The notes under the pieces are model-generated. The model made no database searches. It saw only the letters and a program-made list of their open reading frames with translations, and was not told the origin of the DNA. From NCBI GenBank assembly GCA_019694145.1, contig JAIBCJ010000001.1, forward strand, positions 1-64,000: a stretch of 64,000 nucleotides of DNA, read 5' to 3'. Shown here piece by piece: positions 1-64,000 of this stretch (its first letter is position 1; each line of letters begins with the position of its first letter). This stretch comes from Solirubrobacterales bacterium (GTDB taxonomy: Bacteria; Actinomycetota; Thermoleophilia; Solirubrobacterales; 70-9). The position numbers and the translations under genes were made by a program.

Positions 1-1
1 C

Positions 2-97
2 GCCCTCGAGTCAGAGGCGAACGTGGACCCGGCCGGCGTCACCGGGCAAAACGGCCCGGCGGGAGGGTCAGCCAAGTCAGAGGCAGCCTCCCCGTGA
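2..97 (+). CDS. C-terminal tail of an upstream gene, cut by the window edge
   Basis: The frame beginning at base 2 is open for 31 codons and ends at TGA 95-97, overlapping the GTG start of ccmH in a GTGA junction. Third positions are almost all G or C, as in neighbouring genes, so I read it as coding. The visible tail is Ala/Gly/Ser/Glu-rich and low in complexity, so the family cannot be named. By position it is probably another cytochrome c maturation gene (a TlpA/DsbE-like thioredoxin or a Ccm membrane protein), but that is inference from the neighbour only. Confidence 0.5.
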   Translation, partial: ALESEANVDPAGVTGQNGPAGGSAKSEAASP

Positions 98-561
98 AGC
101 GCTTCGGGGTCCTGCTGCTGATTCTGTTCGCCTTTGCCGGGCCGGCCCTGGCGATCGCCGACGAACCGAATCCGCGGGCCAGCCTGCCGCAGCTCGAGGA
201 CGAGGTGATGTGCCCGGTCTGTGGCACCCTGCTCGGTCTCTCCCACTCCCCGGCCGCCGAACGCGAACGCGTCTTCATCCGCAAATTGATCGCCGAGGGC
301 AAGACCGACGAGGAGATCAAGGATGCCCTGGTCGCCGAATATGGCGGTCAGGTTCTTGCCCTGCCGGAGAACCGCGGCATCGACGTCTGGGCCTACGCGG
401 TCCCGGTGATCGGCCTCGTCCTCGGCCTGATCGGCGTTATCGCCGCGATCGTCGTCTGGCGCCGCCGCCGGCCCGACCGCGGGAACGAGAACCCCGAAGC
501 GGCGCCCAGTCCCGAAGAGGACGACCGCCTTGACGAGGACATGGCCCGCTTCGACCTCTGA
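94..561 (+). CDS. ccmH: Cytochrome c maturation protein CcmH/CycL-type
   Basis: This 155-residue membrane-anchored thiol oxidoreductase belongs to the family that keeps the CXXC cysteines of apocytochrome c reduced for haem ligation on the outer face of the membrane. A signal peptide occupies about residues 1-22. The redox motif is MCPVCG near residues 39-44, followed by the helical bundle with a YGGQVL segment typical of the family. One membrane helix lies near residues 101-121, then an acidic tail. The TPR domain found in long CcmH/CcmI fusions is absent. The GTG start overlaps the preceding stop by four bases, indicating translational coupling. Confidence 0.9.
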   Translation: MKRFGVLLLILFAFAGPALAIADEPNPRASLPQLEDEVMCPVCGTLLGLSHSPAAERERVFIRKLIAEGKTDEEIKDALVAEYGGQVLALPENRGIDVWAYAVPVIGLVLGLIGVIAAIVVWRRRRPDRGNENPEAAPSPEEDDRLDEDMARFDL

Positions 562-568
562 CCGTCGG

Positions 569-1825
569 TCAGGGATTGCGGACGCGGATTATTCCGCTGA
601 CCGAATCACCAAGTGAGGCGGTGACCAGGATCCGGTTCCTGCGGTCCAGAACCGATTCTCCCAGGCCGTAGAAGTACTGGCCGTTGGCGAAATTCCGGTC
701 GAAGTCTCCAACGGTGGTCAGCCGTTCGAGGCGGCCGCTCGGGCTCTGCGGGTGAACCTCTCCGTCGGAACCTTCCGGTGTTTCGTATCCGGAGGTGATG
801 ATCCGCCCCTTGTCGTCGACAACGACCCCGAGCGCGTTCATCCAGGACAGATGCTCGCGGCCGAGCTGGGCGAAGAGCAGATCAAGGCGGCCGTCCGGCA
901 GCAGCCGGACCATGCTGCTGTGAAGCGAAGTGGTTTCGCCCACGGCGACGATCCGGCCACGACGGTCCACAGTCAGGTCGGACAGGTAATCCGAGTAACC
1001 GTCCAGGGTCGGGTTGACGAGGGAGATTCCGTCCTTCGAGAAAGTCCGGTCCAGGCTCCCGCCGGGTTTCAGGCGAACCACCCCGAAGATGCTTCCCTTC
1101 CTCCCGGAACCGGATTCCGCCCTGACCGAAAGCCCGAGCACGACTTTGCCGGCCGGAGTCACTGCGAGCCCGCCCAGGCTCTGATCCGGAGCAATCCGGA
1201 CCAGCCGGCGCCCGTCACCGGAGAACCGGCGGTCCGGCCTTCCGTTTGCCTTGAGGCGCATGACCAGCGCGGATTCCTCGCTGGTCTCGCCGGCGAGGAC
1301 GATCCGGCCGCCGCGGGAGAAGAAGGCCTCCTCGGGAGTGACGCCGGCAGTTCCCGGCAGGATCGCCAGGCCGTCGCCGGAGAAACTCCGGTCGGGCCGG
1401 CCGTTTCTCTTCAGCCTTGCCAGAGCGCCCCAGAAGCCCTTGCGTCCGTTCGGTGCGGCAAGGCCGGCGACCAGGATGCGGCCATGCCGGTCGACGATCA
1501 CGTCGACCGGGTTGATCGTCCCGGAGCGAAACCTCAGTCGGGCGAATCCGCGCTTGCCGAAAGACCGGTCCTTTCCGCCGCGGTTTAGGTACCTGACCAC
1601 GGCCCCGGCCCTGGTTCCCCGGCCCGGAGAAAGGGCACCGACCACTTTGCCCGACGGCGTCCCGGCGACCGCCGAGAACCAGCCCGCCCAGCCGTCCTCG
1701 CCGAGTTTGACGACGCCGTCACCGGAAAAGCTCCGGTCCAGCGTTCCCGCGGTCGGGGCCTTGGCAGCGGCCGGCCCGGCCAACAGCATGAGCCCGAAAA
1801 GCGCCGTGAAAAGCAGCCTCTTCAT
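569..1825 (-). CDS. Secreted delta-60 repeat (beta-propeller-like) protein
   Basis: The product of about 418 residues has a signal peptide (MKRLLFTALFGLMLLAGPAAA) and then tandem repeats of the delta-60 type, each with a LDRSFSGDG-like signature followed by strands such as GRIVLAG. At least five or six copies are visible. Such proteins are predicted extracellular beta-propellers with no known catalytic role. I chose the ATG at 1825 because it begins the signal peptide directly; a GTG at 1849 is in frame upstream. It converges on ccmH with a seven-base gap, and a small palindrome at 558-572 covers both stop codons. Confidence 0.8.
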   Translation of the reverse strand: MKRLLFTALFGLMLLAGPAAAKAPTAGTLDRSFSGDGVVKLGEDGWAGWFSAVAGTPSGKVVGALSPGRGTRAGAVVRYLNRGGKDRSFGKRGFARLRFRSGTINPVDVIVDRHGRILVAGLAAPNGRKGFWGALARLKRNGRPDRSFSGDGLAILPGTAGVTPEEAFFSRGGRIVLAGETSEESALVMRLKANGRPDRRFSGDGRRLVRIAPDQSLGGLAVTPAGKVVLGLSVRAESGSGRKGSIFGVVRLKPGGSLDRTFSKDGISLVNPTLDGYSDYLSDLTVDRRGRIVAVGETTSLHSSMVRLLPDGRLDLLFAQLGREHLSWMNALGVVVDDKGRIITSGYETPEGSDGEVHPQSPSGRLERLTTVGDFDRNFANGQYFYGLGESVLDRRNRILVTASLGDSVSGIIRVRNP

Positions 1826-1876
1826 GACCTCAAAAACACCGGGTAACACGGAACGATTCGGTTCCGTGCAGCACCC

Positions 1877-3499
1877 TCACATCCGCTCGGGAGCGCCGAT
1901 TCCGAGCAGTTCCAGTGCGCGTTTGATCGTTTCGGCAGCGACGCCGCAGAGCTGGATCCGGGCGGCCTCGACCCCCTCTCCTTCAGCCCCCACAACCTGG
2001 CAGTCGCGGTAGAAGGCGTGGAAGGCGGCGGCGGTCTCGCTGGCATAGGCGCAGATCCGGTGCGGGGCGCGCCTTTCTGCCGCTTCGTGAACCTCGGCCG
2101 GGAACTCGAGCAGCTTCGAAACGAGCGCTTTCTCCGAAGGATCGACCGGAGCGGCGAGCGGATCACCACCCCCGTCGGCACCTTCCTCGGCCGCCTTGCG
2201 GAGGATGCTCTGGATCCGGGCGTGGGCGTACTGGACGTAATAGACCGGGTTGTCTGACGACTGGCTGCGGGCCAGGTCGAGATCGAGATCAATGGTCTGG
2301 TTGTGACTCCGCTGAAGCAGGAACCAGCGGGCGGCGTCGACGCCGATGTCCCCGGTCAGCTCGTCAAGGGTGACGATGTCCCCGGCCCGCTTGCTCATCT
2401 TGGTCCGCTGGCCGCCCTCGATCAGGTGGATCAACTGCATGATCTGGGCTTCGAACTCGGCCTTGCCGCCTTCGAGTGCTTCCATTGCCGCGGCCATCCG
2501 TGCCACGTAACCGTGGTGGTCGGCTCCGAGCACGTCGATCAGCCGGTCGTTGCCCCGCTCGATCTTGTCGACGTGGTAGGCCACATCGGCCCCGAAGTAG
2601 GTGACCTCGCCCGTGGACCTGACCAGGACCCGGTCCTTGTCGTCGCCAAAGTCGGTGGTCTTCAGCCAGACCGCGCCGTCCTCGTCGAAGACATGGCCCG
2701 CTTCGCGCATCCGCTCGATGCCGCGGTCAACCAGGTTGTCTTCATAGAGCGAGCGCTCGGAGAAGAAATCGTCCATCCGGACCCCGAAGTTCGCCAGCGA
2801 ACCGCGGATGCCCTCGACCATCCACCCGACCCCGGTCCGGGCCAGGCCTTCGAGATCGGCCGGGTCGTGACCTTCGGCCTTCGCCCGCTCGGCCAGCTCG
2901 TTCACGTAGGTGCCCTTGTAGCCGTCCTCGGGGGGCTCCTCCCCGTTCATGCGGGCGGCGATCGAGGCGGCGAAGTTCTGGACCTGGGTGCCACCGTCGT
3001 TGACGTAGTACTCGGTTGTGATCCCGTTGCCGGTGGCTCGAAGCAGGCGTGAAAGCGAGTCGCCGTAGGCAGCGTGCCGGCCCGAAGCGGCGGTCAGGGG
3101 GCCGGTCGGATTGGCGGAGACGAACTCGACGATGATCCGTTCCGGGGTTTCGACCGGCGGCACTTCGGCCGCTCCGGTCGAGGCCATGGCGGCGGTAGCT
3201 TCGCGGTACCAGGCGTCACCGAGGAAGAGGTTGATGAAACCGGGGCCGGCAATCTCGGTCTTCTCGAGAGTCGGGCCCAGCTCGGCCTCGATCGCGGCGG
3301 CCAGCTCCGCGGCGATCTCGCGAGGTGGCCGGCCCAGTGGCTTGGCCAGCATCATCGCCGCGTTGGTCGAGTAGTCGCCCATTTCGGGGCGGGGCGACGG
3401 GTCAAGGGCCGGGCTGATTTCTTCATTGCCGGCCAGCCGCCGGGCCGTGACGGTAACGGCCTCAAGCAGAGCGGCGGTGGGATCGGCGGAACTGTTCAC
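1877..3499 (-). CDS. argS: Arginyl-tRNA synthetase
   Basis: A 540-residue class I aminoacyl-tRNA synthetase that charges tRNA-Arg. The order of domains is the N-terminal Add-1 domain (about 1-100), the Rossmann catalytic domain, and the C-terminal DALR anticodon-binding domain (about 410-540, ending LELLGIGAPERM). KMSKRAGD is intact in the second signature. The first signature is unusual: where most members have a PTG-L-H-GH block, this one reads ANPTGPLTAASGRHAAYGD, without the two HIGH histidines at the usual spacing. The rest of the catalytic core looks normal, so I expect an active enzyme. The start is GTG. Confidence 0.95.
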   Translation of the reverse strand: MNSSADPTAALLEAVTVTARRLAGNEEISPALDPSPRPEMGDYSTNAAMMLAKPLGRPPREIAAELAAAIEAELGPTLEKTEIAGPGFINLFLGDAWYREATAAMASTGAAEVPPVETPERIIVEFVSANPTGPLTAASGRHAAYGDSLSRLLRATGNGITTEYYVNDGGTQVQNFAASIAARMNGEEPPEDGYKGTYVNELAERAKAEGHDPADLEGLARTGVGWMVEGIRGSLANFGVRMDDFFSERSLYEDNLVDRGIERMREAGHVFDEDGAVWLKTTDFGDDKDRVLVRSTGEVTYFGADVAYHVDKIERGNDRLIDVLGADHHGYVARMAAAMEALEGGKAEFEAQIMQLIHLIEGGQRTKMSKRAGDIVTLDELTGDIGVDAARWFLLQRSHNQTIDLDLDLARSQSSDNPVYYVQYAHARIQSILRKAAEEGADGGGDPLAAPVDPSEKALVSKLLEFPAEVHEAAERRAPHRICAYASETAAAFHAFYRDCQVVGAEGEGVEAARIQLCGVAAETIKRALELLGIGAPERM

Positions 3500-3538
3500 G
3501 CCGGCGATTCTATTTGCGGGCCCGGCCGGCCGCTGTCA

Positions 3539-3985
3539 CTAGAGGTGGTACTTCTGGCCGGCGAGGATCTTGCTGGCCCGGAAGAGCTGCTCCAGCAGGA
3601 CGACGCGGGCGAGCTGATGGGCCATGGTCTGCGGACCGAGCGAGAGCCGGTGGTCGGCCATCCCCGAGACCTCCCCCGGCAAACCTTCCGGACCGCCGAT
3701 CAGCAAGGTCAGCCTCTGACCGTCGTGGCGGCGCTGGTCCAGCCATTCGGCCCAGCGCTCGGAGGTCATGTCCCGTCCGCCGGCCTCAAGCGCGACGATC
3801 GTGCCCGGATCGGGCCGGTTTCCGCCGGTCGCCAGGGCGGACTTCACCTGCCGCCCCAAGGCGTCGTCGTCCCTGGTTTCGGTGACCTCGACCGGCATCA
3901 GCGGCTTCAACAGCTTCAGGTAATGGGCCTCGGCCTCCGCAAACGGGGGCTTGATCTTCCCCACCGCGATCAGTTCAACCTTCAT
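3539..3985 (-). CDS. rlmH: 23S rRNA pseudouridine-1915 N3-methyltransferase
   Basis: RlmH is a SPOUT-family methyltransferase acting on pseudouridine 1915 in helix 69 of 23S rRNA, using S-adenosylmethionine. The 148-residue length is slightly below the usual 155-160. Diagnostic pieces are the N-terminal MKVELIAVGKIK, the SAM-binding LLIGGPEGLP loop and the C-terminal knot LARVVLLEQLFRASKIL ending GQKYHL. A GGGAGG ribosome-binding site lies eight bases before the ATG at 3985, which excludes the longer in-frame start upstream. It overlaps the end of the M48 gene by 11 bases, so the two are co-translated. Confidence 0.93.
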   Translation of the reverse strand: MKVELIAVGKIKPPFAEAEAHYLKLLKPLMPVEVTETRDDDALGRQVKSALATGGNRPDPGTIVALEAGGRDMTSERWAEWLDQRRHDGQRLTLLIGGPEGLPGEVSGMADHRLSLGPQTMAHQLARVVLLEQLFRASKILAGQKYHL

Positions 3986-5258
3986 CCCGGCTGCCTCCCT
4001 TCGCACCCTCGGCGATCGCGATCCGATCGAAGGTCGAGGGATGGGTACCGAACATGAATTGCCAGAAGGCCGGCGGATCGACATCCGACAGGTTGGCCTT
4101 GGCGAGCCGCACCTGGAGGTCGACCAGACCCTGGGGATCGCCGGTCAGGGCGATCGAGTATCGGTCCGCCTTCGCCTCGACCTGGCGGGACAGCGCGTTG
4201 CCGGGAATCTGGAGCGCAAAGACCGCCAGGGCCATCCAGAGGGCGATCACCGGGATCAGCGCCGGGCTGTGGGGGTCGTCGCCATTGCGGCGCAGGGCCG
4301 CCGCGGTAGCAAGCTGGACGAAGAGCACCCCCAGCGGAATGACCAGCAGGGCGAAGAGCAGCCCGCGCCTCAGGTCCGCCGCCTTCACATGCCCGAGCTC
4401 ATGCCCGACCAGGGCCGTGAACTCGCCCCGGTTCAGGGTCCGGATCGCGTTGTCATAGATGACCACCTGTTTGGTCGAGCCGATTCCGTTCACGTACGCA
4501 TTCAAGGTAGAGGAACGGCGACTTGCGTCAACCTCGTAGACCTCCCCCACCTCCACCCCGGCCCGGTCCGCCAGCCGAAGCACCCCGGTTCGCGCCGGGC
4601 CGTCGGGAAGCGGGTCGAAATCGTTGAACAACGGCGAGATGACAACCGGCCAGAGCCAGACGGTGATCACCGCCCAGATCGCGACCAGAACCGACGCCGC
4701 GATCCAGAACCTGCCCTTCAGCCTTCGCCAAAGTGCCATCGCCAGCAGTCCGCCCAGCGCAGCAGGAATTGCCGTGACCACGGTGGCCAGCAGCCAGTCG
4801 AGCAAGCGCTCACCGAGAGCCTGATTGACCAGTCCGTAGTCCCGCCCGAGTTGCCAGGCGGCGATGTCAAAGGGCAGACCGGTCAATGCCAGAACAAGGG
4901 AAACGAGGGCGCCGGCGGCCAGCGCGCCGGGCAGCGGCCGGCGGCCGAGCCAGCCCAGCAGCCGCCGCATCGGGGCACCACGCCAGAAAGCAAGAAAGGC
5001 GAGGGTGGCGAACTGGACGACCAGGGACGCGAGGCCGATCAGGCGACCCCAGGAACGGTAGTCGCCGGCCCGGTCCAGTTCATGCGGGCTGAACCGGTCG
5101 GCGATCACCCGGGCTGCGGCGGCAGGATCGGGAACCGGAGGCCCCTGATCGGGAGCGAGCAGAAGCACCGCCAGACAGGCCGCCAGCACCGCGCCCAACC
5201 CGACCCTGGCCAGGGCGTAGCCGTTCAATGACCGACCCGCGGCCGAACCCGAATTCAT
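3975..5258 (-). CDS. M48-family membrane zinc metallopeptidase (Ste24/CAAX-protease type)
   Basis: A 427-residue integral membrane protease. About four hydrophobic helices precede a cytosolic catalytic domain with the zinc motif HELGH (LVGHELGHVKAAD), and the third ligand lies in VEAKADRYS. The C-terminal FMFGTHPSTFDRIAIAE is the characteristic Ste24 family ending. Family members cleave at CAAX-like sites or act in membrane protein quality control; bacteria lack prenylated CAAX proteins, so the substrate here is unknown. It is divergent from the phosphoesterase at 5292, leaving only 33 bases for promoters. Confidence 0.88.
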   Translation of the reverse strand: MNSGSAAGRSLNGYALARVGLGAVLAACLAVLLLAPDQGPPVPDPAAAARVIADRFSPHELDRAGDYRSWGRLIGLASLVVQFATLAFLAFWRGAPMRRLLGWLGRRPLPGALAAGALVSLVLALTGLPFDIAAWQLGRDYGLVNQALGERLLDWLLATVVTAIPAALGGLLAMALWRRLKGRFWIAASVLVAIWAVITVWLWPVVISPLFNDFDPLPDGPARTGVLRLADRAGVEVGEVYEVDASRRSSTLNAYVNGIGSTKQVVIYDNAIRTLNRGEFTALVGHELGHVKAADLRRGLLFALLVIPLGVLFVQLATAAALRRNGDDPHSPALIPVIALWMALAVFALQIPGNALSRQVEAKADRYSIALTGDPQGLVDLQVRLAKANLSDVDPPAFWQFMFGTHPSTFDRIAIAEGAKGGSRDEG

Positions 5259-5291
5259 TGCTCAATACGATATTCGGCGGGCCGCCTGACC

Positions 5292-6029
5292 ATGAAAGTC
5301 GCCGTCATCTCGGACATCCACGCCAACCGGCACGCACTGGACGCCGTGCTCGCCGACATCGATGAAAGCGGGATCGAGGAGATCTGGTTTCTTGGGGATG
5401 CGGTTGGCTACGGCGCCTTTCCCGGCGAATGCGTACTGACCCTGAAGGATCGCTGTTCGGTCTTCCTGCTCGGAAATCACGACCTGGCCGCGCTCCGGGA
5501 GATCGACATCGGCACTTTCAGCCCCTCGGCTGCGATATCTGCCCGCTGGACCCGGGAACACATGGACGAGGACGCCTTCGAGGTTCTGCGTGGCCTGGAT
5601 GGAACCTCGGCCGAGCGGGAGGGGATCGGCCTTTTTCACGCCTCGCCGCGAGATCCGATCTGGGAATACGTCGTTGACAGCGATCTGGCCGAAGACAATC
5701 TCGACTTCCAGGAACAGCGGGTCGCCCTGATCGGCCATTCCCACATCGCCCTCTACTTCACCCGGGTTGACGAGATGTCCAGGGTTTCGTCCGTGCTGGC
5801 GCCGGAAGGCACCGAGCTCGAGATGAGCGCCGGGAAGTGGCTGCTCAACCCGGGCAGCGCCGGGCAGCCGCGGGACGGCGACCCACGGTCAGCCTGGGCG
5901 GAACTGGACACGGAGAGCTTCCAGGCCCGTTTCCACCGGGTTCAGTACCCGGTCGAAGAGGCCGCAGAAGCGATCCGAAAGGCCGGTCTTCCCTCCCATC
6001 TGGGTGACCGGCTCTTTAAGGGCCAGTAA
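5292..6029 (+). CDS. YfcE/calcineurin-like metallophosphoesterase family protein
   Basis: A 245-residue cytosolic phosphoesterase. The dinuclear metal site is visible in order: DIHAN near residues 8-12, GDAVGYG near 37, GNHD near 62, and GHSH near 149, then NPGSAGQPRDGDPR. This last block is typical of small calcineurin-like phosphodiesterases similar to diadenosine tetraphosphatases. The substrate cannot be told from sequence. It is followed after 54 bases by the lipoprotein-kinase pair on the same strand and could share their transcript. Confidence 0.85.
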   Translation: MKVAVISDIHANRHALDAVLADIDESGIEEIWFLGDAVGYGAFPGECVLTLKDRCSVFLLGNHDLAALREIDIGTFSPSAAISARWTREHMDEDAFEVLRGLDGTSAEREGIGLFHASPRDPIWEYVVDSDLAEDNLDFQEQRVALIGHSHIALYFTRVDEMSRVSSVLAPEGTELEMSAGKWLLNPGSAGQPRDGDPRSAWAELDTESFQARFHRVQYPVEEAAEAIRKAGLPSHLGDRLFKGQ

Positions 6030-6083
6030 AGGTCCGGGATGCGTCACAAAGGCCAGCGGTCCAACCATCTACACTCGGCGGGA

Positions 6084-6713
6084 ATGCCGTTTTTTGCCCG
6101 ACACCGCCCCCGCCGGGGTTTTCTGCCTGCCCTGTTTGCCAGCCTGGCCCTCTCCCTGCTCCTGGCCGGATGTGGCGAGGATCGGAGTAACCTGATACCT
6201 GAGGAAACGTCGAATTCGCTGATCTCCAAGATCAACCGTGCCGAGGCGCTGGCCGCCGATCACAAGTGTTTTGCGGCCGGTGACGTGGCGGCTTCGGCCC
6301 AGGCCGAGATCGAAGGACTCGGCGGCAAAATCGACCCGGAGCTGAAACGTTCACTGATCGACGGTGTGACATCCCTCCAGACCATGCTCAGTGATCAGGA
6401 CATCTGCATCGACGAGGGAACCGTTACGGAAGAGCCGATCCAGACCGAAGTGCCGGAAACCGACACCGGGACCGGAGGCACGACCGGAGAGACCGGCACC
6501 ACGGACACCCAAACGACCACCACCGGCACCCAGGGCACCACCACCGATGAAAACCAGAACACGGATCAGACCCAGAACGGCGACAACGGCCAGCAGACCG
6601 AGCCCACCCCGCCGGTCACCAATCCGACCAGTCCGACGACCCCGACCAACCCCACGACCCCGACCACACCACCGAGCACAGGCCCTGGCTCTGGCGGGCT
6701 CGGCCCCGGGTAA
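6084..6713 (+). CDS. Lipoprotein with Thr/Pro-rich tail
   Basis: About 209 residues. A signal peptide ends in the lipobox LLAGC, so the mature N-terminus is a lipidated Cys. The first 90 mature residues form a small helical domain (INRAEALAADHKCFAAGDVAASAQAEIEGL). The last 80 residues are low-complexity Thr/Pro/Gly/Gln, which looks like a cell-wall-spanning or glycosylated stalk. I chose the ATG at 6084 because a GGCGGGA sequence precedes it; an in-frame ATG at 6039 is possible. The stop is six bases before the kinase start, so this lipoprotein is probably co-expressed with the kinase. No known family is recognised. Confidence 0.75.
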   Translation: MPFFARHRPRRGFLPALFASLALSLLLAGCGEDRSNLIPEETSNSLISKINRAEALAADHKCFAAGDVAASAQAEIEGLGGKIDPELKRSLIDGVTSLQTMLSDQDICIDEGTVTEEPIQTEVPETDTGTGGTTGETGTTDTQTTTTGTQGTTTDENQNTDQTQNGDNGQQTEPTPPVTNPTSPTTPTNPTTPTTPPSTGPGSGGLGPG

Positions 6714-6719
6714 TCCACG

Positions 6720-7919
6720 ATGACCGAACCGACGATTCTCGCTGACCGTTACGAGCTCCGCGACAAGCTGGGCTCAGGCGGCATGTCAAACGTGTACCGG
6801 GCGACCGACCGCATCCTGGAGCGGACCGTTGCGGTCAAGGTGCTGGCCGAACACCTCTCGGATGACGACCGCTTCGTCGCCCGTTTCCGGCGTGAAGCCC
6901 TGGCCGTCGCCAAACTGATCCATCCGAACATCGTCCAGGTCTATGACACCGGTGTCGACCATGGCCGCCACTTCATCGTCATGGAATGCGTCGAAGGCAA
7001 GTCGGGCGCCCAGATCCTCAAGACCGAAGGCCTGGTCGATCCCGAGGTGACGGTCGAGATCGGCGTGCAGGCCTGCGCCGGCCTCGAGTACGCCCACCGC
7101 CACGGGATCATCCACCGGGACGTGAAGCCGGGCAACCTGATGGTGATCGGCGGCCCGGTCGGCGGCGGCGAGATGACCTGCAAGCTGACCGATTTCGGGA
7201 TCGCCCGGGCGGCCGAGCAGACCCGGATCACCCAGGTCGGCTCCGTGGTCGGGACCGCCGCCTACCTGGCCCCCGAACAGGTTCGGGGTGAAGAGGCGAC
7301 ACCGTCGACCGACGTTTACGCCCTGGGTGTCGTGCTCTACCAGTTCTTGACCGGTCGCCTGCCATACGAGGGTTCCTCGCTGGCCGAGCTTGCGGTGCGC
7401 CAGCAGAACGAGAAGCCGCTGCCGCCGAGGACCTACAACGCCGACGTGCCGGAAACCGTAAGCGCCGCGGTGATGAGGGCGCTCGAAGGTGACAAGGCCT
7501 ACCGCTTCAACACCGCCGCGGCTCTTTCCGACGGGCTCCAGCGAGGGTTGCGGGGCGAGGACGTGACTCTCCAGATGGACGAGGAACCGGTAACTCCGGC
7601 CGAATTCCCGCAGGCCGAGACCGCGACCCGGCCGCTGGAACGCACGGCCCGCACCGCTCACCGGCCGGCCCCGCCGCCGCCCCGCTACACCCTCCCCCAG
7701 ACCGCTCCCCGGCCCCGCCAGAAGCGTTCGTTCATTCGCTCTTTCTTCCGCTTCGTGCTGGGCATCCTCGCCCTGGTCCTGATCGCCGCGGTGGTCGCGG
7801 GTTCAGTCATCCTGCTGACCGACCGGGCAGCCTCGGTCAAGATCAAGGAATGGACGGGGAATTCGGTCGAGAAGATCTCGAACGAGCTGAAGCAGCAGAT
7901 CCGCGACAACACCCAGTAG
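6720..7919 (+). CDS. PknB-type transmembrane Ser/Thr protein kinase without PASTA repeats
   Basis: A 399-residue eukaryotic-type kinase. The catalytic domain covers about residues 8-270: glycine loop GSGGMSNVY, AVKVLAE with the ATP-binding Lys, catalytic HRDVKPGN, DFGIARA, and APEQVRGE. A Pro/Arg-rich juxtamembrane linker follows, with a single membrane helix near residues 345-365. Only about 33 residues lie outside, so the PASTA sensor domains of PknB are missing. The upstream lipoprotein, six bases away, is a plausible extracytoplasmic partner; that is inference. The gene abuts the convergent permease gene with no gap. Confidence 0.92.
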   Translation: MTEPTILADRYELRDKLGSGGMSNVYRATDRILERTVAVKVLAEHLSDDDRFVARFRREALAVAKLIHPNIVQVYDTGVDHGRHFIVMECVEGKSGAQILKTEGLVDPEVTVEIGVQACAGLEYAHRHGIIHRDVKPGNLMVIGGPVGGGEMTCKLTDFGIARAAEQTRITQVGSVVGTAAYLAPEQVRGEEATPSTDVYALGVVLYQFLTGRLPYEGSSLAELAVRQQNEKPLPPRTYNADVPETVSAAVMRALEGDKAYRFNTAAALSDGLQRGLRGEDVTLQMDEEPVTPAEFPQAETATRPLERTARTAHRPAPPPPRYTLPQTAPRPRQKRSFIRSFFRFVLGILALVLIAAVVAGSVILLTDRAASVKIKEWTGNSVEKISNELKQQIRDNTQ

Positions 7920-8645
7920 TCATTTCACTTCGGTCTTGAGGGTGCGGACGATTCCCGCCGCGATGAAGACCGCCAGCCAGCCGACCAGGACGATTACCGC
8001 GATCCCGGTGTCATTGGTCGTGGTTTGACCGAAGAAGTCATCGGTGGTGCCGCGGATCGCGATGTCGATGTCAGACAGGGCGATGCCGATCGTGTAGTCC
8101 CCGACCTTCGGAATCAGTGAAATGAAGCCGTCGAGGACGAAGAAGAAGACGAAGGAAAGGACCAGGCCCCCGGCCATCGACCGGGTGAGAAGGGTGAGCG
8201 AGAAGGCGGTCACCGCCCAGGCAATGTCGGCGACCAGCCAGGCGCCGAGAATCTTCCCCGCGGTGCCGATCTCGATCGAGGTGGCATGCCCCGAGCCGGC
8301 CAGACTGAAAATCAGGGTTCCGAGGACGATCAGGATTACCGTCACCGCGACCACGGCCAGGACGAGCACGGCCAGCTTCGAAAGCACCAGGCGAAGCCGC
8401 CGCGGATCAGCCGAGAGCGCCCGCCGAAGCGTGTTCTGCCCGAACTCCACCCCGGCCATCCAGGAGCCGACGACCAGCGCCGCGATCTGGCCCGGAAGCC
8501 CAACCGCAAGGTCGAGTACGGCACTGTCGGTCCCCACGCCCCAGATCACCGAAGCAACGATGCCGCCGACGAAGAAGGCGAGCAGGATCGCCAGCGTCCA
8601 GCGCGGTGTCGGCATCGAACGCAGCTTGAGCAGCTCAGCTCTCAT
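7920..8645 (-). CDS. ABC-2 type transporter permease
   Basis: About 241 residues with six hydrophobic segments and the MRAELLKLRS N-terminus typical of ABC-2/BcrB-like permeases that pair with a separate ATPase. I chose the ATG at 8645 because GGAG lies six bases upstream; the ATG at 8657 has no such site. It overlaps the end of the ATPase gene by 11 bases, so the two form a coupled export pair. The cargo is unknown; relatives move lantibiotics, antibiotics or lipids. Its stop codon adjoins that of the kinase directly. Confidence 0.8.
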   Translation of the reverse strand: MRAELLKLRSMPTPRWTLAILLAFFVGGIVASVIWGVGTDSAVLDLAVGLPGQIAALVVGSWMAGVEFGQNTLRRALSADPRRLRLVLSKLAVLVLAVVAVTVILIVLGTLIFSLAGSGHATSIEIGTAGKILGAWLVADIAWAVTAFSLTLLTRSMAGGLVLSFVFFFVLDGFISLIPKVGDYTIGIALSDIDIAIRGTTDDFFGQTTTNDTGIAVIVLVGWLAVFIAAGIVRTLKTEVK

Positions 8646-9570
8646 CGCCGGCTCCATCGGTCAGCGAGAGGAAGACCCTCTCGAGGTCGGGACGCTCGCG
8701 CATCAGCCCGCGCAGCCAGATGCCGGATTCGGCGAGGATGCGGGTGATCTCCGAGTCGTCCTCGATCTCGCCCCGGGCGACGAGGCTGCCCTCTCCCCTG
8801 TCCTCGACTTCCAGACCCGCCCGGCGGAGGATCGCGGTCGCCGCCTCGGCCTGCGAGATCCGCACGTAAACCCTGTAGCCCTCGCCGACCCCGGTCGAGG
8901 CGAGGATCTCCTCCATGGTTCCGTCAGCAACCAGCCTGCCCTTGTTGATGATCGTGACCCGGTCGCACATCAGCTGGACCTCGGAGAGCAGATGGGAAGA
9001 GACCAGCACGGTCACGCCGCGCTCGGGAAGTTGCTTGATCAATTCCCTGATCTCGACGATCCCCGAAGGGTCGAGACCGTTGGTCGGCTCATCGAGCAGG
9101 ACCAGCCGGGGCTTGCCGAGCAGGGAGATCGCCAGACCGAGGCGCTGCTTCATGCCCAGCGAAAAGGTCCGGGCGTTGGAGTCGGCCCGATCGCCCAGGT
9201 CGACCAGTTCCAGCAGGTCGTCGATCTCGGCCCCGGCATCCGCGAGCCCGAGCGTCGCGGCCTGGATCTGCATGTTCTGCCGGGCGGTGGCACGGCCGTA
9301 GAGCGCCGGGCCCTCGATCAGCGAGCCCGTCTGGCGAACCGCTTCGGTGAAACCAGGGCCGCCGGGCCGGGCTCCGAGCAGGCTCGCGGTTCCGCTGTTC
9401 ATCCCGGCCAGGCCGAGCAGGATCCTGATCGCGGTCGTCTTGCCGGAACCGTTTGGACCGAGCAGCCCGCAGACCGACCCCTCGGGCACCGCAAGGGAGA
9501 GGTCGTCCAGGGCGACGGTGGCCCCGAACTTCTTGGTCACTCCTTCCAGCCGGATTAGCGTCTCGGGCAT
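8635..9570 (-). CDS. ABC transporter ATP-binding protein (BcrA/CcmA-like exporter)
   Basis: About 311 residues. Walker A is GPNGSGKT, the signature is FSLGMKQRLGLA, Walker B is LVLLDEPTNGLDP and the H-loop is VSSHLLSE. A C-terminal regulatory segment of about 90 residues follows the ATPase core, as in drug and lantibiotic exporters. The start is the ATG at 9570, where similarity begins; upstream frame extension overlaps tgt and is not credible. It is 13 bases downstream of tgt on the same strand and overlaps the permease gene. Confidence 0.88.
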   Translation of the reverse strand: MPETLIRLEGVTKKFGATVALDDLSLAVPEGSVCGLLGPNGSGKTTAIRILLGLAGMNSGTASLLGARPGGPGFTEAVRQTGSLIEGPALYGRATARQNMQIQAATLGLADAGAEIDDLLELVDLGDRADSNARTFSLGMKQRLGLAISLLGKPRLVLLDEPTNGLDPSGIVEIRELIKQLPERGVTVLVSSHLLSEVQLMCDRVTIINKGRLVADGTMEEILASTGVGEGYRVYVRISQAEAATAILRRAGLEVEDRGEGSLVARGEIEDDSEITRILAESGIWLRGLMRERPDLERVFLSLTDGAGDES

Positions 9571-9583
9571 CGCGGGCGGAATC

Positions 9584-10789
9584 CTAACCGGCTTCCCAGG
9601 GCGCCAGACCGCCCAGGATCCGCTCACTGTAGGCAGCGTAGGTTCCGGCCGAAATCGCCTCGCGGGCACCACGCATCAGCCGTTCCATGTAGGTCAGGTT
9701 GTGGTCGACCAGCAGCCGGACGGCGGTCAGCTCTTCCGACTTCGAGATGTAGTTGAGGTAGTCCCGGTCGTAGCGCTCACAGGCCGCGCAGGGGCAGCCG
9801 GGGACCAGCGGCTCGCGGTTGCCGATCTCGCGTGGCTTGCGGACATCGATCCGGAAGCGCTTCTCCGGCAGCGGCGCCAGGGCCATGCCGTGGCGGGCGA
9901 GCCGGGTCGGAACGGCACAGTCGAAGACATCGAGGCCGAGCGCCACGCCTCGCATCAGGTCATCAACTTCGCCGATCCCGAGCAGGTGCTTGGGAGCCTC
10001 GACCGGCAGGTTCGGCACCGTGAAACCGAGCACTTCGGCCATCTCTTCCTTGTCGCGGCCGAGGGTGCCGCCGATCGAGATCCCGTCAACCGCAGATGAG
10101 GAGACCGCCTCGCAGGACTCCCTGCGCAGGTCGGCGTGGGTGCCTCCCTGGATGATCCCGAAGACCGCCTGCCCGGCCGGGCCATTGGCTTCGTGCCAGT
10201 CGAGGCAGCGTTTCAGCCAGCGGTGCGTCCGCTCGGTCGAGCGGGCGGTGTACTCACGGTCGGCGTGGAAGGGGGTGCATTCATCGAAGACCAGGGCGAT
10301 GTCGGAAGCGAGCGCGGCCTGGACCCGCATCGACTCCTCCGGTGAAAGCATCAACTCGGAGCCGTCCTTGTAGGAACGGAATCGCACTCCCTCCTCCTCG
10401 ATCCCCAGGGTTTTGGCGAGCCCGTACATCTTGCGTCCCGAGCCCTTGATCTCCTCGGCCACCCCGCCGTGGGCCAGCGAGAAGACCTGGAAGCCGCCCG
10501 AGTCGGTGATGATCGCCTTCTCCCAGCCCATGAACCGGTGGAGCCCGCCGGCTTCGGCGATCCGCTCCGGCCCCGGAGCGACCAGCAGGTGGTAGGTGTT
10601 GCCCAGCACCATCTGGTAACCCATTCCCTCGATTTCCCGCGTGGACATGCCGCGAACCGAGCCCTTGGTTGCGAGGGGGATGAAGGCCGGCGTTTCGACC
10701 GGGCCGTGGGGTGTCAGAAGGGTGCCGCGACGGGCATCGCCATCGCGGGCGTGGATCTCGAAGGTCAGCCGGGCCGGGTCGTGGCGCAT
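9584..10789 (-). CDS. tgt: Queuine tRNA-ribosyltransferase (tRNA-guanine transglycosylase)
   Basis: Tgt exchanges guanine at wobble position 34 of GUN-anticodon tRNAs for the queuosine precursor. The 401 residues include the catalytic core with ITDSGGFQVFSL (substrate-binding Asp), FGIIQGG, and the nucleophile region DVFDCAVPTRLARHG. The zinc site is CPCAACERY plus a downstream His in LLVDHN. No queuosine biosynthesis or salvage genes are in the window, so whether preQ1 or queuine is the in vivo substrate cannot be told. The upstream gene gpmI is separated by its own terminator, so tgt probably has a separate promoter. Confidence 0.95.
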   Translation of the reverse strand: MRHDPARLTFEIHARDGDARRGTLLTPHGPVETPAFIPLATKGSVRGMSTREIEGMGYQMVLGNTYHLLVAPGPERIAEAGGLHRFMGWEKAIITDSGGFQVFSLAHGGVAEEIKGSGRKMYGLAKTLGIEEEGVRFRSYKDGSELMLSPEESMRVQAALASDIALVFDECTPFHADREYTARSTERTHRWLKRCLDWHEANGPAGQAVFGIIQGGTHADLRRESCEAVSSSAVDGISIGGTLGRDKEEMAEVLGFTVPNLPVEAPKHLLGIGEVDDLMRGVALGLDVFDCAVPTRLARHGMALAPLPEKRFRIDVRKPREIGNREPLVPGCPCAACERYDRDYLNYISKSEELTAVRLLVDHNLTYMERLMRGAREAISAGTYAAYSERILGGLAPWEAG

Positions 10790-10809
10790 CAGGCCACCCT
10801 ATCCGTCCG

Positions 10810-10866
10810 GAAAACCACGCGAGATTCCCGTTTGTGCCGGTATGCGGCGCGAACCGGGATCTCGCG
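10810..10866 (-). terminator. Rho-independent terminator of the gap-pgk-tpiA-gpmI operon
   Basis: Immediately after the gpmI stop, arms at 10855-10866 and 10818-10830 (CGCGAGAT plus CCCG, with a single bulged base) form a 12-pair stem on the minus strand. The stem is followed by GGTTTTCC, a short U-run. This closes the glycolytic operon before tgt. Confidence 0.7.
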
Positions 10867-10868
10867 GA

Positions 10869-12392
10869 TCAGGCGGGCTCGATCAGGCTGCGGCCGGTCA
10901 TCTCTACCGGCTGCTGAATCCCGAGCATCTGGAGGATGGTCGGTGCGACGTCGGCGAGGATGCCACCGTCGGCCAGGTTGAAGCCCTCGGCGGTGACGAT
11001 GACCGGCACCGGGTTCAGCGAATGAGCGGTGTTCGGGGAGCCGTCGGGTTCAAGCATGTTGTCGGCGTTGCCGTGATCGGCGGTGATCAGGCAGGCCCCG
11101 CCCGAGTCGAGGACGGTCTTGACCACCCGGCCGAGGCAGGCGTCAACCGCCTCGATCGCCTGGACCGCGGCGGGGATGACACCGGTGTGTCCGACCATGT
11201 CCGGGTTGGCGAAGTTGATGATCCCGAAGCGCGGTTCGTCTTCCTCCCACCCCGCGACGAAGGCATCCGCCGCCTGGTTGGCGCTCATCTCGGGCTTGAA
11301 ATCGTAGGTCGGGACGTCGCGGGGGGATTCGACCAGGCGCCGGTCCTCCCCCTCCCATTCGCGCTCGCGGCCTCCGTTGAAGAAGTAGGTCACGTGGGGA
11401 TACTTCTCGGTTTCCGCGACATGGAGCTGGCGGCCGCCGTCGCCGGCAATCACCTGGGCCATAGTCACCTTCGGCCGCTCCTCCGGGAAGGCGACCGGGT
11501 AGGGCCAGCCTTCGCGATAGGAGGTCATGGTGGTCAGGTCGAGTAGCGGTCCACCCGAGCGGACGAACTCGTCGAAGTCCGGTTCGGCCAGGGCGCGAGT
11601 GAGTTCCCGGGCCCGGTCGGGGCGGAAATTGATGAAGATCGCGGTGTCACCCTCGCGGGCCCCGTCATAGCCGGCGATCACGGTCGGCTTGATGAACTCG
11701 TCGGTCAGATCATGCTCGTATGAGTCGGCGACCGCCTCGCCTGCCGTGGCAGCCGCGGGACCTGCCCCGTGGACGATCGCGTCGTAGGCGAGTTTGACCC
11801 GGTCCCAGCGGGTGTCGCGGTCCATCGCGTAGTAGCGACCGCTGACCGTGCCGACCCGCCCGGCCGAGCGCAGCCAGCGTTCCAGTTCCTCGACGTACTT
11901 CGCGCCCCCGTGCGGCAGGGTGTCGCGGCCGTCGGTAATCGCGTGGAAGATCACGTCCGGCACCCCCTCCTGGGAGGTCAGTTCGACACAGGCCTCAAGG
12001 TGCTCCCAGCCGGAATGAACCCCGCCGTCGGAAACCAGGCCGATCAGATGCAGCCGCCCGTTGCCGTTGACCGCCTTCTGGCAGGCCGCGACGAGGGCCT
12101 CGTTGTCGAAAAAGGAACCGTCGGCGACTGCGGTGTCGATCCGGGCCAGGTCCTGCTTGACGATCGCACCGGCGCCGAGATTGAGGTGACCGACCTCGGA
12201 GTTGCCCATCTGCCCTTCCGGCAGGCCGACGTCCGGGCCCTGGGCGGAGAGCTGCGTGGTCGGGTACTGCTCCCAGAGCCGGTCGAAGTTGGGCGTGTTC
12301 GCCAGCGAGATCGCGTTGCCCGGGCCGGGCGGGGCGATGCCCCAGCCGTCGAGGATTATCAGCGCCGCCGATGGTACGGGCAGGTTCGCCAT
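10869..12392 (-). CDS. gpmI: 2,3-bisphosphoglycerate-independent phosphoglycerate mutase
   Basis: GpmI interconverts 3- and 2-phosphoglycerate with a two-metal alkaline-phosphatase-type centre. The 507 residues match the usual family length. IILDGWG carries the first metal ligand, GNSEVGHLNLGAG holds the catalytic Ser, and the late block LITADHGNADNM supplies further metal ligands. Its start is 14 bases after the tpiA stop. It is the last gene of a four-gene glycolytic operon that runs from GAPDH to phosphoglycerate mutase. Confidence 0.96.
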   Translation of the reverse strand: MANLPVPSAALIILDGWGIAPPGPGNAISLANTPNFDRLWEQYPTTQLSAQGPDVGLPEGQMGNSEVGHLNLGAGAIVKQDLARIDTAVADGSFFDNEALVAACQKAVNGNGRLHLIGLVSDGGVHSGWEHLEACVELTSQEGVPDVIFHAITDGRDTLPHGGAKYVEELERWLRSAGRVGTVSGRYYAMDRDTRWDRVKLAYDAIVHGAGPAAATAGEAVADSYEHDLTDEFIKPTVIAGYDGAREGDTAIFINFRPDRARELTRALAEPDFDEFVRSGGPLLDLTTMTSYREGWPYPVAFPEERPKVTMAQVIAGDGGRQLHVAETEKYPHVTYFFNGGREREWEGEDRRLVESPRDVPTYDFKPEMSANQAADAFVAGWEEDEPRFGIINFANPDMVGHTGVIPAAVQAIEAVDACLGRVVKTVLDSGGACLITADHGNADNMLEPDGSPNTAHSLNPVPVIVTAEGFNLADGGILADVAPTILQMLGIQQPVEMTGRSLIEPA

Positions 12393-12406
12393 GGGTCCCG
12401 GGTTCC

Positions 12407-13165
12407 TTACGCGGCCGGCGCGGCGGCGACGATCGCGCCGAAGTCATCCGGGTCGAGGGCGGCGCCGCCAACCAGGGCGCCGTCGATGTCAGGCAGCGCC
12501 AGGAGCTCTTCCGCGTTGGCCGGTTTGACCGATCCGCCGTAAAGGATCCGCACCAGCTCGGCCTTGTGGGGATCCCGCGAGCGCAGCAGGTTGCGAATGA
12601 ATTCGCAGGCATCCTGGGCCTGTTCCGGGGAAGCGGTGAGGCCGGTGCCGATCGCCCAGACGGGCTCGTAGGCGATCACCACCTTCTCCAGGTCGTCGGT
12701 GTGAATCTCCGCCAGGTCGGTCAGGACCTGATGCGAAAGCACCGATTCGGTGTCGTTCGATTCCCGCTCGGCCTGGGTCTCACCGACGCAGAGGATCGGC
12801 TCGAGGCCGGCTTCGATCGCCCTCGGAACCTTGCGGGCCAGCGCCTCGTCGGTCTCGCCGAAGAACTGGCGCCGTTCGGAGTGGCCGAGGATCGTGCCGT
12901 CAACGCCGATGTCAAGCAGCATCGGGGCCGAGACCTCGCCGGTGAAGGCTCCGGAATCCTCGTAGAACATGTTCTGGGCGCATACCTTGACCGGGGTGCC
13001 GGCGCAGCGCTCGGCCACCCGCTGAAGAGCCAGCCACGGCGGGCAGAGCACGACCTCGGCCCCGTCGGCGGACCGGGTCGGCAGGAAGGCATCGAGGAAC
13101 TCGTCCGCTTCTGACGCGGTCTTGTTCATTTTCCAGTTGGCGGCTACATACGGTCGACGGCTCAT
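12407..13165 (-). CDS. tpiA: Triosephosphate isomerase
   Basis: A cytosolic TIM-barrel enzyme of 252 residues interconverting dihydroxyacetone phosphate and glyceraldehyde 3-phosphate. AANWKMNK contains the N-terminal Asn and Lys, ILGHSERRQ the catalytic His, and VIAYEPVWAIGTG the catalytic Glu followed by loop 6. RILYGGSVKPAN and GALVGGAAL form the phosphate-binding end. It lies between pgk and gpmI with gaps of 20 and 14 bases. In many actinobacteria secG follows tpiA; here gpmI follows directly. Confidence 0.97.
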   Translation of the reverse strand: MSRRPYVAANWKMNKTASEADEFLDAFLPTRSADGAEVVLCPPWLALQRVAERCAGTPVKVCAQNMFYEDSGAFTGEVSAPMLLDIGVDGTILGHSERRQFFGETDEALARKVPRAIEAGLEPILCVGETQAERESNDTESVLSHQVLTDLAEIHTDDLEKVVIAYEPVWAIGTGLTASPEQAQDACEFIRNLLRSRDPHKAELVRILYGGSVKPANAEELLALPDIDGALVGGAALDPDDFGAIVAAAPAA

Positions 13166-13185
13166 GTCCGGCCTCTTTCGATTTG

Positions 13186-14373
13186 TTACTTGTCGTTCAA
13201 TGCGGCCACGCCCGGGAGGTCCTTGCCCTCCAGCAGTTCAAGCGAAGCGCCGCCTCCGGTCGAAACCCAGTTCACCTGGTCGGTCAGCCCGAACTTGACC
13301 AGGGCGGCGACCGAATCGCCGCCGCCGACCACGGTGTATCCGGGAGCGGCTGCCACCGCCTCGGCCACGGTCCGGGTGCCGCCGGCGAATGGTCCCAGCT
13401 CGAAGGCCCCCATCGGCCCGTTCCAGAGCACGGTTCCGGCCGATCCGACCCGGGCCGCGTAATCCGCTGCGGACTTCGGACCGATGTCGAGGCCCATCCA
13501 TCCTTCCGGCACGTCCACTCCGTCGAGTTCCTCGGTGTCGGTGTCGGCCGAGAACTCGCGGCCGAGCGCGAGGTCGGTCGGCAGGACCAGCTCGCAATTG
13601 CCGGCGGCGGCCTTCTCCAGGGCTTCACGGGCGAGCGGGATGTCGTCGTCATGGCAGAGCGAGCCACCGATCGCGTGCCCCTGGGCCTTGTAGAAGGGGA
13701 AGCACATGGCGCCGCCGATCAGGATCTGGTCGGCGATCTCAAGGAAGCGGTCGATCACTCCGACCTTGTCGGAAACCTTGGCCCCGCCCAGCACCACGAC
13801 CAGGGGCCGGGCCGGGTCGGTGGCGACCGAGGTCAGGTTCTCGACTTCCTTCTCCAGCAGCAGGCCCGCGTAGGCGGGCAGGTCTGCGGCCACGCCGGCG
13901 GTGCTGGCGTGGGCCCGGTGGGCAGCACCGAAGGCGTCGTTCACATAGATGTCAGCGAGCGCGGCGAGCCGGGCCGCGAGAGCCGGGGCGTTCTCGGTCT
14001 CGCCCGGTTCGAAGCGGGTGTTTTCAAGCAGCAGGATCTGGCCTGGCTGAAGGTCCTCGACCTTCGCTTCGGAGTCTTGGCCAGCGACGTCATCCGCCAA
14101 CCCGACCGGCTGCCCGGTCAGCTCCGACAGTCGCTTCGCCGCCGGCGCCAGCGAAAGCTCCGGCACGACCTGGCCCTTTGGCCGGCCCAGGTGGGAACAG
14201 AGAATGACCCTGGCCCCGCGACCGGTCAGATACTCGATGGTTGGCAGCGCAGCCCTGATCCGGGTGTCATCGGTGACCTCTTCCCCGTCGAGGGGAACGT
14301 TGAAGTCGACCCGGACCAGGACTCGCTTGCCGTCGACGTCGGCGTCGCGAACCGACGCCTTGTCGAAAGCCAT
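13186..14373 (-). CDS. pgk: Phosphoglycerate kinase
   Basis: A two-domain 395-residue kinase making ATP from 1,3-bisphosphoglycerate. RVDFNVPL near residue 22 is the substrate-binding signature, ILCSHLGRPKG continues the N-domain site, VLGGAKVSDKVGVI is the nucleotide-domain hinge, and TVVGGGDSVAAL is the C-terminal ATP loop. Its start is 24 bases after the gap stop, so both come from one transcript. Confidence 0.97.
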   Translation of the reverse strand: MAFDKASVRDADVDGKRVLVRVDFNVPLDGEEVTDDTRIRAALPTIEYLTGRGARVILCSHLGRPKGQVVPELSLAPAAKRLSELTGQPVGLADDVAGQDSEAKVEDLQPGQILLLENTRFEPGETENAPALAARLAALADIYVNDAFGAAHRAHASTAGVAADLPAYAGLLLEKEVENLTSVATDPARPLVVVLGGAKVSDKVGVIDRFLEIADQILIGGAMCFPFYKAQGHAIGGSLCHDDDIPLAREALEKAAAGNCELVLPTDLALGREFSADTDTEELDGVDVPEGWMGLDIGPKSAADYAARVGSAGTVLWNGPMGAFELGPFAGGTRTVAEAVAAAPGYTVVGGGDSVAALVKFGLTDQVNWVSTGGGASLELLEGKDLPGVAALNDK

Positions 14374-14397
14374 TTCCAGCTCCTCGCTGAAGCCGTC

Positions 14398-15402
<1,005 letters not shown>

Positions 15403-15505
15403 CTACCGCCTCCTGGGAAAACTGGGTTGGTGAAACTCCGATTACACCTTGGATTCTACGGCCCCGCCACCCCCGGTGCCCTGCGGTCAAACACCGAAAT
15501 CAGGG

Positions 15506-15547
15506 GTGGGTCGGATTTCCGTCCCTGCTGCCGGTTATCCGACCCAC
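15506..15547. repeat. Inverted repeat upstream of gap
   Basis: Perfect 11-base arms GTGGGTCGGAT (15506-15516) and its complement (15537-15547) enclose a 20-base loop. The 305-base interval 15400-15705 has no credible gene. It holds this repeat about 110 bases before gap, a longer palindrome at 15637, and presumably the gap promoter. An operator or RNA hairpin role is possible but not shown. Confidence 0.6.
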
Positions 15548-15636
15548 TGCCGGTGAACAGCGGCATTGACGGGGGAATGTGGGGTCACCCGTAGACCTGT
15601 GGCGGCTCCGAGTCCGGTTCAGGCCCGAGTTTCGGG

Positions 15637-15682
15637 AGGTGCCTATGGATTTCGTCTATATGAACGAAATCCATAGGCACCT
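15637..15682. repeat. Perfect 19-base-pair palindrome after the VOC gene
   Basis: Arms 15637-15655 and 15664-15682 are exact complements (AGGTGCCTATGGATTTCGT) around an eight-base AT-rich loop. It begins about 24 bases beyond the stop of the VOC gene. There is no U-run on either strand, so it is not a classical terminator. The outer AGGTGCC is shared with the terminator stem at 48605. Confidence 0.75.
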
Positions 15683-15705
15683 GCCCCGGATCGAGGCCGG
15701 GACCT

Positions 15706-16068
15706 CTAGTCCTGGGAGACGGTGATCTCTATGTCGTGACCGTCAGGGTCGCGGAGGAAGGCGGAGTAGGAGCCCGATCCGTGGGCGCTGGTTTCGCCGG
15801 GCTGGGCGACGTTCGAGCCGCCGGAGTTGGTTCCGCCTTCCCAGGCGGCCTTGACGGCCGCGATGCCGGGGGCGCCGAGGCTGACCATCGTGCCTTCGGC
15901 CCGGACTCCGGTTCGTTCGGTGATGAAGAGGATCGGACGGGAAATGCCGTATCCGACCGCGTTCGTTTCGTTCACGTGGCGTCGCCACCCGAGTGGCGAG
16001 AGCAGCGCGTCATAGAACGAGGAGGCGCGAGGGAGATCGGAAACTTCGAGGACGATGTGGTGAATCAC
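15706..16068 (-). CDS. VOC-superfamily (glyoxalase-like) protein
   Basis: The 120 residues form a single vicinal-oxygen-chelate module: MIHHIVLEVSDLPRASSFYDALLSPLG opens the first beta-alpha-beta unit and FLRDPDGHDIEITV is the classic closing strand. The N-terminal His and C-terminal Glu are candidate metal ligands. Substrate is unknown; relatives include glyoxalases, dioxygenases and resistance proteins. The start is GTG at 16068. It stands alone between an ABC transporter operon and the gap operon, where yvcK-whiA might have been expected. Confidence 0.82.
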   Translation of the reverse strand: MIHHIVLEVSDLPRASSFYDALLSPLGWRRHVNETNAVGYGISRPILFITERTGVRAEGTMVSLGAPGIAAVKAAWEGGTNSGGSNVAQPGETSAHGSGSYSAFLRDPDGHDIEITVSQD

Positions 16069-16181
16069 TCACGGCAGGCTAATGGAGATGCAACAAAACG
16101 GGAACCTGACCGTTGGCGAGTGGTCGAGGGCGGCCGGGCGGAACGGTGAAATCCGGTCCCTGGATTTGCGGCGCCGGGCGA

Positions 16182-16952
16182 CTACTGCCGGGGGGTCCAG
16201 CGGAAGTAGCGCAAGGCGATGAGGAATCCGGCCAGGCCCCAGATGGCGACCACCGCGAGTTCGCCCCACTCGAAACCCGCCCCGACGGTCTTCGGGCTGT
16301 AGGCGGAGAAGAAGGCCTCGAAGAAATCCCGCACCGGGAAGTGGTTGGCGAATGAGAGGACACCTTCGGGGATCTCGTTTTCGGGGATGAAGATTCCGGA
16401 AAGGAAATAGAGCGGAAGGGTGATCGCATTGGAGATCGCCGAAGCGGCTTCGCGCGAGGGAATGATCACGGTCATCGCCAGGCCGAGGCAGCAGAACGAA
16501 GTCGCGCCGACGACCAGGGTCACGAGCACGGCCGGAATCCGTTCCCAGGGGATCGGCGCGTCATAGAGCAGCTTCCCGATCAGCGTGACCACGACCAGCA
16601 TCACGGCCGAGATCACGATCGCGTTGCCGACCCGGCCGGCGATGAAGACCCAGGGCGGCAGCGGGGTTCCGCGGCCACGCTTGAGCAGACCCTGCTCCCG
16701 GGCGATCGTGACGTTCATCGACAGGTTGACCATGGTCGCCGAGATCACGGCGAGGGTGACGATCGCCGGGATGTAATAGGTGGTCACCTTGACTCCCCCC
16801 AGTTCCTCGATCTGGTCGCCGCCAAAGATCGTGGCGAAGATCAGCAGAAAGAGCACCGGCAGGAGCGCCGTGAAGAAGACCGAAGCGGGGTTTCGCCAGA
16901 AGACCTTCTGGGCAAAGCGGAACTCGTGCAGTGCCAGGGAGATCGGCTTCAT
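16182..16952 (-). CDS. ABC-2 type transporter permease
   Basis: The 256-residue permease has six membrane segments, with LPVLFLLIFATIFGG early and an ABC-2 signature region near LPLYFLSGIFIPENEIP. It is the partner of the ATPase at 16949, with which it overlaps by four bases (ATGA). The pair resembles DrrAB/NodIJ-like exporters of drugs or lipids. Substrate cannot be inferred from sequence. Confidence 0.87.
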   Translation of the reverse strand: MKPISLALHEFRFAQKVFWRNPASVFFTALLPVLFLLIFATIFGGDQIEELGGVKVTTYYIPAIVTLAVISATMVNLSMNVTIAREQGLLKRGRGTPLPPWVFIAGRVGNAIVISAVMLVVVTLIGKLLYDAPIPWERIPAVLVTLVVGATSFCCLGLAMTVIIPSREAASAISNAITLPLYFLSGIFIPENEIPEGVLSFANHFPVRDFFEAFFSAYSPKTVGAGFEWGELAVVAIWGLAGFLIALRYFRWTPRQ

Positions 16953-17866
16953 GCGTCGGTCAGCTCCAGGTAGACATCCTCGAGGCTGGGCCGGCGGACT
17001 TCGAGATGCTGGATCTCGAGGTCGCTTTCAATTGCCCAGCCGGTAATCCGGTTGAGGTCGGCGACCGGCTCGTGAGTGCCGATACTGACCGTGCGGAGGC
17101 CGGTGTCGTCTTCGCTGCTCGACTGGGTCTGGCCGACTCCGGCGATGCCCGCCAGGTCCGTTCCGGCCGGCACCGAGAAGGAGATCGTGGTCGGCATGCG
17201 ACGGCGGTCACCGAGGTTCTCCGGGGTGTCGAGGGCGACGATCCGCCCTTCGCTCATGATCGCCACCCGGTCGGCGAGGAACTGGGCCTCCTCCATGTAA
17301 TGGGTGGTCAGCAGCACGGTCTTGCCGAGGCCGCGGAGCCCGGCCACCATCTCCCAGGCCTGCCGGCGGGCCGACGGGTCGAAGCCGGTGGTCGGCTCGT
17401 CCAGAAAGAGCAGGTCGGGGTCGCCGACCAGGGCGATGCCGACGTCGAGCCGGCGCTGCTGGCCGCCGGACAGTTTGCGGGCACGCGTCCCGGCCTGTTC
17501 CTCGAGACCGACCAGTCCGATCACCTCGTCGACCTCGCGGGGATTGCGGTAGTAGCCGGCATATTGCTGAAGCGATTCCCTGACCGTCAGGGCCGGCTCC
17601 AGCGTGGTGCTCTGCAGCACGATCCCGATCCGGTCCCGCCAGGCGGGGGTTGGTTTGGCGGGATCCACGCCGAGGACACTGACTTCGCCCCCGTCGCGGT
17701 CACGGTAGCCCTCGAGGATCTCGACCGTGGTCGTCTTCCCGGCCCCGTTCGGGCCAAGCACGGCCACGATCTCCTCGGGGAAGACCTCGAGATCGACTCC
17801 CCGGACCGCCTCAAGATCGTCGTAGGTCTTGCGCAGGCCCTTGATGCTTATTGCCGCACTGGACAC
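16949..17866 (-). CDS. ABC transporter ATP-binding protein (DrrA-like)
   Basis: About 305 residues. Walker A is GPNGAGKTT, the signature LSGGQQRRLDVG, Walker B LLFLDEPTTGFDPSAR and the H-loop TTHYMEEA. The ending SLEDVYLELTDA is characteristic of the DrrA exporter group. I prefer GTG at 17866, immediately before SSAAISIKGL; TTG at 17875 is in frame. It forms a coupled pair with the permease downstream and starts 28 bases after the rapZ stop. Confidence 0.88.
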   Translation of the reverse strand: MSSAAISIKGLRKTYDDLEAVRGVDLEVFPEEIVAVLGPNGAGKTTTVEILEGYRDRDGGEVSVLGVDPAKPTPAWRDRIGIVLQSTTLEPALTVRESLQQYAGYYRNPREVDEVIGLVGLEEQAGTRARKLSGGQQRRLDVGIALVGDPDLLFLDEPTTGFDPSARRQAWEMVAGLRGLGKTVLLTTHYMEEAQFLADRVAIMSEGRIVALDTPENLGDRRRMPTTISFSVPAGTDLAGIAGVGQTQSSSEDDTGLRTVSIGTHEPVADLNRITGWAIESDLEIQHLEVRRPSLEDVYLELTDA

Positions 17867-17893
17867 GGCCAACAACCCTACGGGGTTGGGGAA

Positions 17894-18814
17894 TCAGGCA
17901 ATGTCCCGGTGCGTGACCCGGACCTTCACGTCGTCGCGGGTCGAGAACTCGCGCCAGATCCGTTCCGCCACGGTGATCGACCGGTGCCGGCCCCCCGTGC
18001 AGCCGATCGCGATCGTGAGGTGGCTCTTGCCCTCCGCGACATAGGCCGGGATCAGGAACTCGAGCAGGGGCAGCAGCCGGCCGTAGAACTCGCCGGCCAT
18101 GGTGCCGGCTTCAACGTAGTCACGGACTTCCTGGTCGAGACCGGTCAGCGGCCTCAGATCGTCCACGTAGTGGGGGTTCGGCAGAAAGCGGACGTCAAGG
18201 GTGATGTCGGCATCCCGTGGCGGCCCGTTCTTGAAGCCGAAAGTGAGCAGGTTGACCACCATCAGCGAACTGGACCCCGTGTCAATCAGATCCTCCGAGA
18301 TCCGGCGACGCAGGGTCGAGGCCGATTCGCCGGAAGTGTCGATCACCACATCGGCCCGGGCCCGGAGCGGGGCCAGGATCTCCCTTTCGCGTTCGATCCC
18401 TTCGGTGATCCGGCCTTCCGGGGCCGAGGGATGGCGGCGGCGGGTTTCCTTGTACCGGTCGGTGAGGATCTCCTCGTGGGCCTCGAGGAAGATCAGCTTC
18501 GGCTTGATCCCGTCGCCTTCCAGGTCGTCGAGGACCTGGTTCAGCTGCTCGAAGTACTCGCCGCCGCGGGCATCCGAGACCACGGCGGCCTTCGTCACTC
18601 CGCTGCCCGGCAGGCGGAAGAGCTCGCCGAGCGCGCCAATCATCTGGGGCGGCAGGTTGTCCACGCAGAAGTAGCCCGCGTCCTCGAAGGCGGCGATCGC
18701 CTCCGACTTGCCTGCCCCGGAGAGACCGGTGATCACCACCATCTCGACCGGATCCTCTCTTTGACCCTCGTCTTCGCTTCGGTCCTCGCCCGGCTCTGCG
18801 GCCGCCATGGGCAC
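17894..18814 (-). CDS. rapZ: RapZ/YvcJ family nucleotide-binding protein
   Basis: A 306-residue P-loop protein. Walker A is GLSGAGKS near residue 30, followed by AGYFCVDNLPPQM. The C-terminal domain has FGFKNGPP, FLPNPHYVDDLRPLTG and GCTGGRHRS, all diagnostic. In E. coli RapZ guides RNase E to the GlmZ small RNA; the actinobacterial role is less clear. GTG at 18814 shares a base with the uvrC stop; ATG at 18808 is an alternative. It follows uvrC as in other Gram-positives, but is not followed here by yvcK and whiA. Confidence 0.94.
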   Translation of the reverse strand: MPMAAAEPGEDRSEDEGQREDPVEMVVITGLSGAGKSEAIAAFEDAGYFCVDNLPPQMIGALGELFRLPGSGVTKAAVVSDARGGEYFEQLNQVLDDLEGDGIKPKLIFLEAHEEILTDRYKETRRRHPSAPEGRITEGIEREREILAPLRARADVVIDTSGESASTLRRRISEDLIDTGSSSLMVVNLLTFGFKNGPPRDADITLDVRFLPNPHYVDDLRPLTGLDQEVRDYVEAGTMAGEFYGRLLPLLEFLIPAYVAEGKSHLTIAIGCTGGRHRSITVAERIWREFSTRDDVKVRVTHRDIA

Positions 18815-20712
18815 TATCCGATCCTGTTCAGTTGGTCGTGAATCTCGCGGGCCACCTTACCGGGCAGCCCGGGCACCGCTTCGATCTCTTCGCGGCTGGC
18901 CTCGAGCAGGCGGTCGGGCGAGCCGAAATGCCTGATGAGCAATCGCTTGCGGTTCGGTCCGACCCCGCGGATCCCGTCCAGGACCGAGGCCGTCATGGCA
19001 CGGTCGCGACGGCCCCGGTGATGGGTGATCGCGAAGCGGTGGGCTTCGTCCCGGACCCGTTGAAGCAGCAGGTTCGCTTCCGAGTCGGCCTTGAGGTCGA
19101 GCGGCAGGGATGAACCCGGGGTGAAGACCTCCTCCTCGCGCTTGGCGAGGCTGACCACGGTGACGCCGAGATCGATGAACTCCCGGAGGGCCCGGACCCC
19201 GGCCGAGAGCTGACCCTTGCCGCCGTCGATCATGATCACGCTCGGCAGCGTGGCGAAGCTTTCGTCGCGGTCCCGGTCATGCGGAGAAAGGTCCGCCTGC
19301 TGCCGGTACTGCGCGATTCGCCGGCCCAGCACCTCCTCCATCGAGGCGAAGTCGTCCGGGCCCGGACGGCCCTCCTCCCCCCGCACCCGGAACCGGCGGT
19401 AGTCGGATTTCTTCGGGCGGCCCCCCTCGAAGACCACCATCGAGGCGACCGTGTGCTGACCGCCGAGGTTCGAGATGTCGAAGCCCTCGATCCTGACCGG
19501 CAGCTCATCCATGCCCAGGGCATCGCCGAGCTGGCTCAGGGCCTCGATCCTTCGCTGCTGCCGGTGCTCGCTCTGAAGCCGGTCCTGGTCCAGGGCCAGC
19601 TTCGCGTTCCGCTCCGCCATCTCGCGAAGCCGGCGGGTATCGCCCCGTTCGGCGATCCTCACCTCGGTTGCCCGGTTCGCCCGCCGCCCGGCCAGGAAGG
19701 TCTCGACCTCGGCCAGCTTCTCCGACATGTAGGGGCCGAGCACGACCCGCTTCGGCACCGCCGGCGAGGCCCCGTAGTACTGCTCGATGAACTCGGCGGT
19801 GACCTCGTCGATCCCTCGCTCGGCCGGATTCTCGAGGTAGAAGGACTGGCGCTCGGCGAGGATCCCGTCGCGGACCTGAAAGACCTGGGCGTTGGCATCG
19901 GTCCCCTCGGTCGCGACGCCGATCAGATCAGCGGTGCCAACCGTGGAGCCGGAGATCCGCTGTCGTTCGAACAGCGACTGGACCGAGGCCAGCCGGTCGC
20001 GAAAGACTGCCGCAGCTTCGAAATCCTGGGCGGCCGCCGCCTCCTTCATGCGGGTGTCGAGGTCCCGCTCGATCTGGTCGTAACGGCCCGAAAGAAAGTC
20101 GATCACCCGGTCGATGTTGGCCCGGTAGTCGGCCTGGCTTATGTAGTCGACGCAGGGAGCGCCACAGCGCTTGATGAAGTAGTCGAGGCAGGGGCTGCCT
20201 GACCTGCGGCCCGGTTCTTTGCCTTCGCAGGTCCGGTACTGGAAGAGCTTGCCGAGCAGGTCGAGCGTGTCCCGCACCCGGCGGGCCGAGGAAAACGGAC
20301 CGAAGTAGGCCCGGCCTGGCCGGTGCCGCTCCCGGGTGAAGTAGACCCGCGGGTAATCCTCGTCGAGGCTGACCGCGACATAGGGATAGGACTTGTCGTC
20401 CCGCAACTTGATGTTGAAGCGGGGCCGGTAGCGCTTGATGAAGCTCTGTTCCGCAATCAGGGCCTCGGATTCCGATTCGGTGGCGAGAAACTCGATTCGC
20501 TCGATCAGCCTGGTCATCCCGGCGTTGCCGCCGCTGAAATGCGAGGCGACGCGCTTGCGGATCGAGACTGCCTTGCCGACGTAGATCACTTCGTCGTCGC
20601 GGTCGCGGAACAGGTAAACCCCCGGCACATCCGGCAGCGAGCGGCGCTCGGCAACGATCCGCGCCTCGCGGTCCGGTTCCTTTGATTGCTGTTTGCCTGT
20701 GGATTCGGCCAC
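18814..20712 (-). CDS. uvrC: Excinuclease ABC subunit C
   Basis: UvrC makes the two incisions flanking a lesion in nucleotide excision repair. An N-terminal GIY-YIG nuclease (GVYLFRDRDDEVIYVGKA) is followed by the UVR motif (RDLDTRMKEAAAAQDFEAAAVFRDRL), the RNase H-like nuclease (EGFDISNLGGQHTVASMVVFEGG ... MIDGGKGQL) and a C-terminal helix-hairpin-helix pair (IRGVGPNRKRLLIRHFGS). I chose GTG at 20712, giving 632 residues and leaving 47 bases for promoters shared with the divergent hydratase gene; an upstream in-frame start at 20757 would leave none. Confidence 0.95.
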   Translation of the reverse strand: MAESTGKQQSKEPDREARIVAERRSLPDVPGVYLFRDRDDEVIYVGKAVSIRKRVASHFSGGNAGMTRLIERIEFLATESESEALIAEQSFIKRYRPRFNIKLRDDKSYPYVAVSLDEDYPRVYFTRERHRPGRAYFGPFSSARRVRDTLDLLGKLFQYRTCEGKEPGRRSGSPCLDYFIKRCGAPCVDYISQADYRANIDRVIDFLSGRYDQIERDLDTRMKEAAAAQDFEAAAVFRDRLASVQSLFERQRISGSTVGTADLIGVATEGTDANAQVFQVRDGILAERQSFYLENPAERGIDEVTAEFIEQYYGASPAVPKRVVLGPYMSEKLAEVETFLAGRRANRATEVRIAERGDTRRLREMAERNAKLALDQDRLQSEHRQQRRIEALSQLGDALGMDELPVRIEGFDISNLGGQHTVASMVVFEGGRPKKSDYRRFRVRGEEGRPGPDDFASMEEVLGRRIAQYRQQADLSPHDRDRDESFATLPSVIMIDGGKGQLSAGVRALREFIDLGVTVVSLAKREEEVFTPGSSLPLDLKADSEANLLLQRVRDEAHRFAITHHRGRRDRAMTASVLDGIRGVGPNRKRLLIRHFGSPDRLLEASREEIEAVPGLPGKVAREIHDQLNRIG

Positions 20713-20759
20713 AAGCGAAGGGTAAGACCCAAGGGGGTTGGGATACGCTGGCGCCACCT

Positions 20760-21584
20760 ATGGCCGCTGAAACGCTCACTCCCCCGGAACTGAAAACCAT
20801 CGACATCGCGATCGACGGCGAGATCGGGACGATGACCTTGAACCGTCCGGAGACCTTCAACGCTATGAGTCCCGACCTGATCGAGGACCTGGCCACGGCT
20901 TTCGCCTGGCTTGCCGACCAGGCCCCGCTGCGCGGACTGATCATCACCGGAGCCGGCAAGGCCTTCTGCGCCGGCGGCGACCTCAACTGGTTCAAGAAGG
21001 GCCAGGAAGACCCGGACACCGACATCGTCGCCTCGGTCCGGCGCGGGGCCGAGCTGCTTCATTCCGGCATCGTCGACCTGCAGCGGATCCCCTACCCGGT
21101 GATCGCCGCCCTCAACGGCCCGACCGCCGGGGCCGGCTTCTCGCTTGCCCTGGCCTGCGACATCCGGATCTGTTCCGAGGACGCCTTTCTCGCCTGTGCT
21201 TACGGCCGGATCGGGGTTTCGCCGGACGGCGGCATGACCTATTTCCTGCCCCGGGTGGTCGGCCCCTCGAAGGCGATCGAGATCCTGCTCAATGACCCGA
21301 ATCTCTCCCCTGCCGACGCGCTCGAGGCCGGTCTCGTCTCAGAGGTCGTGGCACCGGACCAGTTGCTCGACCGGGCCCGCGAAAAGGCCGACAAGCTGGC
21401 GAAGAAGTCCCCCTACTACGTGAAGATGGCCAAGCACCTGGTCCATCAGAGTCTCGACAACAGCATCACCGAGCAACTCCAGCTGGAGCGTCACGGCATC
21501 GCCAACGGCATGGGCACCGAAGACTCGAAGAACGCGATCGAGGCCTTCCTCACCGGCGGAACCGCCGAATTCAAAGGCGAGTAG
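20760..21584 (+). CDS. Enoyl-CoA hydratase/isomerase family protein
   Basis: A 274-residue crotonase-fold enzyme. TGAGKAFCAGGDLNWF forms the CoA and oxyanion region. GPTAGAGFSLALACDIRI and GRIGVSPDGGMTYFLPRVVG form the active-site segment. At the second catalytic position this protein has PDGG rather than the Glu of true hydratases, as in PaaG-like isomerases, so isomerase or mixed activity is possible. It is divergent from uvrC and converges on a MaoC-family dehydratase, suggesting a local fatty-acid or CoA-ester theme. Confidence 0.87.
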   Translation: MAAETLTPPELKTIDIAIDGEIGTMTLNRPETFNAMSPDLIEDLATAFAWLADQAPLRGLIITGAGKAFCAGGDLNWFKKGQEDPDTDIVASVRRGAELLHSGIVDLQRIPYPVIAALNGPTAGAGFSLALACDIRICSEDAFLACAYGRIGVSPDGGMTYFLPRVVGPSKAIEILLNDPNLSPADALEAGLVSEVVAPDQLLDRAREKADKLAKKSPYYVKMAKHLVHQSLDNSITEQLQLERHGIANGMGTEDSKNAIEAFLTGGTAEFKGE

Positions 21585-21621
21585 CCGCCGGCCGGGGCCG
21601 GGCATCGGGCTTTTTGGCAGG

Positions 21622-22107
21622 TCAGGCTTTGAGGGCGCGGGTCACGCTCTCGCCGACGAAGCAGGGCTTCTCGCCGATGCTTCCATCGGGGGCCTGGACC
21701 TCGAGGGTGAACCTGGTGATCAGTTCCAGCCAGCCGTTGCCGAGGTCGTTCGCCTCGGTCAGCTCGGCCGAGGCGCGGACCTTCGAGCCGGCCGGGACCG
21801 GCGCCGGAAAGCGGACCTTGTTCCAGCCGTAGTTCACGCCGAGGGCGAACCCCGACTTGACCTCGATCAGGTCGAGCCGGAAACCGTCGACCAGGGAGAG
21901 CGTGAGGTTGCCGTGCGCGATCGTGGTGCCAAAGGGGCTTTCGTTCTTTGCCCTCTCGACCTCGACGTGGATCCACTGATGGTCACCGGAAAGATCGGCG
22001 AAGGTGTCGATCATCTGCTGGGTGACTTCGCGCCAGCCGGTCGGGCCGACCGTCTTGCCAACCAGTTCCTGCACCTGCTCGGGGCCTTCAATCGCGAGAG
22101 TTTCCAT
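21622..22107 (-). CDS. MaoC-family (R)-specific enoyl-CoA hydratase
   Basis: A 161-residue single hot-dog domain. The hydratase-2 motif is clear: FADLSGDHQWIHVEVERA followed by SPFGTTIAHGNLTLSL, giving the catalytic Asp and His. Such enzymes hydrate trans-2-enoyl-CoA to (R)-3-hydroxyacyl-CoA. The ATG start is at 22107. It faces the crotonase-fold gene across 37 bases; no operon partners are evident. Confidence 0.9.
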   Translation of the reverse strand: METLAIEGPEQVQELVGKTVGPTGWREVTQQMIDTFADLSGDHQWIHVEVERAKNESPFGTTIAHGNLTLSLVDGFRLDLIEVKSGFALGVNYGWNKVRFPAPVPAGSKVRASAELTEANDLGNGWLELITRFTLEVQAPDGSIGEKPCFVGESVTRALKA

Positions 22108-22157
22108 GGCGCAACATTATCGGCACCTGTTGCCCCTCGGGCAACAATTCCCTGCCG

Positions 22158-24047
22158 CTACCTGACCAGTTCGATGGTCATGCCGATCGGACTGATCGCT
22201 CCCATGCCACCGAGCATGCCGAGAATCTTCGCTACATAGGCCTGGGTTTCGGGATAGGACGGGATGCAGTCGCAGGAACCGACCGCGCCCGGACCGGCGT
22301 TGTATGCGGCCAGGGCGAGAGCGGGCGAACCGAACTGCCGGAGCAGGTCGCTCATCAGGTGGGCCTGGGCCATGATCGCCGCCGCCGGGTCAAACGGATC
22401 ATCCAGCCCATACTCGGCCGCCGCGGCCGGCGTGAAGGCCGCGATGCCGAAGGCGATCCCGTTGCCGGCGTTCGGGTCAAAGCCCGATTCGGTGAAGAGC
22501 TGCGCGGCCAGCAATGCGGCCGAGACATTCCACTTCATGGCTGCGCGAAGGACCAGGGGCCGGACCCAGCCCGGGGTGAATGACGGCACCGCCCGCGAGA
22601 GCGCCGCCGAACGGTCGCCCCCGTCCATGCCGACCGAGTTTCCCGCATCCGAGCATGGCGCCGGGCCGGCGACGAACCCGTAATGCCAGGCTTCCCAGCT
22701 GTATCTCTGGACGAAGCCGAAACGCCCGGCGTTGGCTGCCAGCCAGCTGTAGCCGTCGGAGGCACCGAGATCGAGTTCGGTCGCGCAGCGGTGAAGCGAC
22801 TGGCCGGGCGGCGCGACCCAGGTCGGATCCGGGTTGGCCGCAAAGAGGGCTGCCTGTTCCGCGTCCGAACGAAAGGCCGAATTGATGGTCAGGCTTACTC
22901 CGGCTGCCGCGGCGGACGCGACCATCGCGTCAAAGGCGGCGGCCACGTCCGGCCGCATGCCGTGACCCTGCCGTTCGGCCAGCGGCCCGGAGTAGCCGCC
23001 GCCGCTGGCCATCGCCGGCACCGACCCCATCGAGACCGGAACGCTGACCCGGGCCTCGGCCCAGTTCGGCGGTGCCCGGTGTGCCCCGCCACCGGTTCCG
23101 GGCCGGACCGAGGTGGCGATCGAAACCCGGGCCCGCACCGGGGCATAGGAGGCGGAGTCGGGAAAACGGACCGAAACCGCGAGCGGCGAAGCCCCGTTCG
23201 ATGTCGCCGCCCCGATCGCCGCCAGCCGCGCCCGCGCGAGGTAGACCTGCTTCGGCATGTGGGCCGGGTTCGGCAGTCCGTTCGGCAGGCGCGGCGGAGC
23301 AAGCAGCCGCGGCAGGTCATCCTTCATCGAACGGACTGCGGAAAGGGCCGAGAGATCGGCTGCCCGCTGAGCCCTTGCCTTGCCGGTCACCGCCCCGGAA
23401 ATCGCGACCACCGCCACGGTCGCCAGCACCAGTGCGAAGACGCAACCGAGCACCAGCGGGGTCGCCTGCCCGCCGGTCGAACGGAGCCGGCCCAGGAGCC
23501 GCCCGCCGGCGGGCCACAGTTTCCCGGCCGCGCCCCGCACGAGTTCGACCCGATCGGCGAACTCGCCTGCCTCTTCGACGACCAGCCCGGTCAGGGCGCC
23601 GGGGCCGGCGACGGCATCTCCGGAAACCGGCGCATCGACCTCGGGGGCATCCTGTCCGGCCTCGTCGGATCTGATCACCACCCGGTCCCAGCCGAGTTCC
23701 AGCAGCTCGCGGTACCGGCCGGCCCCCGCAATCACGGCCAGGGGCCGTTCATCCACGATCTCCCGCAAGCTGATCACTTCCCCGGCCAGCCGCTCTGACT
23801 GGGCGGCTGACAGGTAGACGAGGCTCCCGCGGGCTTTCGGCTCAAGCTCCGGCAGGGCCTCCAGCAGTTCCGATTCCAGCTCCTTGGCCTCGCCGGGAGC
23901 CAGCAGGCTGGCCGGCCGGGGCCGCTCCCGACCGGTCTCCAGCACCACGCCGACCCGCCCGGCCGCCGATTCCAGAACCCGTTCGGCGGCGAGCCGTTCG
24001 GCGCCACGCGAATCGCCGATCGACCCGATCAGCAGATGCTCGCTCAT
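22158..24047 (-). CDS. TadG-like membrane protein fused to VanY carboxypeptidase and SLT transglycosylase domains
   Basis: A 629-residue four-part protein. Residues 1-185 are a soluble alpha/beta region I do not recognise. Residues 192-240 carry a TadE/TadG-type anchor (GGQATPLVL, one membrane helix, KARAQRAADLSALSAVRS). Residues 355-460 look like an M15B/VanY D,D-carboxypeptidase, with SLHRCATELD and WHYGF supplying the metal and catalytic residues. Residues 500-600 look like a lytic transglycosylase, with TESGFDPNAG (catalytic Glu near 520) and AYNAGPGAVG. Both C-terminal domains act on peptidoglycan and would lie outside the membrane. The ATG at 24047 overlaps the TadE-like stop by four bases; the longer upstream frame is a shadow of that gene. 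Confidence 0.82.
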   Translation of the reverse strand: MSEHLLIGSIGDSRGAERLAAERVLESAAGRVGVVLETGRERPRPASLLAPGEAKELESELLEALPELEPKARGSLVYLSAAQSERLAGEVISLREIVDERPLAVIAGAGRYRELLELGWDRVVIRSDEAGQDAPEVDAPVSGDAVAGPGALTGLVVEEAGEFADRVELVRGAAGKLWPAGGRLLGRLRSTGGQATPLVLGCVFALVLATVAVVAISGAVTGKARAQRAADLSALSAVRSMKDDLPRLLAPPRLPNGLPNPAHMPKQVYLARARLAAIGAATSNGASPLAVSVRFPDSASYAPVRARVSIATSVRPGTGGGAHRAPPNWAEARVSVPVSMGSVPAMASGGGYSGPLAERQGHGMRPDVAAAFDAMVASAAAAGVSLTINSAFRSDAEQAALFAANPDPTWVAPPGQSLHRCATELDLGASDGYSWLAANAGRFGFVQRYSWEAWHYGFVAGPAPCSDAGNSVGMDGGDRSAALSRAVPSFTPGWVRPLVLRAAMKWNVSAALLAAQLFTESGFDPNAGNGIAFGIAAFTPAAAAEYGLDDPFDPAAAIMAQAHLMSDLLRQFGSPALALAAYNAGPGAVGSCDCIPSYPETQAYVAKILGMLGGMGAISPIGMTIELVR

Positions 24048-24376
24048 CCCGGCCTCCCGCCCGCCTCGGCCGAAACCGCAAGCTTTTCGGACATCGAGGA
24101 GAAGAGCGAAGGCGGCCGGAGCCGGACCTTTACCCGGGACCCGACCCTCGACACCGAGACCCGGTCCCGGGCCCAGCCGGGCAATGCCTCTAGCACGGCC
24201 GGCTCGACCGGCTCGCCCCGGATCAGCGCGACCGCGCCAGCCTCGGCCGCCCCGTCGGCGATGGTCGCGGTGTAACCGGTGGCAAGCAGCTGGAAGCAGA
24301 GCAGGCCGGCCAGCATCAGGGCGGCGATGCCGCAGACCGCCTCGACCGTCGCCTGGCCCGAGCGCCCGGAATTCAT
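24044..24376 (-). CDS. TadE-like pseudopilin protein
   Basis: The 110-residue product begins MNSGRSGQATVEAVCGIAALMLAGLL, the TadE signature of a short N-terminus, a Gly/Ala-xx-Glu motif and one membrane helix. The outer part has beta-strands (RDRVSVSRVGSRVKVRLRP). TadE/F/G proteins are minor components of Flp/Tad pilus machines or, in actinobacteria, of orphan clusters of unknown role. It overlaps genes on both sides by a few bases, so all three are made together. Confidence 0.8.
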   Translation of the reverse strand: MNSGRSGQATVEAVCGIAALMLAGLLCFQLLATGYTATIADGAAEAGAVALIRGEPVEPAVLEALPGWARDRVSVSRVGSRVKVRLRPPSLFSSMSEKLAVSAEAGGRPG

Positions 24377-24735
24377 CAGCCATCTCCCAGCGAACTCGAA
24401 CCGTAGACATGGGTCTCCGGGAACCCGGGCAGCAGCCCGGGCACCCTCACCCCGACTTTGACCCCGTCTTCCTGCGAGACCTTCAGGCCCCCCTGCAGGA
24501 CCGATGGAAGCGCGTGTTCAGCCGCCCCGCGCGGGGAGTTGCCGGTGAGCACCGCCCGGGCCCCGGCCCGGGCGGCCACCCCCGCCGACCAGAGTGCCGC
24601 CCCCGCGATCGCGATCTGGGCCGCGACCAGCACGGCCAGCAGGATGATCGGCAGGGAACCGATCAACTCGAGCGAGACCGAGCCCCGCCGCGAACCGATC
24701 CCGCCCGAGCCTGCCTTTTCGCGATCCGCATCCAT
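24376..24735 (-). CDS. TadE-like protein
   Basis: The 119-residue product has SRRGSVSLELIGSLPIILLAVLVAAQIA, again the TadE pattern with the conserved Glu at the start of a single helix, then WSAGVAARAGARAVLTG. It is the first gene of a three-gene unit (TadE-like, TadE-like, TadG-VanY-SLT) with four- or three-base overlaps. Neither the TadA ATPase, the TadB/C platform nor a Flp pilin gene is in the window. The 69 bases upstream (24736-24804) presumably hold the promoter. Confidence 0.8.
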   Translation of the reverse strand: MDADREKAGSGGIGSRRGSVSLELIGSLPIILLAVLVAAQIAIAGAALWSAGVAARAGARAVLTGNSPRGAAEHALPSVLQGGLKVSQEDGVKVGVRVPGLLPGFPETHVYGSSSLGDG

Positions 24736-24804
24736 GCCCGGACCGTGGCAGGAAAAAGCTCACATGTGGCTCTACAACTGCAACGATTTGCAACGTCGGG
24801 GTGC

Positions 24805-25656
24805 TCAGACCCGAATCCGGGCGAGCACCGGTGCGTGATCGGAGAGCCTGACCATCAGGCCGGTCTCCGGATCGGGCACGTCGCGCCGCGCCGGCGGCCA
24901 GGCTTCCGGCTGCTCAAGCACTTCCACCCCGCGGGAAAGCAGGTGGTCGATCGAACCCGGCGCAGTGGTTCCGGCCAGCCCGAACTCGCCTTCGAGCCGG
25001 TCGAAAACATCGCTCGAACGGGGCCTGGCGTTGAAATCGCCACCCAGGACCAGGGGGCGATCCCCCGCCCTGCCGCTGGCCAGCCGCGCCGCCCGCATCA
25101 CGTCCCCCGCCGCCCTTTCGCCGGTGCTGGCGTGAAGGTTTGCCACACAGAGGCCGCAGCCGAGTTCGACCATCGACATGACCCGTCGCTCAGGAAACCA
25201 GGTCAGGGTCGACTTCCGGAACTCCCTGATGTGGGCCCCGGGCCGGGATTTATCCAGGCCCGGGGTCGCGCCCCGGACCAGGATCAGGTTGCACCCTCCT
25301 TCCCAGCTCCCGGCCAGTTGGGGCCGGAACCTGGCGACCGGTGACATGACCGGCCGCAACCAGTTGCGGGAAGTGAGTGCGGTCCGGGCCTCGGCCCCGG
25401 TCGCTTCGGCCAGGCGGTGGGCCCAGCGAGGCGGAACTTCCTGCAGCAGGGCGATGTCCCATTTCGCGGCCGCGAGCAGGGCGGCAAACTCGTGAAAGAG
25501 GTCCCGGTTCAGGCGAACATGCTTCTTGCCCGGGATCGGTCGCCCCGTGATCCGCCAGAGGAGGTCGCCCGGCGGAACTCCGGGATCTTCCTTGCCAGGC
25601 GCCGGCGGGAAGTCGCGGCCGTGGAAGAGATTCCAGCTGAGTACCCGGAAATTCAG
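24805..25656 (-). CDS. Endonuclease/exonuclease/phosphatase (EEP) family protein, probable CTG start
   Basis: The coding frame contains all EEP landmarks in order: SWNLFHGRDF near the N-terminus, DIALLQEVPP with the metal-binding Glu, GGDFNARP, and LSDHAPVLARI with the catalytic His. The first two lie upstream of every ATG, GTG or TTG in this frame; the first canonical start, TTG at 25359, would delete them. CTG at 25656 lies ten bases after GGAGG and overlaps the previous stop as CTGA, so I start there (283 residues). Members cleave DNA, RNA, phosphoinositides or other phosphodiesters; the substrate here is unknown. Confidence 0.78.
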   Translation of the reverse strand: MNFRVLSWNLFHGRDFPPAPGKEDPGVPPGDLLWRITGRPIPGKKHVRLNRDLFHEFAALLAAAKWDIALLQEVPPRWAHRLAEATGAEARTALTSRNWLRPVMSPVARFRPQLAGSWEGGCNLILVRGATPGLDKSRPGAHIREFRKSTLTWFPERRVMSMVELGCGLCVANLHASTGERAAGDVMRAARLASGRAGDRPLVLGGDFNARPRSSDVFDRLEGEFGLAGTTAPGSIDHLLSRGVEVLEQPEAWPPARRDVPDPETGLMVRLSDHAPVLARIRV

Positions 25657-26003
25657 TAGCTGCGAGCCTCCGAGACGATCAGCCAGACGCCGACCAGGCC
25701 CGAGGCCATCAGCAGCAGCCAGGTCATCGTGCCGAAGCCGGTGGAAAACATCTTGTCCGCACCGGCGATCATCAGGACGATCAGGCCGAAACAGGAATAG
25801 AGGATCACCCGGCGCGAACCTTCAAGCGCCAGCAGCCCCGAACGGAACTCATAGGTGAGTCGGTAGACCGTCCAGGCGAGACCGGCCAGGAAGGCCATGG
25901 TGATCGTGGTCAGCACCGCATCGGCAACGTTGCCCCCGTTGGGAAGGAAGGCAACTCCGGCCGCGAGCAGGGCGATGATCGCGATGTTCCTGGCGATAGT
26001 CAC
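25653..26003 (-). CDS. Small multipass membrane protein, unknown function
   Basis: A 116-residue hydrophobic protein with four predicted membrane helices (IIALLAAGVAFLP, VLTTITMAFLAGLAWTVY, VILYSCFGLIVLMIAG, MTWLLLMASGLVGVWLI). No recognised family. The start is GTG at 26003. Its stop overlaps the putative CTG start of the EEP gene, suggesting translational coupling. It lies 40 bases downstream of the 81-residue membrane protein at the end of the phosphate island. Confidence 0.65.
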   Translation of the reverse strand: MTIARNIAIIALLAAGVAFLPNGGNVADAVLTTITMAFLAGLAWTVYRLTYEFRSGLLALEGSRRVILYSCFGLIVLMIAGADKMFSTGFGTMTWLLLMASGLVGVWLIVSEARSY

Positions 26004-26043
26004 CCGACAAGCCTAAATGACCGCGGGCTGCCGGAACTTCCTT

Positions 26044-26289
26044 CTACTTGGAGACCATCAGGTAGATGCCGAGGGCGATGATCCCGATCGTCGCCACCAG
26101 GCCGAAGGCCCCGACCGCCAGCGCCATACCCGCAACCACCCCGCGCCCGTCCTGATTGAAGTCGACGTACTTGGTCGCCCCCCAGATCCCCAGGGACGCG
26201 GCCAGCGAGACCGCCATCGCTCCGACGAAGGCGTAGAGCACCGTGTCCCCGAGTTCCTTCCAGGCGACGACCGAGGCGAACAGGTCCAT
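26044..26289 (-). CDS. Small membrane protein downstream of pit
   Basis: An 81-residue protein with two membrane helices: one near residues 15-38, and a Gly/Ala-rich helix near 52-78 after the segment KYVDFNQDGRG. No family is recognised. Its ATG is only three bases beyond the pit stop, so it is co-transcribed with the phosphate permease. It may be an accessory subunit, but that rests on position only. Confidence 0.65.
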   Translation of the reverse strand: MDLFASVVAWKELGDTVLYAFVGAMAVSLAASLGIWGATKYVDFNQDGRGVVAGMALAVGAFGLVATIGIIALGIYLMVSK

Positions 26290-26292
26290 GGC

Positions 26293-27414
26293 TCAGGCCA
26301 CCTCGGTCTGCACGTCAACCACCTCGGTCTGGCGCGAGCGTCGCACGAAGGCGATCACGATCAGGACGACGGCGATCGCACTGATGATGACCGGACCGGC
26401 AGCACCGTCGCCGAAGATCTCGGTTATCCCGAAGCAGAGCGCGCCGATCGCGGCGGCGGCGGGCAGGGTCAGGATCCAGGCAGTGACGATGTTGCCCGCC
26501 ACGCCCCAGCGCACCGCCGAGACCCGCTTCGCGACACCGGAGCCCATCACGCCGCCGTTGATCACGTGAGTGGTTGAAAGCGGGAATCCGAAATGCGATG
26601 AAGCCATGATCACCGCGGCACCCGCGCCCTGGGCGGAGAAGCCCTGGGCGGCGTCCATCTTGATGATGCGCATGCCGGTCGTCTTGATGATCCGCCAGCC
26701 GCCGCTGTAGGTGCCGAGCGCAATCGCGGTGGCCGAAGCGACGATCACCCAGGTCGGCGGTGAAGCGCCTTCCGGCAGCGCCCCGTCGGCGATCAGCGCG
26801 AGGGTGATCACACCCATCGTCTTCTGGGCGTCATTGGTTCCGTGCGCGAGCGCGAGCAGGCCACCCGAGGCAATCTGTCCCAGCCGGTATCCACGGGTAA
26901 CCGGACCGGGCCGAAGCCGGGCCGTTATCCGGTAGATCAGGCCGATCGCCAGGGCGGCGACGACGAAGGCGAGGATCGGCGCAACGATGGCCGGCACCAG
27001 CACCTTGCCGACCAGCCCGGCGGTCTCGATCGCCTGGCTGCCGGAGTCGGCGAGGGCCGCTCCGACTATGCCGCCGATCAGGGCGTGAGAACTGGAGGAA
27101 GGAAGGCCGAAGTACCAGGTGATCAGATTCCAGGCGATCGCGCCGACCAGACCGGCGAAGACCACGTTGAGCGAGCCCGCACCCTGGATCGCCGACTGGT
27201 CGACCACGTCCGAGGCGATCGTCGCCGCCACCTCGATCGAGATGAAGGCGCCGATGAAGTTGAGGATCGCGGCGAAGGCGATCGCCGCCTTGGGTGAAGC
27301 CGCCCCGGTTGAGATCGAGGTGGCCACGACGTTTGCGGTGTCGTGAAAGCCGTTGGTGAAATCGAAGGCCAGTGCCGAGACGACAACGATGACGAGGATC
27401 AGATGGAGGTCCAC
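26293..27414 (-). CDS. pit: Low-affinity inorganic phosphate transporter, PiT family
   Basis: A 373-residue permease with about ten membrane helices. Both duplicated PiT signatures are present: GFHDTANVVATSISTG in the N-terminal half and AHGTNDAQKTMGVITLAL in the C-terminal half. PiT proteins import metal-phosphate complexes by ion symport. The GTG start is four bases after the DUF47 gene, the standard pairing for this transporter. It complements the high-affinity Pst system encoded 5 kb upstream. Confidence 0.94.
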   Translation of the reverse strand: MDLHLILVIVVVSALAFDFTNGFHDTANVVATSISTGAASPKAAIAFAAILNFIGAFISIEVAATIASDVVDQSAIQGAGSLNVVFAGLVGAIAWNLITWYFGLPSSSSHALIGGIVGAALADSGSQAIETAGLVGKVLVPAIVAPILAFVVAALAIGLIYRITARLRPGPVTRGYRLGQIASGGLLALAHGTNDAQKTMGVITLALIADGALPEGASPPTWVIVASATAIALGTYSGGWRIIKTTGMRIIKMDAAQGFSAQGAGAAVIMASSHFGFPLSTTHVINGGVMGSGVAKRVSAVRWGVAGNIVTAWILTLPAAAAIGALCFGITEIFGDGAAGPVIISAIAVVLIVIAFVRRSRQTEVVDVQTEVA

Positions 27415-27418
27415 GTCG

Positions 27419-28036
27419 TCAGCTGTTCTTGATCACGATGCCTTCAAGGATGTGGGCGGAGGTTTCGGTTGCATCGATCGCCTTCTCGAGGACGGCGAAG
27501 ATGTCCTTCCAGCGAATCACGACCATCGGATCGATCCCGTTCGAAAACAGCGATGCCACGGCGTCACGCGAAACCCGGTCGCCGTCGTTTTCGAGCCGGT
27601 GAATCTCGATCCAGTACTGGTCGAGATCCCTGAATGACGGCAGGTTCTCGAGGCCGAGCGAAAGCTGCTCGCAGCAGCCGACCAGAATCCGGGTCAGGTC
27701 CTGGGCCTGGTCCATCGGCGCTTCGATCTGGTACAGCGCCAGGAAATCCGCCGCTTCCTCGATGTAATCGACCACGTCGTCGAGCTTGGTCGCGAGGCCG
27801 TAAATGTCCTCGCGGTCAATCGGCGTGACGAAGGTCGAATTGAGCCGGTTGATGATGTCGTGAGTGATCCGGTCACCCTCCTGCTCGATGATCAGAATCT
27901 CGCGGCCGAGGCCGTTGTCATCAGGCCATGCGGCCATCATGTCGTTCAGCTTCGTGGCTGCGCGCAGGGTGTTCTGCCCGGCCTCGTTGAAGAGGTCGAA
28001 GAAGGTGTTGTCCCTGGGCAGTAGCGAGAAACGCAT
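27419..28036 (-). CDS. DUF47/PhoU-like Pit accessory protein
   Basis: A 205-residue all-helical protein of the DUF47 family, distantly PhoU-like. It opens RFSLLPRDNTFFDLFNEAGQN and contains the EGDRITHDIINRLNSTFVTPIDREDI block that defines the family. A second ENDGDRVSRDAV block resembles the PhoU metal-binding motif. These proteins usually accompany PiT transporters and are thought to regulate them. TGAAAAG direct repeats precede the gene at 28085-28103. Confidence 0.9.
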   Translation of the reverse strand: MRFSLLPRDNTFFDLFNEAGQNTLRAATKLNDMMAAWPDDNGLGREILIIEQEGDRITHDIINRLNSTFVTPIDREDIYGLATKLDDVVDYIEEAADFLALYQIEAPMDQAQDLTRILVGCCEQLSLGLENLPSFRDLDQYWIEIHRLENDGDRVSRDAVASLFSNGIDPMVVIRWKDIFAVLEKAIDATETSAHILEGIVIKNS

Positions 28037-28084
28037 CAGAGCCGGGCCAACCTACCAGAGCGGGCCGCAAATCCTTTACACGGC

Positions 28085-28103
28085 CTTTTCATGGTCTTTT
28101 CAT
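28085..28103. promoter_or_regulatory. Pho-box-like direct repeat before DUF47-pit
   Basis: CTTTTCAT occurs at 28085-28092 and again at 28096-28103, an 11-base period. On the minus strand this reads ATGAAAAG twice. It lies about 50 bases upstream of the DUF47 start and overlaps the ppk stop. It resembles the GTGAAAAG repeats before pstS, so control by the same regulator is plausible. Confidence 0.4.
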
Positions 28104-30193
28104 CCGTTGGCCTGCGGAAGCGCGGTTGCGGCCAGGGTCTGGTGCCGTTCCATCAGTTCCTCCTGGGCGTTGCGGCGCTCGCCGCCCTCGGGGCTGAGGC
28201 GGGACCAGTTGCCGGAACTGTCCAGCACCCACGAGTTCGAGTTGTCGGAGAAGCAGCGTTCCATCACGTCGAGAATCTGATCCCGGGCGATCTCGTCTTC
28301 GACCGGGGTCACAAGCTCGACCCGCGCGTCGAGATTTCGCGGCATCAGGTCGGCCGAGCCGATGAAGATGTTCCAGTCCCCTCCGCGCTGGAAGGCATAG
28401 ACCCGTGAATGCTCGAGGAACCGGCCGACCAGGGAGACCACCCGGATGTTCTCCGAAAGCTCCGGCACCCCGGGCCTGAGGCAGCAGATCCCGCGCACGT
28501 TGATCTCGACTTCCACACCGGCCTGCGAGGCCCGGTAAAGCGCCTCGATGCAGGTCCGGTCGACCAACGAGTTCATCTTCATCAGGATCTTCGCCTCCCG
28601 GCCTGCCTTGTGGGCGGCGACCGTGGCTTCGATCTCGGCCAGGATCGAGGAACGCATCGAATGCGGCGAGACCAGCACCCGGCGGTAGTCGGCCGGGCGC
28701 GAGTAACCGGTCAGCAGGTTGAACATCTCGGCCACGTCGGCGCCGATCTCCGGGTCGGCGGTGAACAGGCCGAGGTCCGTGTAGAGCCGGGCGGTGGTCG
28801 AGTGATAGTTGCCGGTGCCGATGTGGACGTAGTTGCGGACCTGGTCGCCTTCCCGCCGCACCACCAGCAGGGCCTTGATGTGAGTCTTCAGCCCGGGGAT
28901 GCCGTAGACCACGTGAACCCCGACTTCTTCAAGGCGTTTGGCCCACTCGATGTTCGCTTCCTCGTCGAAGCGCGCCTTCAGTTCCAGCATGCAGACGACC
29001 TGTTTGCCCCTTTCCGAGGCCTTGATCAGGGCCGAGACCAGCGGCGAGTCCTCGCTGGTCCGGTAAACGGTCTGCTTGATTGCCAGCACGTCCGGATCGC
29101 TCACCGCCTGGGCGATGAACCGCTCGACCGAACTCGAGAAGGAATCGTAGGGGTGATGGACCAGCACGTCGCGCTGGCGGATCGCCGCGAAGATGTCGGG
29201 CGGGTCTCCGTCCTCGCCCTGCAGCCGGGGCTGGGTGACCGGAGCCCAGGGCTTGTCGCGCAGCTCCTGGAAGCCGCCCAGCTTGACCACGTCCCAGAGG
29301 TCGGTCAGGTCGAGCAGGCCGCCGGCTTCGAATACTTCGTTTTGCTGAAGACGAAGCAGCTCGACCAGCAGCTCCTTGAGCTCCGGGTTCATCCCGTCGG
29401 CGACTTCCAGCCGCACGACCTCCCCGAAACGCCGGCGACGGACTTCCTCCTGGACCGCTTCGAGCAGGTCGTCGGCTTCGTCGGACACCGTGAAATCAGC
29501 GTCCCGGGTAACCCGGAAATAGGAGTGATCGAGCACTTCAACACCGGGGAACAGCTGATCGAGATTGGCCGCGATCACCTCTTCCAGCGGCACCAGCACC
29601 CGCTCCTTCTCGCTGCTCAGTTCGATGAAGCGGCCGAGCAGCTCCTTCGGCACCTTGATCCGGGCGAGCACGCGGGTCGAGGTCTCGCGGTCCCGAAGCA
29701 GGACGGCGATGCTCAGGGAGAGGTTCGAGATGTAAGGGAAGGGACGGCCGAGACCGATCACCAGCGGGGTCAGCGCCGGGAAGACCTGCTGGTCGAAAAT
29801 CCGGTCCAGCTCCGCCCGCTCGGTCCCGTTCAGGTCGGCCAGGGTCGCGACCTTGATGCCGTTCTCGGTCAGCTGCGGCTTCAACTTGCGTTCAAAGACC
29901 CTGGTCAGCCGGCGGTCGAGTTCCAGCGACCGGCTGCGGATCGCCTGGATCTGTTCCCGCGGCGAGAGGCCGTCCGGGCCCCGGGCGTCGATTCCGGCAT
30001 CGACCTGATCCCACAGCCCGGCCACCCGGACCATGAAGAATTCGTCGAGGTTCGAGGCAAAGATCGCGCAGAACTTGACCCGTTCCAGGAGCGGCGCCGA
30101 ATCGTCCTCGGCCAGCTCAAGAACCCGCTGGTTGAAATCAAGCCAGGAGAGTTCGCGATTGAAGAACCAGGAGGGATCGGGAGTCGTTTCCAA
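28100..30193 (-). CDS. ppk1: Polyphosphate kinase 1
   Basis: Ppk1 reversibly polymerises the gamma-phosphate of ATP into polyphosphate. At 697 residues it has the normal length. The N-domain begins WFFNRELSWLDFNQRVLELA and has FFMVRVAGL; the head domain follows. The two phospholipase-D-like domains hold HHPYDSFSS, CMLELKARFDEEANIEWAKRLEEVGVHVVYG and IKALLVVRRE, with the autophosphorylated His in the THIKAL/HIGTGNYH region. TTG at 30193 lies two bases after the CHAD stop, so it is translationally coupled. Confidence 0.95.
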   Translation of the reverse strand: METTPDPSWFFNRELSWLDFNQRVLELAEDDSAPLLERVKFCAIFASNLDEFFMVRVAGLWDQVDAGIDARGPDGLSPREQIQAIRSRSLELDRRLTRVFERKLKPQLTENGIKVATLADLNGTERAELDRIFDQQVFPALTPLVIGLGRPFPYISNLSLSIAVLLRDRETSTRVLARIKVPKELLGRFIELSSEKERVLVPLEEVIAANLDQLFPGVEVLDHSYFRVTRDADFTVSDEADDLLEAVQEEVRRRRFGEVVRLEVADGMNPELKELLVELLRLQQNEVFEAGGLLDLTDLWDVVKLGGFQELRDKPWAPVTQPRLQGEDGDPPDIFAAIRQRDVLVHHPYDSFSSSVERFIAQAVSDPDVLAIKQTVYRTSEDSPLVSALIKASERGKQVVCMLELKARFDEEANIEWAKRLEEVGVHVVYGIPGLKTHIKALLVVRREGDQVRNYVHIGTGNYHSTTARLYTDLGLFTADPEIGADVAEMFNLLTGYSRPADYRRVLVSPHSMRSSILAEIEATVAAHKAGREAKILMKMNSLVDRTCIEALYRASQAGVEVEINVRGICCLRPGVPELSENIRVVSLVGRFLEHSRVYAFQRGGDWNIFIGSADLMPRNLDARVELVTPVEDEIARDQILDVMERCFSDNSNSWVLDSSGNWSRLSPEGGERRNAQEELMERHQTLAATALPQANG

Positions 30194-30195
30194 GG

Positions 30196-31200
30196 TCAGG
30201 ATTCTACTTTCAGTGAGGTTTCAAGAGCGACCCAGACGCCCTGGCGGGACTGCTCGTGCCAGAGTCGTTTGAAGCGTTCATAGAGCATCTGCCGCCGGGC
30301 CGTCATGTGAACGACGGCGAGTTCGAGGCCGCGGTAGGCCGCCCGGTTCGGTGCGGCCTGGACCAGGATCGGATCGAGGTCCCGGCTGCCGCGGGCGCGA
30401 TCGATGATCGTCTTCACGTCTTCGGCCTCAAGGTCGGTGATCGCCTGCCGGGCCGGCGGCACCGCCAGGTCACAGTCACGCATCTCGCCGAGCACCTCCT
30501 GCAGCCCCCGGGCCGCGCGGCGGGCGGTGTGAGCCTGGGATCCGAGGGCGTCACCGGTCAGCTCCAGCGAGTACCTGAGCCGCTCTGCCGCGACCCGCAG
30601 CCGGTGTTGCGCGTCGACGCCTTCCGGATCGAGGCTGTCAACCGCTTCCTTGCGCAGCCGGGCCAGCCGTTTGGAGATCAGGGCGATGGCTTCGGGAGTC
30701 AGGGTTTCAACCGGCCGGTAGTCATGGGCGCGGTCGGCGGCGTCTGCTTCGACCGCCGAATCGGCGATTTCCTCGATCCTGACCCGGAACGCCTGCAGGC
30801 GGCGGCCGTGGACCACCTGGGCCAGGGCGCGGTTGGCGCTGGCCTGTTCACGGCGCAGCGACGAGATCACACGGTCGATCCCCTCCGATTCGGCCGGGGC
30901 GGTTTCCTCACCGACGCTTTCGTAGGCGGCGATCACCACGTCGATGTCGCGCCTCGCCCCGGCGGCCCGCGAAATCCGCCTGGCTTCCGCCCTTCCCTCG
31001 CGATACTGGGCCCGGCCGAAACAGGAGCGAAAGACCTCAAGTGCGGCGCGAAGCCGACGGGAAGCGAGCCAGAGTTCGTCGGCCGCTCCGGTCTCGGTCA
31101 CGTCGAGCACACCCTTGGCAAGGACCGAGATCTGGGTCGCCCGCTCTTCGAGCACCTGCGACGCGGCAAGGCGGAAGCGGGGATCGGATTCGGTGCTCAT
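30196..31200 (-). CDS. CHAD-domain protein
   Basis: The 334-residue protein is a helical CHAD domain, with the internal duplication and many conserved His/Arg/Lys (ASRRLRAALEVFRSCFG, RDIDVVIAAY, VDAQHRLRVAAERLRYSLELTGDALG, GEMRDCDLAV). CHAD domains bind polyphosphate, and the position between ppk and ppx agrees with that. No CYTH triphosphatase domain is attached. I prefer ATG at 31200; TTG at 31203 immediately precedes it. Confidence 0.9.
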   Translation of the reverse strand: MSTESDPRFRLAASQVLEERATQISVLAKGVLDVTETGAADELWLASRRLRAALEVFRSCFGRAQYREGRAEARRISRAAGARRDIDVVIAAYESVGEETAPAESEGIDRVISSLRREQASANRALAQVVHGRRLQAFRVRIEEIADSAVEADAADRAHDYRPVETLTPEAIALISKRLARLRKEAVDSLDPEGVDAQHRLRVAAERLRYSLELTGDALGSQAHTARRAARGLQEVLGEMRDCDLAVPPARQAITDLEAEDVKTIIDRARGSRDLDPILVQAAPNRAAYRGLELAVVHMTARRQMLYERFKRLWHEQSRQGVWVALETSLKVES

Positions 31201-31228
31201 CAACCGGAACCCTAGACCTCAGGCCGAC

Positions 31229-32137
31229 TCAGCCGGGTGTCAATGCGGGTTCTGAAACGTCGATTCCGCCGTTCAGCATGTCGAGCACGATCCCTTCGCG
31301 GATCCCGCCCTTGCCGATCTGCAGGTCCTGGCCGAGCAGTTCGGAGACCTTCTCGAGAATCAGGACCCCGGTCGCCAGCATGCGGACGCGAATCGGATCG
31401 AGTTCGAACTGGCGGCCGACTTCGAGCGCTTCGTCACCGCTGAGGACCCGGATGCTGCGTTCCAGAGTCTCGTATTCGAGCCGGGCGCCGACGATCTTGC
31501 GCAGTGAAGTGGCCGAACCGCCAACCGCAACGGCCTGCTCGGGCTGGGTGATCTGGACCTCGGCGAAGACTTCGTCGACCCGGTCCCGCACCCGGCGGAT
31601 CTCGGAAGCCGAGGGCGGGTCCGAGCTGATCAATTCCTCGGCCAGCTGGCCCGAGCCGATCGGCCAGGAGCGGACCTGTTCCACCCCGCCGTCGGCCGTG
31701 CCGATGATGATCTCGGTCGAACCGCCACCGACGTCGACCACGGCCACCCGGCCTTCGACCTGATAGCCGAGCGCCTTGGTCGCCCCGAGGAAGGCGAGCC
31801 GGCCTTCCTCGTTCTCGCTGACCACGTGAACCGGAATGCCCGCCACCGCCTCGATTTCGGCCGCGGCTTCCTTCCCGTTCGGAGCGTCCCTCAGTGCCGC
31901 CGTGGCGACCGCCCGGAAAGTCCCGGCGCCGAGTTCGCGCGCAAGTTTCACCTGGGTGTCGACCACTTCGGCGACTTCGGCGACCTTTTCGGCCGGAATC
32001 GTGCCGTCATCCAGCCGGGCCTGGCCGATCCTGGTGTAGGCCCGCTGCTCCATCACCTTCTTGAGCTTGCCTTCATCGGGCTCGGCGACCAGGATCCGGG
32101 TGGTGTTCGAACCTATGTCGATCGCTGCGCAGAGCAT
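31229..32137 (-). CDS. ppx: Exopolyphosphatase, Ppx/GppA family
   Basis: A 302-residue actin-like ATPase-fold phosphatase that releases phosphate from polyP ends or hydrolyses pppGpp. The first phosphate loop is IDIGSNTTRILVAE, the catalytic Glu lies in SENEEGRLAFLGATKAL, and the second loop is VVDVGGGSTEIIIG, followed by WPIGSGQLAEELI. The short form lacks a C-terminal HD domain, as in actinobacterial Ppx1 types. ATG at 32137 begins the conserved fold; the longer upstream frame is out of keeping with the family. Confidence 0.93.
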   Translation of the reverse strand: MLCAAIDIGSNTTRILVAEPDEGKLKKVMEQRAYTRIGQARLDDGTIPAEKVAEVAEVVDTQVKLARELGAGTFRAVATAALRDAPNGKEAAAEIEAVAGIPVHVVSENEEGRLAFLGATKALGYQVEGRVAVVDVGGGSTEIIIGTADGGVEQVRSWPIGSGQLAEELISSDPPSASEIRRVRDRVDEVFAEVQITQPEQAVAVGGSATSLRKIVGARLEYETLERSIRVLSGDEALEVGRQFELDPIRVRMLATGVLILEKVSELLGQDLQIGKGGIREGIVLDMLNGGIDVSEPALTPG

Positions 32138-32216
32138 CGTCTTTACCCAAACGATTCTGGCAGGCGAAGCGGACGGGCCGGTTCGGAGCCTTCGGCCCTC
32201 CGGCGGGACCGGAAGC

Positions 32217-33110
32217 TCAACCGAAACGGCCACTGACGTAATCCTCGGTCTCCTGCAACGACGGGTTCGAGAAGATCTTCTCGGTTTCGTCGATCTCGAC
32301 CAGGACGCCCGGGTCACCGCTTTTCTCGATGTTGAAGAACCCGGTGTAATCGCTGGCCCGGGCCGCCTGCTGCATGTTGTGGGTGACGATCACGATCGTG
32401 TAGCGCTTCTTCAGTTCGTTGATCAGGTCCTCGATCGCCAGGGTAGCGATCGGATCCAGGGCCGAACAGGGCTCGTCCATGAGCAGGACTTCCGGTTCAA
32501 TGGCCGTCGCGCGGGCGATGCAGAGGCGCTGCTGCTGGCCGCCGGAGAGCCCGCTGGCCGGCTTTTCGAGCCGGTCCTTGACTTCGTCCCAGAGGTGGGC
32601 GCCGCGAAGCGAGCGTTCGACGATCCCGTCGATCTCGGTCTTCTTCAGCCTGCGGCGGTTCAGTCTCAGGCCCGCCGCCGTGTTCTCGTAGATCGACATG
32701 GTCGGAAACGGGTTCGGCTGCTGGAAGACCATGCCGATCTGCTGGCGGACCAGAACCGGATCCATCGACGGCGAGTAGATGTCCATCCCGTCGAGCAGGA
32801 CCCGGCCTTCGACCCGGGCGCCGTCAATCAGCTCATGCATGCGGTTCAGCGACCTGAGGAAGGTCGATTTGCCGCAACCAGAAGAGCCGATCAGCGCGGT
32901 CACCTTGTTCGGGTGGATGCTGACCGTGCAGTCCTTTACCGCGAGGAAGCTCCCGTAGTAGATGTTCAGGTCCTCGGCGTCGATCCGTTTCGCCAGGGCG
33001 TCCACGGTCGCGGTGGCACTCGGGCTGGCCGGGGGGTCCATGATGGGGTCGGCCGGTCCGGCCTGGGCGTCAACCATCTCTTTCTCCTTCATAGTCTCGG
33101 TCTGGTTCAT
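32217..33110 (-). CDS. pstB: Phosphate ABC transporter ATP-binding protein
   Basis: The 297-residue ATPase of the high-affinity Pst importer. It has a 45-residue N-terminal extension, then [18 protein letters not shown], Walker [21 protein letters not shown], signature [14 protein letters not shown], Walker [17 protein letters not shown] and the H-loop [18 protein letters not shown]. The ending [10 protein letters not shown] is typical of PstB. Its ATG overlaps the pstA stop by four bases. Confidence 0.96.
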
Positions 33111-34162
33111 CGGCGGATCTCCACTCCATAGCGTCGACTGATGAGCCGGGCCGCAAGGAACAGCACCATCACGATCAGGATCAAAAGGAGCGCCCCGGCC
33201 CAGGCCCTTTCGATGAAGGCCTCGGGCGGAACGCCGGGAAACTTGTACTGCTCGTACACATAGACCGGCAGGTTCGCCATCCGGCCGTCGAACGGGTCAA
33301 GGTTCGTCGTGTCGATCGATCCGGTGGTGACCAGCAGCGGTGCGGTCTCGCCGATCACGCGGGCCACCGCCAGCATGACGCCGGTGACGATCCCGGCCAG
33401 GGCGGTCGGCAGCACGACCCGCAGGACGGTCAGCCACTTGGGCACGCCGAGGGCGTAGGAAGCTTCCCGCAGCGAGTTCGGAACGACCCGCAGCATCTCT
33501 TCCGCCGAGCGGATCACGATCGGGATCATCAGCACCATCAGGGCGACCGAGCCCATGATTCCGAGCCGGATGCCGGGGCCGAAGAACAGCGCGAACAGGG
33601 CGAAGGCGAAGAGGCCGGCGACGATCGAGGGGATGCCCATCATCACGTCGACGAAAAAGGTGATTGAACGCTTGAGGCGCCCCTTGCCGTACTCGACCAG
33701 GTAGATCGCGGCCAGCACGCCAACCGGCACGGCCGCGACGGTGGCGAAGGCAGTGATGATGAAGGTGCCCATCGCGGCGTGAAAGGCGCCGCCGCCTTCA
33801 CCGACCACACCCCGCATGTCCTCGGTCAGAAACTGGACGTCGAAGCGGGCCAGCCCTTCGCTGACCACCGTGTAAACGAGTGAAATCAGCGGCACCAGGG
33901 CGAGCACGAAGATCTCGACGATGACCACGGTCATGACCCGGTCGAGTGCCCGGCGACGGCCTTCGACCGCCAGCGACCAGACGGTGATCGTGACCAGGCT
34001 GAAGAGCCCGGTGAAGATCAGCCAGACGAACGGGCTGAAGCCGAGAACCAGGCAGAGCAGCGCCGAGGCGACGGCCGAGATCCCGAAGACGAGCAAACCG
34101 GCCCGGCGGGGCAGGACCCCGGAGCCTTCACCCAGGGGCATCGATACGGCACTACCGGCCAC
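33107..34162 (-). CDS. pstA: Phosphate ABC transporter permease PstA
   Basis: A 351-residue permease with six core helices plus two N-terminal ones. The EAA loop is [38 protein letters not shown], and [12 protein letters not shown] is conserved in PstA. The start is GTG at 34162, overlapping the pstC stop by 11 bases. It forms the membrane channel with PstC. Confidence 0.95.
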
Positions 34163-35105
34163 CGGCGGCCTCCCTTCTGCCGATCACGGCCCGAGCCGCC
34201 ATGTTGACCGCCAGGGTGATCGCGAATAGCACGAGGCCGGTGGCGATCAGGACGTTGACGTCGATCCCGGATGACTCCGGGAACTGGAGCGCGATGTTGG
34301 CGGCGATCGTCGAAGGGTTCTCGGAGCTGATCAGGTCGAAGGTGATCACCCCGGAGACCGAGAGGATGATCGTCACGGCCATCGTCTCGCCGAGCGCCCG
34401 GCCGAGACCGAGCATCGAGCCGGCGACCACGGCCGAGCGGCCGAAGGGCAGCACGACCATGCGGATCATCTCCCAGCGGGTCGCGCCGAGGGCGAGGGCG
34501 CTTTCCTGGAGCCCTTTCGGGGTCTGCTGGAAGACCTCGCGGGCGACCGCACTGATGATCGGCAGGATCATCAGGGCCAGCACCACCCCGGCGACCAGCA
34601 TGGTGCGTCCGGTGGTCGAGGCGGGGCCGTCGAAGAAGGGAATGAAGCCGAAGTGGTCGGAAAGCCACTGGGTGACCGGCACCGACGCCGGCCCGAGCAC
34701 GGCGATCCCCCAGATGCCGTAGATGATGCTGGGGATCGCGGCCAGCAGGTCGGTCAGGTAGGAGACCGACATCGCGATCGGCTTCGGGGCGAGGTGACTG
34801 GTGAAGAGCGCCACCGCGATCGCCATGGGGATCGCGATCAGGATCGCGATGAGCGAGGAAAGAACGGTGCCGAAGACGAGTGGCCAGATGTAGTGGAGGA
34901 GGGACTTTCCGTCGGGAAGGTCGGCGACCGGAGCGGTGATCGCGGGCCAGGCCTCGCTGACCAGAAAGGCCGCGACCCCGGCCAGCACGACCAGGATCGC
35001 CAGGCCGGCCGCAGTGGCAAGACCGGAAAAGGCACGGTCACCGAACCGGCGGTGAGCCCTGCCTGAAGGTGGTGTTTCGCTGTTTGAGACGGTGCCCGCG
35101 TTCAA
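34152..35105 (-). CDS. pstC: Phosphate ABC transporter permease PstC
   Basis: A 317-residue permease with six membrane helices. SYLTDLLAAIPSIIYGIWGIAVLGP and the EAA loop REVFQQTPKGLQESALALGATRWEMIRMVVLPFGRSAV are diagnostic, followed by GRALGETMAVTIILS. The start is TTG at 35105, six bases after AGGAG. About 100 bases with a strong hairpin separate it from pstS. Confidence 0.95.
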   Translation of the reverse strand: MNAGTVSNSETPPSGRAHRRFGDRAFSGLATAAGLAILVVLAGVAAFLVSEAWPAITAPVADLPDGKSLLHYIWPLVFGTVLSSLIAILIAIPMAIAVALFTSHLAPKPIAMSVSYLTDLLAAIPSIIYGIWGIAVLGPASVPVTQWLSDHFGFIPFFDGPASTTGRTMLVAGVVLALMILPIISAVAREVFQQTPKGLQESALALGATRWEMIRMVVLPFGRSAVVAGSMLGLGRALGETMAVTIILSVSGVITFDLISSENPSTIAANIALQFPESSGIDVNVLIATGLVLFAITLAVNMAARAVIGRREAAGGR

Positions 35106-35150
35106 TGAAATCTCCTGCCCGAAAAACGGCTGGTGAGCCTGACTGCGATC

Positions 35151-35183
35151 ACCCCGCGGCGGCCTGTGCCTCCGCCGCGGGGT
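35151..35183 (-). promoter_or_regulatory. Strong hairpin in the pstS-pstC spacer
   Basis: Twelve-base GC-only arms (35151-35162 and 35172-35183) around a nine-base loop lie between pstS and pstC. There is no U-run, so it is not a simple terminator. In binding-protein transporter operons such hairpins often protect the upstream message or cause partial attenuation, giving excess PstS; that role is inferred. Confidence 0.65.
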
Positions 35184-35206
35184 TCTCGCTGCCGGCTTGC
35201 TTCAGC

Positions 35207-36301
35207 TCAGCTGGTCTGGATCGCCTCCACGGCGGGAGTGATCTGCTTGCTGAGGGATGCCGGGATCGGAGCCGACCCGGCGTTCGAGGCCGCAGCCTGC
35301 TGGCCTTCGTCGCTGATGATGTAGCTGTAGAAGGCCTTGACGAGCTTGGCCGTGTCAGCCGAGTCGTAGGTGGTGCAGGCCATCTCGTATGACACCAGCG
35401 AGATCGGGTAGAGACCCTGGGCGGTCGAGGTGCGGTTGAGCTCGTACGCGAAGATGTACTTGCCTTCGCCACCGATCCGCTTCGACTCGTCGAAGATCTT
35501 CACAGCTGCTTCGGGTGAGGGAGCCACGAAGTCGCTGCCGACCTTGACGTTGACGGTGCCCAGGTCACCGACCTGGCTCAGATCGGCGTAACCGATCGTG
35601 CCGCTGCCGGACTTGACGGCGCTGATCACGCCGGAAGTGCCGTTGGCAGCCTCGCCGCCCTGGAGCGGCCAGACCCCGTCGGGCTCGTCGGTCCAGTCCT
35701 TCGGAGCCGCCTGGTGCAGGTAGTCGGTGAAGTTCTCGGTCGTGCCCGACTCATCCGAGCGATGGACGACCACGATGTCCTGGTCAGGCAGACTCGCGTC
35801 CGGGTTCTCCGCCGCGATCGCCTGATCGTTCCACTTGGTGATGTCACCAGCGAAGATCCGGGCCAGGGTGCTGGCCGAGAGGTTCAGGTCATCGACCCCC
35901 TCGACGTTGTACGGAACCGCGATCGGCGAGATGTAGACCGGGATCTCGATGTACTCGCCCGGCTTGCAGCGCTTGGCGACATCGGCCAGTTCGGTCTCGT
36001 CCATCGGGGTGTCGGTGCCGCCGAAGTCGGTGCCACCGGCGATGAACTGCTCGCGGCCGCCGCCGGAACCGACCGGGTCGTAGGCGATGTTGGCGTCAGG
36101 ATTGTTCTCCTGGAAGCCGGCGACCCAGGCGGCCATGGCGGCTTCCTGTGAGCTGGCGCCGGCGCCGGCGATCTCGCCGGAGACCGCGTCGCCGCTGGAC
36201 CCGCTGCTGCCACTGTCGCTGTCGCTGCTTCCGCAGGCGGCCACACCCAGCGCCAGGGCCAGGGTGAGGGGGATCGCGATTAGCCACTTCTTCAAGTTCA
36301 A
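35207..36301 (-). CDS. pstS: Phosphate-binding lipoprotein PstS
   Basis: The 364-residue binding protein of the Pst importer. The lipoprotein signal ends VAAC, followed by a Ser/Asp/Gly linker. Ligand-binding segments include GAGASSQEAAMAAWVAGF, DPVGSGGGREQFIAGGTDFGGTDTPM and VVHRSDESGTTENFTDYL, all characteristic of PstS. TTG at 36301 is five bases after GGAGG and precedes NLKKWLIAIP, so I prefer it to the longer upstream frame. Candidate Pho-type repeats lie about 90 bases upstream. Confidence 0.95.
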   Translation of the reverse strand: MNLKKWLIAIPLTLALALGVAACGSSDSDSGSSGSSGDAVSGEIAGAGASSQEAAMAAWVAGFQENNPDANIAYDPVGSGGGREQFIAGGTDFGGTDTPMDETELADVAKRCKPGEYIEIPVYISPIAVPYNVEGVDDLNLSASTLARIFAGDITKWNDQAIAAENPDASLPDQDIVVVHRSDESGTTENFTDYLHQAAPKDWTDEPDGVWPLQGGEAANGTSGVISAVKSGSGTIGYADLSQVGDLGTVNVKVGSDFVAPSPEAAVKIFDESKRIGGEGKYIFAYELNRTSTAQGLYPISLVSYEMACTTYDSADTAKLVKAFYSYIISDEGQQAAASNAGSAPIPASLSKQITPAVEAIQTS

Positions 36302-36390
36302 GGTTTCCTCCAGTTTGGATTTCTTTCGAGGGGTTGCGCAGTAATGAACTTCAGTCAATAGATGGAGATTTCGCGCGGTGTTACTTCCTT

Positions 36391-36417
36391 GTGAAAGTTG
36401 TGAAAAGAGGTGAAAAG
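36391..36417. promoter_or_regulatory. Candidate Pho operator before pstS
   Basis: Three GTGAAA units start at 36391, 36400 and 36410 on the plus strand (TTGTGAAAG, TTGTGAAAAG, AGGTGAAAAG), spaced 9-10 bases. They lie in the 134-base gap between the winged-helix gene and pstS. The TTGTGAA core recurs before phoU and the OmpR-family regulator. Direct repeats of 10-11 bases are the usual form of PhoB/PhoP sites. Confidence 0.55.
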
Positions 36418-36435
36418 CCCGTCACTTGCCGCGAG

Positions 36436-36789
36436 TCAGGGGTTCAGCGGTCGCGGCGAAAAGCAGTAGCCAAAGCCGATGTGGGTCTGGATGAAGCTCC
36501 AGTGAGGCAAGGCGGTTTCAAGCTTGTGGCGCAGTTTCGAGACGTAGACGTCAACCGACCGGTCGTTTTCGGGCATCGCGCCGCCCCAGACCAGGTCGTA
36601 GACCTCTTCCCTGCTCACGACCTGTTCCGGCCGGCTGGCCAGGACCGCGAGCAGGTGGAACTCCCGGACCGTGAGGATGATTCCCCTGCCGTCGGCGAGG
36701 ACGGTCCGCTGATCGAGCCGGACTTCCAGGGGCCCGGCCCTCAGCGCGTGGCCGGCGGAACCGCCCGTCTGGGACTTTGCTGCTTCCAC
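36436..36789 (-). CDS. Receiverless OmpR/PhoB-type winged-helix DNA-binding protein
   Basis: The 117-residue protein consists of a single Trans_reg_C domain: LTVREFHLLAVLASRPEQVVSREEVYDLVWG, then RSVDVYVSKLRHKLE and FIQTHIGFGYCFSP. There is no receiver domain, and a short 20-residue N-terminal tail replaces it. ATG at 36789 is close behind phoU (13-base gap) and ahead of pstS. By position it is probably a Pho regulator or an antagonist of the full-length regulator at 37668, but that is inference. Confidence 0.85.
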   Translation of the reverse strand: MEAAKSQTGGSAGHALRAGPLEVRLDQRTVLADGRGIILTVREFHLLAVLASRPEQVVSREEVYDLVWGGAMPENDRSVDVYVSKLRHKLETALPHWSFIQTHIGFGYCFSPRPLNP

Positions 36790-36801
36790 GCTCGGCCCGG
36801 C

Positions 36802-37485
36802 TCAGATCGGGTGGGACGCGTCCTCGAATTCCCGGAACAGGCCGGTCACCACAAAGGCAACCTGTTCCCCGACATCAACCGCGTTGTCGCCGATCCGCTC
36901 GATCGCACGCGCGGCCAGCAACATCGTCATCGCCCATTCACGGCGGTCGGGCTCGTCGCCGATTTCGATCGCCAGGGTGAAGCAGTCGCGGTTCAGCCGG
37001 TCGATCAGGTCGTCCTGCCGGACCAGGTCCTGGGCGGCCGTCTCGTTGCGATCGGCGAAGGCCTGCCTGGCCTGAATGATCTGGCTGCTGGCCTGGACCC
37101 CCATCTCGAGGATCAACCGGATCATGCTCTCGTCCGAAGGCGGCTCGTGGCCGACGATCGGGATCAGCTTGCAGATGTTCACGCACTGATCCCCCATCCG
37201 CTCCGCGTTCTTGATCACGTGGAGCAGAGCGGAAATCAGCCGAAGGTCGGTGGCCACCGGGGACTGGGTGGCCAGCAGGGTGATCAGACCCTGGTGAATC
37301 TCGAGGTAGCGCCCGTCGATCCGGTCGTCGTCGGCAGCAACCAGTTCGGCCAGCTCGACGTCCTGGTTTTCGATCGCTTCGAGGGTGCGGCCTAGCGCCC
37401 GGTCCACGAGATCGAAGGCCCCGAGAGCCTGCTGCTCGAGGTGGTCAAGTTCTTCCTGATACTGAATTCGGATCTTCTCGGTCAC
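36802..37485 (-). CDS. phoU: Phosphate signalling protein PhoU
   Basis: A 227-residue two-repeat helical bundle. The metal-cluster motifs show as ELVAADDDRIDGRYLEI and RLNRDCFTLAIEIGDEPDRREWAMTMLLAARAIERIGDNAVDVGEQ; the first repeat has LISALLHVIKNAERMGDQCVNIC. In other bacteria PhoU conveys Pst status to the PhoR kinase and represses the Pho regulon when phosphate is plentiful. No PhoR-like kinase gene is in this window. TTGTGAA repeats lie about 110 bases upstream. Confidence 0.93.
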   Translation of the reverse strand: MTEKIRIQYQEELDHLEQQALGAFDLVDRALGRTLEAIENQDVELAELVAADDDRIDGRYLEIHQGLITLLATQSPVATDLRLISALLHVIKNAERMGDQCVNICKLIPIVGHEPPSDESMIRLILEMGVQASSQIIQARQAFADRNETAAQDLVRQDDLIDRLNRDCFTLAIEIGDEPDRREWAMTMLLAARAIERIGDNAVDVGEQVAFVVTGLFREFEDASHPI

Positions 37486-37596
37486 TCACACCCTCCGGGA
37501 CTTGGTTCCCGCCTTTCGGGGGCGGCCTGGTGGTTCGAAGCGTTCCACCGCTTCCGCCCCAGTTTGTTACCTGCGGGTAGACCTGCTGTAAAAGAG

Positions 37597-37624
37597 TTGT
37601 GAACTCCTGTGAAGCGGGTTCACC
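37597..37624. promoter_or_regulatory. Candidate Pho operator before phoU
   Basis: TTGTGAA at 37597 and CTGTGAA ten bases on, followed by GGTTCACC at 37617-37624, lie in the 182-base gap between the regulator gene and phoU. The motif is shared with the sites before pstS and the regulator. GTTCACC also resembles the PHO-box core described for Streptomyces PhoP. Confidence 0.5.
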
Positions 37625-37667
37625 CTTGATCGGGTGCCCGTTTTCGTGAGTGAGAGAAGGTGCAGCG

Positions 37668-38462
37668 CTAGACCGGCACGCCGGGCGCCGCAGCGCCCGC
37701 ATCATCGGTGGCCCGGTCGGAGCTGACCTTGGCGGTCGCCTCGGCGGCCGAAATCGACGATTCGGCCGCAAATCTGTAGCCGACGCCGAAGTGGGTGTGG
37801 ATGTAGGTGTAGGCCGGGGACCGCCTCTCCAGCTTGGTGCGGAGCTTGCGGATGAAGACGTCAACCGAGCGGTCGCCGTGGGCCATCGCGTAGCCCCAGA
37901 CACGCTGGTAGATCGATTCGCGGTCGAGGACCTTGCCCTCATTGTGTGCGAGGAGTTGAATCAGCTCGAACTCGCGGCGGGTCAGGTCGAGGCTCTGGCC
38001 GGCGATGAAGGCCTGGAACTGGTCGGGGCGGATCTCGATCTCCCCGACGACCAGCGGACCGGCGTCCTGTTCGTTGGAATGACGACGGCGACGGCGCACC
38101 ACCGCTTCGATCCTGGCGATCACCTCTTCCGGGTGGCAGGGCTTGTTGACCCAGTCGTCGGCCCCGATCCTGAGCCCGCGGACCCGCTGTGAAACGGTGC
38201 CCCCGTTGGCGCAGACGATCACGCCGAGGTCGGGCAGCATGCCGCAGATCCGCTCGAGGTACTCCCAGCCGCCTTCGCCGATCACGTCCGGATCGAACAC
38301 GACCGCGTTGATCTTCATCGCGACCAGTTCCTCCGGCGGCACGCCCGAGGCGAGGACCCGGTACTGCCAGCCGGCCGCGTCCATCCGGTTCGAAAGGACC
38401 CGGATGAAGCCGGAATCGGTGTCGATCACCGCAACACGCATTGGAGCCCGGCCGGCGTTCAT
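37668..38462 (-). CDS. OmpR/PhoB-family response regulator with divergent receiver
   Basis: 264 residues: a receiver (about 8-125) and a winged helix (about 140-235, ending HTHFGVGYRF). The phospho-acceptor Asp is kept in VVFDPDVIGEGG and the Lys in DWVNKPCHPEE. One acidic-pocket residue is Thr (VIDTD), and the switch Thr/Ser is replaced in VIVCANGG. The C-terminal 30 residues are Ala/Ser-rich. The ATG at 38462 follows GGAAG; ATG at 38441 is possible. Its place beside phoU and pst makes it the likely Pho regulator, though no partner kinase is adjacent. Confidence 0.87.
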   Translation of the reverse strand: MNAGRAPMRVAVIDTDSGFIRVLSNRMDAAGWQYRVLASGVPPEELVAMKINAVVFDPDVIGEGGWEYLERICGMLPDLGVIVCANGGTVSQRVRGLRIGADDWVNKPCHPEEVIARIEAVVRRRRRHSNEQDAGPLVVGEIEIRPDQFQAFIAGQSLDLTRREFELIQLLAHNEGKVLDRESIYQRVWGYAMAHGDRSVDVFIRKLRTKLERRSPAYTYIHTHFGVGYRFAAESSISAAEATAKVSSDRATDDAGAAAPGVPV

Positions 38463-38531
38463 TTTGAGCTTCCGATCATCTACCGAAAAGTGTAGGGCGT
38501 AGCCGGACGCAAAGCCGCGAAATCAAGCCGA

Positions 38532-38553
38532 TTTTCACAACTCATTCACAACC
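38532..38553. promoter_or_regulatory. Candidate Pho operator before the OmpR-family regulator
   Basis: TTCACAACTCA and TTCACAACCCC are direct repeats with an exact 11-base period; on the minus strand they read TTGTGAA twice. They lie about 70 bases upstream of the regulator start, suggesting autoregulation. The orientation is opposite to the sites before phoU and pstS. Confidence 0.55.
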
Positions 38554-38628
38554 CCGAAAAGATTCGGCTCTGGACCTGAAGCGAGCCGGGAGTCCCGAAA
38601 ACAGCGAGGTACCAATTTGCGCCACATA

Positions 38629-38686
38629 GCGCACCCAACTCCGTTCTCGGCCCGGTGGTCCGGATCGAAGTCGGAGTTGGGTGCGC
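38629..38686. repeat. Inverted repeat in a long non-coding spacer
   Basis: Exact 15-base arms (GCGCACCCAACTCCG, 38629-38643, and its complement 38672-38686) flank 28 bases. Further pairing (CATA/TATG and TTCTCGG/CCGAGAA) extends or competes with it. The whole 38463-38858 interval has no credible gene. Besides the candidate operator and this repeat it has small hairpins at 38741-38756 (CCTCGG/CCGAGG) and 38755-38769 (GTGCC/GGCAC). Confidence 0.65.
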
Positions 38687-38858
38687 CATATGCCGAGAAC
38701 TCCCTCCTCGATCTTCCAGGCCGGGCCCCATTCTCACCTGCCCTCGGATCCCGAGGTGCCGCAAAGGCACAACTCCCGGGCCAGGAGCAACAGGCACACC
38801 CGCGCCGGAGCAGTCGGGTAGCCACAGGCGTCCTGCGGTTTGCGGTAGGTTTCGGGGC

Positions 38859-39107
38859 GTGAATCGTGTCCGTAACAGTCTCGTTGCCCTTCTGACCGCG
38901 CTTTTCGTTCTGGCCCTGCCCGCCTACGCGGCAGCCGCCGACGGCGTTGGAACCGCCGGTCGGGTCGATGACCGTTACATCACCTTCTTCTGCTTCGGAC
39001 TGATCGCCTTCTTCGCGATCCTGGTCACCGTCCTCTCGCTCATTCAGGGCCGGCTGGACGCGAAGAAGGATCAGCGACGGCACGATCTTGACCGGTTCAA
39101 TTCCTAG
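38859..39107 (+). CDS. Small exported or membrane protein
   Basis: About 82 residues from GTG at 38859. A signal sequence (SLVALLTALFVLALPAYAAAADG) is followed by a short loop, one membrane helix (ITFFCFGLIAFFAILVTVLSLI) and a basic cytoplasmic tail. No family recognised. An upstream in-frame extension to 38655 runs through the palindrome-rich spacer and is rejected. It is a single-gene unit ending at a bidirectional hairpin. Confidence 0.6.
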   Translation: MNRVRNSLVALLTALFVLALPAYAAAADGVGTAGRVDDRYITFFCFGLIAFFAILVTVLSLIQGRLDAKKDQRRHDLDRFNS

Positions 39108-39129
39108 GGACCGGGCTTAATCGCAAGTC

Positions 39130-39149
39130 GGGCGGGGTCCGACCCGCCC
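39130..39149. terminator. Probable hairpin terminator between convergent genes
   Basis: GGGCGGG (39130-39136) and CCCGCCC (39143-39149) with a six-base loop lie between the stops of the small membrane protein and the deacetylase-fold gene. There is no clear U-run, so activity is uncertain. A second pairing, CTGAAGCA with TGCTTCAG at 39211-39218, overlaps the downstream stop. Confidence 0.4.
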
Positions 39150-39214
39150 TCCCTGTGAAACCCGCCCACCCACTGAAGCAATTGATGGTTGGGAGGGGCT
39201 CGGTTTTGGGTGCT

Positions 39215-40263
<1,049 letters not shown>

Positions 40264-40267
<4 letters not shown>

Positions 40268-41145
40268 GCGCCGAGCCGGAAACCGGAAAGGAGCCGCTTC
40301 TCGCTTTCCCCCTTCACTTCGGCCACGACCTCGATGTGGCCGGCCAGGGGCGTGTCGCGAATCTTGGTCGCGAGCAGGTCGTCGACCTGGAATATCCCGG
40401 CCGAGTTGTTGAGTTCGATCTCGAGCCGGACCGGGCGGTTCTCCCCGGCCGAAATGTTGACCCGGTCGATCGCCGCGGCGGAAATCGAGTGAATCCCTTC
40501 CTGGCCGGATTCGAGCGGCACCCGGGTCCGGCCCTCGGCCATGTCGAGCGCATCGGCCACCCGGACGATTCCGGCTTCCACCGTGTATGGCTGCCCGCGC
40601 CGCCGGTGACCGATGATCGCGTGAAGCACCTCGGCCATGACGATCGACTTCTCGGGTTCCTCATAGATCCCGTCGAGCAGCCGCGGCAGTGCCTCGCGAG
40701 CCAGAAAAAGGCTGTATTCCTCGTGGTCGGCCCGGTGGATCGACATGCCGACGTCATGGAGCAGGGCTCCGCCCGCCACCACCACTTCGGTGTCACGGGC
40801 GCTCATCCCGTGGTCGGTGACCATCGCTCCATGCACCCCGCCCTTGTCGAGCAGCCGGGTCAGGCGCAGGGCGATGTTGAGCACTATCTGCATGTGGACC
40901 CAGGAGTGGTCGGACATGCCGAGCCGCTCGGCATGGGTCTGGGCCATGTACCACCAGGCCTTGACCTCGTCATCCCGGTTGACGGCGTCGAGGAACTTCT
41001 CCAGCTTGCGGTTGCCGCGGGTCGGCGCCTTGACCCGGACCGACCTGACGTTCTCGCGGCTGTGCAACGCCGGGGCCTGATCAGCCGGATCGGGTGCGCC
41101 GACCGCCAGCTCCTCCCCTTCTGCGATCTCCCCCGAATCGCTCAA
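40264..41145 (-). CDS. HD-domain phosphohydrolase-like protein
   Basis: The 293-residue protein has HD-superfamily metal residues: HSWVHMQIVLNIALR, GGALLHDVGMSIHRADHEEYS, and AIIGHRRR with VRVADALDMAEGRTRV. A C-terminal beta-rich region (EIELNNSAGIFQVDDLLATKI) follows. The arrangement recalls the HD domain found C-terminally in long Ppx/GppA enzymes. TTG at 41145 overlaps the stop of the Ppx-like gene (TTGA), as though a two-domain enzyme had been split. Substrate unknown. Confidence 0.85.
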
Positions 41146-42011
41146 GACGATTCCCGGCCAGCGACCGGTTCCTCACGCTCGGCCAGCCAGTAGCGGCTTG
41201 CCGCGAGGTCGCAAAGGGCAGGCTCGACCCGGACTCCGAGCCCTTCGGCCAGTGCCGCGTGACCGACGATGATGCCTGGCAGATGCCGGGCCAGGGGGGC
41301 TTCGGCGCCGAACCAGGCGGAAATGTCATCGCTTGTCTGGCCGAGAATCGCGTCCAGTCCCCGGCGGGCCTCCGCGGCGCCGATCCGGGGGCCGCAAAGT
41401 CGCTCGACCACGGGGGCGAGGCTCGAGACGACCAGCACCCGCTCGGTCGGGGGCGGGAACATCGAGGCGATCCCGCGGGAGGCGCCGATCACGGCCGCTT
41501 CGATCTGGCCGGGCCGGGGCGGATCCTGAAACCGGGCCTTGCGGGTCATGGTCGAGGCGCCGACCGGCCGTGAGCCGTTCCATTCCGGGATCTCTCCCGG
41601 GCGGCCGACCGCGAAGCCGATTGCCGTCTCCCCGATCACGGCGACGGCGACCGGGTCCGGCAACGAGTCCCCGGCGGGAACCGTCACACCGAGGAAGGTC
41701 GCCGCTGTCCAGTCCCGGCGGGTGGGGATCCGGATCGGCCCGGCACCGACGGCGTCGGCAACCCGGTCGAGCAAACGAATCAGGCGGGAACCGCGGAGAC
41801 CGGGAACCGCGATCACCTCGACCCTCCCCGCCCCCTGGTCCCGGGCGAACTCCGCCTCGGACATGATCAGGGCCGAGATCCGGTCGAGACCGTCGATTCC
41901 GGCCGTGACCTTGTGGCTGCGCTCGACGATCCTCCGGGTTGAACCGGAAGACACTTCCGACAGCGAAAAGCGGGTACTGCGGAGCGAGATTTCAATTGCC
42001 CCAAGGATCAA
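41142..42011 (-). CDS. Degenerate Ppx/GppA-like (actin-fold) protein
   Basis: The 289-residue protein keeps the outline of Ppx/GppA: an opening IEISLRSTRFSLSEV where Ppx has its IDIGSNT loop; RPVGASTMTRKARFQDPPRPGQ where Ppx has the G-A-x-x-L-T-x-x-F segment; and a C-terminal DDISAWFGAEAPLARHLPGIIVGHAALAEGL. The catalytic parts are missing: the second phosphate loop DIGGGS is VIGETAIG, and no catalytic Glu motif is seen. It is likely a pseudoenzyme. The start is TTG at 42011. Family assignment rests on pattern, not alignment. Confidence 0.6.
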   Translation of the reverse strand: MILGAIEISLRSTRFSLSEVSSGSTRRIVERSHKVTAGIDGLDRISALIMSEAEFARDQGAGRVEVIAVPGLRGSRLIRLLDRVADAVGAGPIRIPTRRDWTAATFLGVTVPAGDSLPDPVAVAVIGETAIGFAVGRPGEIPEWNGSRPVGASTMTRKARFQDPPRPGQIEAAVIGASRGIASMFPPPTERVLVVSSLAPVVERLCGPRIGAAEARRGLDAILGQTSDDISAWFGAEAPLARHLPGIIVGHAALAEGLGVRVEPALCDLAASRYWLAEREEPVAGRESS

Positions 42012-42086
42012 GACCGGGCCATCCTAGAGGCAATGTGCCCGAAAGCCGAATTAATCCTGTAAACGCCGGTATTGGACGGAAAGCCG

Positions 42087-42611
42087 CTACTGGCCGCAGA
42101 CCGGCCACTGGCCGGGCCCGGAGCGCTCGTACAGGAGCGCGGCACGGTAATCCTGCTCGGCCTCCGGAGCATCAGACGGGAGACCCTTGCCACCGACCGA
42201 TTCCCAGGTGCCGGGACTGAACTGGTACTTGCCGAAGTAGAGGCCGCTGGAGGAAACGATCTTCGGATCACCGCCCGACTCGCAATCGGCGATCGCTTCG
42301 AGAGTCTCCATGGTGACCGACCCCGGGAGGTCCCCGAATTTTTCCTGCTGCTGCCTGGCTTCGAGTTTCCGCTGTACCTCGGCCTGCTGCCTTTCGACGA
42401 TCCGTTCAGCCGCTTCGGCCCTGGACTGCTGGACCAGGTCACCGATCTGGAAGGCGACGCCGACCGGCGTTTCCGAGGTCACCGCGGCAAGGGCGATGTC
42501 GGCACCGGAAGTCCCGGAGCCGTCCTTCGACCGGTCGAAGGCGAGGTTCCCGGCGATAATCAGGGCAGCGATCAGCGCCAGAATGAGGATTGAATTTCGC
42601 GTCGTAAGGAT
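42087..42611 (-). CDS. Rpf-like transglycosylase, possible ATC start
   Basis: The C-terminal 70 residues form a resuscitation-promoting-factor/transglycosylase-like domain: LEAIADCESGGDPKIVSSSGLYFGKYQFSPGTWESVGGKG, with catalytic Glu in CESGG. A Glu/Gln-rich coiled coil precedes it. The frame continues upstream of the first canonical start (GTG 42482) through a hydrophobic helix (SILILALIAALIIAG) to a stop at 42627. AAGGGAG lies five bases before ATC at 42611. Because this enzyme must be exported, I start there, giving about 174 residues; the exact start is uncertain. Rpf proteins cleave peptidoglycan and wake dormant cells. Confidence 0.75.
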   Translation of the reverse strand: MLTTRNSILILALIAALIIAGNLAFDRSKDGSGTSGADIALAAVTSETPVGVAFQIGDLVQQSRAEAAERIVERQQAEVQRKLEARQQQEKFGDLPGSVTMETLEAIADCESGGDPKIVSSSGLYFGKYQFSPGTWESVGGKGLPSDAPEAEQDYRAALLYERSGPGQWPVCGQ

Positions 42612-42656
42612 GATTTCTCCCTTTTGTTAGCAAACACTCATATCAGAAGCGACCGG

Positions 42657-43415
42657 ATGCCGCGTTCCGGATGGCAGCTGTTGCGCGACGGTTTCCCGGA
42701 TCGGCCGGAAATGGGGCCGGCCCTTTCCCGGACCCTGCTGGAGCAGGTGGCAGCCGGCCAGCGCCCGGCCACGGTCAGGTTGAGCCGGCCCGGGCGGGTG
42801 GTCGCCTTCGGCCGGCGGGACGTGGTCTCCCCCGGATATGCGGATGCCGTCGCCGCCGCCAGGGCGGGCGGGTTCCCCGGCATGGAAAGGCTGTCCGGTG
42901 GCCGGGCCGCCGCCTTCACCGAGGGTGCCCTGAGCCTCACCTTCACCCTGCCCGATCCGAAGCCGGCCGAGCGGACCGTCCAGCGCTTCACCGAATGGTC
43001 CGGCCTGGTCCGGGACGCGTTCATCGACCTCGGCGTCGATACCAGGATCGGTGCGGTGCCGGACGAATACTGCCCGGGCGATTTCAGCGTCAACGCCGGC
43101 GGCCGGGTCAAGCTGGCCGGAGCGGGACAGCGAATGATCAGGGGCGCCGCTCACCTCGGCTTCGTCATTCTGGTCTCGGACTCGGCCCTGGTCGCCGAAA
43201 CGCTGGGCCCGGTCTACGCGGCGCTCGGGCTCGACTTCAACCCGGGGACGGTCGGCAGCATCGAGGATGCCCGGCCCGGAACCGGACTCGAAGACGTGGA
43301 GCAGGCGCTGCTCGGACGGCTCGAGTCAGCGGTCGGACTTCAACCGGCCGAAATTGATCCGGTGACCCTTGAGATGACCAGGTCACGATCCGGACAATTT
43401 CGCTCGAATCCCTGA
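42657..43415 (+). CDS. Lipoate-protein ligase/octanoyltransferase (LplA/LipM) family protein
   Basis: The 252-residue protein has the BPL/LplA/LipB fold: RLSGGRAAAFTEGALSLTF in place of the usual R-x-S-G-G-G signature; EYCPGDFSVNAGGRVKLAGAGQRMIRGAAHLGFVILV has the conserved Lys and a Cys (EYC) reminiscent of LipM-type octanoyltransferases. Such enzymes attach lipoyl or octanoyl groups to carrier domains. ATG at 42657 is preferred; TTG at 42624 is in frame. It diverges from the Rpf-like gene across a short shared promoter region. Confidence 0.82.
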   Translation: MPRSGWQLLRDGFPDRPEMGPALSRTLLEQVAAGQRPATVRLSRPGRVVAFGRRDVVSPGYADAVAAARAGGFPGMERLSGGRAAAFTEGALSLTFTLPDPKPAERTVQRFTEWSGLVRDAFIDLGVDTRIGAVPDEYCPGDFSVNAGGRVKLAGAGQRMIRGAAHLGFVILVSDSALVAETLGPVYAALGLDFNPGTVGSIEDARPGTGLEDVEQALLGRLESAVGLQPAEIDPVTLEMTRSRSGQFRSNP

Positions 43416-43445
43416 TGCCCGGTCAGCAGCCTCTAATCTGAAGCC

Positions 43446-44555
43446 ATGGACGCCGAATCGAACGGACGGCCTTCGGAGGAGGAGACAGTCGAGGAGACGG
43501 TCGCGTCACCCTCCCTGACCGAGCGGCTGGTCGGGGCCGGGACCGGCGGGGCCAGGCGGATGGCCGGTGCGACCGGACTCGACCAGGCCATGGAAAACGC
43601 GGTCGAGGAGGCGATCGTCCGGGCGATCGAAAGCGAGGCCGTGGAGCGCTCGATGACCCGGATCATCAACGGGCCCCTGATCGAAAACGCCGTGCGGGAT
43701 GCGATGAAGAGCCCGGCAGTCGAGCAGGCCTTGATGGAGGTGGTCGATTCCGAACTGGTTGACCGGCTCTGGGCCCGGATCCTCGACAGCAACGAAACCC
43801 AGCGACTGATCGAGCGAATCGCGGAGGCGCCGGAGGTCCGGGCCGCGATCGCCTCGCAGAGCCTCGGACTGGTCGATGACCTCGGCCGCGGCGCCGCGCG
43901 GGTCACCCGGGCGATCGACTTCGCCCTCGAGCGGCTCGCCCGCCGCATCTTCTTCCGGTCGAGGCGGGAGGTTCCGACCGATCGGGTCGGCGTCGCAACT
44001 CGCGCCCTCGCACTGGTGATCGACGGAGTCGCAGTCAACCTGGTGATGATTTCCTCGACCGCCGTGCTCGGGATGATCGCTTCGGTCCTGGGAATCGACC
44101 TGGGCAACCTCGGCGGCGCCGCATACGCGGTTGGCGGCGCCGTGTGGCTGGGGCTCGGGTCGCTCTATCTCTTCGCCTTCTGGGCGTTTTCCGGACAGAC
44201 GCTCGGCATGCGGTTCTTCGACATCCGGATCGAACACGAGGGAAAGTGGGTGATCGGTCCGCGACGGGCTTTCAGGAGACTGGTCGGCTTCTGGCTGTCG
44301 GCGATTCCCTTCTGCCTCGGTTTTCTCGGGGTTCTGCTGCGCCTTGACCGGCGCGGATTCCACGACCGGCTGGGCCAGACGATGGTCTACTACATAAACC
44401 CGGCCGGACCGAATCAACCCCACCTCGAGCCGGTTTTGCAACCAGGGATGGACCTGATGGATGACCTGGTACCTGACGAACCACTGATTTCGGCCGAAAA
44501 GCCGATAGATTCCCCGCAGGGTCTGCCTCGGGAGGTGAGGGGACCAGGGAAATGA
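43446..44555 (+). CDS. RDD-family membrane protein with helical N-terminal domain
   Basis: The 369-residue protein has an N-terminal 170-residue region of repeated amphipathic helices (AMENAVEEAIVRAIESEAVERSMTRIINGPLIENAVRDAM and similar). An RDD domain follows from about 180 to 320: RVGVATRALALVIDGVAVN, FSGQTLGMRFFDIRIEH, and RRGFHDRLGQTMVYYI, with four helices. RDD proteins are linked to ion transport or are of unknown role. It ends 19 bases before the giant secreted protein gene and probably shares its transcript. Confidence 0.82.
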   Translation: MDAESNGRPSEEETVEETVASPSLTERLVGAGTGGARRMAGATGLDQAMENAVEEAIVRAIESEAVERSMTRIINGPLIENAVRDAMKSPAVEQALMEVVDSELVDRLWARILDSNETQRLIERIAEAPEVRAAIASQSLGLVDDLGRGAARVTRAIDFALERLARRIFFRSRREVPTDRVGVATRALALVIDGVAVNLVMISSTAVLGMIASVLGIDLGNLGGAAYAVGGAVWLGLGSLYLFAFWAFSGQTLGMRFFDIRIEHEGKWVIGPRRAFRRLVGFWLSAIPFCLGFLGVLLRLDRRGFHDRLGQTMVYYINPAGPNQPHLEPVLQPGMDLMDDLVPDEPLISAEKPIDSPQGLPREVRGPGK

Positions 44556-44574
44556 GTACCAAGGGAGGAATGTC

Positions 44575-47500
44575 TTGTTCGTGAACCGCGTCTTTGCCGT
44601 GCTTGCCTTTGTGGTGGCCGCTTTGCAGATCGGGGTCGCTCCCGCGTCGGCCGACCCCGCACCCGACCTGCCAGCCGGACCAGTGCTGGCGACGGACGAC
44701 TGGCCGAATGACCCGAACTTCGCGCGCTGCGAACTGCAGGATCCGGTTTCCGGCTGCCAGGACAGCGAGCAGTGGAATCTGTACGGACCGATGGACGGCC
44801 TATGCCTCGCCCCCGGCGGCGCCGTGTTCGACCAGCCCCGCCCGGACGGCGGCCTCCCTTGCTGGGCCCGCAACGCGACCGATCCCGAAAGCTCTTCCGG
44901 CATCAACATGACCGGCGCCTGGGCCCAGGGCAACATCGGTCGTGACGACGTCCTGGTCGCCTACGTCGAGGGCGGGGTCAACTACAGCGCCAACGGGATC
45001 AAGGACGGACTCGACTCGATCTACCTCAACGCCGGCGAGCTTCCCTACCCCCAGGGCTGGGACGGCCAGGACCTCGGCCGCTATGACTTCGACGGTAACG
45101 GCGAGTTCGACATCCGCGACTACGCCAAGGACCCGCGGGTCAACCCCGCCTGCGTTTCCCCGACCACCCAGTTCACCACCTACCAGGAGGGCACGACCCG
45201 CGGCTGCGCCGACGACGGCACCCACGAGTACCTCCACTCGGTCAACATCGGCGGTCCGCTCACTCCCTATCTGTCCCCCGAAGACCTGATCGCTGTGTTC
45301 GGCCATTGCAAGATCACCGACCACCGGATCGAATCCTGCCCGGCTGACGCCAGGATCGACAACGACGGCAACGGCTACCCGAACGACGTTTCGGGCTGGA
45401 ACGCCTACCAGAACACCAACGACCCCCAGTCCGAAGATTTCAACTACGGTCACGCGCCCGGCCTGATCGGCGAGATGGGTGGCGAGGCAGACAATGGCTA
45501 CGCCGGCGTCGGCAACTGCCGCAACTGCCGCGTGGTCCCGATCAAATCCGGGGCCGAATCTGTCGGCAAGGCGGACGGTCTCGCTCCGGCGATCACCTAC
45601 GCAGCTGACATCAACGTGACGGCGATGTCCACCGTGGTGGTGTCCTACGCCTATTCGAGCGCGCTCAAGGCCGCGGTCAAGCATGCGGTTGACAAGGGCA
45701 TCCTGATGTCGATGGACTCAAACGACTTCGACTCGATGGACCACACCGACGGCCATCTCTTCGATGACGTCTTCCCCGGCAACGGGCTCGCCCAGGACAT
45801 CGAAGGGAAGAACGCCCAGACCTTCCGGGCCCGCTCGAACGTGACCAGTTACGGCACCCACTCGATCTTCTCCGGAGGCGAGTCCACGACTTCGGGCGCC
45901 ACCCCCTTCCAGGCGGCATTCCTCGCGATGACCCAGTCAGCCGCCCTGAACGCGGTCGACGAAAACATCATCCCCCGCAAGCTGACCCCGAACGAGATCA
46001 AGCAGGTGCTGATCAACACGGCCAGCGAGATCCTCCCCCAGCGGGACACCCCGGACGTGGCCAACCAGTGGCCCGGAAACCCGGACTCGAAGACCGATTC
46101 AACCCACACCGCCTGGTCGACCCAGTACGGCTACGGCCGGGTCAACATCGGCAAGGCGACCAAGCTGATCATGGACGGCCGGGTTCCCCCGACCGCCGAC
46201 ATCGATTCGCCCTCCTGGTACAAGTACGTTGATCCGACCAAGGGCGGCAAGCTCCAGGTGAAGGGCAAGGTCGCACCTTCCGCCTGGGGTTCGGAAGGGC
46301 TCGAATGGACCCTCGAATGGGCCCTCGGCGCCAATCCCTCCGATGATGATTTCAAGGCGCTTTCAACCGGCAAGGCCGCCAAGTCCGGTGTGCTCGGCAC
46401 GCTCGACCTGAAGGACATCCCGGCCTCCTACGCCAAGGCGGCTCCGGCCGAAAACGTGATGCCCCCGGACGGCCCCGAGCAGTACACGGTGACCTTCCGG
46501 CTCCGGGCCCGTGACGGCAACGGCCTCAAGGGCGAGGACCGCCGCTCGATCGGCGCCCGCGCCGACAAGGACCTGGTCAACGGGTTCCCGAAGGCGATCG
46601 GCACCGAAATGAGCGCGGCGCCGAGCTTCGTCGACCTCGGAGGCAAGCGTCAGCTCGAGCTCGTCTTCGGCACCATGGACGGCTCGGTCAGCGCTCTGCA
46701 GCCGGACGGTTCGCAGGCTCCGGGCTTCCCCGTCTACACCTGGAAGCTGAAGGACATCGATCCGCGCAACCCGCAGAATTTCGACAGTGAGGCCTACTCG
46801 TCGGTTCAGGCGCTCCGGGACGCGCGGGATCCGATCAGCGGCATCGCGGTCGGTGATCTCGATGGCAACGGCGCCCAGTCGATCGTCGCCACCACGACCA
46901 GCGGCTGGGTCTACGTCTGGAACTCCTCCGGCAAGCTGAGAGAAGGGTTCCCGGTTCACGGGGACGATCAGTACAACACGCTGCCGGTCCCGACCCCCTG
47001 GTCCGGTGGCTACCACGCCAGGTCCCCGATCCGCGGCAACTGGTCGGCACCGACGCTCGGCAACCTCCAGGGCAACGGAAAGCTGAGCATCCTGATGTCC
47101 AGCTATGACGGTCACGTCTATGCCTGGCAGCCGAATGGCGATCCGACCCCGGGCTGGCCGGTCGAGGTCAAGCTGCCGGATTCGATCAAGTCGACGATCC
47201 CGGCGAACAGCTACATCCACGATCCGAAGCTGATGATGGCTCCGGCCGTCGGTGACGTGCTCGGCACCGGCACCGACCAGGTCTTCCTGCCCGGATTCGA
47301 CTGCGACGATGCAGCGAACAAGACCTTCGCCTACGGCATCCAGTCCGACGGCAACAACAACCCGGGCGGACCTTACCTGCCGGGCTGGCCGATCAAGATG
47401 GGTTCGATCGGAGGCTGCTACTCACAGTCGATCGACTTCGTCCAGGAAGGGGCCAACGCTGCCTCGATCGGTGATTTCGACAACTCCGGGCAGCTCCGGA

Positions 47501-48600
47501 TCGCGATCACTCCGGTGGCCGGCTCACCGGTCATCGTCAACGGTGACGGGTCGCTCTACAAGGGTATGACCCCCGGCTGCACCTCGGCCCCCTGCTCGGG
47601 CTACGACCCTTACTATGGCTCGGATTCAATCACCGTCGGCGTGACCAGCCAGTCGGCGATTGGCGATCTGACCGGGGACGGCATGCCCGAGTTCATGCAG
47701 CCGACGGCTGGTGGTGCCACGCTCAGCGGGGCCCTCAACGATGTCGGGCAGGCGGCTCTCGCCCATGTCTTCGACCAGGCCTGGAATCCGACCACCGGAG
47801 CGGTGCTGGACAACTTTCCCACCGACCAGGACGGCTTCCCGTTCTACGCCTCACCGGTGGTTGCCAACCTGACCGATGATGGCAACCGCTCGATGATCAC
47901 TGCCAATGACTCCTACTGGATCCACGCCCGGGGCCCGGACGGCCAGGAAGCTCCCGGTTTCCCGAAGTGGACCGGCCAGTGGACCTCGTTCGGCGGTGCG
48001 GTCGGTGACCCGAAGTTCGACGGCCAGCAGTACCTGGCCTACGGCACGCGGGAAGGCCAGGTCTTCCTCTGGAAGGTCGGCGGCAAGCCCTCGATGAACG
48101 ACCAGTGGTGGCACTACCGACACGACGAGCACAACTCGGGCCGTTACGGCAATGACACCCGGCCCCCGGCCGGCGTCAAGTTCGTGGTCAAACGCTCGAA
48201 GAAGTCGGCCCAGGTCACCTGGAAGGCCTCCGGTGACGATGGGGTAAATGGCGACAAGGTCGCCGTGCTCCAGGTCTACAAGTCGAACCGGAAGATCAGC
48301 CTGTCGCAACTCGGCAGCAAGGTCAAGTCGCCGGCCATCGCCAAGCCGAACGGCCAGCAGAAGGTCAACCTCAAGCTGGCTCCGAACAAGAGCCTCTACG
48401 TCGCCGTCCGCCAGCAGGACGCGGACGGGAACTGGTCATCGCTCAGCCGCTTCAAGATCAAGCCCTTCAAGAGCTACAACCTGAAGAAGCAGAAGAAGAT
48501 CTGCCGCAAGAAGTTCCGTGGCAGCAAGCGCAAGCAATGCATCCGCAAGGCCGAGAAGAAGGCCAAAGCGGTAGCGAAGCAGAACACCCAGCGGTCCTAG
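44575..48600 (+). CDS. Secreted pseudo-subtilisin with FG-GAP/VCBS-like propeller and basic tail
   Basis: The 1341-residue protein has a signal peptide (cut after about residue 26) and a region of about 110-480 with subtilisin topology. DVLVAYVEGGVNY has Glu132 where the catalytic Asp should be. NYGHAPGLIG has Asn290 where the catalytic His should be. Ser440 is kept in TTSGATPFQAA, as is oxyanion Asn383. Repeats such as GDLDGNGAQSIVA, GDFDNSGQLRIAI and GDLTGDGMPEFM indicate an FG-GAP-like propeller (about 670-1190). An FN3-like module and a Lys/Arg/Cys-rich tail (KKICRKKFRGSKRKQC) close it. TTG at 44575 lies six bases after GGGAGG. Confidence 0.8.
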   Translation: MFVNRVFAVLAFVVAALQIGVAPASADPAPDLPAGPVLATDDWPNDPNFARCELQDPVSGCQDSEQWNLYGPMDGLCLAPGGAVFDQPRPDGGLPCWARNATDPESSSGINMTGAWAQGNIGRDDVLVAYVEGGVNYSANGIKDGLDSIYLNAGELPYPQGWDGQDLGRYDFDGNGEFDIRDYAKDPRVNPACVSPTTQFTTYQEGTTRGCADDGTHEYLHSVNIGGPLTPYLSPEDLIAVFGHCKITDHRIESCPADARIDNDGNGYPNDVSGWNAYQNTNDPQSEDFNYGHAPGLIGEMGGEADNGYAGVGNCRNCRVVPIKSGAESVGKADGLAPAITYAADINVTAMSTVVVSYAYSSALKAAVKHAVDKGILMSMDSNDFDSMDHTDGHLFDDVFPGNGLAQDIEGKNAQTFRARSNVTSYGTHSIFSGGESTTSGATPFQAAFLAMTQSAALNAVDENIIPRKLTPNEIKQVLINTASEILPQRDTPDVANQWPGNPDSKTDSTHTAWSTQYGYGRVNIGKATKLIMDGRVPPTADIDSPSWYKYVDPTKGGKLQVKGKVAPSAWGSEGLEWTLEWALGANPSDDDFKALSTGKAAKSGVLGTLDLKDIPASYAKAAPAENVMPPDGPEQYTVTFRLRARDGNGLKGEDRRSIGARADKDLVNGFPKAIGTEMSAAPSFVDLGGKRQLELVFGTMDGSVSALQPDGSQAPGFPVYTWKLKDIDPRNPQNFDSEAYSSVQALRDARDPISGIAVGDLDGNGAQSIVATTTSGWVYVWNSSGKLREGFPVHGDDQYNTLPVPTPWSGGYHARSPIRGNWSAPTLGNLQGNGKLSILMSSYDGHVYAWQPNGDPTPGWPVEVKLPDSIKSTIPANSYIHDPKLMMAPAVGDVLGTGTDQVFLPGFDCDDAANKTFAYGIQSDGNNNPGGPYLPGWPIKMGSIGGCYSQSIDFVQEGANAASIGDFDNSGQLRIAITPVAGSPVIVNGDGSLYKGMTPGCTSAPCSGYDPYYGSDSITVGVTSQSAIGDLTGDGMPEFMQPTAGGATLSGALNDVGQAALAHVFDQAWNPTTGAVLDNFPTDQDGFPFYASPVVANLTDDGNRSMITANDSYWIHARGPDGQEAPGFPKWTGQWTSFGGAVGDPKFDGQQYLAYGTREGQVFLWKVGGKPSMNDQWWHYRHDEHNSGRYGNDTRPPAGVKFVVKRSKKSAQVTWKASGDDGVNGDKVAVLQVYKSNRKISLSQLGSKVKSPAIAKPNGQQKVNLKLAPNKSLYVAVRQQDADGNWSSLSRFKIKPFKSYNLKKQKKICRKKFRGSKRKQCIRKAEKKAKAVAKQNTQRS

Positions 48601-48604
48601 CGGG

Positions 48605-48656
48605 AGGTGCCGCAGGTTCTGGCCCGATATGGGTGCAAAACCTGCGGCACCTTTTG
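48605..48656 (+). terminator. Terminator after the pseudo-subtilisin gene
   Basis: Exact 14-base arms (AGGTGCCGCAGGTT at 48605-48618; complement at 48639-48652) are followed directly by TTTTG. It begins four bases after the stop codon. The loop of 20 bases is long but includes a small internal pairing. Confidence 0.75.
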
Positions 48657-48705
48657 ATTCCCGGCGGATCGGTTCATGCCCCGGAACCGGCACTCGGTGG
48701 TGACG

Positions 48706-48821
48706 CCGTGGGGCCGGGTGGCCCTCCCAAAGATGGCGCCACCGTCGCGCTTGTCCTCACCTGCTCGCTGACCGGAGCAGTAATCGAGAAGCCACTTTGG
48801 GAGGGCCACCCGGCCCCACGG
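48706..48821. repeat. Long inverted repeat, 27-base perfect arms with 62-base spacer
   Basis: Arms 48706-48732 and 48795-48821 are exact complements (beginning CCGTGGGGCCGGGTGGCC). Pairing continues four more bases (TGGC/GCCA) past a single bulged A. The spacer has its own six-pair hairpin (48761-48766 with 48775-48780). It sits immediately downstream of the ABC ATPase stop at 48826, between convergent genes. No transposase or flanking target duplication is obvious. Confidence 0.8.
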
Positions 48822-48825
48822 CCAA

Positions 48826-49602
48826 CTAGAGGCGGCCAGCGGCGAGGAGGCGGCGGAGGAACTTGCGGGTTTCGGGGCGATTCGGTTCCGAGAGGATCTG
48901 CCCGGGGCTTCCCTGTTCGATGATCCGGCCTTCGTGGAGGAAGGCGACCTCGTCGGCCACCTCGCGGGCGAAGCTCATTTCGTGGGTGGCAAGGATCATC
49001 GTCATCCCTTCCTGCTTCAGATCCCGGACGGCATCGAGCACGTCGCCGACCAGTTCGGGGTCGAGGGCGCTGGTCACCTCGTCCAGGAGGAGGGCCCGGG
49101 GATTGCCGGCCAGGGCCCGGCAGAGGGCGACCCGCTGCTGCTGGCCACCGGAAAGCTCGTCCGGCATGTCCTCTTCGCGGCCGCCGAGCCCGAAACGCTC
49201 CAGCAGGGCCCTTCCCTCCTCGCGGGCTTCCTTCTTCCCCGATCCCTGGGCCCGGACCGAGCCAAGCGTGACGTTGTCGATCACCTTCATGTGCGGGAAG
49301 AGGTTGAAGGCCTGGAAGACGAAGCCGAGCTTGCGCCGGACCGAGACCGGATCGACCGAGGGGTCGGTGATCACCTCGCCGTCGAGGAAGATGTCGCCGT
49401 CATCGATCTCGACCAGCAGGTCGATGCAGCGCAGCAGGGTTGACTTGCCGGAGCCGGAAGCGCCGATCAGGGCGATCGCTTCATGCTCCCGCAGGGTGAG
49501 GTCGATGCCGCCGAGTACCTGACGCTCGCCGAAGGCCTTGGTCACACCCTGGATTTCCAGGACCGCTGAACCTCCCTGGCTGGAACGCGTGGCGTCGCTC
49601 AC
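48826..49602 (-). CDS. Polar amino-acid ABC transporter ATP-binding protein (GlnQ-like)
   Basis: A 258-residue ATPase of the polar amino-acid uptake family. Walker A is GASGSGKSTLLRCIDLL, signature [15 protein letters not shown], Walker B ALLLDEVTSALDPELV and H-loop ATHEMSFAREVADEV. DEV rather than DEP in Walker B is typical of this group. It ends HEGRIIEQGSPGQIL. GTG at 49602 overlaps the permease stop. It completes a binding protein-permease-ATPase operon. Confidence 0.93.
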   Translation of the reverse strand: MSDATRSSQGGSAVLEIQGVTKAFGERQVLGGIDLTLREHEAIALIGASGSGKSTLLRCIDLLVEIDDGDIFLDGEVITDPSVDPVSVRRKLGFVFQAFNLFPHMKVIDNVTLGSVRAQGSGKKEAREEGRALLERFGLGGREEDMPDELSGGQQQRVALCRALAGNPRALLLDEVTSALDPELVGDVLDAVRDLKQEGMTMILATHEMSFAREVADEVAFLHEGRIIEQGSPGQILSEPNRPETRKFLRRLLAAGRL

Positions 49603-50447
49603 GAGTTGATTTGCTCCCGGGCGGTGATGTGATCAAGGATCCGCGCCATCGGGAAGGTAACCGCCAGGTAGAGCAGGGCGGCGGCCAGCAGCGGGGTGTA
49701 ATTGAAGGTCGAAAGCGTGATGATCTGGGCGGTCCTGAACGCCTCGGCAATTCCGAGCACGGAAACCAGTGCAACGTCCTTCTGGAGCGAGATGAAGTCG
49801 TTGAGGAGCGGCGGCCGCACCCGACGCACCGCCTGGGGCACGATCACGAAACGCAGCGTCTGGATCCGGGTCAGCCCGGTGGCCAGACCGGCGTCATTCT
49901 GGCTGGGGTGGATCGAGGCGATGCCGGCCCGGTAGACCTCCGCCACATATGAGCTGTAGGCGAGCGAAAGGGCGATGCCGGCGAGGATCAGGGGATCGGT
50001 AGGCACCCCGGCCAGCCCGAGGGCGGGGATGCCGAAGCCGACCAGGTAAACGAGCAGGATGACCGGTATCCCGCGGAAGAAGTCACAGTAGACCGCCGCC
50101 AGCATCCGGATCGGGAAGAGGGCCGATGCCTTGCTGGTCCTGACCACCGCAATCAGCAATCCGAGGACCAGGACGATGGCCTCGACGACCATGAACAGCT
50201 TGATGTCGATCCAGAAGGCTTTGAGGATGTCCGGAAACGAGTCCCTGAAGGACTCGGCCGAGAAGAACATCTCCCGCACGTCCGGCCAGCCGCTGCTGGT
50301 CAGGATGACGGCGGCAAGGCCACCGAGAACCAGGACCGATGAAAGAACGGCGATCGCCTGGCCGCGCCGCGCCCTGGCCTTTCGGGCCTTGTCGCGGGCG
50401 GCCCGGCGATCGCCGGTACCGCTTTGAACTGGAGCTTCCGTGGTCAG
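49599..50447 (-). CDS. Polar amino-acid ABC transporter permease (HisM/GlnP-like), possible CTG start
   Basis: A permease with the EAA loop SYVAEVYRAGIASIHPSQNDAGLATGLTRIQTLRFVIVPQAVRRVRPPLLNDFISLQKD characteristic of the HisM family. The first canonical start is GTG 50279 (226 residues). The frame stays open upstream for 60 codons and encodes a basic stretch and an additional hydrophobic helix (AIAVLSSVLVLGGLAAVILT), with no ATG, GTG or TTG. CTG at 50447, ten bases after the binding-protein stop, is the best candidate; the ribosome-binding site (AAGAG) is weak. I give the long form with the start uncertain. Confidence 0.8.
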   Translation of the reverse strand: MTTEAPVQSGTGDRRAARDKARKARARRGQAIAVLSSVLVLGGLAAVILTSSGWPDVREMFFSAESFRDSFPDILKAFWIDIKLFMVVEAIVLVLGLLIAVVRTSKASALFPIRMLAAVYCDFFRGIPVILLVYLVGFGIPALGLAGVPTDPLILAGIALSLAYSSYVAEVYRAGIASIHPSQNDAGLATGLTRIQTLRFVIVPQAVRRVRPPLLNDFISLQKDVALVSVLGIAEAFRTAQIITLSTFNYTPLLAAALLYLAVTFPMARILDHITAREQINS

Positions 50448-50456
50448 ACCCGGCTC

Positions 50457-51338
50457 TTAGTTGAGCAGCGGCGCCTTGGCCGAATCGGCCATCCACTGGT
50501 TGGTGATCTCTTCCAGCGTGCCGTCTTCCTTCAGCGTGTTGATCGCCTGGTCCACGCAACCCTTGAGGTCGGAGTCCTTGGCCATCAGCGCGCCCCACTG
50601 GTCGCCACCCTCCTGCTCGAACTGACCGGCAACGACGGTGTCGGAGAGCTCGGCGTCACGGAGGTAGATCGCGGTCGGAAGGTCGACCACGATCGCGTCG
50701 ACCTGATCCTGCTTGAAGGCCGTAACGACGTCATTCGAGTTGTCGAAGGTCTTCGGGTCGGATGAGGGATCGATCTGCTCGACCACGGCGTCGTAGCTGG
50801 TGGTACCGATCTGGACCCCGATCGAAGCGTCCTTGAGCTGGTCGAGGCTGGTGATCCCGTCGAGATCAGAGCCCTTCTTGACCAGCACCGCCTGGTTGGC
50901 GGTGTAGTACGGCTCCGAGAAGGTGACCGCCTTCTCGCGGGCGGGAGTGATCGAGATCTGGTTCAGGTCGAAGTCAAAGTCCTTCGGTCCGGGCGCGTAG
51001 GAAGCGTTGAACGGCACGGTCGCCCATTCGACCTGGGAGTCGTTGAATCCGAGCTCGCCGGCGATCGCGTAACCGAGGGCGCTCTCGAAGCCCTTGCCGT
51101 TGGTCGGGTCGTCGTCCTCGAAGTACGGCGGGTAGGCCGGGGAGTCGGTGCCGATGGTCAGCACACCGTCCTTGAAGGTGCTGAGGTTCGCCGGAGTGCA
51201 GTCCGAAGCGGCGACGGTGCTGCCACTGTCGGTGCCGGAATTTTCGCTGGACGAGTCATCGTCACTGGAGCCGCAGCCGACGAAAACGGCCAGGGCGAAG
51301 ATGGCAAACAGGAAAAGGACAAGACGTTTACGACTCAC
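50457..51338 (-). CDS. Polar amino-acid ABC transporter substrate-binding lipoprotein
   Basis: A 293-residue binding protein of the PBP family 3. The signal ends in VGCG lipobox, then a Ser/Asp linker. LTIGTDSPAYPPYFEDD, GKGFESALGYAIAGELGF, FDFDLNQISITPAREKAVTFSEPYYTANQAVLV and IGVQIGTTSYDAV form the ligand cleft. The amino acid is not identifiable. GTG at 51338 lies seven bases after GGAGG. It is divergent from the DtxR-like regulator, which might control it. Confidence 0.93.
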   Translation of the reverse strand: MSRKRLVLFLFAIFALAVFVGCGSSDDDSSSENSGTDSGSTVAASDCTPANLSTFKDGVLTIGTDSPAYPPYFEDDDPTNGKGFESALGYAIAGELGFNDSQVEWATVPFNASYAPGPKDFDFDLNQISITPAREKAVTFSEPYYTANQAVLVKKGSDLDGITSLDQLKDASIGVQIGTTSYDAVVEQIDPSSDPKTFDNSNDVVTAFKQDQVDAIVVDLPTAIYLRDAELSDTVVAGQFEQEGGDQWGALMAKDSDLKGCVDQAINTLKEDGTLEEITNQWMADSAKAPLLN

Positions 51339-51473
51339 GAGTATTCCTCCGCAGGTTGAGCGACTGACGTGGGGAGCCTAGAGCATGTTGAGGGTAGAAT
51401 CGCTCGCGGTTTGAGCACAGAGCCGAAAAGTCAGGCCGTACGCGACGAGGAGGAAGGCCGTCCCTGCGTTGAG

Positions 51474-51830
51474 ATGAGCGAAGGCGTGGCCCGTTACCTG
51501 ATGGCGCTGTTCGACCTCGAGCAGGAAGGCGGCCCCCCGACCCAGGCCAGGCTGGCCCGGGAACTTGACGTTTCCCAGCCCTCTGCGCTTCAGATGGTCC
51601 GCCGGATCCGGGCGATGGGCCTGATCAACGAGGGGGACCTCGGACTCACGCCGGCCGGCACCAGCTCCGCTCTGGTGCTCACTTCCAGGCGGACCGCCGC
51701 AACCGACCTGACCAGCGAGGTGCTGGGACTCGACCCGGCCGAAGCGCGGGTTGAAGCCGGACATCTCGCCTCCAGCGCCACCCCGGCCTTCGGCCGCAAG
51801 CTGGTCGCCTGGCGCAAGTCCCGGACCTGA
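51474..51830 (+). CDS. DtxR-like regulator without recognisable metal ligands
   Basis: About 118 residues: a winged helix (EGVARYLMALFDLEQEGGPPTQARLARELDVSQPSALQMVRRIRAMGLI) followed by a dimerisation domain (LTPAGTSSALVLTSRRTAATDLTSEVLGLDPAEARVEAGHLASSATPAFGRKL). The layout is DtxR/MntR, but the His, Glu and Cys ligands at the usual places are replaced. It may therefore respond to something other than Fe or Mn. ATG at 51474 begins the fold; GTG 51369 and TTG 51411 are possible starts. Confidence 0.7.
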   Translation: MSEGVARYLMALFDLEQEGGPPTQARLARELDVSQPSALQMVRRIRAMGLINEGDLGLTPAGTSSALVLTSRRTAATDLTSEVLGLDPAEARVEAGHLASSATPAFGRKLVAWRKSRT

Positions 51831-51840
51831 GCCCGTTCAG

Positions 51841-52650
51841 TTGACGGTCCAGGACCTCGTCGAGTTCTCGCTCTTCGTCGGACTGGTCGTTCTGCTGATC
51901 CTCCTGCTCGCGAGCCTGGTCCGCCGCCGCCCCGGCGGGTTGCGGGGAACCACCCTGAAAGAGAAGCTGAAACGCTTCGGTCGATTCGCTCTGGTGCGCC
52001 TGCCGATCGCGGTTGGATTCGCCGTGGCGGTTTTCGTGCTGGGGGCGGCCGGCCTCACGCTGAACAGCCACCGGCCGCCGGCCGACCACGAGCCGGTCGT
52101 CTCGGTTCCTTCGGGGTCGCGGAACGTGGTGGTTTCCCTCCGGCTGGATGACTGCGGTGAGCCGATCGAGGGCGAAGTCCGCTTCAGCTCGCCCCGAAGC
52201 AGGATCGGGTCCCCGGTCAGGTTCTACTCCGATGCCGGTGGCTGGCAGAGACTCGGCCTCACCGGCGCTCGGGCCCGGGTCCGGCGCGCAAGCTTCAGCG
52301 AAGAGGAAGCGACCCGGAAACGAAGCCTGCTCTCCTGCTACCTGCAGCTGCCGATCCTCAAGGGGGCGGCCGACGGGTACGAAGTGCACCTCAGGCTCTC
52401 CGACCAGATGGAGGTCGAGAAAGACTCATCGGTCCCCTCGCCCGGGGCCTATGCCTCCGGCGCCTGGGTCTGGAAATGCGGCCCGGATGTAACCTGCCCC
52501 GCTTTCGCCGCAGTCAGCTACTCGATCGAGGACGGCACCAAGCAGGTGATCATCCTGGTCCTCGCCTCCGTCTTCGGCGCGTTGATCGCACTGCTGGTCG
52601 GCGAGGTACTGATCGAGTGGGCGAGAAAACGCTTCCGCGAACCGGACTGA
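51841..52650 (+). CDS. Membrane protein of unknown function
   Basis: The 269-residue protein from TTG at 51841 has an N-terminal membrane helix (LFVGLVVLLILLLASLV), a second (VRLPIAVGFAVAVFVLGAAG), a 160-residue extracytoplasmic region with paired cysteines (LDDCGEPIEG, SLLSCYLQ, KCGPDVTCPAF), and a C-terminal helix (QVIILVLASVFGALIALLVGEVLI). No family is recognised. It begins ten bases after the DtxR-like stop and is probably co-transcribed with it. Confidence 0.7.
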   Translation: MTVQDLVEFSLFVGLVVLLILLLASLVRRRPGGLRGTTLKEKLKRFGRFALVRLPIAVGFAVAVFVLGAAGLTLNSHRPPADHEPVVSVPSGSRNVVVSLRLDDCGEPIEGEVRFSSPRSRIGSPVRFYSDAGGWQRLGLTGARARVRRASFSEEEATRKRSLLSCYLQLPILKGAADGYEVHLRLSDQMEVEKDSSVPSPGAYASGAWVWKCGPDVTCPAFAAVSYSIEDGTKQVIILVLASVFGALIALLVGEVLIEWARKRFREPD

Positions 52651-52655
52651 GCGGT

Positions 52656-55600
52656 TCAGCCCGGGAGCGCCGTATCCAACGGCAGGGCGGGCAGCGAAGC
52701 CAGTTCGGAGCGGTCCAGCGGCCGGGGCCGGCCGAGATAGTGGCCCTGGACGAAATCGACCCCGAACTCGCGGAGCACCTCCAGGGTCCTCGCGTCTTCG
52801 ACCTGCTCGGCGACCGTCCGCTTGCCCATGCCTTTTGAAATCTCCACCAGGGCCTTGACCAGCAGCCGGTTGACCGGGTCCGAGGCCAGGTTCTGGACGA
52901 ACTCGCCGTCGATCTTCACGTAGTCGAACGCCAGATGCTTGAGGTAATAGAAGGACGCGAATCCGGTCCCGAAATCATCCAGGGCGAAACCGCAGCCGAG
53001 CTCGTTCATACGGGCCGAGAACTCCTGGGCCCCGGTCATGTTGCCGATCGCGCTGGTCTCGGTCACTTCGAAGATCAGGTTGGACGGGTCCACCCCCGCC
53101 CTCGAGAGCTCGCCCTGCACGAATTCGGGCAGCTTCGGGTCCCCGACCGTGCGTCCGGACAGGTTGATCTGGAGCCGCGGGCAACCGTCCCCTTCGAGCT
53201 CGGCCAGGGTCGAAATCGCCTTGCTGATCACCCATGAATCGAGTTCCTGGACCAGGTCATGGCGTTCGGCGGTCGGCAGGAAGGCGCCGGGCATGATGAT
53301 CGAACCGCTGCGATCGCGCATCCGGACGAAAAGCTCGTGATGCGGCGGGCCCTCTCCGTTGAGCCGGTGAATCGGCTGCGCGTAGACCAGCAGCTCTTCG
53401 TTTTCAAGCGCGCTGCGCAGCTTCCCGGCCCAGTCGATGCCCAGCGTGACATGTGAATCCTCGCCGGGCTGAAAGACCCTGGCACCGTTGCGGCCGGCGT
53501 CCTTGGCTTCGTACATGGCGATGTCGGCCTGCATCATCAGCGTTTCCTCGGGCACCGGCGAGATCTCCGACGAAACCGCGACGCCGATGCTGGCCGTAAC
53601 CCGGGCAGAATGTTCGGCCCCGACGATCCGCACGTCCCGGGCGATCAGCCTGACCAGTTCCTCGGCGGTGGTCAAAGCGTCTTCGGGGCTGATGTCGCGA
53701 AGCACCACCACGTATTCGTCGCCACCCTGCCGGGCGAGGGTGTCATCGGAGCGTAGCCGGCTCTTCAACAGCTCGGCCGTCCGCACGATCAACCGGTCGC
53801 CGATCGTGTGGCCGAAACTGTCGTTGACGAACTTGAAGTTGTCGAGGTCGATGACCAGGATCGCGATCCCCCGGCCGTGTCCGGAGTCGATCGCCGAGCT
53901 GAGTTCCTCTTCGAAGCGACGCCGGTTGTAGAGGCCGGTCAGCGGGTCGTGATCGGCCAGATACTTGAGCTGCTGGCTGAGCCGCTGGCGTTCGGTGATG
54001 TCTTCGACCATCGACAGTGCCTGGTTGGGTTTGCCGTCCTGATCGCGCAGCATGGTCACGGTCAGGTAGATCCAGACCACCTCCCCGTTCTTGCGGATGT
54101 ACCGCTTCTCCATGCTGAAGCCGTCCCGCTCCCCGGCGAAGAGTTCGCCGGTCATCGCGACGTCCTCTTCGAGGTCATCCGGATGGGTGATGTCGGCAAA
54201 GGTCATTTCCGAGAGCTCACCCGCGGAGTAGCCGGTGATCGACTCGAAGCTCCGGTTCACCTTCTCGAAACGGCCCTCGGGAGTGACCAGGCAAAGACCG
54301 ATCGGGCTCTGCTCGAAAACCTGCCGGAAGCGCATCTCGGCGTCGCGCCCGGCCGATTTCGCGATTCGTTCCCCGGTCACGTCGTACTTGACGAGGATCA
54401 GAACCGGCCCGTGTTCCGGCACGGTCGTGATCACGCCGTTGACCCGGCTCCAGATGTCGGTGCCATCCTTCCTGACCGAGCGGTTCTCGTAGCTGGTCTC
54501 CCCCTTGTCGGCCAGTTCGTGAAGCACGTCGACGCGCATCTGGACTTCATCCTCGGAGAGATCGTCCGGGGCGATCACATCGATGTTCCGGCCGATCAAC
54601 TCGCCCCGGTCGAACCCGTGCATCTCATCGAACTGCGGGTTGGTCAGCACGATTCGCGAATCGGCGATCCGCAGGACCACGACGCCCTCGGACATCCTTG
54701 TCAGGACGCTGGCCTGCGAGGCAAGTTCCGAATTGGCCTGTTTCCAGCGGTCGTAGAAGCGCTGCAGGCGAATCGAGGCGTAGGTGATCATCCAGATCAG
54801 GAGGACCAGCATCAGCAGGCGGTCGAGCCCCTTGATGAACGCGGACTCACCGGACTCGAGCCCTTCCGAGATCAGGTCGACCATGACCATGGTCAGCGGG
54901 ATCACCACCGCCGTCGGAACGAGCAGCCGGGCCATTGACGGTCCGGGACCGGTCGATGAGAGAAAACCGGCCAGCCCCCGGTCAGGCCGGAGGAACACGT
55001 ACCCGACGTAGATCAGGATTACGGTCGCCGATCCGAGGATGCTGATGTCGGTCTGAACGTTGGCATCGAGCGCGGCCTGGTAACCCTTGGTCAGGACCGA
55101 GATCAGGAAGATGATGCCGACCAGCGGGATCAGGGCCCGCTGCCAGCGGTAGCGGGGCGGATCGCGATCGATCGTCAGCAGGCAGAGTGCCAGGGCCGGG
55201 TTGTTGACGAGCGCGGCGACCGACGGCGAGCGGAGCGCGTCCGAACCCCACACGTCCGGATCGATACCAACCATCCGCAGGGCCAGCAGCGCCATGCAGA
55301 CGGCGATCGTGAAGTAGCAGAGCGCCACGCCGGCCTGGACCGCCGATTCGGCAGCGCCGGGGCGCATCGCCAGCAGGGCGAAGGCGACCATTCCCAGGGT
55401 CACCGACGAGAACACCGGCATCTGCGGAGCGGCGAGAAGCTCGCCCGTGAACAACGGGATGTCGACGAAACCTGCCAAGGTCGCCAGCAGGCAGATCACC
55501 AGGGCGGCCCAGCCGAGCACGGTCGGGGCCCGCTTGATCCCGGTGGTCCAGAGCCAGGTGTAGCTGCCGGGGCCGGCCGCTTCGGCCCAGATCCCGGCGG

Positions 55601-55730
55601 GGTCGGGCTCCTTTTCGAGCGCCGCCCGGCTCGCAGCCTCGGCTATCCGCCCCCGGTACAGCTTCAGCTCGACCGGATCGGGAATGTTCCGATCTTCCCG
55701 CTCATCTGGATTCGACAAGTGCTTCTCCAA
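52656..55730 (-). CDS. Membrane PAS-PAS-GGDEF-EAL cyclic-di-GMP protein
   Basis: A protein of about 1024 residues with eight or nine membrane helices (about 75-325), two PAS domains (about 330-455 and 465-590), GGDEF and EAL. The cyclase site is GGDEY (RQGGDEYVVVL), compatible with activity. The EAL motif reads ELF (HHELFVRM), but the other phosphodiesterase residues look intact: NLSG, EVTET, DDFGTG, KIDGEF, and AEQVED. It may make, break or simply sense c-di-GMP. TTG at 55730 follows AGGAG; TTG 55718 and GTG 55757 are alternatives. Confidence 0.9.
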   Translation of the reverse strand: MEKHLSNPDEREDRNIPDPVELKLYRGRIAEAASRAALEKEPDPAGIWAEAAGPGSYTWLWTTGIKRAPTVLGWAALVICLLATLAGFVDIPLFTGELLAAPQMPVFSSVTLGMVAFALLAMRPGAAESAVQAGVALCYFTIAVCMALLALRMVGIDPDVWGSDALRSPSVAALVNNPALALCLLTIDRDPPRYRWQRALIPLVGIIFLISVLTKGYQAALDANVQTDISILGSATVILIYVGYVFLRPDRGLAGFLSSTGPGPSMARLLVPTAVVIPLTMVMVDLISEGLESGESAFIKGLDRLLMLVLLIWMITYASIRLQRFYDRWKQANSELASQASVLTRMSEGVVVLRIADSRIVLTNPQFDEMHGFDRGELIGRNIDVIAPDDLSEDEVQMRVDVLHELADKGETSYENRSVRKDGTDIWSRVNGVITTVPEHGPVLILVKYDVTGERIAKSAGRDAEMRFRQVFEQSPIGLCLVTPEGRFEKVNRSFESITGYSAGELSEMTFADITHPDDLEEDVAMTGELFAGERDGFSMEKRYIRKNGEVVWIYLTVTMLRDQDGKPNQALSMVEDITERQRLSQQLKYLADHDPLTGLYNRRRFEEELSSAIDSGHGRGIAILVIDLDNFKFVNDSFGHTIGDRLIVRTAELLKSRLRSDDTLARQGGDEYVVVLRDISPEDALTTAEELVRLIARDVRIVGAEHSARVTASIGVAVSSEISPVPEETLMMQADIAMYEAKDAGRNGARVFQPGEDSHVTLGIDWAGKLRSALENEELLVYAQPIHRLNGEGPPHHELFVRMRDRSGSIIMPGAFLPTAERHDLVQELDSWVISKAISTLAELEGDGCPRLQINLSGRTVGDPKLPEFVQGELSRAGVDPSNLIFEVTETSAIGNMTGAQEFSARMNELGCGFALDDFGTGFASFYYLKHLAFDYVKIDGEFVQNLASDPVNRLLVKALVEISKGMGKRTVAEQVEDARTLEVLREFGVDFVQGHYLGRPRPLDRSELASLPALPLDTALPG

Positions 55731-55803
55731 AGGAACTCCTGACTGCGAAACTAACACCTGCTTTCCCGGGAACGGGAACGCCGAAACGCATGGTGGCCGC
55801 GGT

Positions 55804-57729
55804 TCAGGCGGTGGCGGCTTCGGCCGTCTCCCTGGCGACCTGATCGGCCTCTTCCCACTCGGCGTAGAGCGAGGCTACCTTCTCCTTCGCCCGGTCATGC
55901 CGCCGGGTTGCCTTCTCCGACTTCTCGGGAGTCGACCAGGCCGCGGGATCGGAGAGTTCGTCCTCGATTTCAGCCAGCCGGGCCTCGGCCTGTTCGATCT
56001 TCTTTTCGAGGTTCTCGACCCGGCGCCGGGTTCGGGCCACCTCCTTGCCGGGCGAGCCGCCGCGCCGGGCGTTGCCCGACTTCCCGGCCGGCCGGGAAGC
56101 GGCAGCTTTTTCCTGTTCGGCCTCCGCGGCTTCATCCCGGCGCTTCTGATACTCCGCCCAGCCGGTCATGTGGTTTGTCAGTTCGCCGTTCTCGCAGACC
56201 AGGGTCCGGCTGCCGACCGCTTCCAGCAGGGCGCGATCGTGAGAAATGAGGACGACCGCCCCGGGGAAACCGAGCAGGGCATCCTCGAGTGCTTCCCGGC
56301 TTTCGATGTCCAGATGGTTGGTCGGCTCGTCAAGCAGCAGGAGGTTGGCTCCGGAGGCGACCAGGATCGCCAGCGAGAGCCGCCGTTGCTCACCGCCCGA
56401 GATGTCGCTCAGCTGCTTGTTCGCGTCTTCGCCCGAGAAGAGAAAGGCGCCGAGCAGGTCCCGGACCTTCTGTCCGGTGAGCCCGGTTTCGCGGGCGGCC
56501 GCGTCGAGCACGGTGCCGTCGCCCGTAGCGGTCTCCGCGTGCTGCGAGAGGTAACCCACCTTGGCGTTGTGACCAAGCCGGACATGCCCGGCGGCGGGCT
56601 TTCGATCGCCGGCAAGGGTCGCCATCAGCGTCGTCTTGCCGGCCCCGTTCGGACCCACCAGCACCACATGCTCGTCACGCTCAAGCAGCATGTTCGCTTC
56701 CTCGAGCAGCACCCGGCCCGGCACCTCGATCCGGCCGTTGACCATTTTCAGCACAACCTGGCTCGCTCTTTCCGGCTTGGCAAAATCAAAGGCGAGCACC
56801 CTTCGGTCCTGCGGGTCAATGCTCGCTGCGTTCTTCTTCACCTTCTCGATCTGCTTGACCCGGGACTGGGCCTGGCGGGCCTTCGTCGCCTTGTAGCGGA
56901 ACCGCTCGACGAAGCGCTCCATGCGGGCGATCTCGGCCTGCTGCCTTTCGATCTGCTTGCCGAGCGCGACCTGCCGCGCGGCCTGTTCCTTGCGCCAGGC
57001 ATGCCAGGGGCCGGCGAAGAACCGGGCCTTGCCGGCCTCCAGTTCCAGCACCGAGGTGCCCACCGATTCGAGAAACCAGCGGTCATGCGCGACCAGAACG
57101 ACGCTGGCATCCAGATCCTTCAGATACTCCTCAAGCCACTCGAGAGTGGGAATGTCAAGGTGGTTGGTCGGCTCGTCCAGCAGCAGCAGGTCGGCACGGG
57201 CACCAAGGGCCCGGGCGAGGGAGGCGCGGGTCAGCTCTCCGCCGGAGAAGCTGGAAAGGGGCCGGGGAAATTCCTCTTCGCCGAAGCCGATTCCCCGCAG
57301 CACGGTCAGCACTTCGTCGCGCCAGCGGTAGCCGCCGGCCAGTTCGAGCTGCTGCTGGGCCGCGGCGTAGGCGCGCATCGTCTCGTCGTCATGCTCGCCG
57401 GCAGACATGGCAGCTTCGAGGCGTTCCAGTTCCCGCTCGGTCGCGATCACGTCGGAGCGGCCCGAGTAGACGTATTCCTCAAGGGAAAGCCCCTGGTCGC
57501 GCGGTGGACGCTGGTCGTGAAGTGCAATCCGGGCGCCCTTCTGAAAACTGAGAGATCCCGAGTCGTTTTCAGCTTCGCCGGCCAGAATCCGCAGCAGGGT
57601 CGACTTCCCGGCCCCGTTGCGGCCCGAAAGCGTCATGCGGTCACCGCGCATGAGCTTGAAGGAGACCTCGGAGAAGAGCGGATCGCCCCCGAGATGGATC
57701 CCGATTGATGTTGCGGTGACTACTGCCAT
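55804..57729 (-). CDS. ABC-F family ATPase (Uup/EttA-like)
   Basis: A 641-residue soluble protein with two ABC domains: Walker A GRNGAGKST and GPNGAGKTT, signatures SSFSGGELTRASLARAL and DISGGEQRRLSLAI, Walker B LLLLDEPTNHLD twice. The domains are joined by a basic Arm/P-site-tRNA-interaction linker (RQVALGKQIERQQAEIARMERFVERFRYKATKARQAQSRVKQIEK). A C-terminal coiled coil like that of Uup follows. No membrane domains are present. ABC-F proteins act on the ribosome; some protect from antibiotics. ATG at 57729 is correct; the longer upstream frame is spurious. Confidence 0.93.
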   Translation of the reverse strand: MAVVTATSIGIHLGGDPLFSEVSFKLMRGDRMTLSGRNGAGKSTLLRILAGEAENDSGSLSFQKGARIALHDQRPPRDQGLSLEEYVYSGRSDVIATERELERLEAAMSAGEHDDETMRAYAAAQQQLELAGGYRWRDEVLTVLRGIGFGEEEFPRPLSSFSGGELTRASLARALGARADLLLLDEPTNHLDIPTLEWLEEYLKDLDASVVLVAHDRWFLESVGTSVLELEAGKARFFAGPWHAWRKEQAARQVALGKQIERQQAEIARMERFVERFRYKATKARQAQSRVKQIEKVKKNAASIDPQDRRVLAFDFAKPERASQVVLKMVNGRIEVPGRVLLEEANMLLERDEHVVLVGPNGAGKTTLMATLAGDRKPAAGHVRLGHNAKVGYLSQHAETATGDGTVLDAAARETGLTGQKVRDLLGAFLFSGEDANKQLSDISGGEQRRLSLAILVASGANLLLLDEPTNHLDIESREALEDALLGFPGAVVLISHDRALLEAVGSRTLVCENGELTNHMTGWAEYQKRRDEAAEAEQEKAAASRPAGKSGNARRGGSPGKEVARTRRRVENLEKKIEQAEARLAEIEDELSDPAAWSTPEKSEKATRRHDRAKEKVASLYAEWEEADQVARETAEAATA

Positions 57730-57780
57730 GGAGCGAAACCATAGGTAGTCGGCGCCGGCAACGCCCGGCCTCGTTTGAAG

Positions 57781-57865
57781 ACCCGCCCGCCGATCGGGCG
57801 GGTTTCCGCTTGCCACCCGGTGAAGACCGGGTGGCTTGCTACGGAAAATGTGACAGCATTTTCCG
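57781..57865 (+). promoter_or_regulatory. Three tandem perfect hairpins before the GH15 gene
   Basis: Three hairpins lie head to tail: ACCCGCCCG/CGGGCGGGT (57781-57803, 5-base loop), GCCACCCGGT/ACCGGGTGGC (57812-57835, 4-base loop) and CGGAAAATG/CATTTTCCG (57842-57865, 6-base loop). The last ends two bases before the ATG. They fill the divergent spacer between the ABC-F and GH15 genes. No ribosome-binding site is seen for GH15. Attenuation, operator or structured-leader roles are all possible. Confidence 0.75.
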
Positions 57866-57867
57866 CA

Positions 57868-59847
57868 ATGAGCAATGGCGGCTTTGACCCCCACCCCCAC
57901 TCGGGACCCCAGTACGGGCAGACCTGGGAAGCCCGGATTCAGTCTCCGGAGGCCGTTCACGGGGTCTCGCCATACCCGCCGATCGCCGACTACGGCTTCC
58001 TTTCGGACGGCGAAGTTTCGGCCCTGGTCGCGCCCAGCGGCAACATCGAGTGGCTTTGCCTCCCCCGCTTCGACTCGCCCAGCATCTTCGGTTCGATTCT
58101 CGATCGCAGCGCCGGAAACTTCCGGCTTGGCCCGGCTGACATCAACGTGCCGAGCCACCGCCGCTACCTGCCCGGCACCAATGTGCTGGAAACCAGCTGG
58201 GGCACGGGTGACGGCTGGATCATCGTTCGCGACGTCCTGCTGATCGGGCCCTGGCACCACGAGCGGGACCGCTCCGGAACCCACCGCCGCGCCCCGACCG
58301 ACTATGACGCTGACCACGTTCTGCTGAGAATGGTGCGCTGCGTCCACGGCGAAGTCCAGCTGACCCTCGACTGCAAGCCGGTCTTCGACTATGGCCGGGT
58401 CCCCGCCCAGTGGGAGTACACGGGTGACGCCTACCACGAGGGTCTGGCCACCGCGCCGGGGATCGACCTCCAGCTGCGCCTCAACACCGACATGAACCTC
58501 GGCTTCGAGGGTCCGCGCACCACTGCCCGGACCATGCTCAAGGAGGGTGACGTCCGGTTCGTCGCCCTGTCCTGGAGCGAACACCAGGCCCCGCAGCATT
58601 ACGACGAGGCCTACGACCGGCTGGTCTGGACCGCCCATCACTGGCAGAACTGGCTGGCCCGGGGCACCTTCCCCGACCATCCCTGGCGCGGCTACCTGGA
58701 GCGTTCGGCCCTGACCCTGAAGGGGCTGACCTATGCCCCGACCGGAGCCCTGGTCGCGGCCGCCACCACCTCGTTGCCCGAAACCCCCGGCGGTGAACGC
58801 AACTGGGATTACCGGTTCTCCTGGATCCGCGATTCAACCTTCACCCTCTGGGGCCTTTACACGCTCGGCTTCGACTGGGAGGCAAACGACTTCTTCTACT
58901 TCATCGCCGATGTCGCGGCGGGCGAGGACGACCTCCAGATCATGTACGGGGTCGCCGGTGAAAAGGAGCTCAGGGAGGAGATCCTCGAACACCTTCACGG
59001 TTACGAGGGCGCCTCACCGGTCCGGATCGGAAACGGTGCCTACGACCAGCGCCAGCATGATGTCTGGGGCGCGGTTCTGGATTCCTTCTATCTGCACACG
59101 AAGTCCCGCGACGGGATGCCGGAGGAGATCTGGCCGATCCTCAAGCGTCAGGTCAACGCCGCGCTCGAGCATTGGCGTGAAACCGATCACGGAATCTGGG
59201 AGGTTCGCGGCAAGCCGCAGCACTTCACTTCGTCAAAGGTGATGTGCTGGGTAGCGGTTGACCGCGGTGCCCGGCTGGCCCGGTTGCGGGAGGAGCATGA
59301 CCTCGCCGACCAGTGGCGGGTCGCGGCGGATGAGATCCGCGCTGACATCTGCGAGCACGCGGTCGACGAACGGGGTGTGTTCACCCAGCACTACGAAACC
59401 GATGCCCTCGATGCTTCCTGCCTGCTTTTGCCTCTGGTCCGCTTCCTGCCGCCCACCGACGAACGGATCCGCAACACGGTCCTGGCGATCGCCGACGAAC
59501 TCACCGAGGACGGACTGGTGCTGCGCTACCGGGTGGAAGAAACCGATGACGGGCTGAGCGGCGAGGAAGGGAGCTTCACGATCTGCTCCTTCTGGCTGGT
59601 CAGCGCCCTGGTCGAGATCGGCGAACTCGACCGGGCCCGCGAGCTCTGCGAGCGCCTGCTGGGGTTCGCTTCCTCGCTGCAGCTCTACGCCGAGGAGATC
59701 GACCCCCGCTCGGGCCGTCACCTCGGCAATTTCCCGCAGGCCTTCACCCACCTCGCCCTGATCAATGCGGTCATGCATGTGATCCGGGCCGAGCAGGACA
59801 CCACCGCCCCCCGGGACAAGACCACTTCCCCCCGCGCCAACCCCTGA
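57868..59847 (+). CDS. Glycoside hydrolase family 15 protein (glucoamylase/trehalase type)
   Basis: A 659-residue protein with an N-terminal beta-sandwich domain (IADYGFLSDGEVSALVAPSGNIEWLCLPRFDSPSIFGSILDR) and the alpha/alpha-barrel. PGGERNWDYRFSWIRDSTFTLWGLY is the family signature. A catalytic Glu lies in EEGSFTICSFWLV; a second acidic residue is in YAEEIDPRSGRHLGNFPQAFTHLALI. Related mycobacterial enzymes are trehalases; others are glucoamylases or dextranases, so the sugar is uncertain. There is no signal peptide, suggesting a cytosolic role. ATG at 57868 follows the third hairpin. Confidence 0.92.
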   Translation: MSNGGFDPHPHSGPQYGQTWEARIQSPEAVHGVSPYPPIADYGFLSDGEVSALVAPSGNIEWLCLPRFDSPSIFGSILDRSAGNFRLGPADINVPSHRRYLPGTNVLETSWGTGDGWIIVRDVLLIGPWHHERDRSGTHRRAPTDYDADHVLLRMVRCVHGEVQLTLDCKPVFDYGRVPAQWEYTGDAYHEGLATAPGIDLQLRLNTDMNLGFEGPRTTARTMLKEGDVRFVALSWSEHQAPQHYDEAYDRLVWTAHHWQNWLARGTFPDHPWRGYLERSALTLKGLTYAPTGALVAAATTSLPETPGGERNWDYRFSWIRDSTFTLWGLYTLGFDWEANDFFYFIADVAAGEDDLQIMYGVAGEKELREEILEHLHGYEGASPVRIGNGAYDQRQHDVWGAVLDSFYLHTKSRDGMPEEIWPILKRQVNAALEHWRETDHGIWEVRGKPQHFTSSKVMCWVAVDRGARLARLREEHDLADQWRVAADEIRADICEHAVDERGVFTQHYETDALDASCLLLPLVRFLPPTDERIRNTVLAIADELTEDGLVLRYRVEETDDGLSGEEGSFTICSFWLVSALVEIGELDRARELCERLLGFASSLQLYAEEIDPRSGRHLGNFPQAFTHLALINAVMHVIRAEQDTTAPRDKTTSPRANP

Positions 59848-59940
59848 GTCCGGCGAAGACGGCGGCCGCCGGTGCCGATGTTTTCATTCCTTTTCGGATT
59901 TTCGCAACTGATGCCTGCGGCAGGTGTTAGTTTCGACACC

Positions 59941-60768
59941 ATGAAAACTCGCCTCGTCGCACTCCTCGCAATCCTCGTCACCGGACTGTTCGTAGCGGTC
60001 GGACCCGCGCCGGCCCAGAGCGCCGTCCCCGGCATCAAGCAGACCGTCGCCTACAAACGGCTGAAGAACTACGTCGGCTTTCTCCAGTCGAAGCGCAACG
60101 TCCCGGTCAAGACAACTCGACGCAAGACCTACAAGACCACGCTTTCGAACCGGCGCAACAACGCGAACACGAAGGTGCTGAGTCTCTACTCGCGGACCCT
60201 GCTCAAGATCTCCCGCGAAGACGACGCGAAACAACGCCGTGACATCAAGCGGATCCGCCAGAACCAGAAGGCCCAGGTCCAGGCCCTGAACGCCCGGCAG
60301 GCAAACCGGCTTGCTGCGCTCCAGGCGAAGGAGAACGCCGCCTCGGCAAGGATCTACGCCTCCTACAACCTGAAGATCGACCCGCTGGCAAACAAGCGGG
60401 ACCGGTTGCGCAGGCAGCTCGCCCGCACGACCAAACCGGCCAAACGATCGGCCCTGACCAAGCAGATCAACAAGCTCCAGGTCAAGATCAACGGTCTGGT
60501 CGATGACCGCACCACCGACCTCAACGGTCTCGCCAACCGCTTCAACCTGAAGGCGCAGAACATCCGCAACCAGTTCGGTCAGCTGATCGCCAACGTGAAG
60601 GCGAATGCCCAGAAGCAGATCCAGCAGGAACGGAATGCGTGGCGCCAGACCTTCCGCACCCAGGTCCAGGCGGCGAAGACCCGTCGCGATGCCCAGAAGG
60701 ACATGGTCGGCTCCCAGGCCGAACGGGGCTTCAGCTTCATCTCGCAGATGCCGCCGGCGGGTGGCTGA
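59941..60768 (+). CDS. Secreted basic coiled-coil protein
   Basis: The 275-residue product has a signal peptide (MKTRLVALLAILVTGLFVAVGPAPAQSA) and a mature protein almost wholly alpha-helical, rich in Lys, Arg, Asn and Gln, with long heptad stretches (DAKQRRDIKRIRQNQKAQVQALNARQANRLAALQAKENAASARI). No known family or catalytic motif. The strong positive charge suggests binding to wall polymers or nucleic acids; that is inference. It is monocistronic with a good terminator 43 bases after the stop. Confidence 0.7.
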   Translation: MKTRLVALLAILVTGLFVAVGPAPAQSAVPGIKQTVAYKRLKNYVGFLQSKRNVPVKTTRRKTYKTTLSNRRNNANTKVLSLYSRTLLKISREDDAKQRRDIKRIRQNQKAQVQALNARQANRLAALQAKENAASARIYASYNLKIDPLANKRDRLRRQLARTTKPAKRSALTKQINKLQVKINGLVDDRTTDLNGLANRFNLKAQNIRNQFGQLIANVKANAQKQIQQERNAWRQTFRTQVQAAKTRRDAQKDMVGSQAERGFSFISQMPPAGG

Positions 60769-60810
60769 ACACCGTCAGCCGCCCGATCCGGGCAGAAATC
60801 AGCCTCGGCG

Positions 60811-60841
60811 AAAGGGCCCGCTCACCAGGCGGGCCTTTTTC
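60811..60841 (+). terminator. Rho-independent terminator of the coiled-coil gene
   Basis: GGCCCGC and GCGGGCC around a seven-base loop, extended by A-U and G-U pairs, are followed by TTTTTC. The flanking A-run before the stem would also serve ssrA transcripts coming from the opposite strand. Confidence 0.85.
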
Positions 60842-60910
60842 TTTCGTTCGCAGACAGTGGAGACCAGAGTGCAAGGTCGCCACTGGAAAACCCGCCGGAG
60901 CGGGTTTCAG

Positions 60911-61272
60911 TGGAGACGGCGGGAATTGAACCCGCGTCCGCAGTCGCGTGTCGAAAGGCGTCTACAGGCTTAGCCGGCGCTTTGTTCTCGCCACCCGGGG
61001 TCCGCGCCGGCGGGCACTGCGGATGGCAAAGCCTCTTGAATGTCCCCCTCCGGCCAAGGCGCTCCTTCGGGGTAAGCCCGTTTCTGAAGCCGGATTTCCA
61101 CCCCACGGGCCGAGGGCGGGCCGACTCTCGTTACCTAGGTATCAGCTAGGCGGCGAGGGCGTACGAGTGTTCGTCGCCGTATATGGTTTTTTGCCGATTT
61201 TTTACGAGGCCATCGACATCCTCGACCTGCAACCCTCCGCACGGTCCGACAACGTCGAAGCCTGTCGTCCCC
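60911..61272 (-). ncRNA. ssrA: Transfer-messenger RNA
   Basis: Transcribed on the minus strand, 362 bases. The 5' end GGGGACG (61272-61266) pairs with CGTCTCC at the 3' end (60918-60912) to form the seven-base acceptor stem, with one G-U pair. The T-arm reads GGGTTCAATTCCCG. CCA is not encoded. The tag reading frame ends at TAG (61148-61146) with YGDEHSYALAA; upstream codons read K-T-I, and the exact resume codon is uncertain. tmRNA with SmpB releases stalled ribosomes and tags proteins for degradation. Confidence 0.95.
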
Positions 61273-61365
61273 TTGGATGGTGCTCCTCCATTGTACGGTG
61301 TCTCTCTGGCCGGGTCAAAGCAGCAACCGGCCAGGCAAGAGCCCAGATCGACCAGCGGAGGCAGT

Positions 61366-62739
61366 TTGAGCATCCACGGATTTGACGTCGTCGTCCTCGG
61401 GGCAGGGCCAGCCGGAGAGGTCTTTGCCGGTCAATCGGCCGAGGCCGGGTTCAGGGTCGCCCTGGTCGAACAGCATCTGGTTGCCGGCGAGTGCTCCTAT
61501 TACGCATGCATGCCGTCCAAGGCGCTGCTCTACCCCGGTGAGGTCCTGGACGAGGCCAGGCGCGCCCCGGGGGTCAGGGAGGCGGTCACCGGCGGTCTGG
61601 ACGTCTCCGCCGTTCTGGAACGCCGCGACGAAGTGATTCACCACCTTGACGATTCCAGCCAGCTGGCCTGGCTCAGGGAGCGCGGGATCGAACTCTTTCG
61701 CGGCTCCGGGGTGATCGCCGGTGAACGCGAGGTCAGGGTCGGAGGCGATGTCCTGGTGGCCGACCGGGCGGTCGCCATCGCCACCGGCTCCTCGGCGTCG
61801 ATCCCGCCGATTCCCGGTCTGCCCGAGGCCCCGATCTGGAACAACCGGCAGGGCACGACGGCCAGCACCGCACCCGAATCCCTGATCATCCTCGGGGGCG
61901 GTCCGGTCGGCTGCGAGCTCGCCCAGGCCTGGTCCAGCCTCGGTTCCGAGGTAACCATCTTCGAGCCGGAAGAACGGGTGCTCGTCCATGAGGAACCCTT
62001 TGCCGGCGATCTGGTCGAACAGGCTCTCTGGGACCGTCACGGGGTGACCATGGTCACCGGAACGGCGGTTGAATCGGTCAGCACGACGGATTCGGGAATC
62101 ACCGTTTCCGCCGGGGGCAAGGAGTACACGGCGGCCGAACTAATGGTCGCGACCGGCCGCCGGCCCCGGACCGACCGGATCGGTCTGGAATCGATCGGCG
62201 TCGACGGCGGCGCAGAGCTGGAAACCGACGACTGTTACCGGGTGAAGGGGCATGACTGGCTGTTTGCCGTCGGTGACGTGAACGGCCGGGCGCCGCTCAC
62301 CCACATGGGCAAGTATCAGGCCTGGGTCGGGGTCCGGGCCCTGCTCGGGCACGAGCCGGAAAACCGGGCCGAGTTGATCGGCTCTCCCCGGGTGACCTTC
62401 ACCAATCCCCAGGTGGCGGCGGTCGGCAAGACCCTCGCCGAGGCCGAGGCGGAGGGAATCGATGCGGTGGCGATCGATGCCGATACCGGCTCGACGGCCG
62501 GGGCCTCGTTCCTCGGCAGGGGAGTCGACGGCAAGTGCCGGCTGGTGGTCGACCAGGCGACCGGACTGGTGGTCGGAGCCACCTTCGTCGGATTCGAGGT
62601 TGCCGAGTGGCTGCAGGCGGCGACCGTCGCGATCGTCGGCAAGGTTTCAATGGACGAACTGCGGCACGCCGTCGCTCCCTTCCCCACCCGAAGCGAAATC
62701 TGGTTGAGGTTCAGCGAGGAGTGGGAAGCACGGCGGTAA
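61366..62739 (+). CDS. FAD-dependent pyridine nucleotide-disulfide oxidoreductase
   Basis: The 457-residue flavoprotein resembles dihydrolipoyl dehydrogenase and mercuric reductase. FAD loop VVVLGAGPAGEVFA, redox CSYYAC (CxxxxC) in GECSYYACMPSKALL, NAD(P) loop LIILGGGPVGCELAQAW, ATGRRP, and LFAVGDVNGRAPLTHMGKYQA are present. At the C-terminal interface the usual catalytic HPT-x-SE is FPTRSE (HAVAPFPTRSEIW), so the base His is replaced by Phe. TTG at 61366 is preceded by GGAG; an upstream extension would overlap ssrA. Substrate unknown. Confidence 0.88.
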   Translation: MSIHGFDVVVLGAGPAGEVFAGQSAEAGFRVALVEQHLVAGECSYYACMPSKALLYPGEVLDEARRAPGVREAVTGGLDVSAVLERRDEVIHHLDDSSQLAWLRERGIELFRGSGVIAGEREVRVGGDVLVADRAVAIATGSSASIPPIPGLPEAPIWNNRQGTTASTAPESLIILGGGPVGCELAQAWSSLGSEVTIFEPEERVLVHEEPFAGDLVEQALWDRHGVTMVTGTAVESVSTTDSGITVSAGGKEYTAAELMVATGRRPRTDRIGLESIGVDGGAELETDDCYRVKGHDWLFAVGDVNGRAPLTHMGKYQAWVGVRALLGHEPENRAELIGSPRVTFTNPQVAAVGKTLAEAEAEGIDAVAIDADTGSTAGASFLGRGVDGKCRLVVDQATGLVVGATFVGFEVAEWLQAATVAIVGKVSMDELRHAVAPFPTRSEIWLRFSEEWEARR

Positions 62740-62748
62740 GGTTGGCAC

Positions 62749-63348
62749 ATGAAGATCCTCGCTTTCAGTGACCTGCACCGTGACCTGGACCAGGCGGCCC
62801 GGTTGACCGAGATGTCCCGGCAGGCCGACGTGGTGATCGGCGCCGGCGACTTTGCCTCGATCCATCAGGGCCTGGAGGAGACGATCGATGCCCTCGCCGG
62901 GATCGAGACCCCGACCGTGCTGGTTCCGGGTAACAACGAGACGCTCGATGCCCTGAAGGAAGCCACCGCCGGCTGGTCCGCGGCGACCGTTCTCCATGGC
63001 GAGGGGATCGAGCTCGACGGCAAGACCTTCTACGGGCTCGGTGGCGGCATCCCGGTGACCCCCTGGGACTGGAGCTTCGACCTCGAGGAAGCTGACGCCG
63101 GGAACATGCTGGCCGGCCTGCCGGCCGGTGCCGTGCTGGTGGTCCATTCACCCCCAAAGGGCCATTGCGACGAATCCGGCAACGGCATGAGCCTCGGTTC
63201 GACCGCGATCCTCAAGGCGATCGAGGAGAAGCAGCCGCAACTGGCCGTCTGCGGCCACATTCACGAAGCCTGGGGCAAGGAATCGAAGATCGGCCCGACC
63301 GAAGTCGTCAACCTGGGCCCCTCCGGCCGGTACTTCGACCTGGACTGA
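62749..63348 (+). CDS. Calcineurin-like metallophosphoesterase
   Basis: A 199-residue protein with metal-binding blocks SDLHRD near residue 7, GAGDFAS near 31, GNNET near 60, VVHSPPKGHCD near 127 and CGHIHEAWG near 165. Asn-Glu replaces Asn-His in the GNHE block (GNNE), a variation also seen in some archaeal-like small phosphoesterases. It starts ten bases after the flavoprotein stop and is probably co-expressed. Substrate unknown. Confidence 0.83.
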   Translation: MKILAFSDLHRDLDQAARLTEMSRQADVVIGAGDFASIHQGLEETIDALAGIETPTVLVPGNNETLDALKEATAGWSAATVLHGEGIELDGKTFYGLGGGIPVTPWDWSFDLEEADAGNMLAGLPAGAVLVVHSPPKGHCDESGNGMSLGSTAILKAIEEKQPQLAVCGHIHEAWGKESKIGPTEVVNLGPSGRYFDLD

Positions 63349-63409
63349 CCTCGAACCGGGCCTGCCCGACCACCCCTGGAGGGCGAATCGGACCCCGCCC
63401 GACTCCCTG

Positions 63410-64000
63410 TCAGATCGTGATCCGGCCCTGAAGGCTCTCGATCAGGTCGGCCGGGAATCCGGGGACCTTCTCGAGATCCTCGACCGAGCCGTAACCGCCG
63501 AAGCGTTCGCGATAGGCGAGGATCCGGGTCGCCTGGGTGACCGAAAGTCCGGCCTCCCTCAGCTCCTCGAACGTTGCCGTGTTCAGGTTGACCACATCGG
63601 AGGCGCCGCCGGTGGCGGCCGGCGCCGAACCGCCGAAGAGACCCTTGCGTGAAGGGGCCGGCGGCTCGTCCGCGGCCGGAGCGGGAGCGGAGACCGGCTC
63701 GGGGAAGACCGGTTCCGGGGCGGCAGGTTCGGAAACCGGCTCGGGAGCCGAGGGCGCCACGCCGTAGGGCTCGGCGAGCGGCGGCCCGGGAGCCGGAGCC
63801 GAAGGCTCAGGGGTCGGGGCGACCGGTGCGGGCGCCGCCGGTTCGGGCGCGGAGACAGGTTCCGGGCTCAAATCACTGTGTTCGAGGGCGGCAGCGGCAG
63901 CCTGTTCCGCGGCGGCGGCCCGGGCCTCGGCCTCGCGGGCACGCTGCTCGGCCCGGTCGATTCCGTTTACCACGTCATTGAGGCGCTTCTCGCGTTCCGA
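63410..64000 (-). CDS. ComEA-like helix-hairpin-helix protein, N-terminus beyond the window
   Basis: The C-terminal 65 residues form a ComEA-type HhH domain: VNLNTATFEELREAGLSVTQATRILAYRERFGGYGSVEDLEKVPGF. It is preceded by a Pro/Ala/Glu-rich linker of about 100 residues and an Ala/Glu/Arg coiled coil. The frame stays open past GTG at 63973 to base 64000 (SEREKRLNDV), so the gene continues outside. The domain normally binds DNA; in ComEA it serves DNA uptake, but with this linker and coiled coil the role is uncertain. Confidence 0.75.
   Translation of the reverse strand, partial: SEREKRLNDVVNGIDRAEQRAREAEARAAAAEQAAAAALEHSDLSPEPVSAPEPAAPAPVAPTPEPSAPAPGPPLAEPYGVAPSAPEPVSEPAAPEPVFPEPVSAPAPAADEPPAPSRKGLFGGSAPAATGGASDVVNLNTATFEELREAGLSVTQATRILAYRERFGGYGSVEDLEKVPGFPADLIESLQGRITI

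What the first reader, a model, noticed from the sequence alone, without database searches (positions are those of the whole stretch)
22158..24735. TadG anchor fused to two peptidoglycan hydrolase domains in an orphan TadE cluster
The last gene of the TadE-TadE unit encodes, in one 629-residue chain, an unrecognised soluble N-domain, a TadG-type membrane anchor, a VanY-like carboxypeptidase (SLHRCATELD, WHYGF) and an SLT transglycosylase (TESGFDPNAG). TadG normally lacks enzymatic domains. A pseudopilin-like protein that both trims stem peptides and cuts glycan suggests a dedicated wall-opening module for an envelope machine, without the TadA/B/C motor nearby. I know of no described system of this form.
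Basis: partly seen in the sequence, partly recalled or inferred. Interest (0 to 1): 0.75.

Follow-up and report, generated by a model that had tools for sequence, protein, structure and literature searches.

The report
Pilus anchor carrying two wall-cutting enzymes
An uncultured actinobacterium, and most of its order, make a pilus-machine protein (TadG) that carries two cell-wall-cutting enzyme domains outside the membrane and, here, a ParA/MinD-like domain inside it; it may open the wall for a Tad-type filament machine, a class for which no wall cutter has been reported.

Summary
Confirmed and extended. Window 22158-24047 (-) encodes one uninterrupted 629-aa protein: N-domain (1-185), TadG/PF13400 membrane anchor, VanY carboxypeptidase domain, SLT transglycosylase domain. 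It is the third gene of an overlapping tadE-tadF-tadG operon. The anchor-VanY-SLT core is found at E < 1e-30 in about 146 of 232 genomes of the order (Solirubrobacterales) and in one more family of the class; none full-length was seen in a sample from the rest of the phylum. VanY zinc/catalytic residues and the SLT glutamate are invariant in 58 of 58 homologues; the SLT motif glutamine is Ala in 8, including this one.

The N-domain has a MinD/ParA-type P-loop fold with a lost Walker A, and in many relatives it is a separate gene between tadF and tadG (TadZ-like by fold and place; membership unproven). The system is not motorless: the genome has CpaB-TadA-TadB-TadC beside the dcw division cluster and a prepilin peptidase elsewhere. 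The same split recurs across the order, 0.16-0.94 Mb apart in closed genomes.

Best reading: a split Tad-like (type IVc) filament machine with built-in wall-opening enzymes. Wall opening is inferred, and no classical Flp pilin was found.

The parts
24376..24735 (-). tadE-like minor pilin gene, 119 aa; prepilin-type site G/SVSLE followed by a hydrophobic helix
   Evidence: weak NCBIfam TadE_Rv3655c match, E 0.0019, below its cut-off; TadE-like gene at the same place in relatives
24044..24376 (-). tadF/tadE-like minor pilin gene, 110 aa; prepilin-type site G/QATVE; overlaps tadE by 1 base and tadG by 4 bases
   Evidence: NCBIfam TadE_Rv3655c E 7.2e-5, below its cut-off; same place in relatives
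22158..24047 (-). tadG-vanY-slt fusion gene, 629 aa
23493..24047 (-). N-domain (residues 1-185): MinD/ParA-type P-loop fold without a Walker A motif; predicted cytoplasmic; a separate gene in many relatives
   Evidence: AF2 model pLDDT 79, pTM 0.76; VIA Z 9-11 to MinD, ParA and BY-kinase chains; Foldseek best E 1.4e-3; separate gene in L029, L032, L037, L041, L048, L063
23331..23471 (-). Tad (PF13400) membrane anchor, residues 193-239; no prepilin glutamate at +5
22671..22964 (-). VanY (peptidase M15B) domain, residues 362-459; H419, D426, E452, H455 invariant
22278..22550 (-). SLT lytic transglycosylase domain, residues 500-590; E520 invariant; usual Gln of GIAQF is A537

Best explanation
The operon encodes the TadE, TadF and TadG parts of a Tad-like (type IVc) filament machine of a single-membrane actinobacterium. 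The motor (TadA, TadB, TadC, with CpaB and a two-component pair) is encoded far away beside the dcw division genes, and the prepilin peptidase at a third place. TadG spans the membrane: its N-domain, a degenerate MinD/ParA-like P-loop domain that looks like a TadZ derivative, faces the cytoplasm, where it would dock to or place the machine; the outer part carries a zinc D,D-carboxypeptidase and a lytic transglycosylase that trim stem peptides and cut glycan strands next to the machine, so that the filament or pseudopilus can pass the thick wall. Shown: architecture, conservation, operon, a second motor locus and its association with the TadG, fold of the N-domain. Inferred: topology, catalysis, physical link to the motor, wall opening.
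For: Three Pfam domains above cut-off in one ORF. Core at E < 1e-30 in about 146/232 genomes of the order, same neighbours (phoU, a small membrane protein, uvrC, rapZ), and in class family f5. 58/58 homologues keep H419, D426, E452, H455 and E520. Single secretion ATPase in the own genome = TadA/CpaF, with TadB, TadC and CpaB, beside mraZ-rsmH-ftsI; same motor-dcw locus in all four families of the order and in f5. The dcw-type TadA goes with the TadG: 100 genomes both, 13 TadA only, 6 TadG without the dcw-type TadA, 19 neither (not corrected for kinship). Clades without the TadG (G133, G239) have a classical tad locus with Flp, CpaB, TadZ, TadA, TadB and TadC. TadE and TadF carry G/xxxxE sites; short prepilin peptidase present. 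No secretin in 14 genomes. The N-domain gene lies between tadF and tadG while the motor locus has no TadZ. One relative has an M23 endopeptidase gene between tadF and tadG, another a CAP-domain gene after tadG.
Against: No classical Flp major pilin (PF04964) in the own genome or in 10 of the other 11 genomes tested; the Flp-like 300-aa protein near the peptidase is also present in G012, which lacks the TadG. No physical link between the loci. SLT of this species lacks the motif glutamine. AF2 gave no confident model of the VanY and SLT parts from 11 sequences. The N-domain has no significant sequence match to TadZ. Co-occurrence is largely clade-wise. Enzymatic activity is untested.
Confidence: 0.58

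Rival explanations
1. A Tad-derived machine without a pilus, devoted to wall remodelling or division: the dcw-linked motor drives a short pseudopilus that places or switches on the TadG hydrolases, and no long adhesive filament is made.
For: No Flp pilin by PF04964 in 11 of 12 genomes; motor locus conserved beside mraZ-rsmH-ftsL-ftsI; enzymes are built into the machine; MinD/ParA-like N-domain.
Against: Gene proximity to dcw is not function; TadA genes also occur in genomes without this TadG; Flp-like proteins with a prepilin-type site exist and a divergent Flp can be missed by PF04964, which rings in only 1 of 14 control genomes; the system is lost in whole clades (g29-g31), so it is not essential for division.
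Confidence: 0.2
2. A free-standing membrane-tethered wall hydrolase that merely uses a Tad-type anchor; TadE, TadF and TadG form no machine with the distant TadABC.
For: The operon lacks the motor; the two loci lie 0.16-0.94 Mb apart in closed genomes.
Against: TadE and TadF with intact prepilin sites are kept with it throughout; dcw-type TadA and this TadG tend to be present or absent together; in the own genome it is the only secretion ATPase and this is the only PF13400 protein.
Confidence: 0.13
3. DNA-uptake (competence) pseudopilus, as for the Flp system of Micrococcus luteus, with the hydrolases opening the wall for DNA entry.
For: Tad-dependent transformation is known in an actinobacterium, where TadE, TadF and TadG-like proteins are required (PMC4322843).
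Against: Not tested here: ComEA/ComEC were not searched; no com gene seen next to either locus.
Confidence: 0.09

Closest known systems
Tad / Flp (type IVc) pilus of monoderm actinobacteria (Micrococcus luteus, Bifidobacterium breve)
   Same: TadA, TadB, TadC, TadE, TadF, a PF13400 TadG, separate prepilin peptidase; M. luteus also has two loci, both needed (PMC6916266, PMC4322843)
   Different: TadG carries VanY and SLT domains; TadE/F/G far from the motor; motor beside dcw; CpaB kept; no detectable classical Flp
TadZ / CpaE pilus-placement proteins (ParA/MinD superfamily)
   Same: MinD/ParA-type fold; atypical P-loop is also described for TadZ (PMC6668835); position in a tad operon
   Different: No Walker A here; about 185 aa; fused to TadG in this genus; no significant sequence match to TadZ
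Lytic transglycosylases of other envelope machines (type III and IV secretion, flagella)
   Same: SLT-fold enzyme dedicated to one machine; weak match to IagB and the flagellar enzyme
   Different: Those are separate proteins; here the enzyme is part of the membrane component and is paired with a carboxypeptidase
VanY/VanX/LdcB-type peptidases (M15)
   Same: Zinc ligands and catalytic Glu; Pfam VanY
   Different: No resistance context; anchored by a Tad helix; NCBIfam VanY-type models only far below their cut-offs

Membership tests
TadG (PF13400 Tad anchor) | PF13400 domain with one transmembrane helix | tested here: met
   E 4.1e-8, 33.9 bits against cut-off 22.3
TadG (PF13400 Tad anchor) | no prepilin glutamate at +5 (not processed) | tested here: met
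   G/QATPL here; column 198 is L, V, A, M or P in homologues
Rv3654c family TadE-like protein (TIGR03816) | score above the curated cut-off | tested here: not met
   29.5 bits against 50.95
VanY (M15B) D,D-carboxypeptidase | Pfam VanY plus zinc ligands SxHx6D and ExWH | tested here: met
   50.8 bits against 25; 58/58 conserved
VanY (M15B) D,D-carboxypeptidase | removal of the terminal D-Ala | not testable with these tools
   needs an assay
SLT family 1 lytic transglycosylase | Pfam SLT plus catalytic Glu in the ESxF motif | tested here: met
   50.1 bits against 21.3; E520 58/58
SLT family 1 lytic transglycosylase | Gln of the G-[LI]-[MA]-Q motif | tested here: not met
   A537 in this genus (8/58); Q in 50/58
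Tad / type IVc pilus system | TadA ATPase with two platform proteins TadB and TadC | tested here: met
   same genome, other locus
Tad / type IVc pilus system | prepilin peptidase | tested here: met
   PF01478 E 5.3e-15 on the 142-aa protein
Tad / type IVc pilus system | minor pilins TadE and TadF with G/xxxxE site | tested here: met
   sequence; Pfam/NCBIfam scores below cut-offs
Tad / type IVc pilus system | Flp major pilin | tested here: inconclusive
   PF04964 absent in the own genome (81% complete) and in 10 of the other 11; Flp-like G/xxxxEW protein of 300 aa near the peptidase; filed as Tad-like
TadZ / CpaE | ParA/MinD-type fold | tested here: met
   VIA Z 9-11, e.g. MinD 3q9l Z 9.8, ParA 3ea0 Z 9.9
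TadZ / CpaE | Walker A P-loop | tested here: not met
   no GKS/T at IGSIGDSRGAERL in this protein
TadZ / CpaE | sequence relationship to TadZ | tested here: inconclusive
   hhalign probability under 1%; no Pfam CbiA or AAA_31 match in any of 26 members

The most novel reading that the evidence does not exclude
A conserved Tad-derived machine of Thermoleophilia, regulated by a two-component pair and encoded next to the division cluster, in which one membrane-spanning protein joins a TadZ-type placement domain in the cytoplasm to two peptidoglycan-cutting enzymes outside, so that the machine itself chooses where the wall is opened; it works without a classical Flp pilus and may serve wall remodelling rather than adhesion.
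Probability: 0.2. Interest if true: 0.85.

Novelty: new variant of a known kind. Interest (0 to 1): 0.67.

Why it matters
How a Tad filament passes the wall is an open question: a 2025 structural paper notes that no peptidoglycan hydrolase or lytic transglycosylase has been reported with the Tad pilus and suggests that enzymes are recruited from elsewhere, perhaps by RcpC (PMC12307814). Here both a carboxypeptidase and a transglycosylase domain are fused to TadG, a component whose role is uncharacterised, and are conserved in most of an order. A review also asks what the 'exchangeable' membrane-associated components TadZ and TadG do in monoderms (PMC6916266); in this genus a ParA/MinD-like domain at TadZ's level of fold is fused to TadG, which suggests that they act at one place. 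The prediction is directly testable with purified protein.

Tried and rejected
Frameshift or joined genes: rejected, homologues are open throughout. Orphan without motor: rejected, motor at another locus. Assembly artefact as the reason for the split: rejected, the same split is seen in closed genomes. N-domain by sequence: Pfam and NCBIfam gave only chance matches; PDB profile search gave CapA/CapB kinases at E about 0.8, not significant; phmmer nothing. N-domain as a proven TadZ: not established. Full-length AF2 model: VanY and SLT parts below pLDDT 60, so no fold search was made with it. The 300-aa Flp-like protein as an obligate partner: not supported, it occurs in G012 without the TadG and not in all TadG genomes. 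Phylum-wide, only single-domain SLT matches outside the class at E <= 1e-15 (396 sampled genomes). Literature searches combining Tad or TadG with lytic transglycosylase, VanY or Solirubrobacterales found no report of such a protein.

Full report
Observation. The window holds, on the minus strand, three overlapping genes: tadE-like (24376-24735, 119 aa), tadF-like (24044-24376, 110 aa) and a 629-aa gene (22158-24047). The third protein matches Pfam Tad (193-239, E 4.1e-8), VanY (362-459, E 1.9e-13) and SLT (500-590, E 2.4e-13), all above cut-off, and nothing in residues 1-185. TadE and TadF have prepilin-type sites (G/SVSLE, G/QATVE); the third protein has G/QATPL, without the glutamate, as expected for a TadG that keeps its N-terminus inside. 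The basic stretch before the helix (GRLLGRLR) suggests N-in, C-out (inference).

Distribution. The protein has matches in 169 of 232 genomes of the order at E <= 0.001, about 146 of them at E < 1e-30. Named hits are Solirubrobacterales MAGs. In a class sample of 399 genomes the full core (Tad+VanY+SLT) is also found in family f5 (e.g. G237, G330, G242) but not in f6-f12. In a phylum sample of 396 genomes there is no full-length match outside the class, only SLT-domain matches. The neighbours are conserved: phoU/phoB-like genes and a small membrane protein on one side, (MaoC)-uvrC-rapZ on the other.

Active sites. In 58 distinct homologues from five families S417, H419, D426, E452, W454 and H455 (VanY zinc ligands and catalytic glutamate, by established knowledge of M15 peptidases) and E520 (SLT catalytic glutamate) are invariant; Y582 and N583 too. 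The glutamine of the GIAQF motif is kept in 50 and is alanine in 8, all close relatives of this protein. So the carboxypeptidase looks intact everywhere; the transglycosylase of this particular species may be altered.

N-domain. In many relatives the N-domain is a separate gene of about 200-240 aa between tadF and tadG (L029, L032, L037, L041, L048, L063); it is fused to tadG in this genus and in several related genera. The AF2 model of the window's domain is good (pLDDT 79, pTM 0.76; alternating strands and helices). Foldseek's best matches are BY-kinases, ParA and MinD (best E 1.4e-3, none below 1e-3). VIA-align gives Z 9-11 to VpsO, Wzc, MinD (3q9l, 9.8), a ParA family ATPase (3ea0, 9.9) and SRP GTPases, that is the SIMIBI class of P-loop proteins. 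The P-loop is lost here; one relative keeps a related motif (GLSARCGATTVARAL, L063). Sequence and profile comparison with classical TadZ proteins from the same class is not significant. I therefore call it TadZ-like by fold and operon position only.

Motor. The own genome (2.55 Mb MAG, 81% complete) has one secretion ATPase, a TadA/CpaF at C144:10014-10841, with TadB and TadC, a CpaB (SAF PF08666, RcpC PF16976 below its cut-off), a histidine kinase and an OmpR-type regulator, next to murE-ftsI-ftsL-rsmH-mraZ. A short prepilin peptidase is on another contig. This RR-HK-CpaB-TadA-TadB-TadC block next to mraZ-rsmH-ftsI recurs in all four families of the order, with some parts missed by my simple gene caller, and in f5. 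In closed genomes the two loci are 0.94 Mb (G024), 0.72 Mb (G059), 0.39 Mb (G062), 0.55 Mb (G076), 0.82 Mb (G086), 0.33 Mb (G178) and 0.16 Mb (G231) apart (coordinates).

Co-occurrence. Among 138 genomes with a strong, listed TadA match, 100 have both the dcw-type TadA (match starting at query residue 20 or before) and the TadG, 13 the TadA only (mostly incomplete MAGs), 6 the TadG without that TadA, 19 neither (typed). The Fisher p-value (3e-10) ignores kinship: the 'neither' group is largely one clade (g29-g31) plus G012. Two genomes from clades without the TadG, G133 and G239, carry a classical tad locus with Flp, CpaB, TadZ, TadA, TadB and TadC.

What is missing. Flp (PF04964) was found in only 1 of 12 genomes (G169), where it belongs to a second, classical tad locus. 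The own genome has a 300-aa protein with a Flp-like start (G/QSTIEW) 6 kb from the prepilin peptidase; relatives are common in families f1 and f4 but not strictly tied to the TadG. In f5 a small Flp-like ORF lies next to the motor block (L110; no Pfam match). No secretin was found in 14 genomes, consistent with a single membrane, so the wall is the main barrier. In G062 an M23 endopeptidase gene lies between tadF and tadG, and in G237 a CAP-domain gene follows tadG.

Mechanism. Most likely the outer enzymes trim and cut peptidoglycan around a Tad-like machine, held in place by the TadG helix and the TadZ-like inner domain. Shown here: architecture, conservation, split loci, N-domain fold. Established knowledge: M15 and SLT chemistry; TadE/TadF processing by TadV. 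Inferred: topology, activity, contact with the motor, wall opening. Rivals are a pilus-less wall-remodelling machine, a free tethered hydrolase, and a competence pseudopilus.

Known work. TadG has not been characterised, though structure prediction suggests a minor pilin, and no peptidoglycan hydrolase or lytic transglycosylase has been reported with Tad pili (PMC12307814). In monoderms the membrane-associated component differs: TadZ in B. breve, TadG in M. luteus (PMC6916266). TadZ has an atypical Walker A and localises at the pole early in pilus biogenesis (PMC6668835). I found no paper describing a TadG with these domains in the held library, which is not exhaustive.

Verdict. A real, conserved and apparently undescribed variant of the Tad machine. 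Interest 0.67; new variant of a known kind.

Noticed in passing
G000:C129:1172-2074 (L087): 300-aa protein with a Flp-like start (GQSTIEWVGLITLVAALMAAL) and a large unrecognised C-terminal part, 6 kb from the prepilin peptidase gene; relatives in 115 of 232 genomes of the order at E <= 0.001, often with a shorter paralogue of about 225 aa.
   Followed up: partly
L053:6698-7513 (G062): M23 endopeptidase with a FlgD-Ig-like domain encoded between tadF and tadG in the same operon.
   Followed up: partly
L119:5258-6214 (G237): CAP-domain protein gene directly after the tadG-vanY-slt gene in a family f5 genome.
   Followed up: no
L012 (G000:C144): The tad motor block lies next to the dcw cluster (murE-ftsI-ftsL-rsmH-mraZ) with its own two-component pair, in all families examined.
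   Followed up: partly
window 25653-26003: Small conserved membrane protein without a Pfam match that accompanies the tadE/F/G operon through most of the order.
   Followed up: no
L095 (G169:C1:1330000-1346000): A second, classical tad locus (Flp, TadE-like, PF13400 TadG without enzyme domains, CpaB, TadZ, TadA, TadB, TadC) coexists with the split system in G169.
   Followed up: partly
window 60910-61272: tmRNA gene with tag peptide GDEHSYALAA.
   Followed up: no
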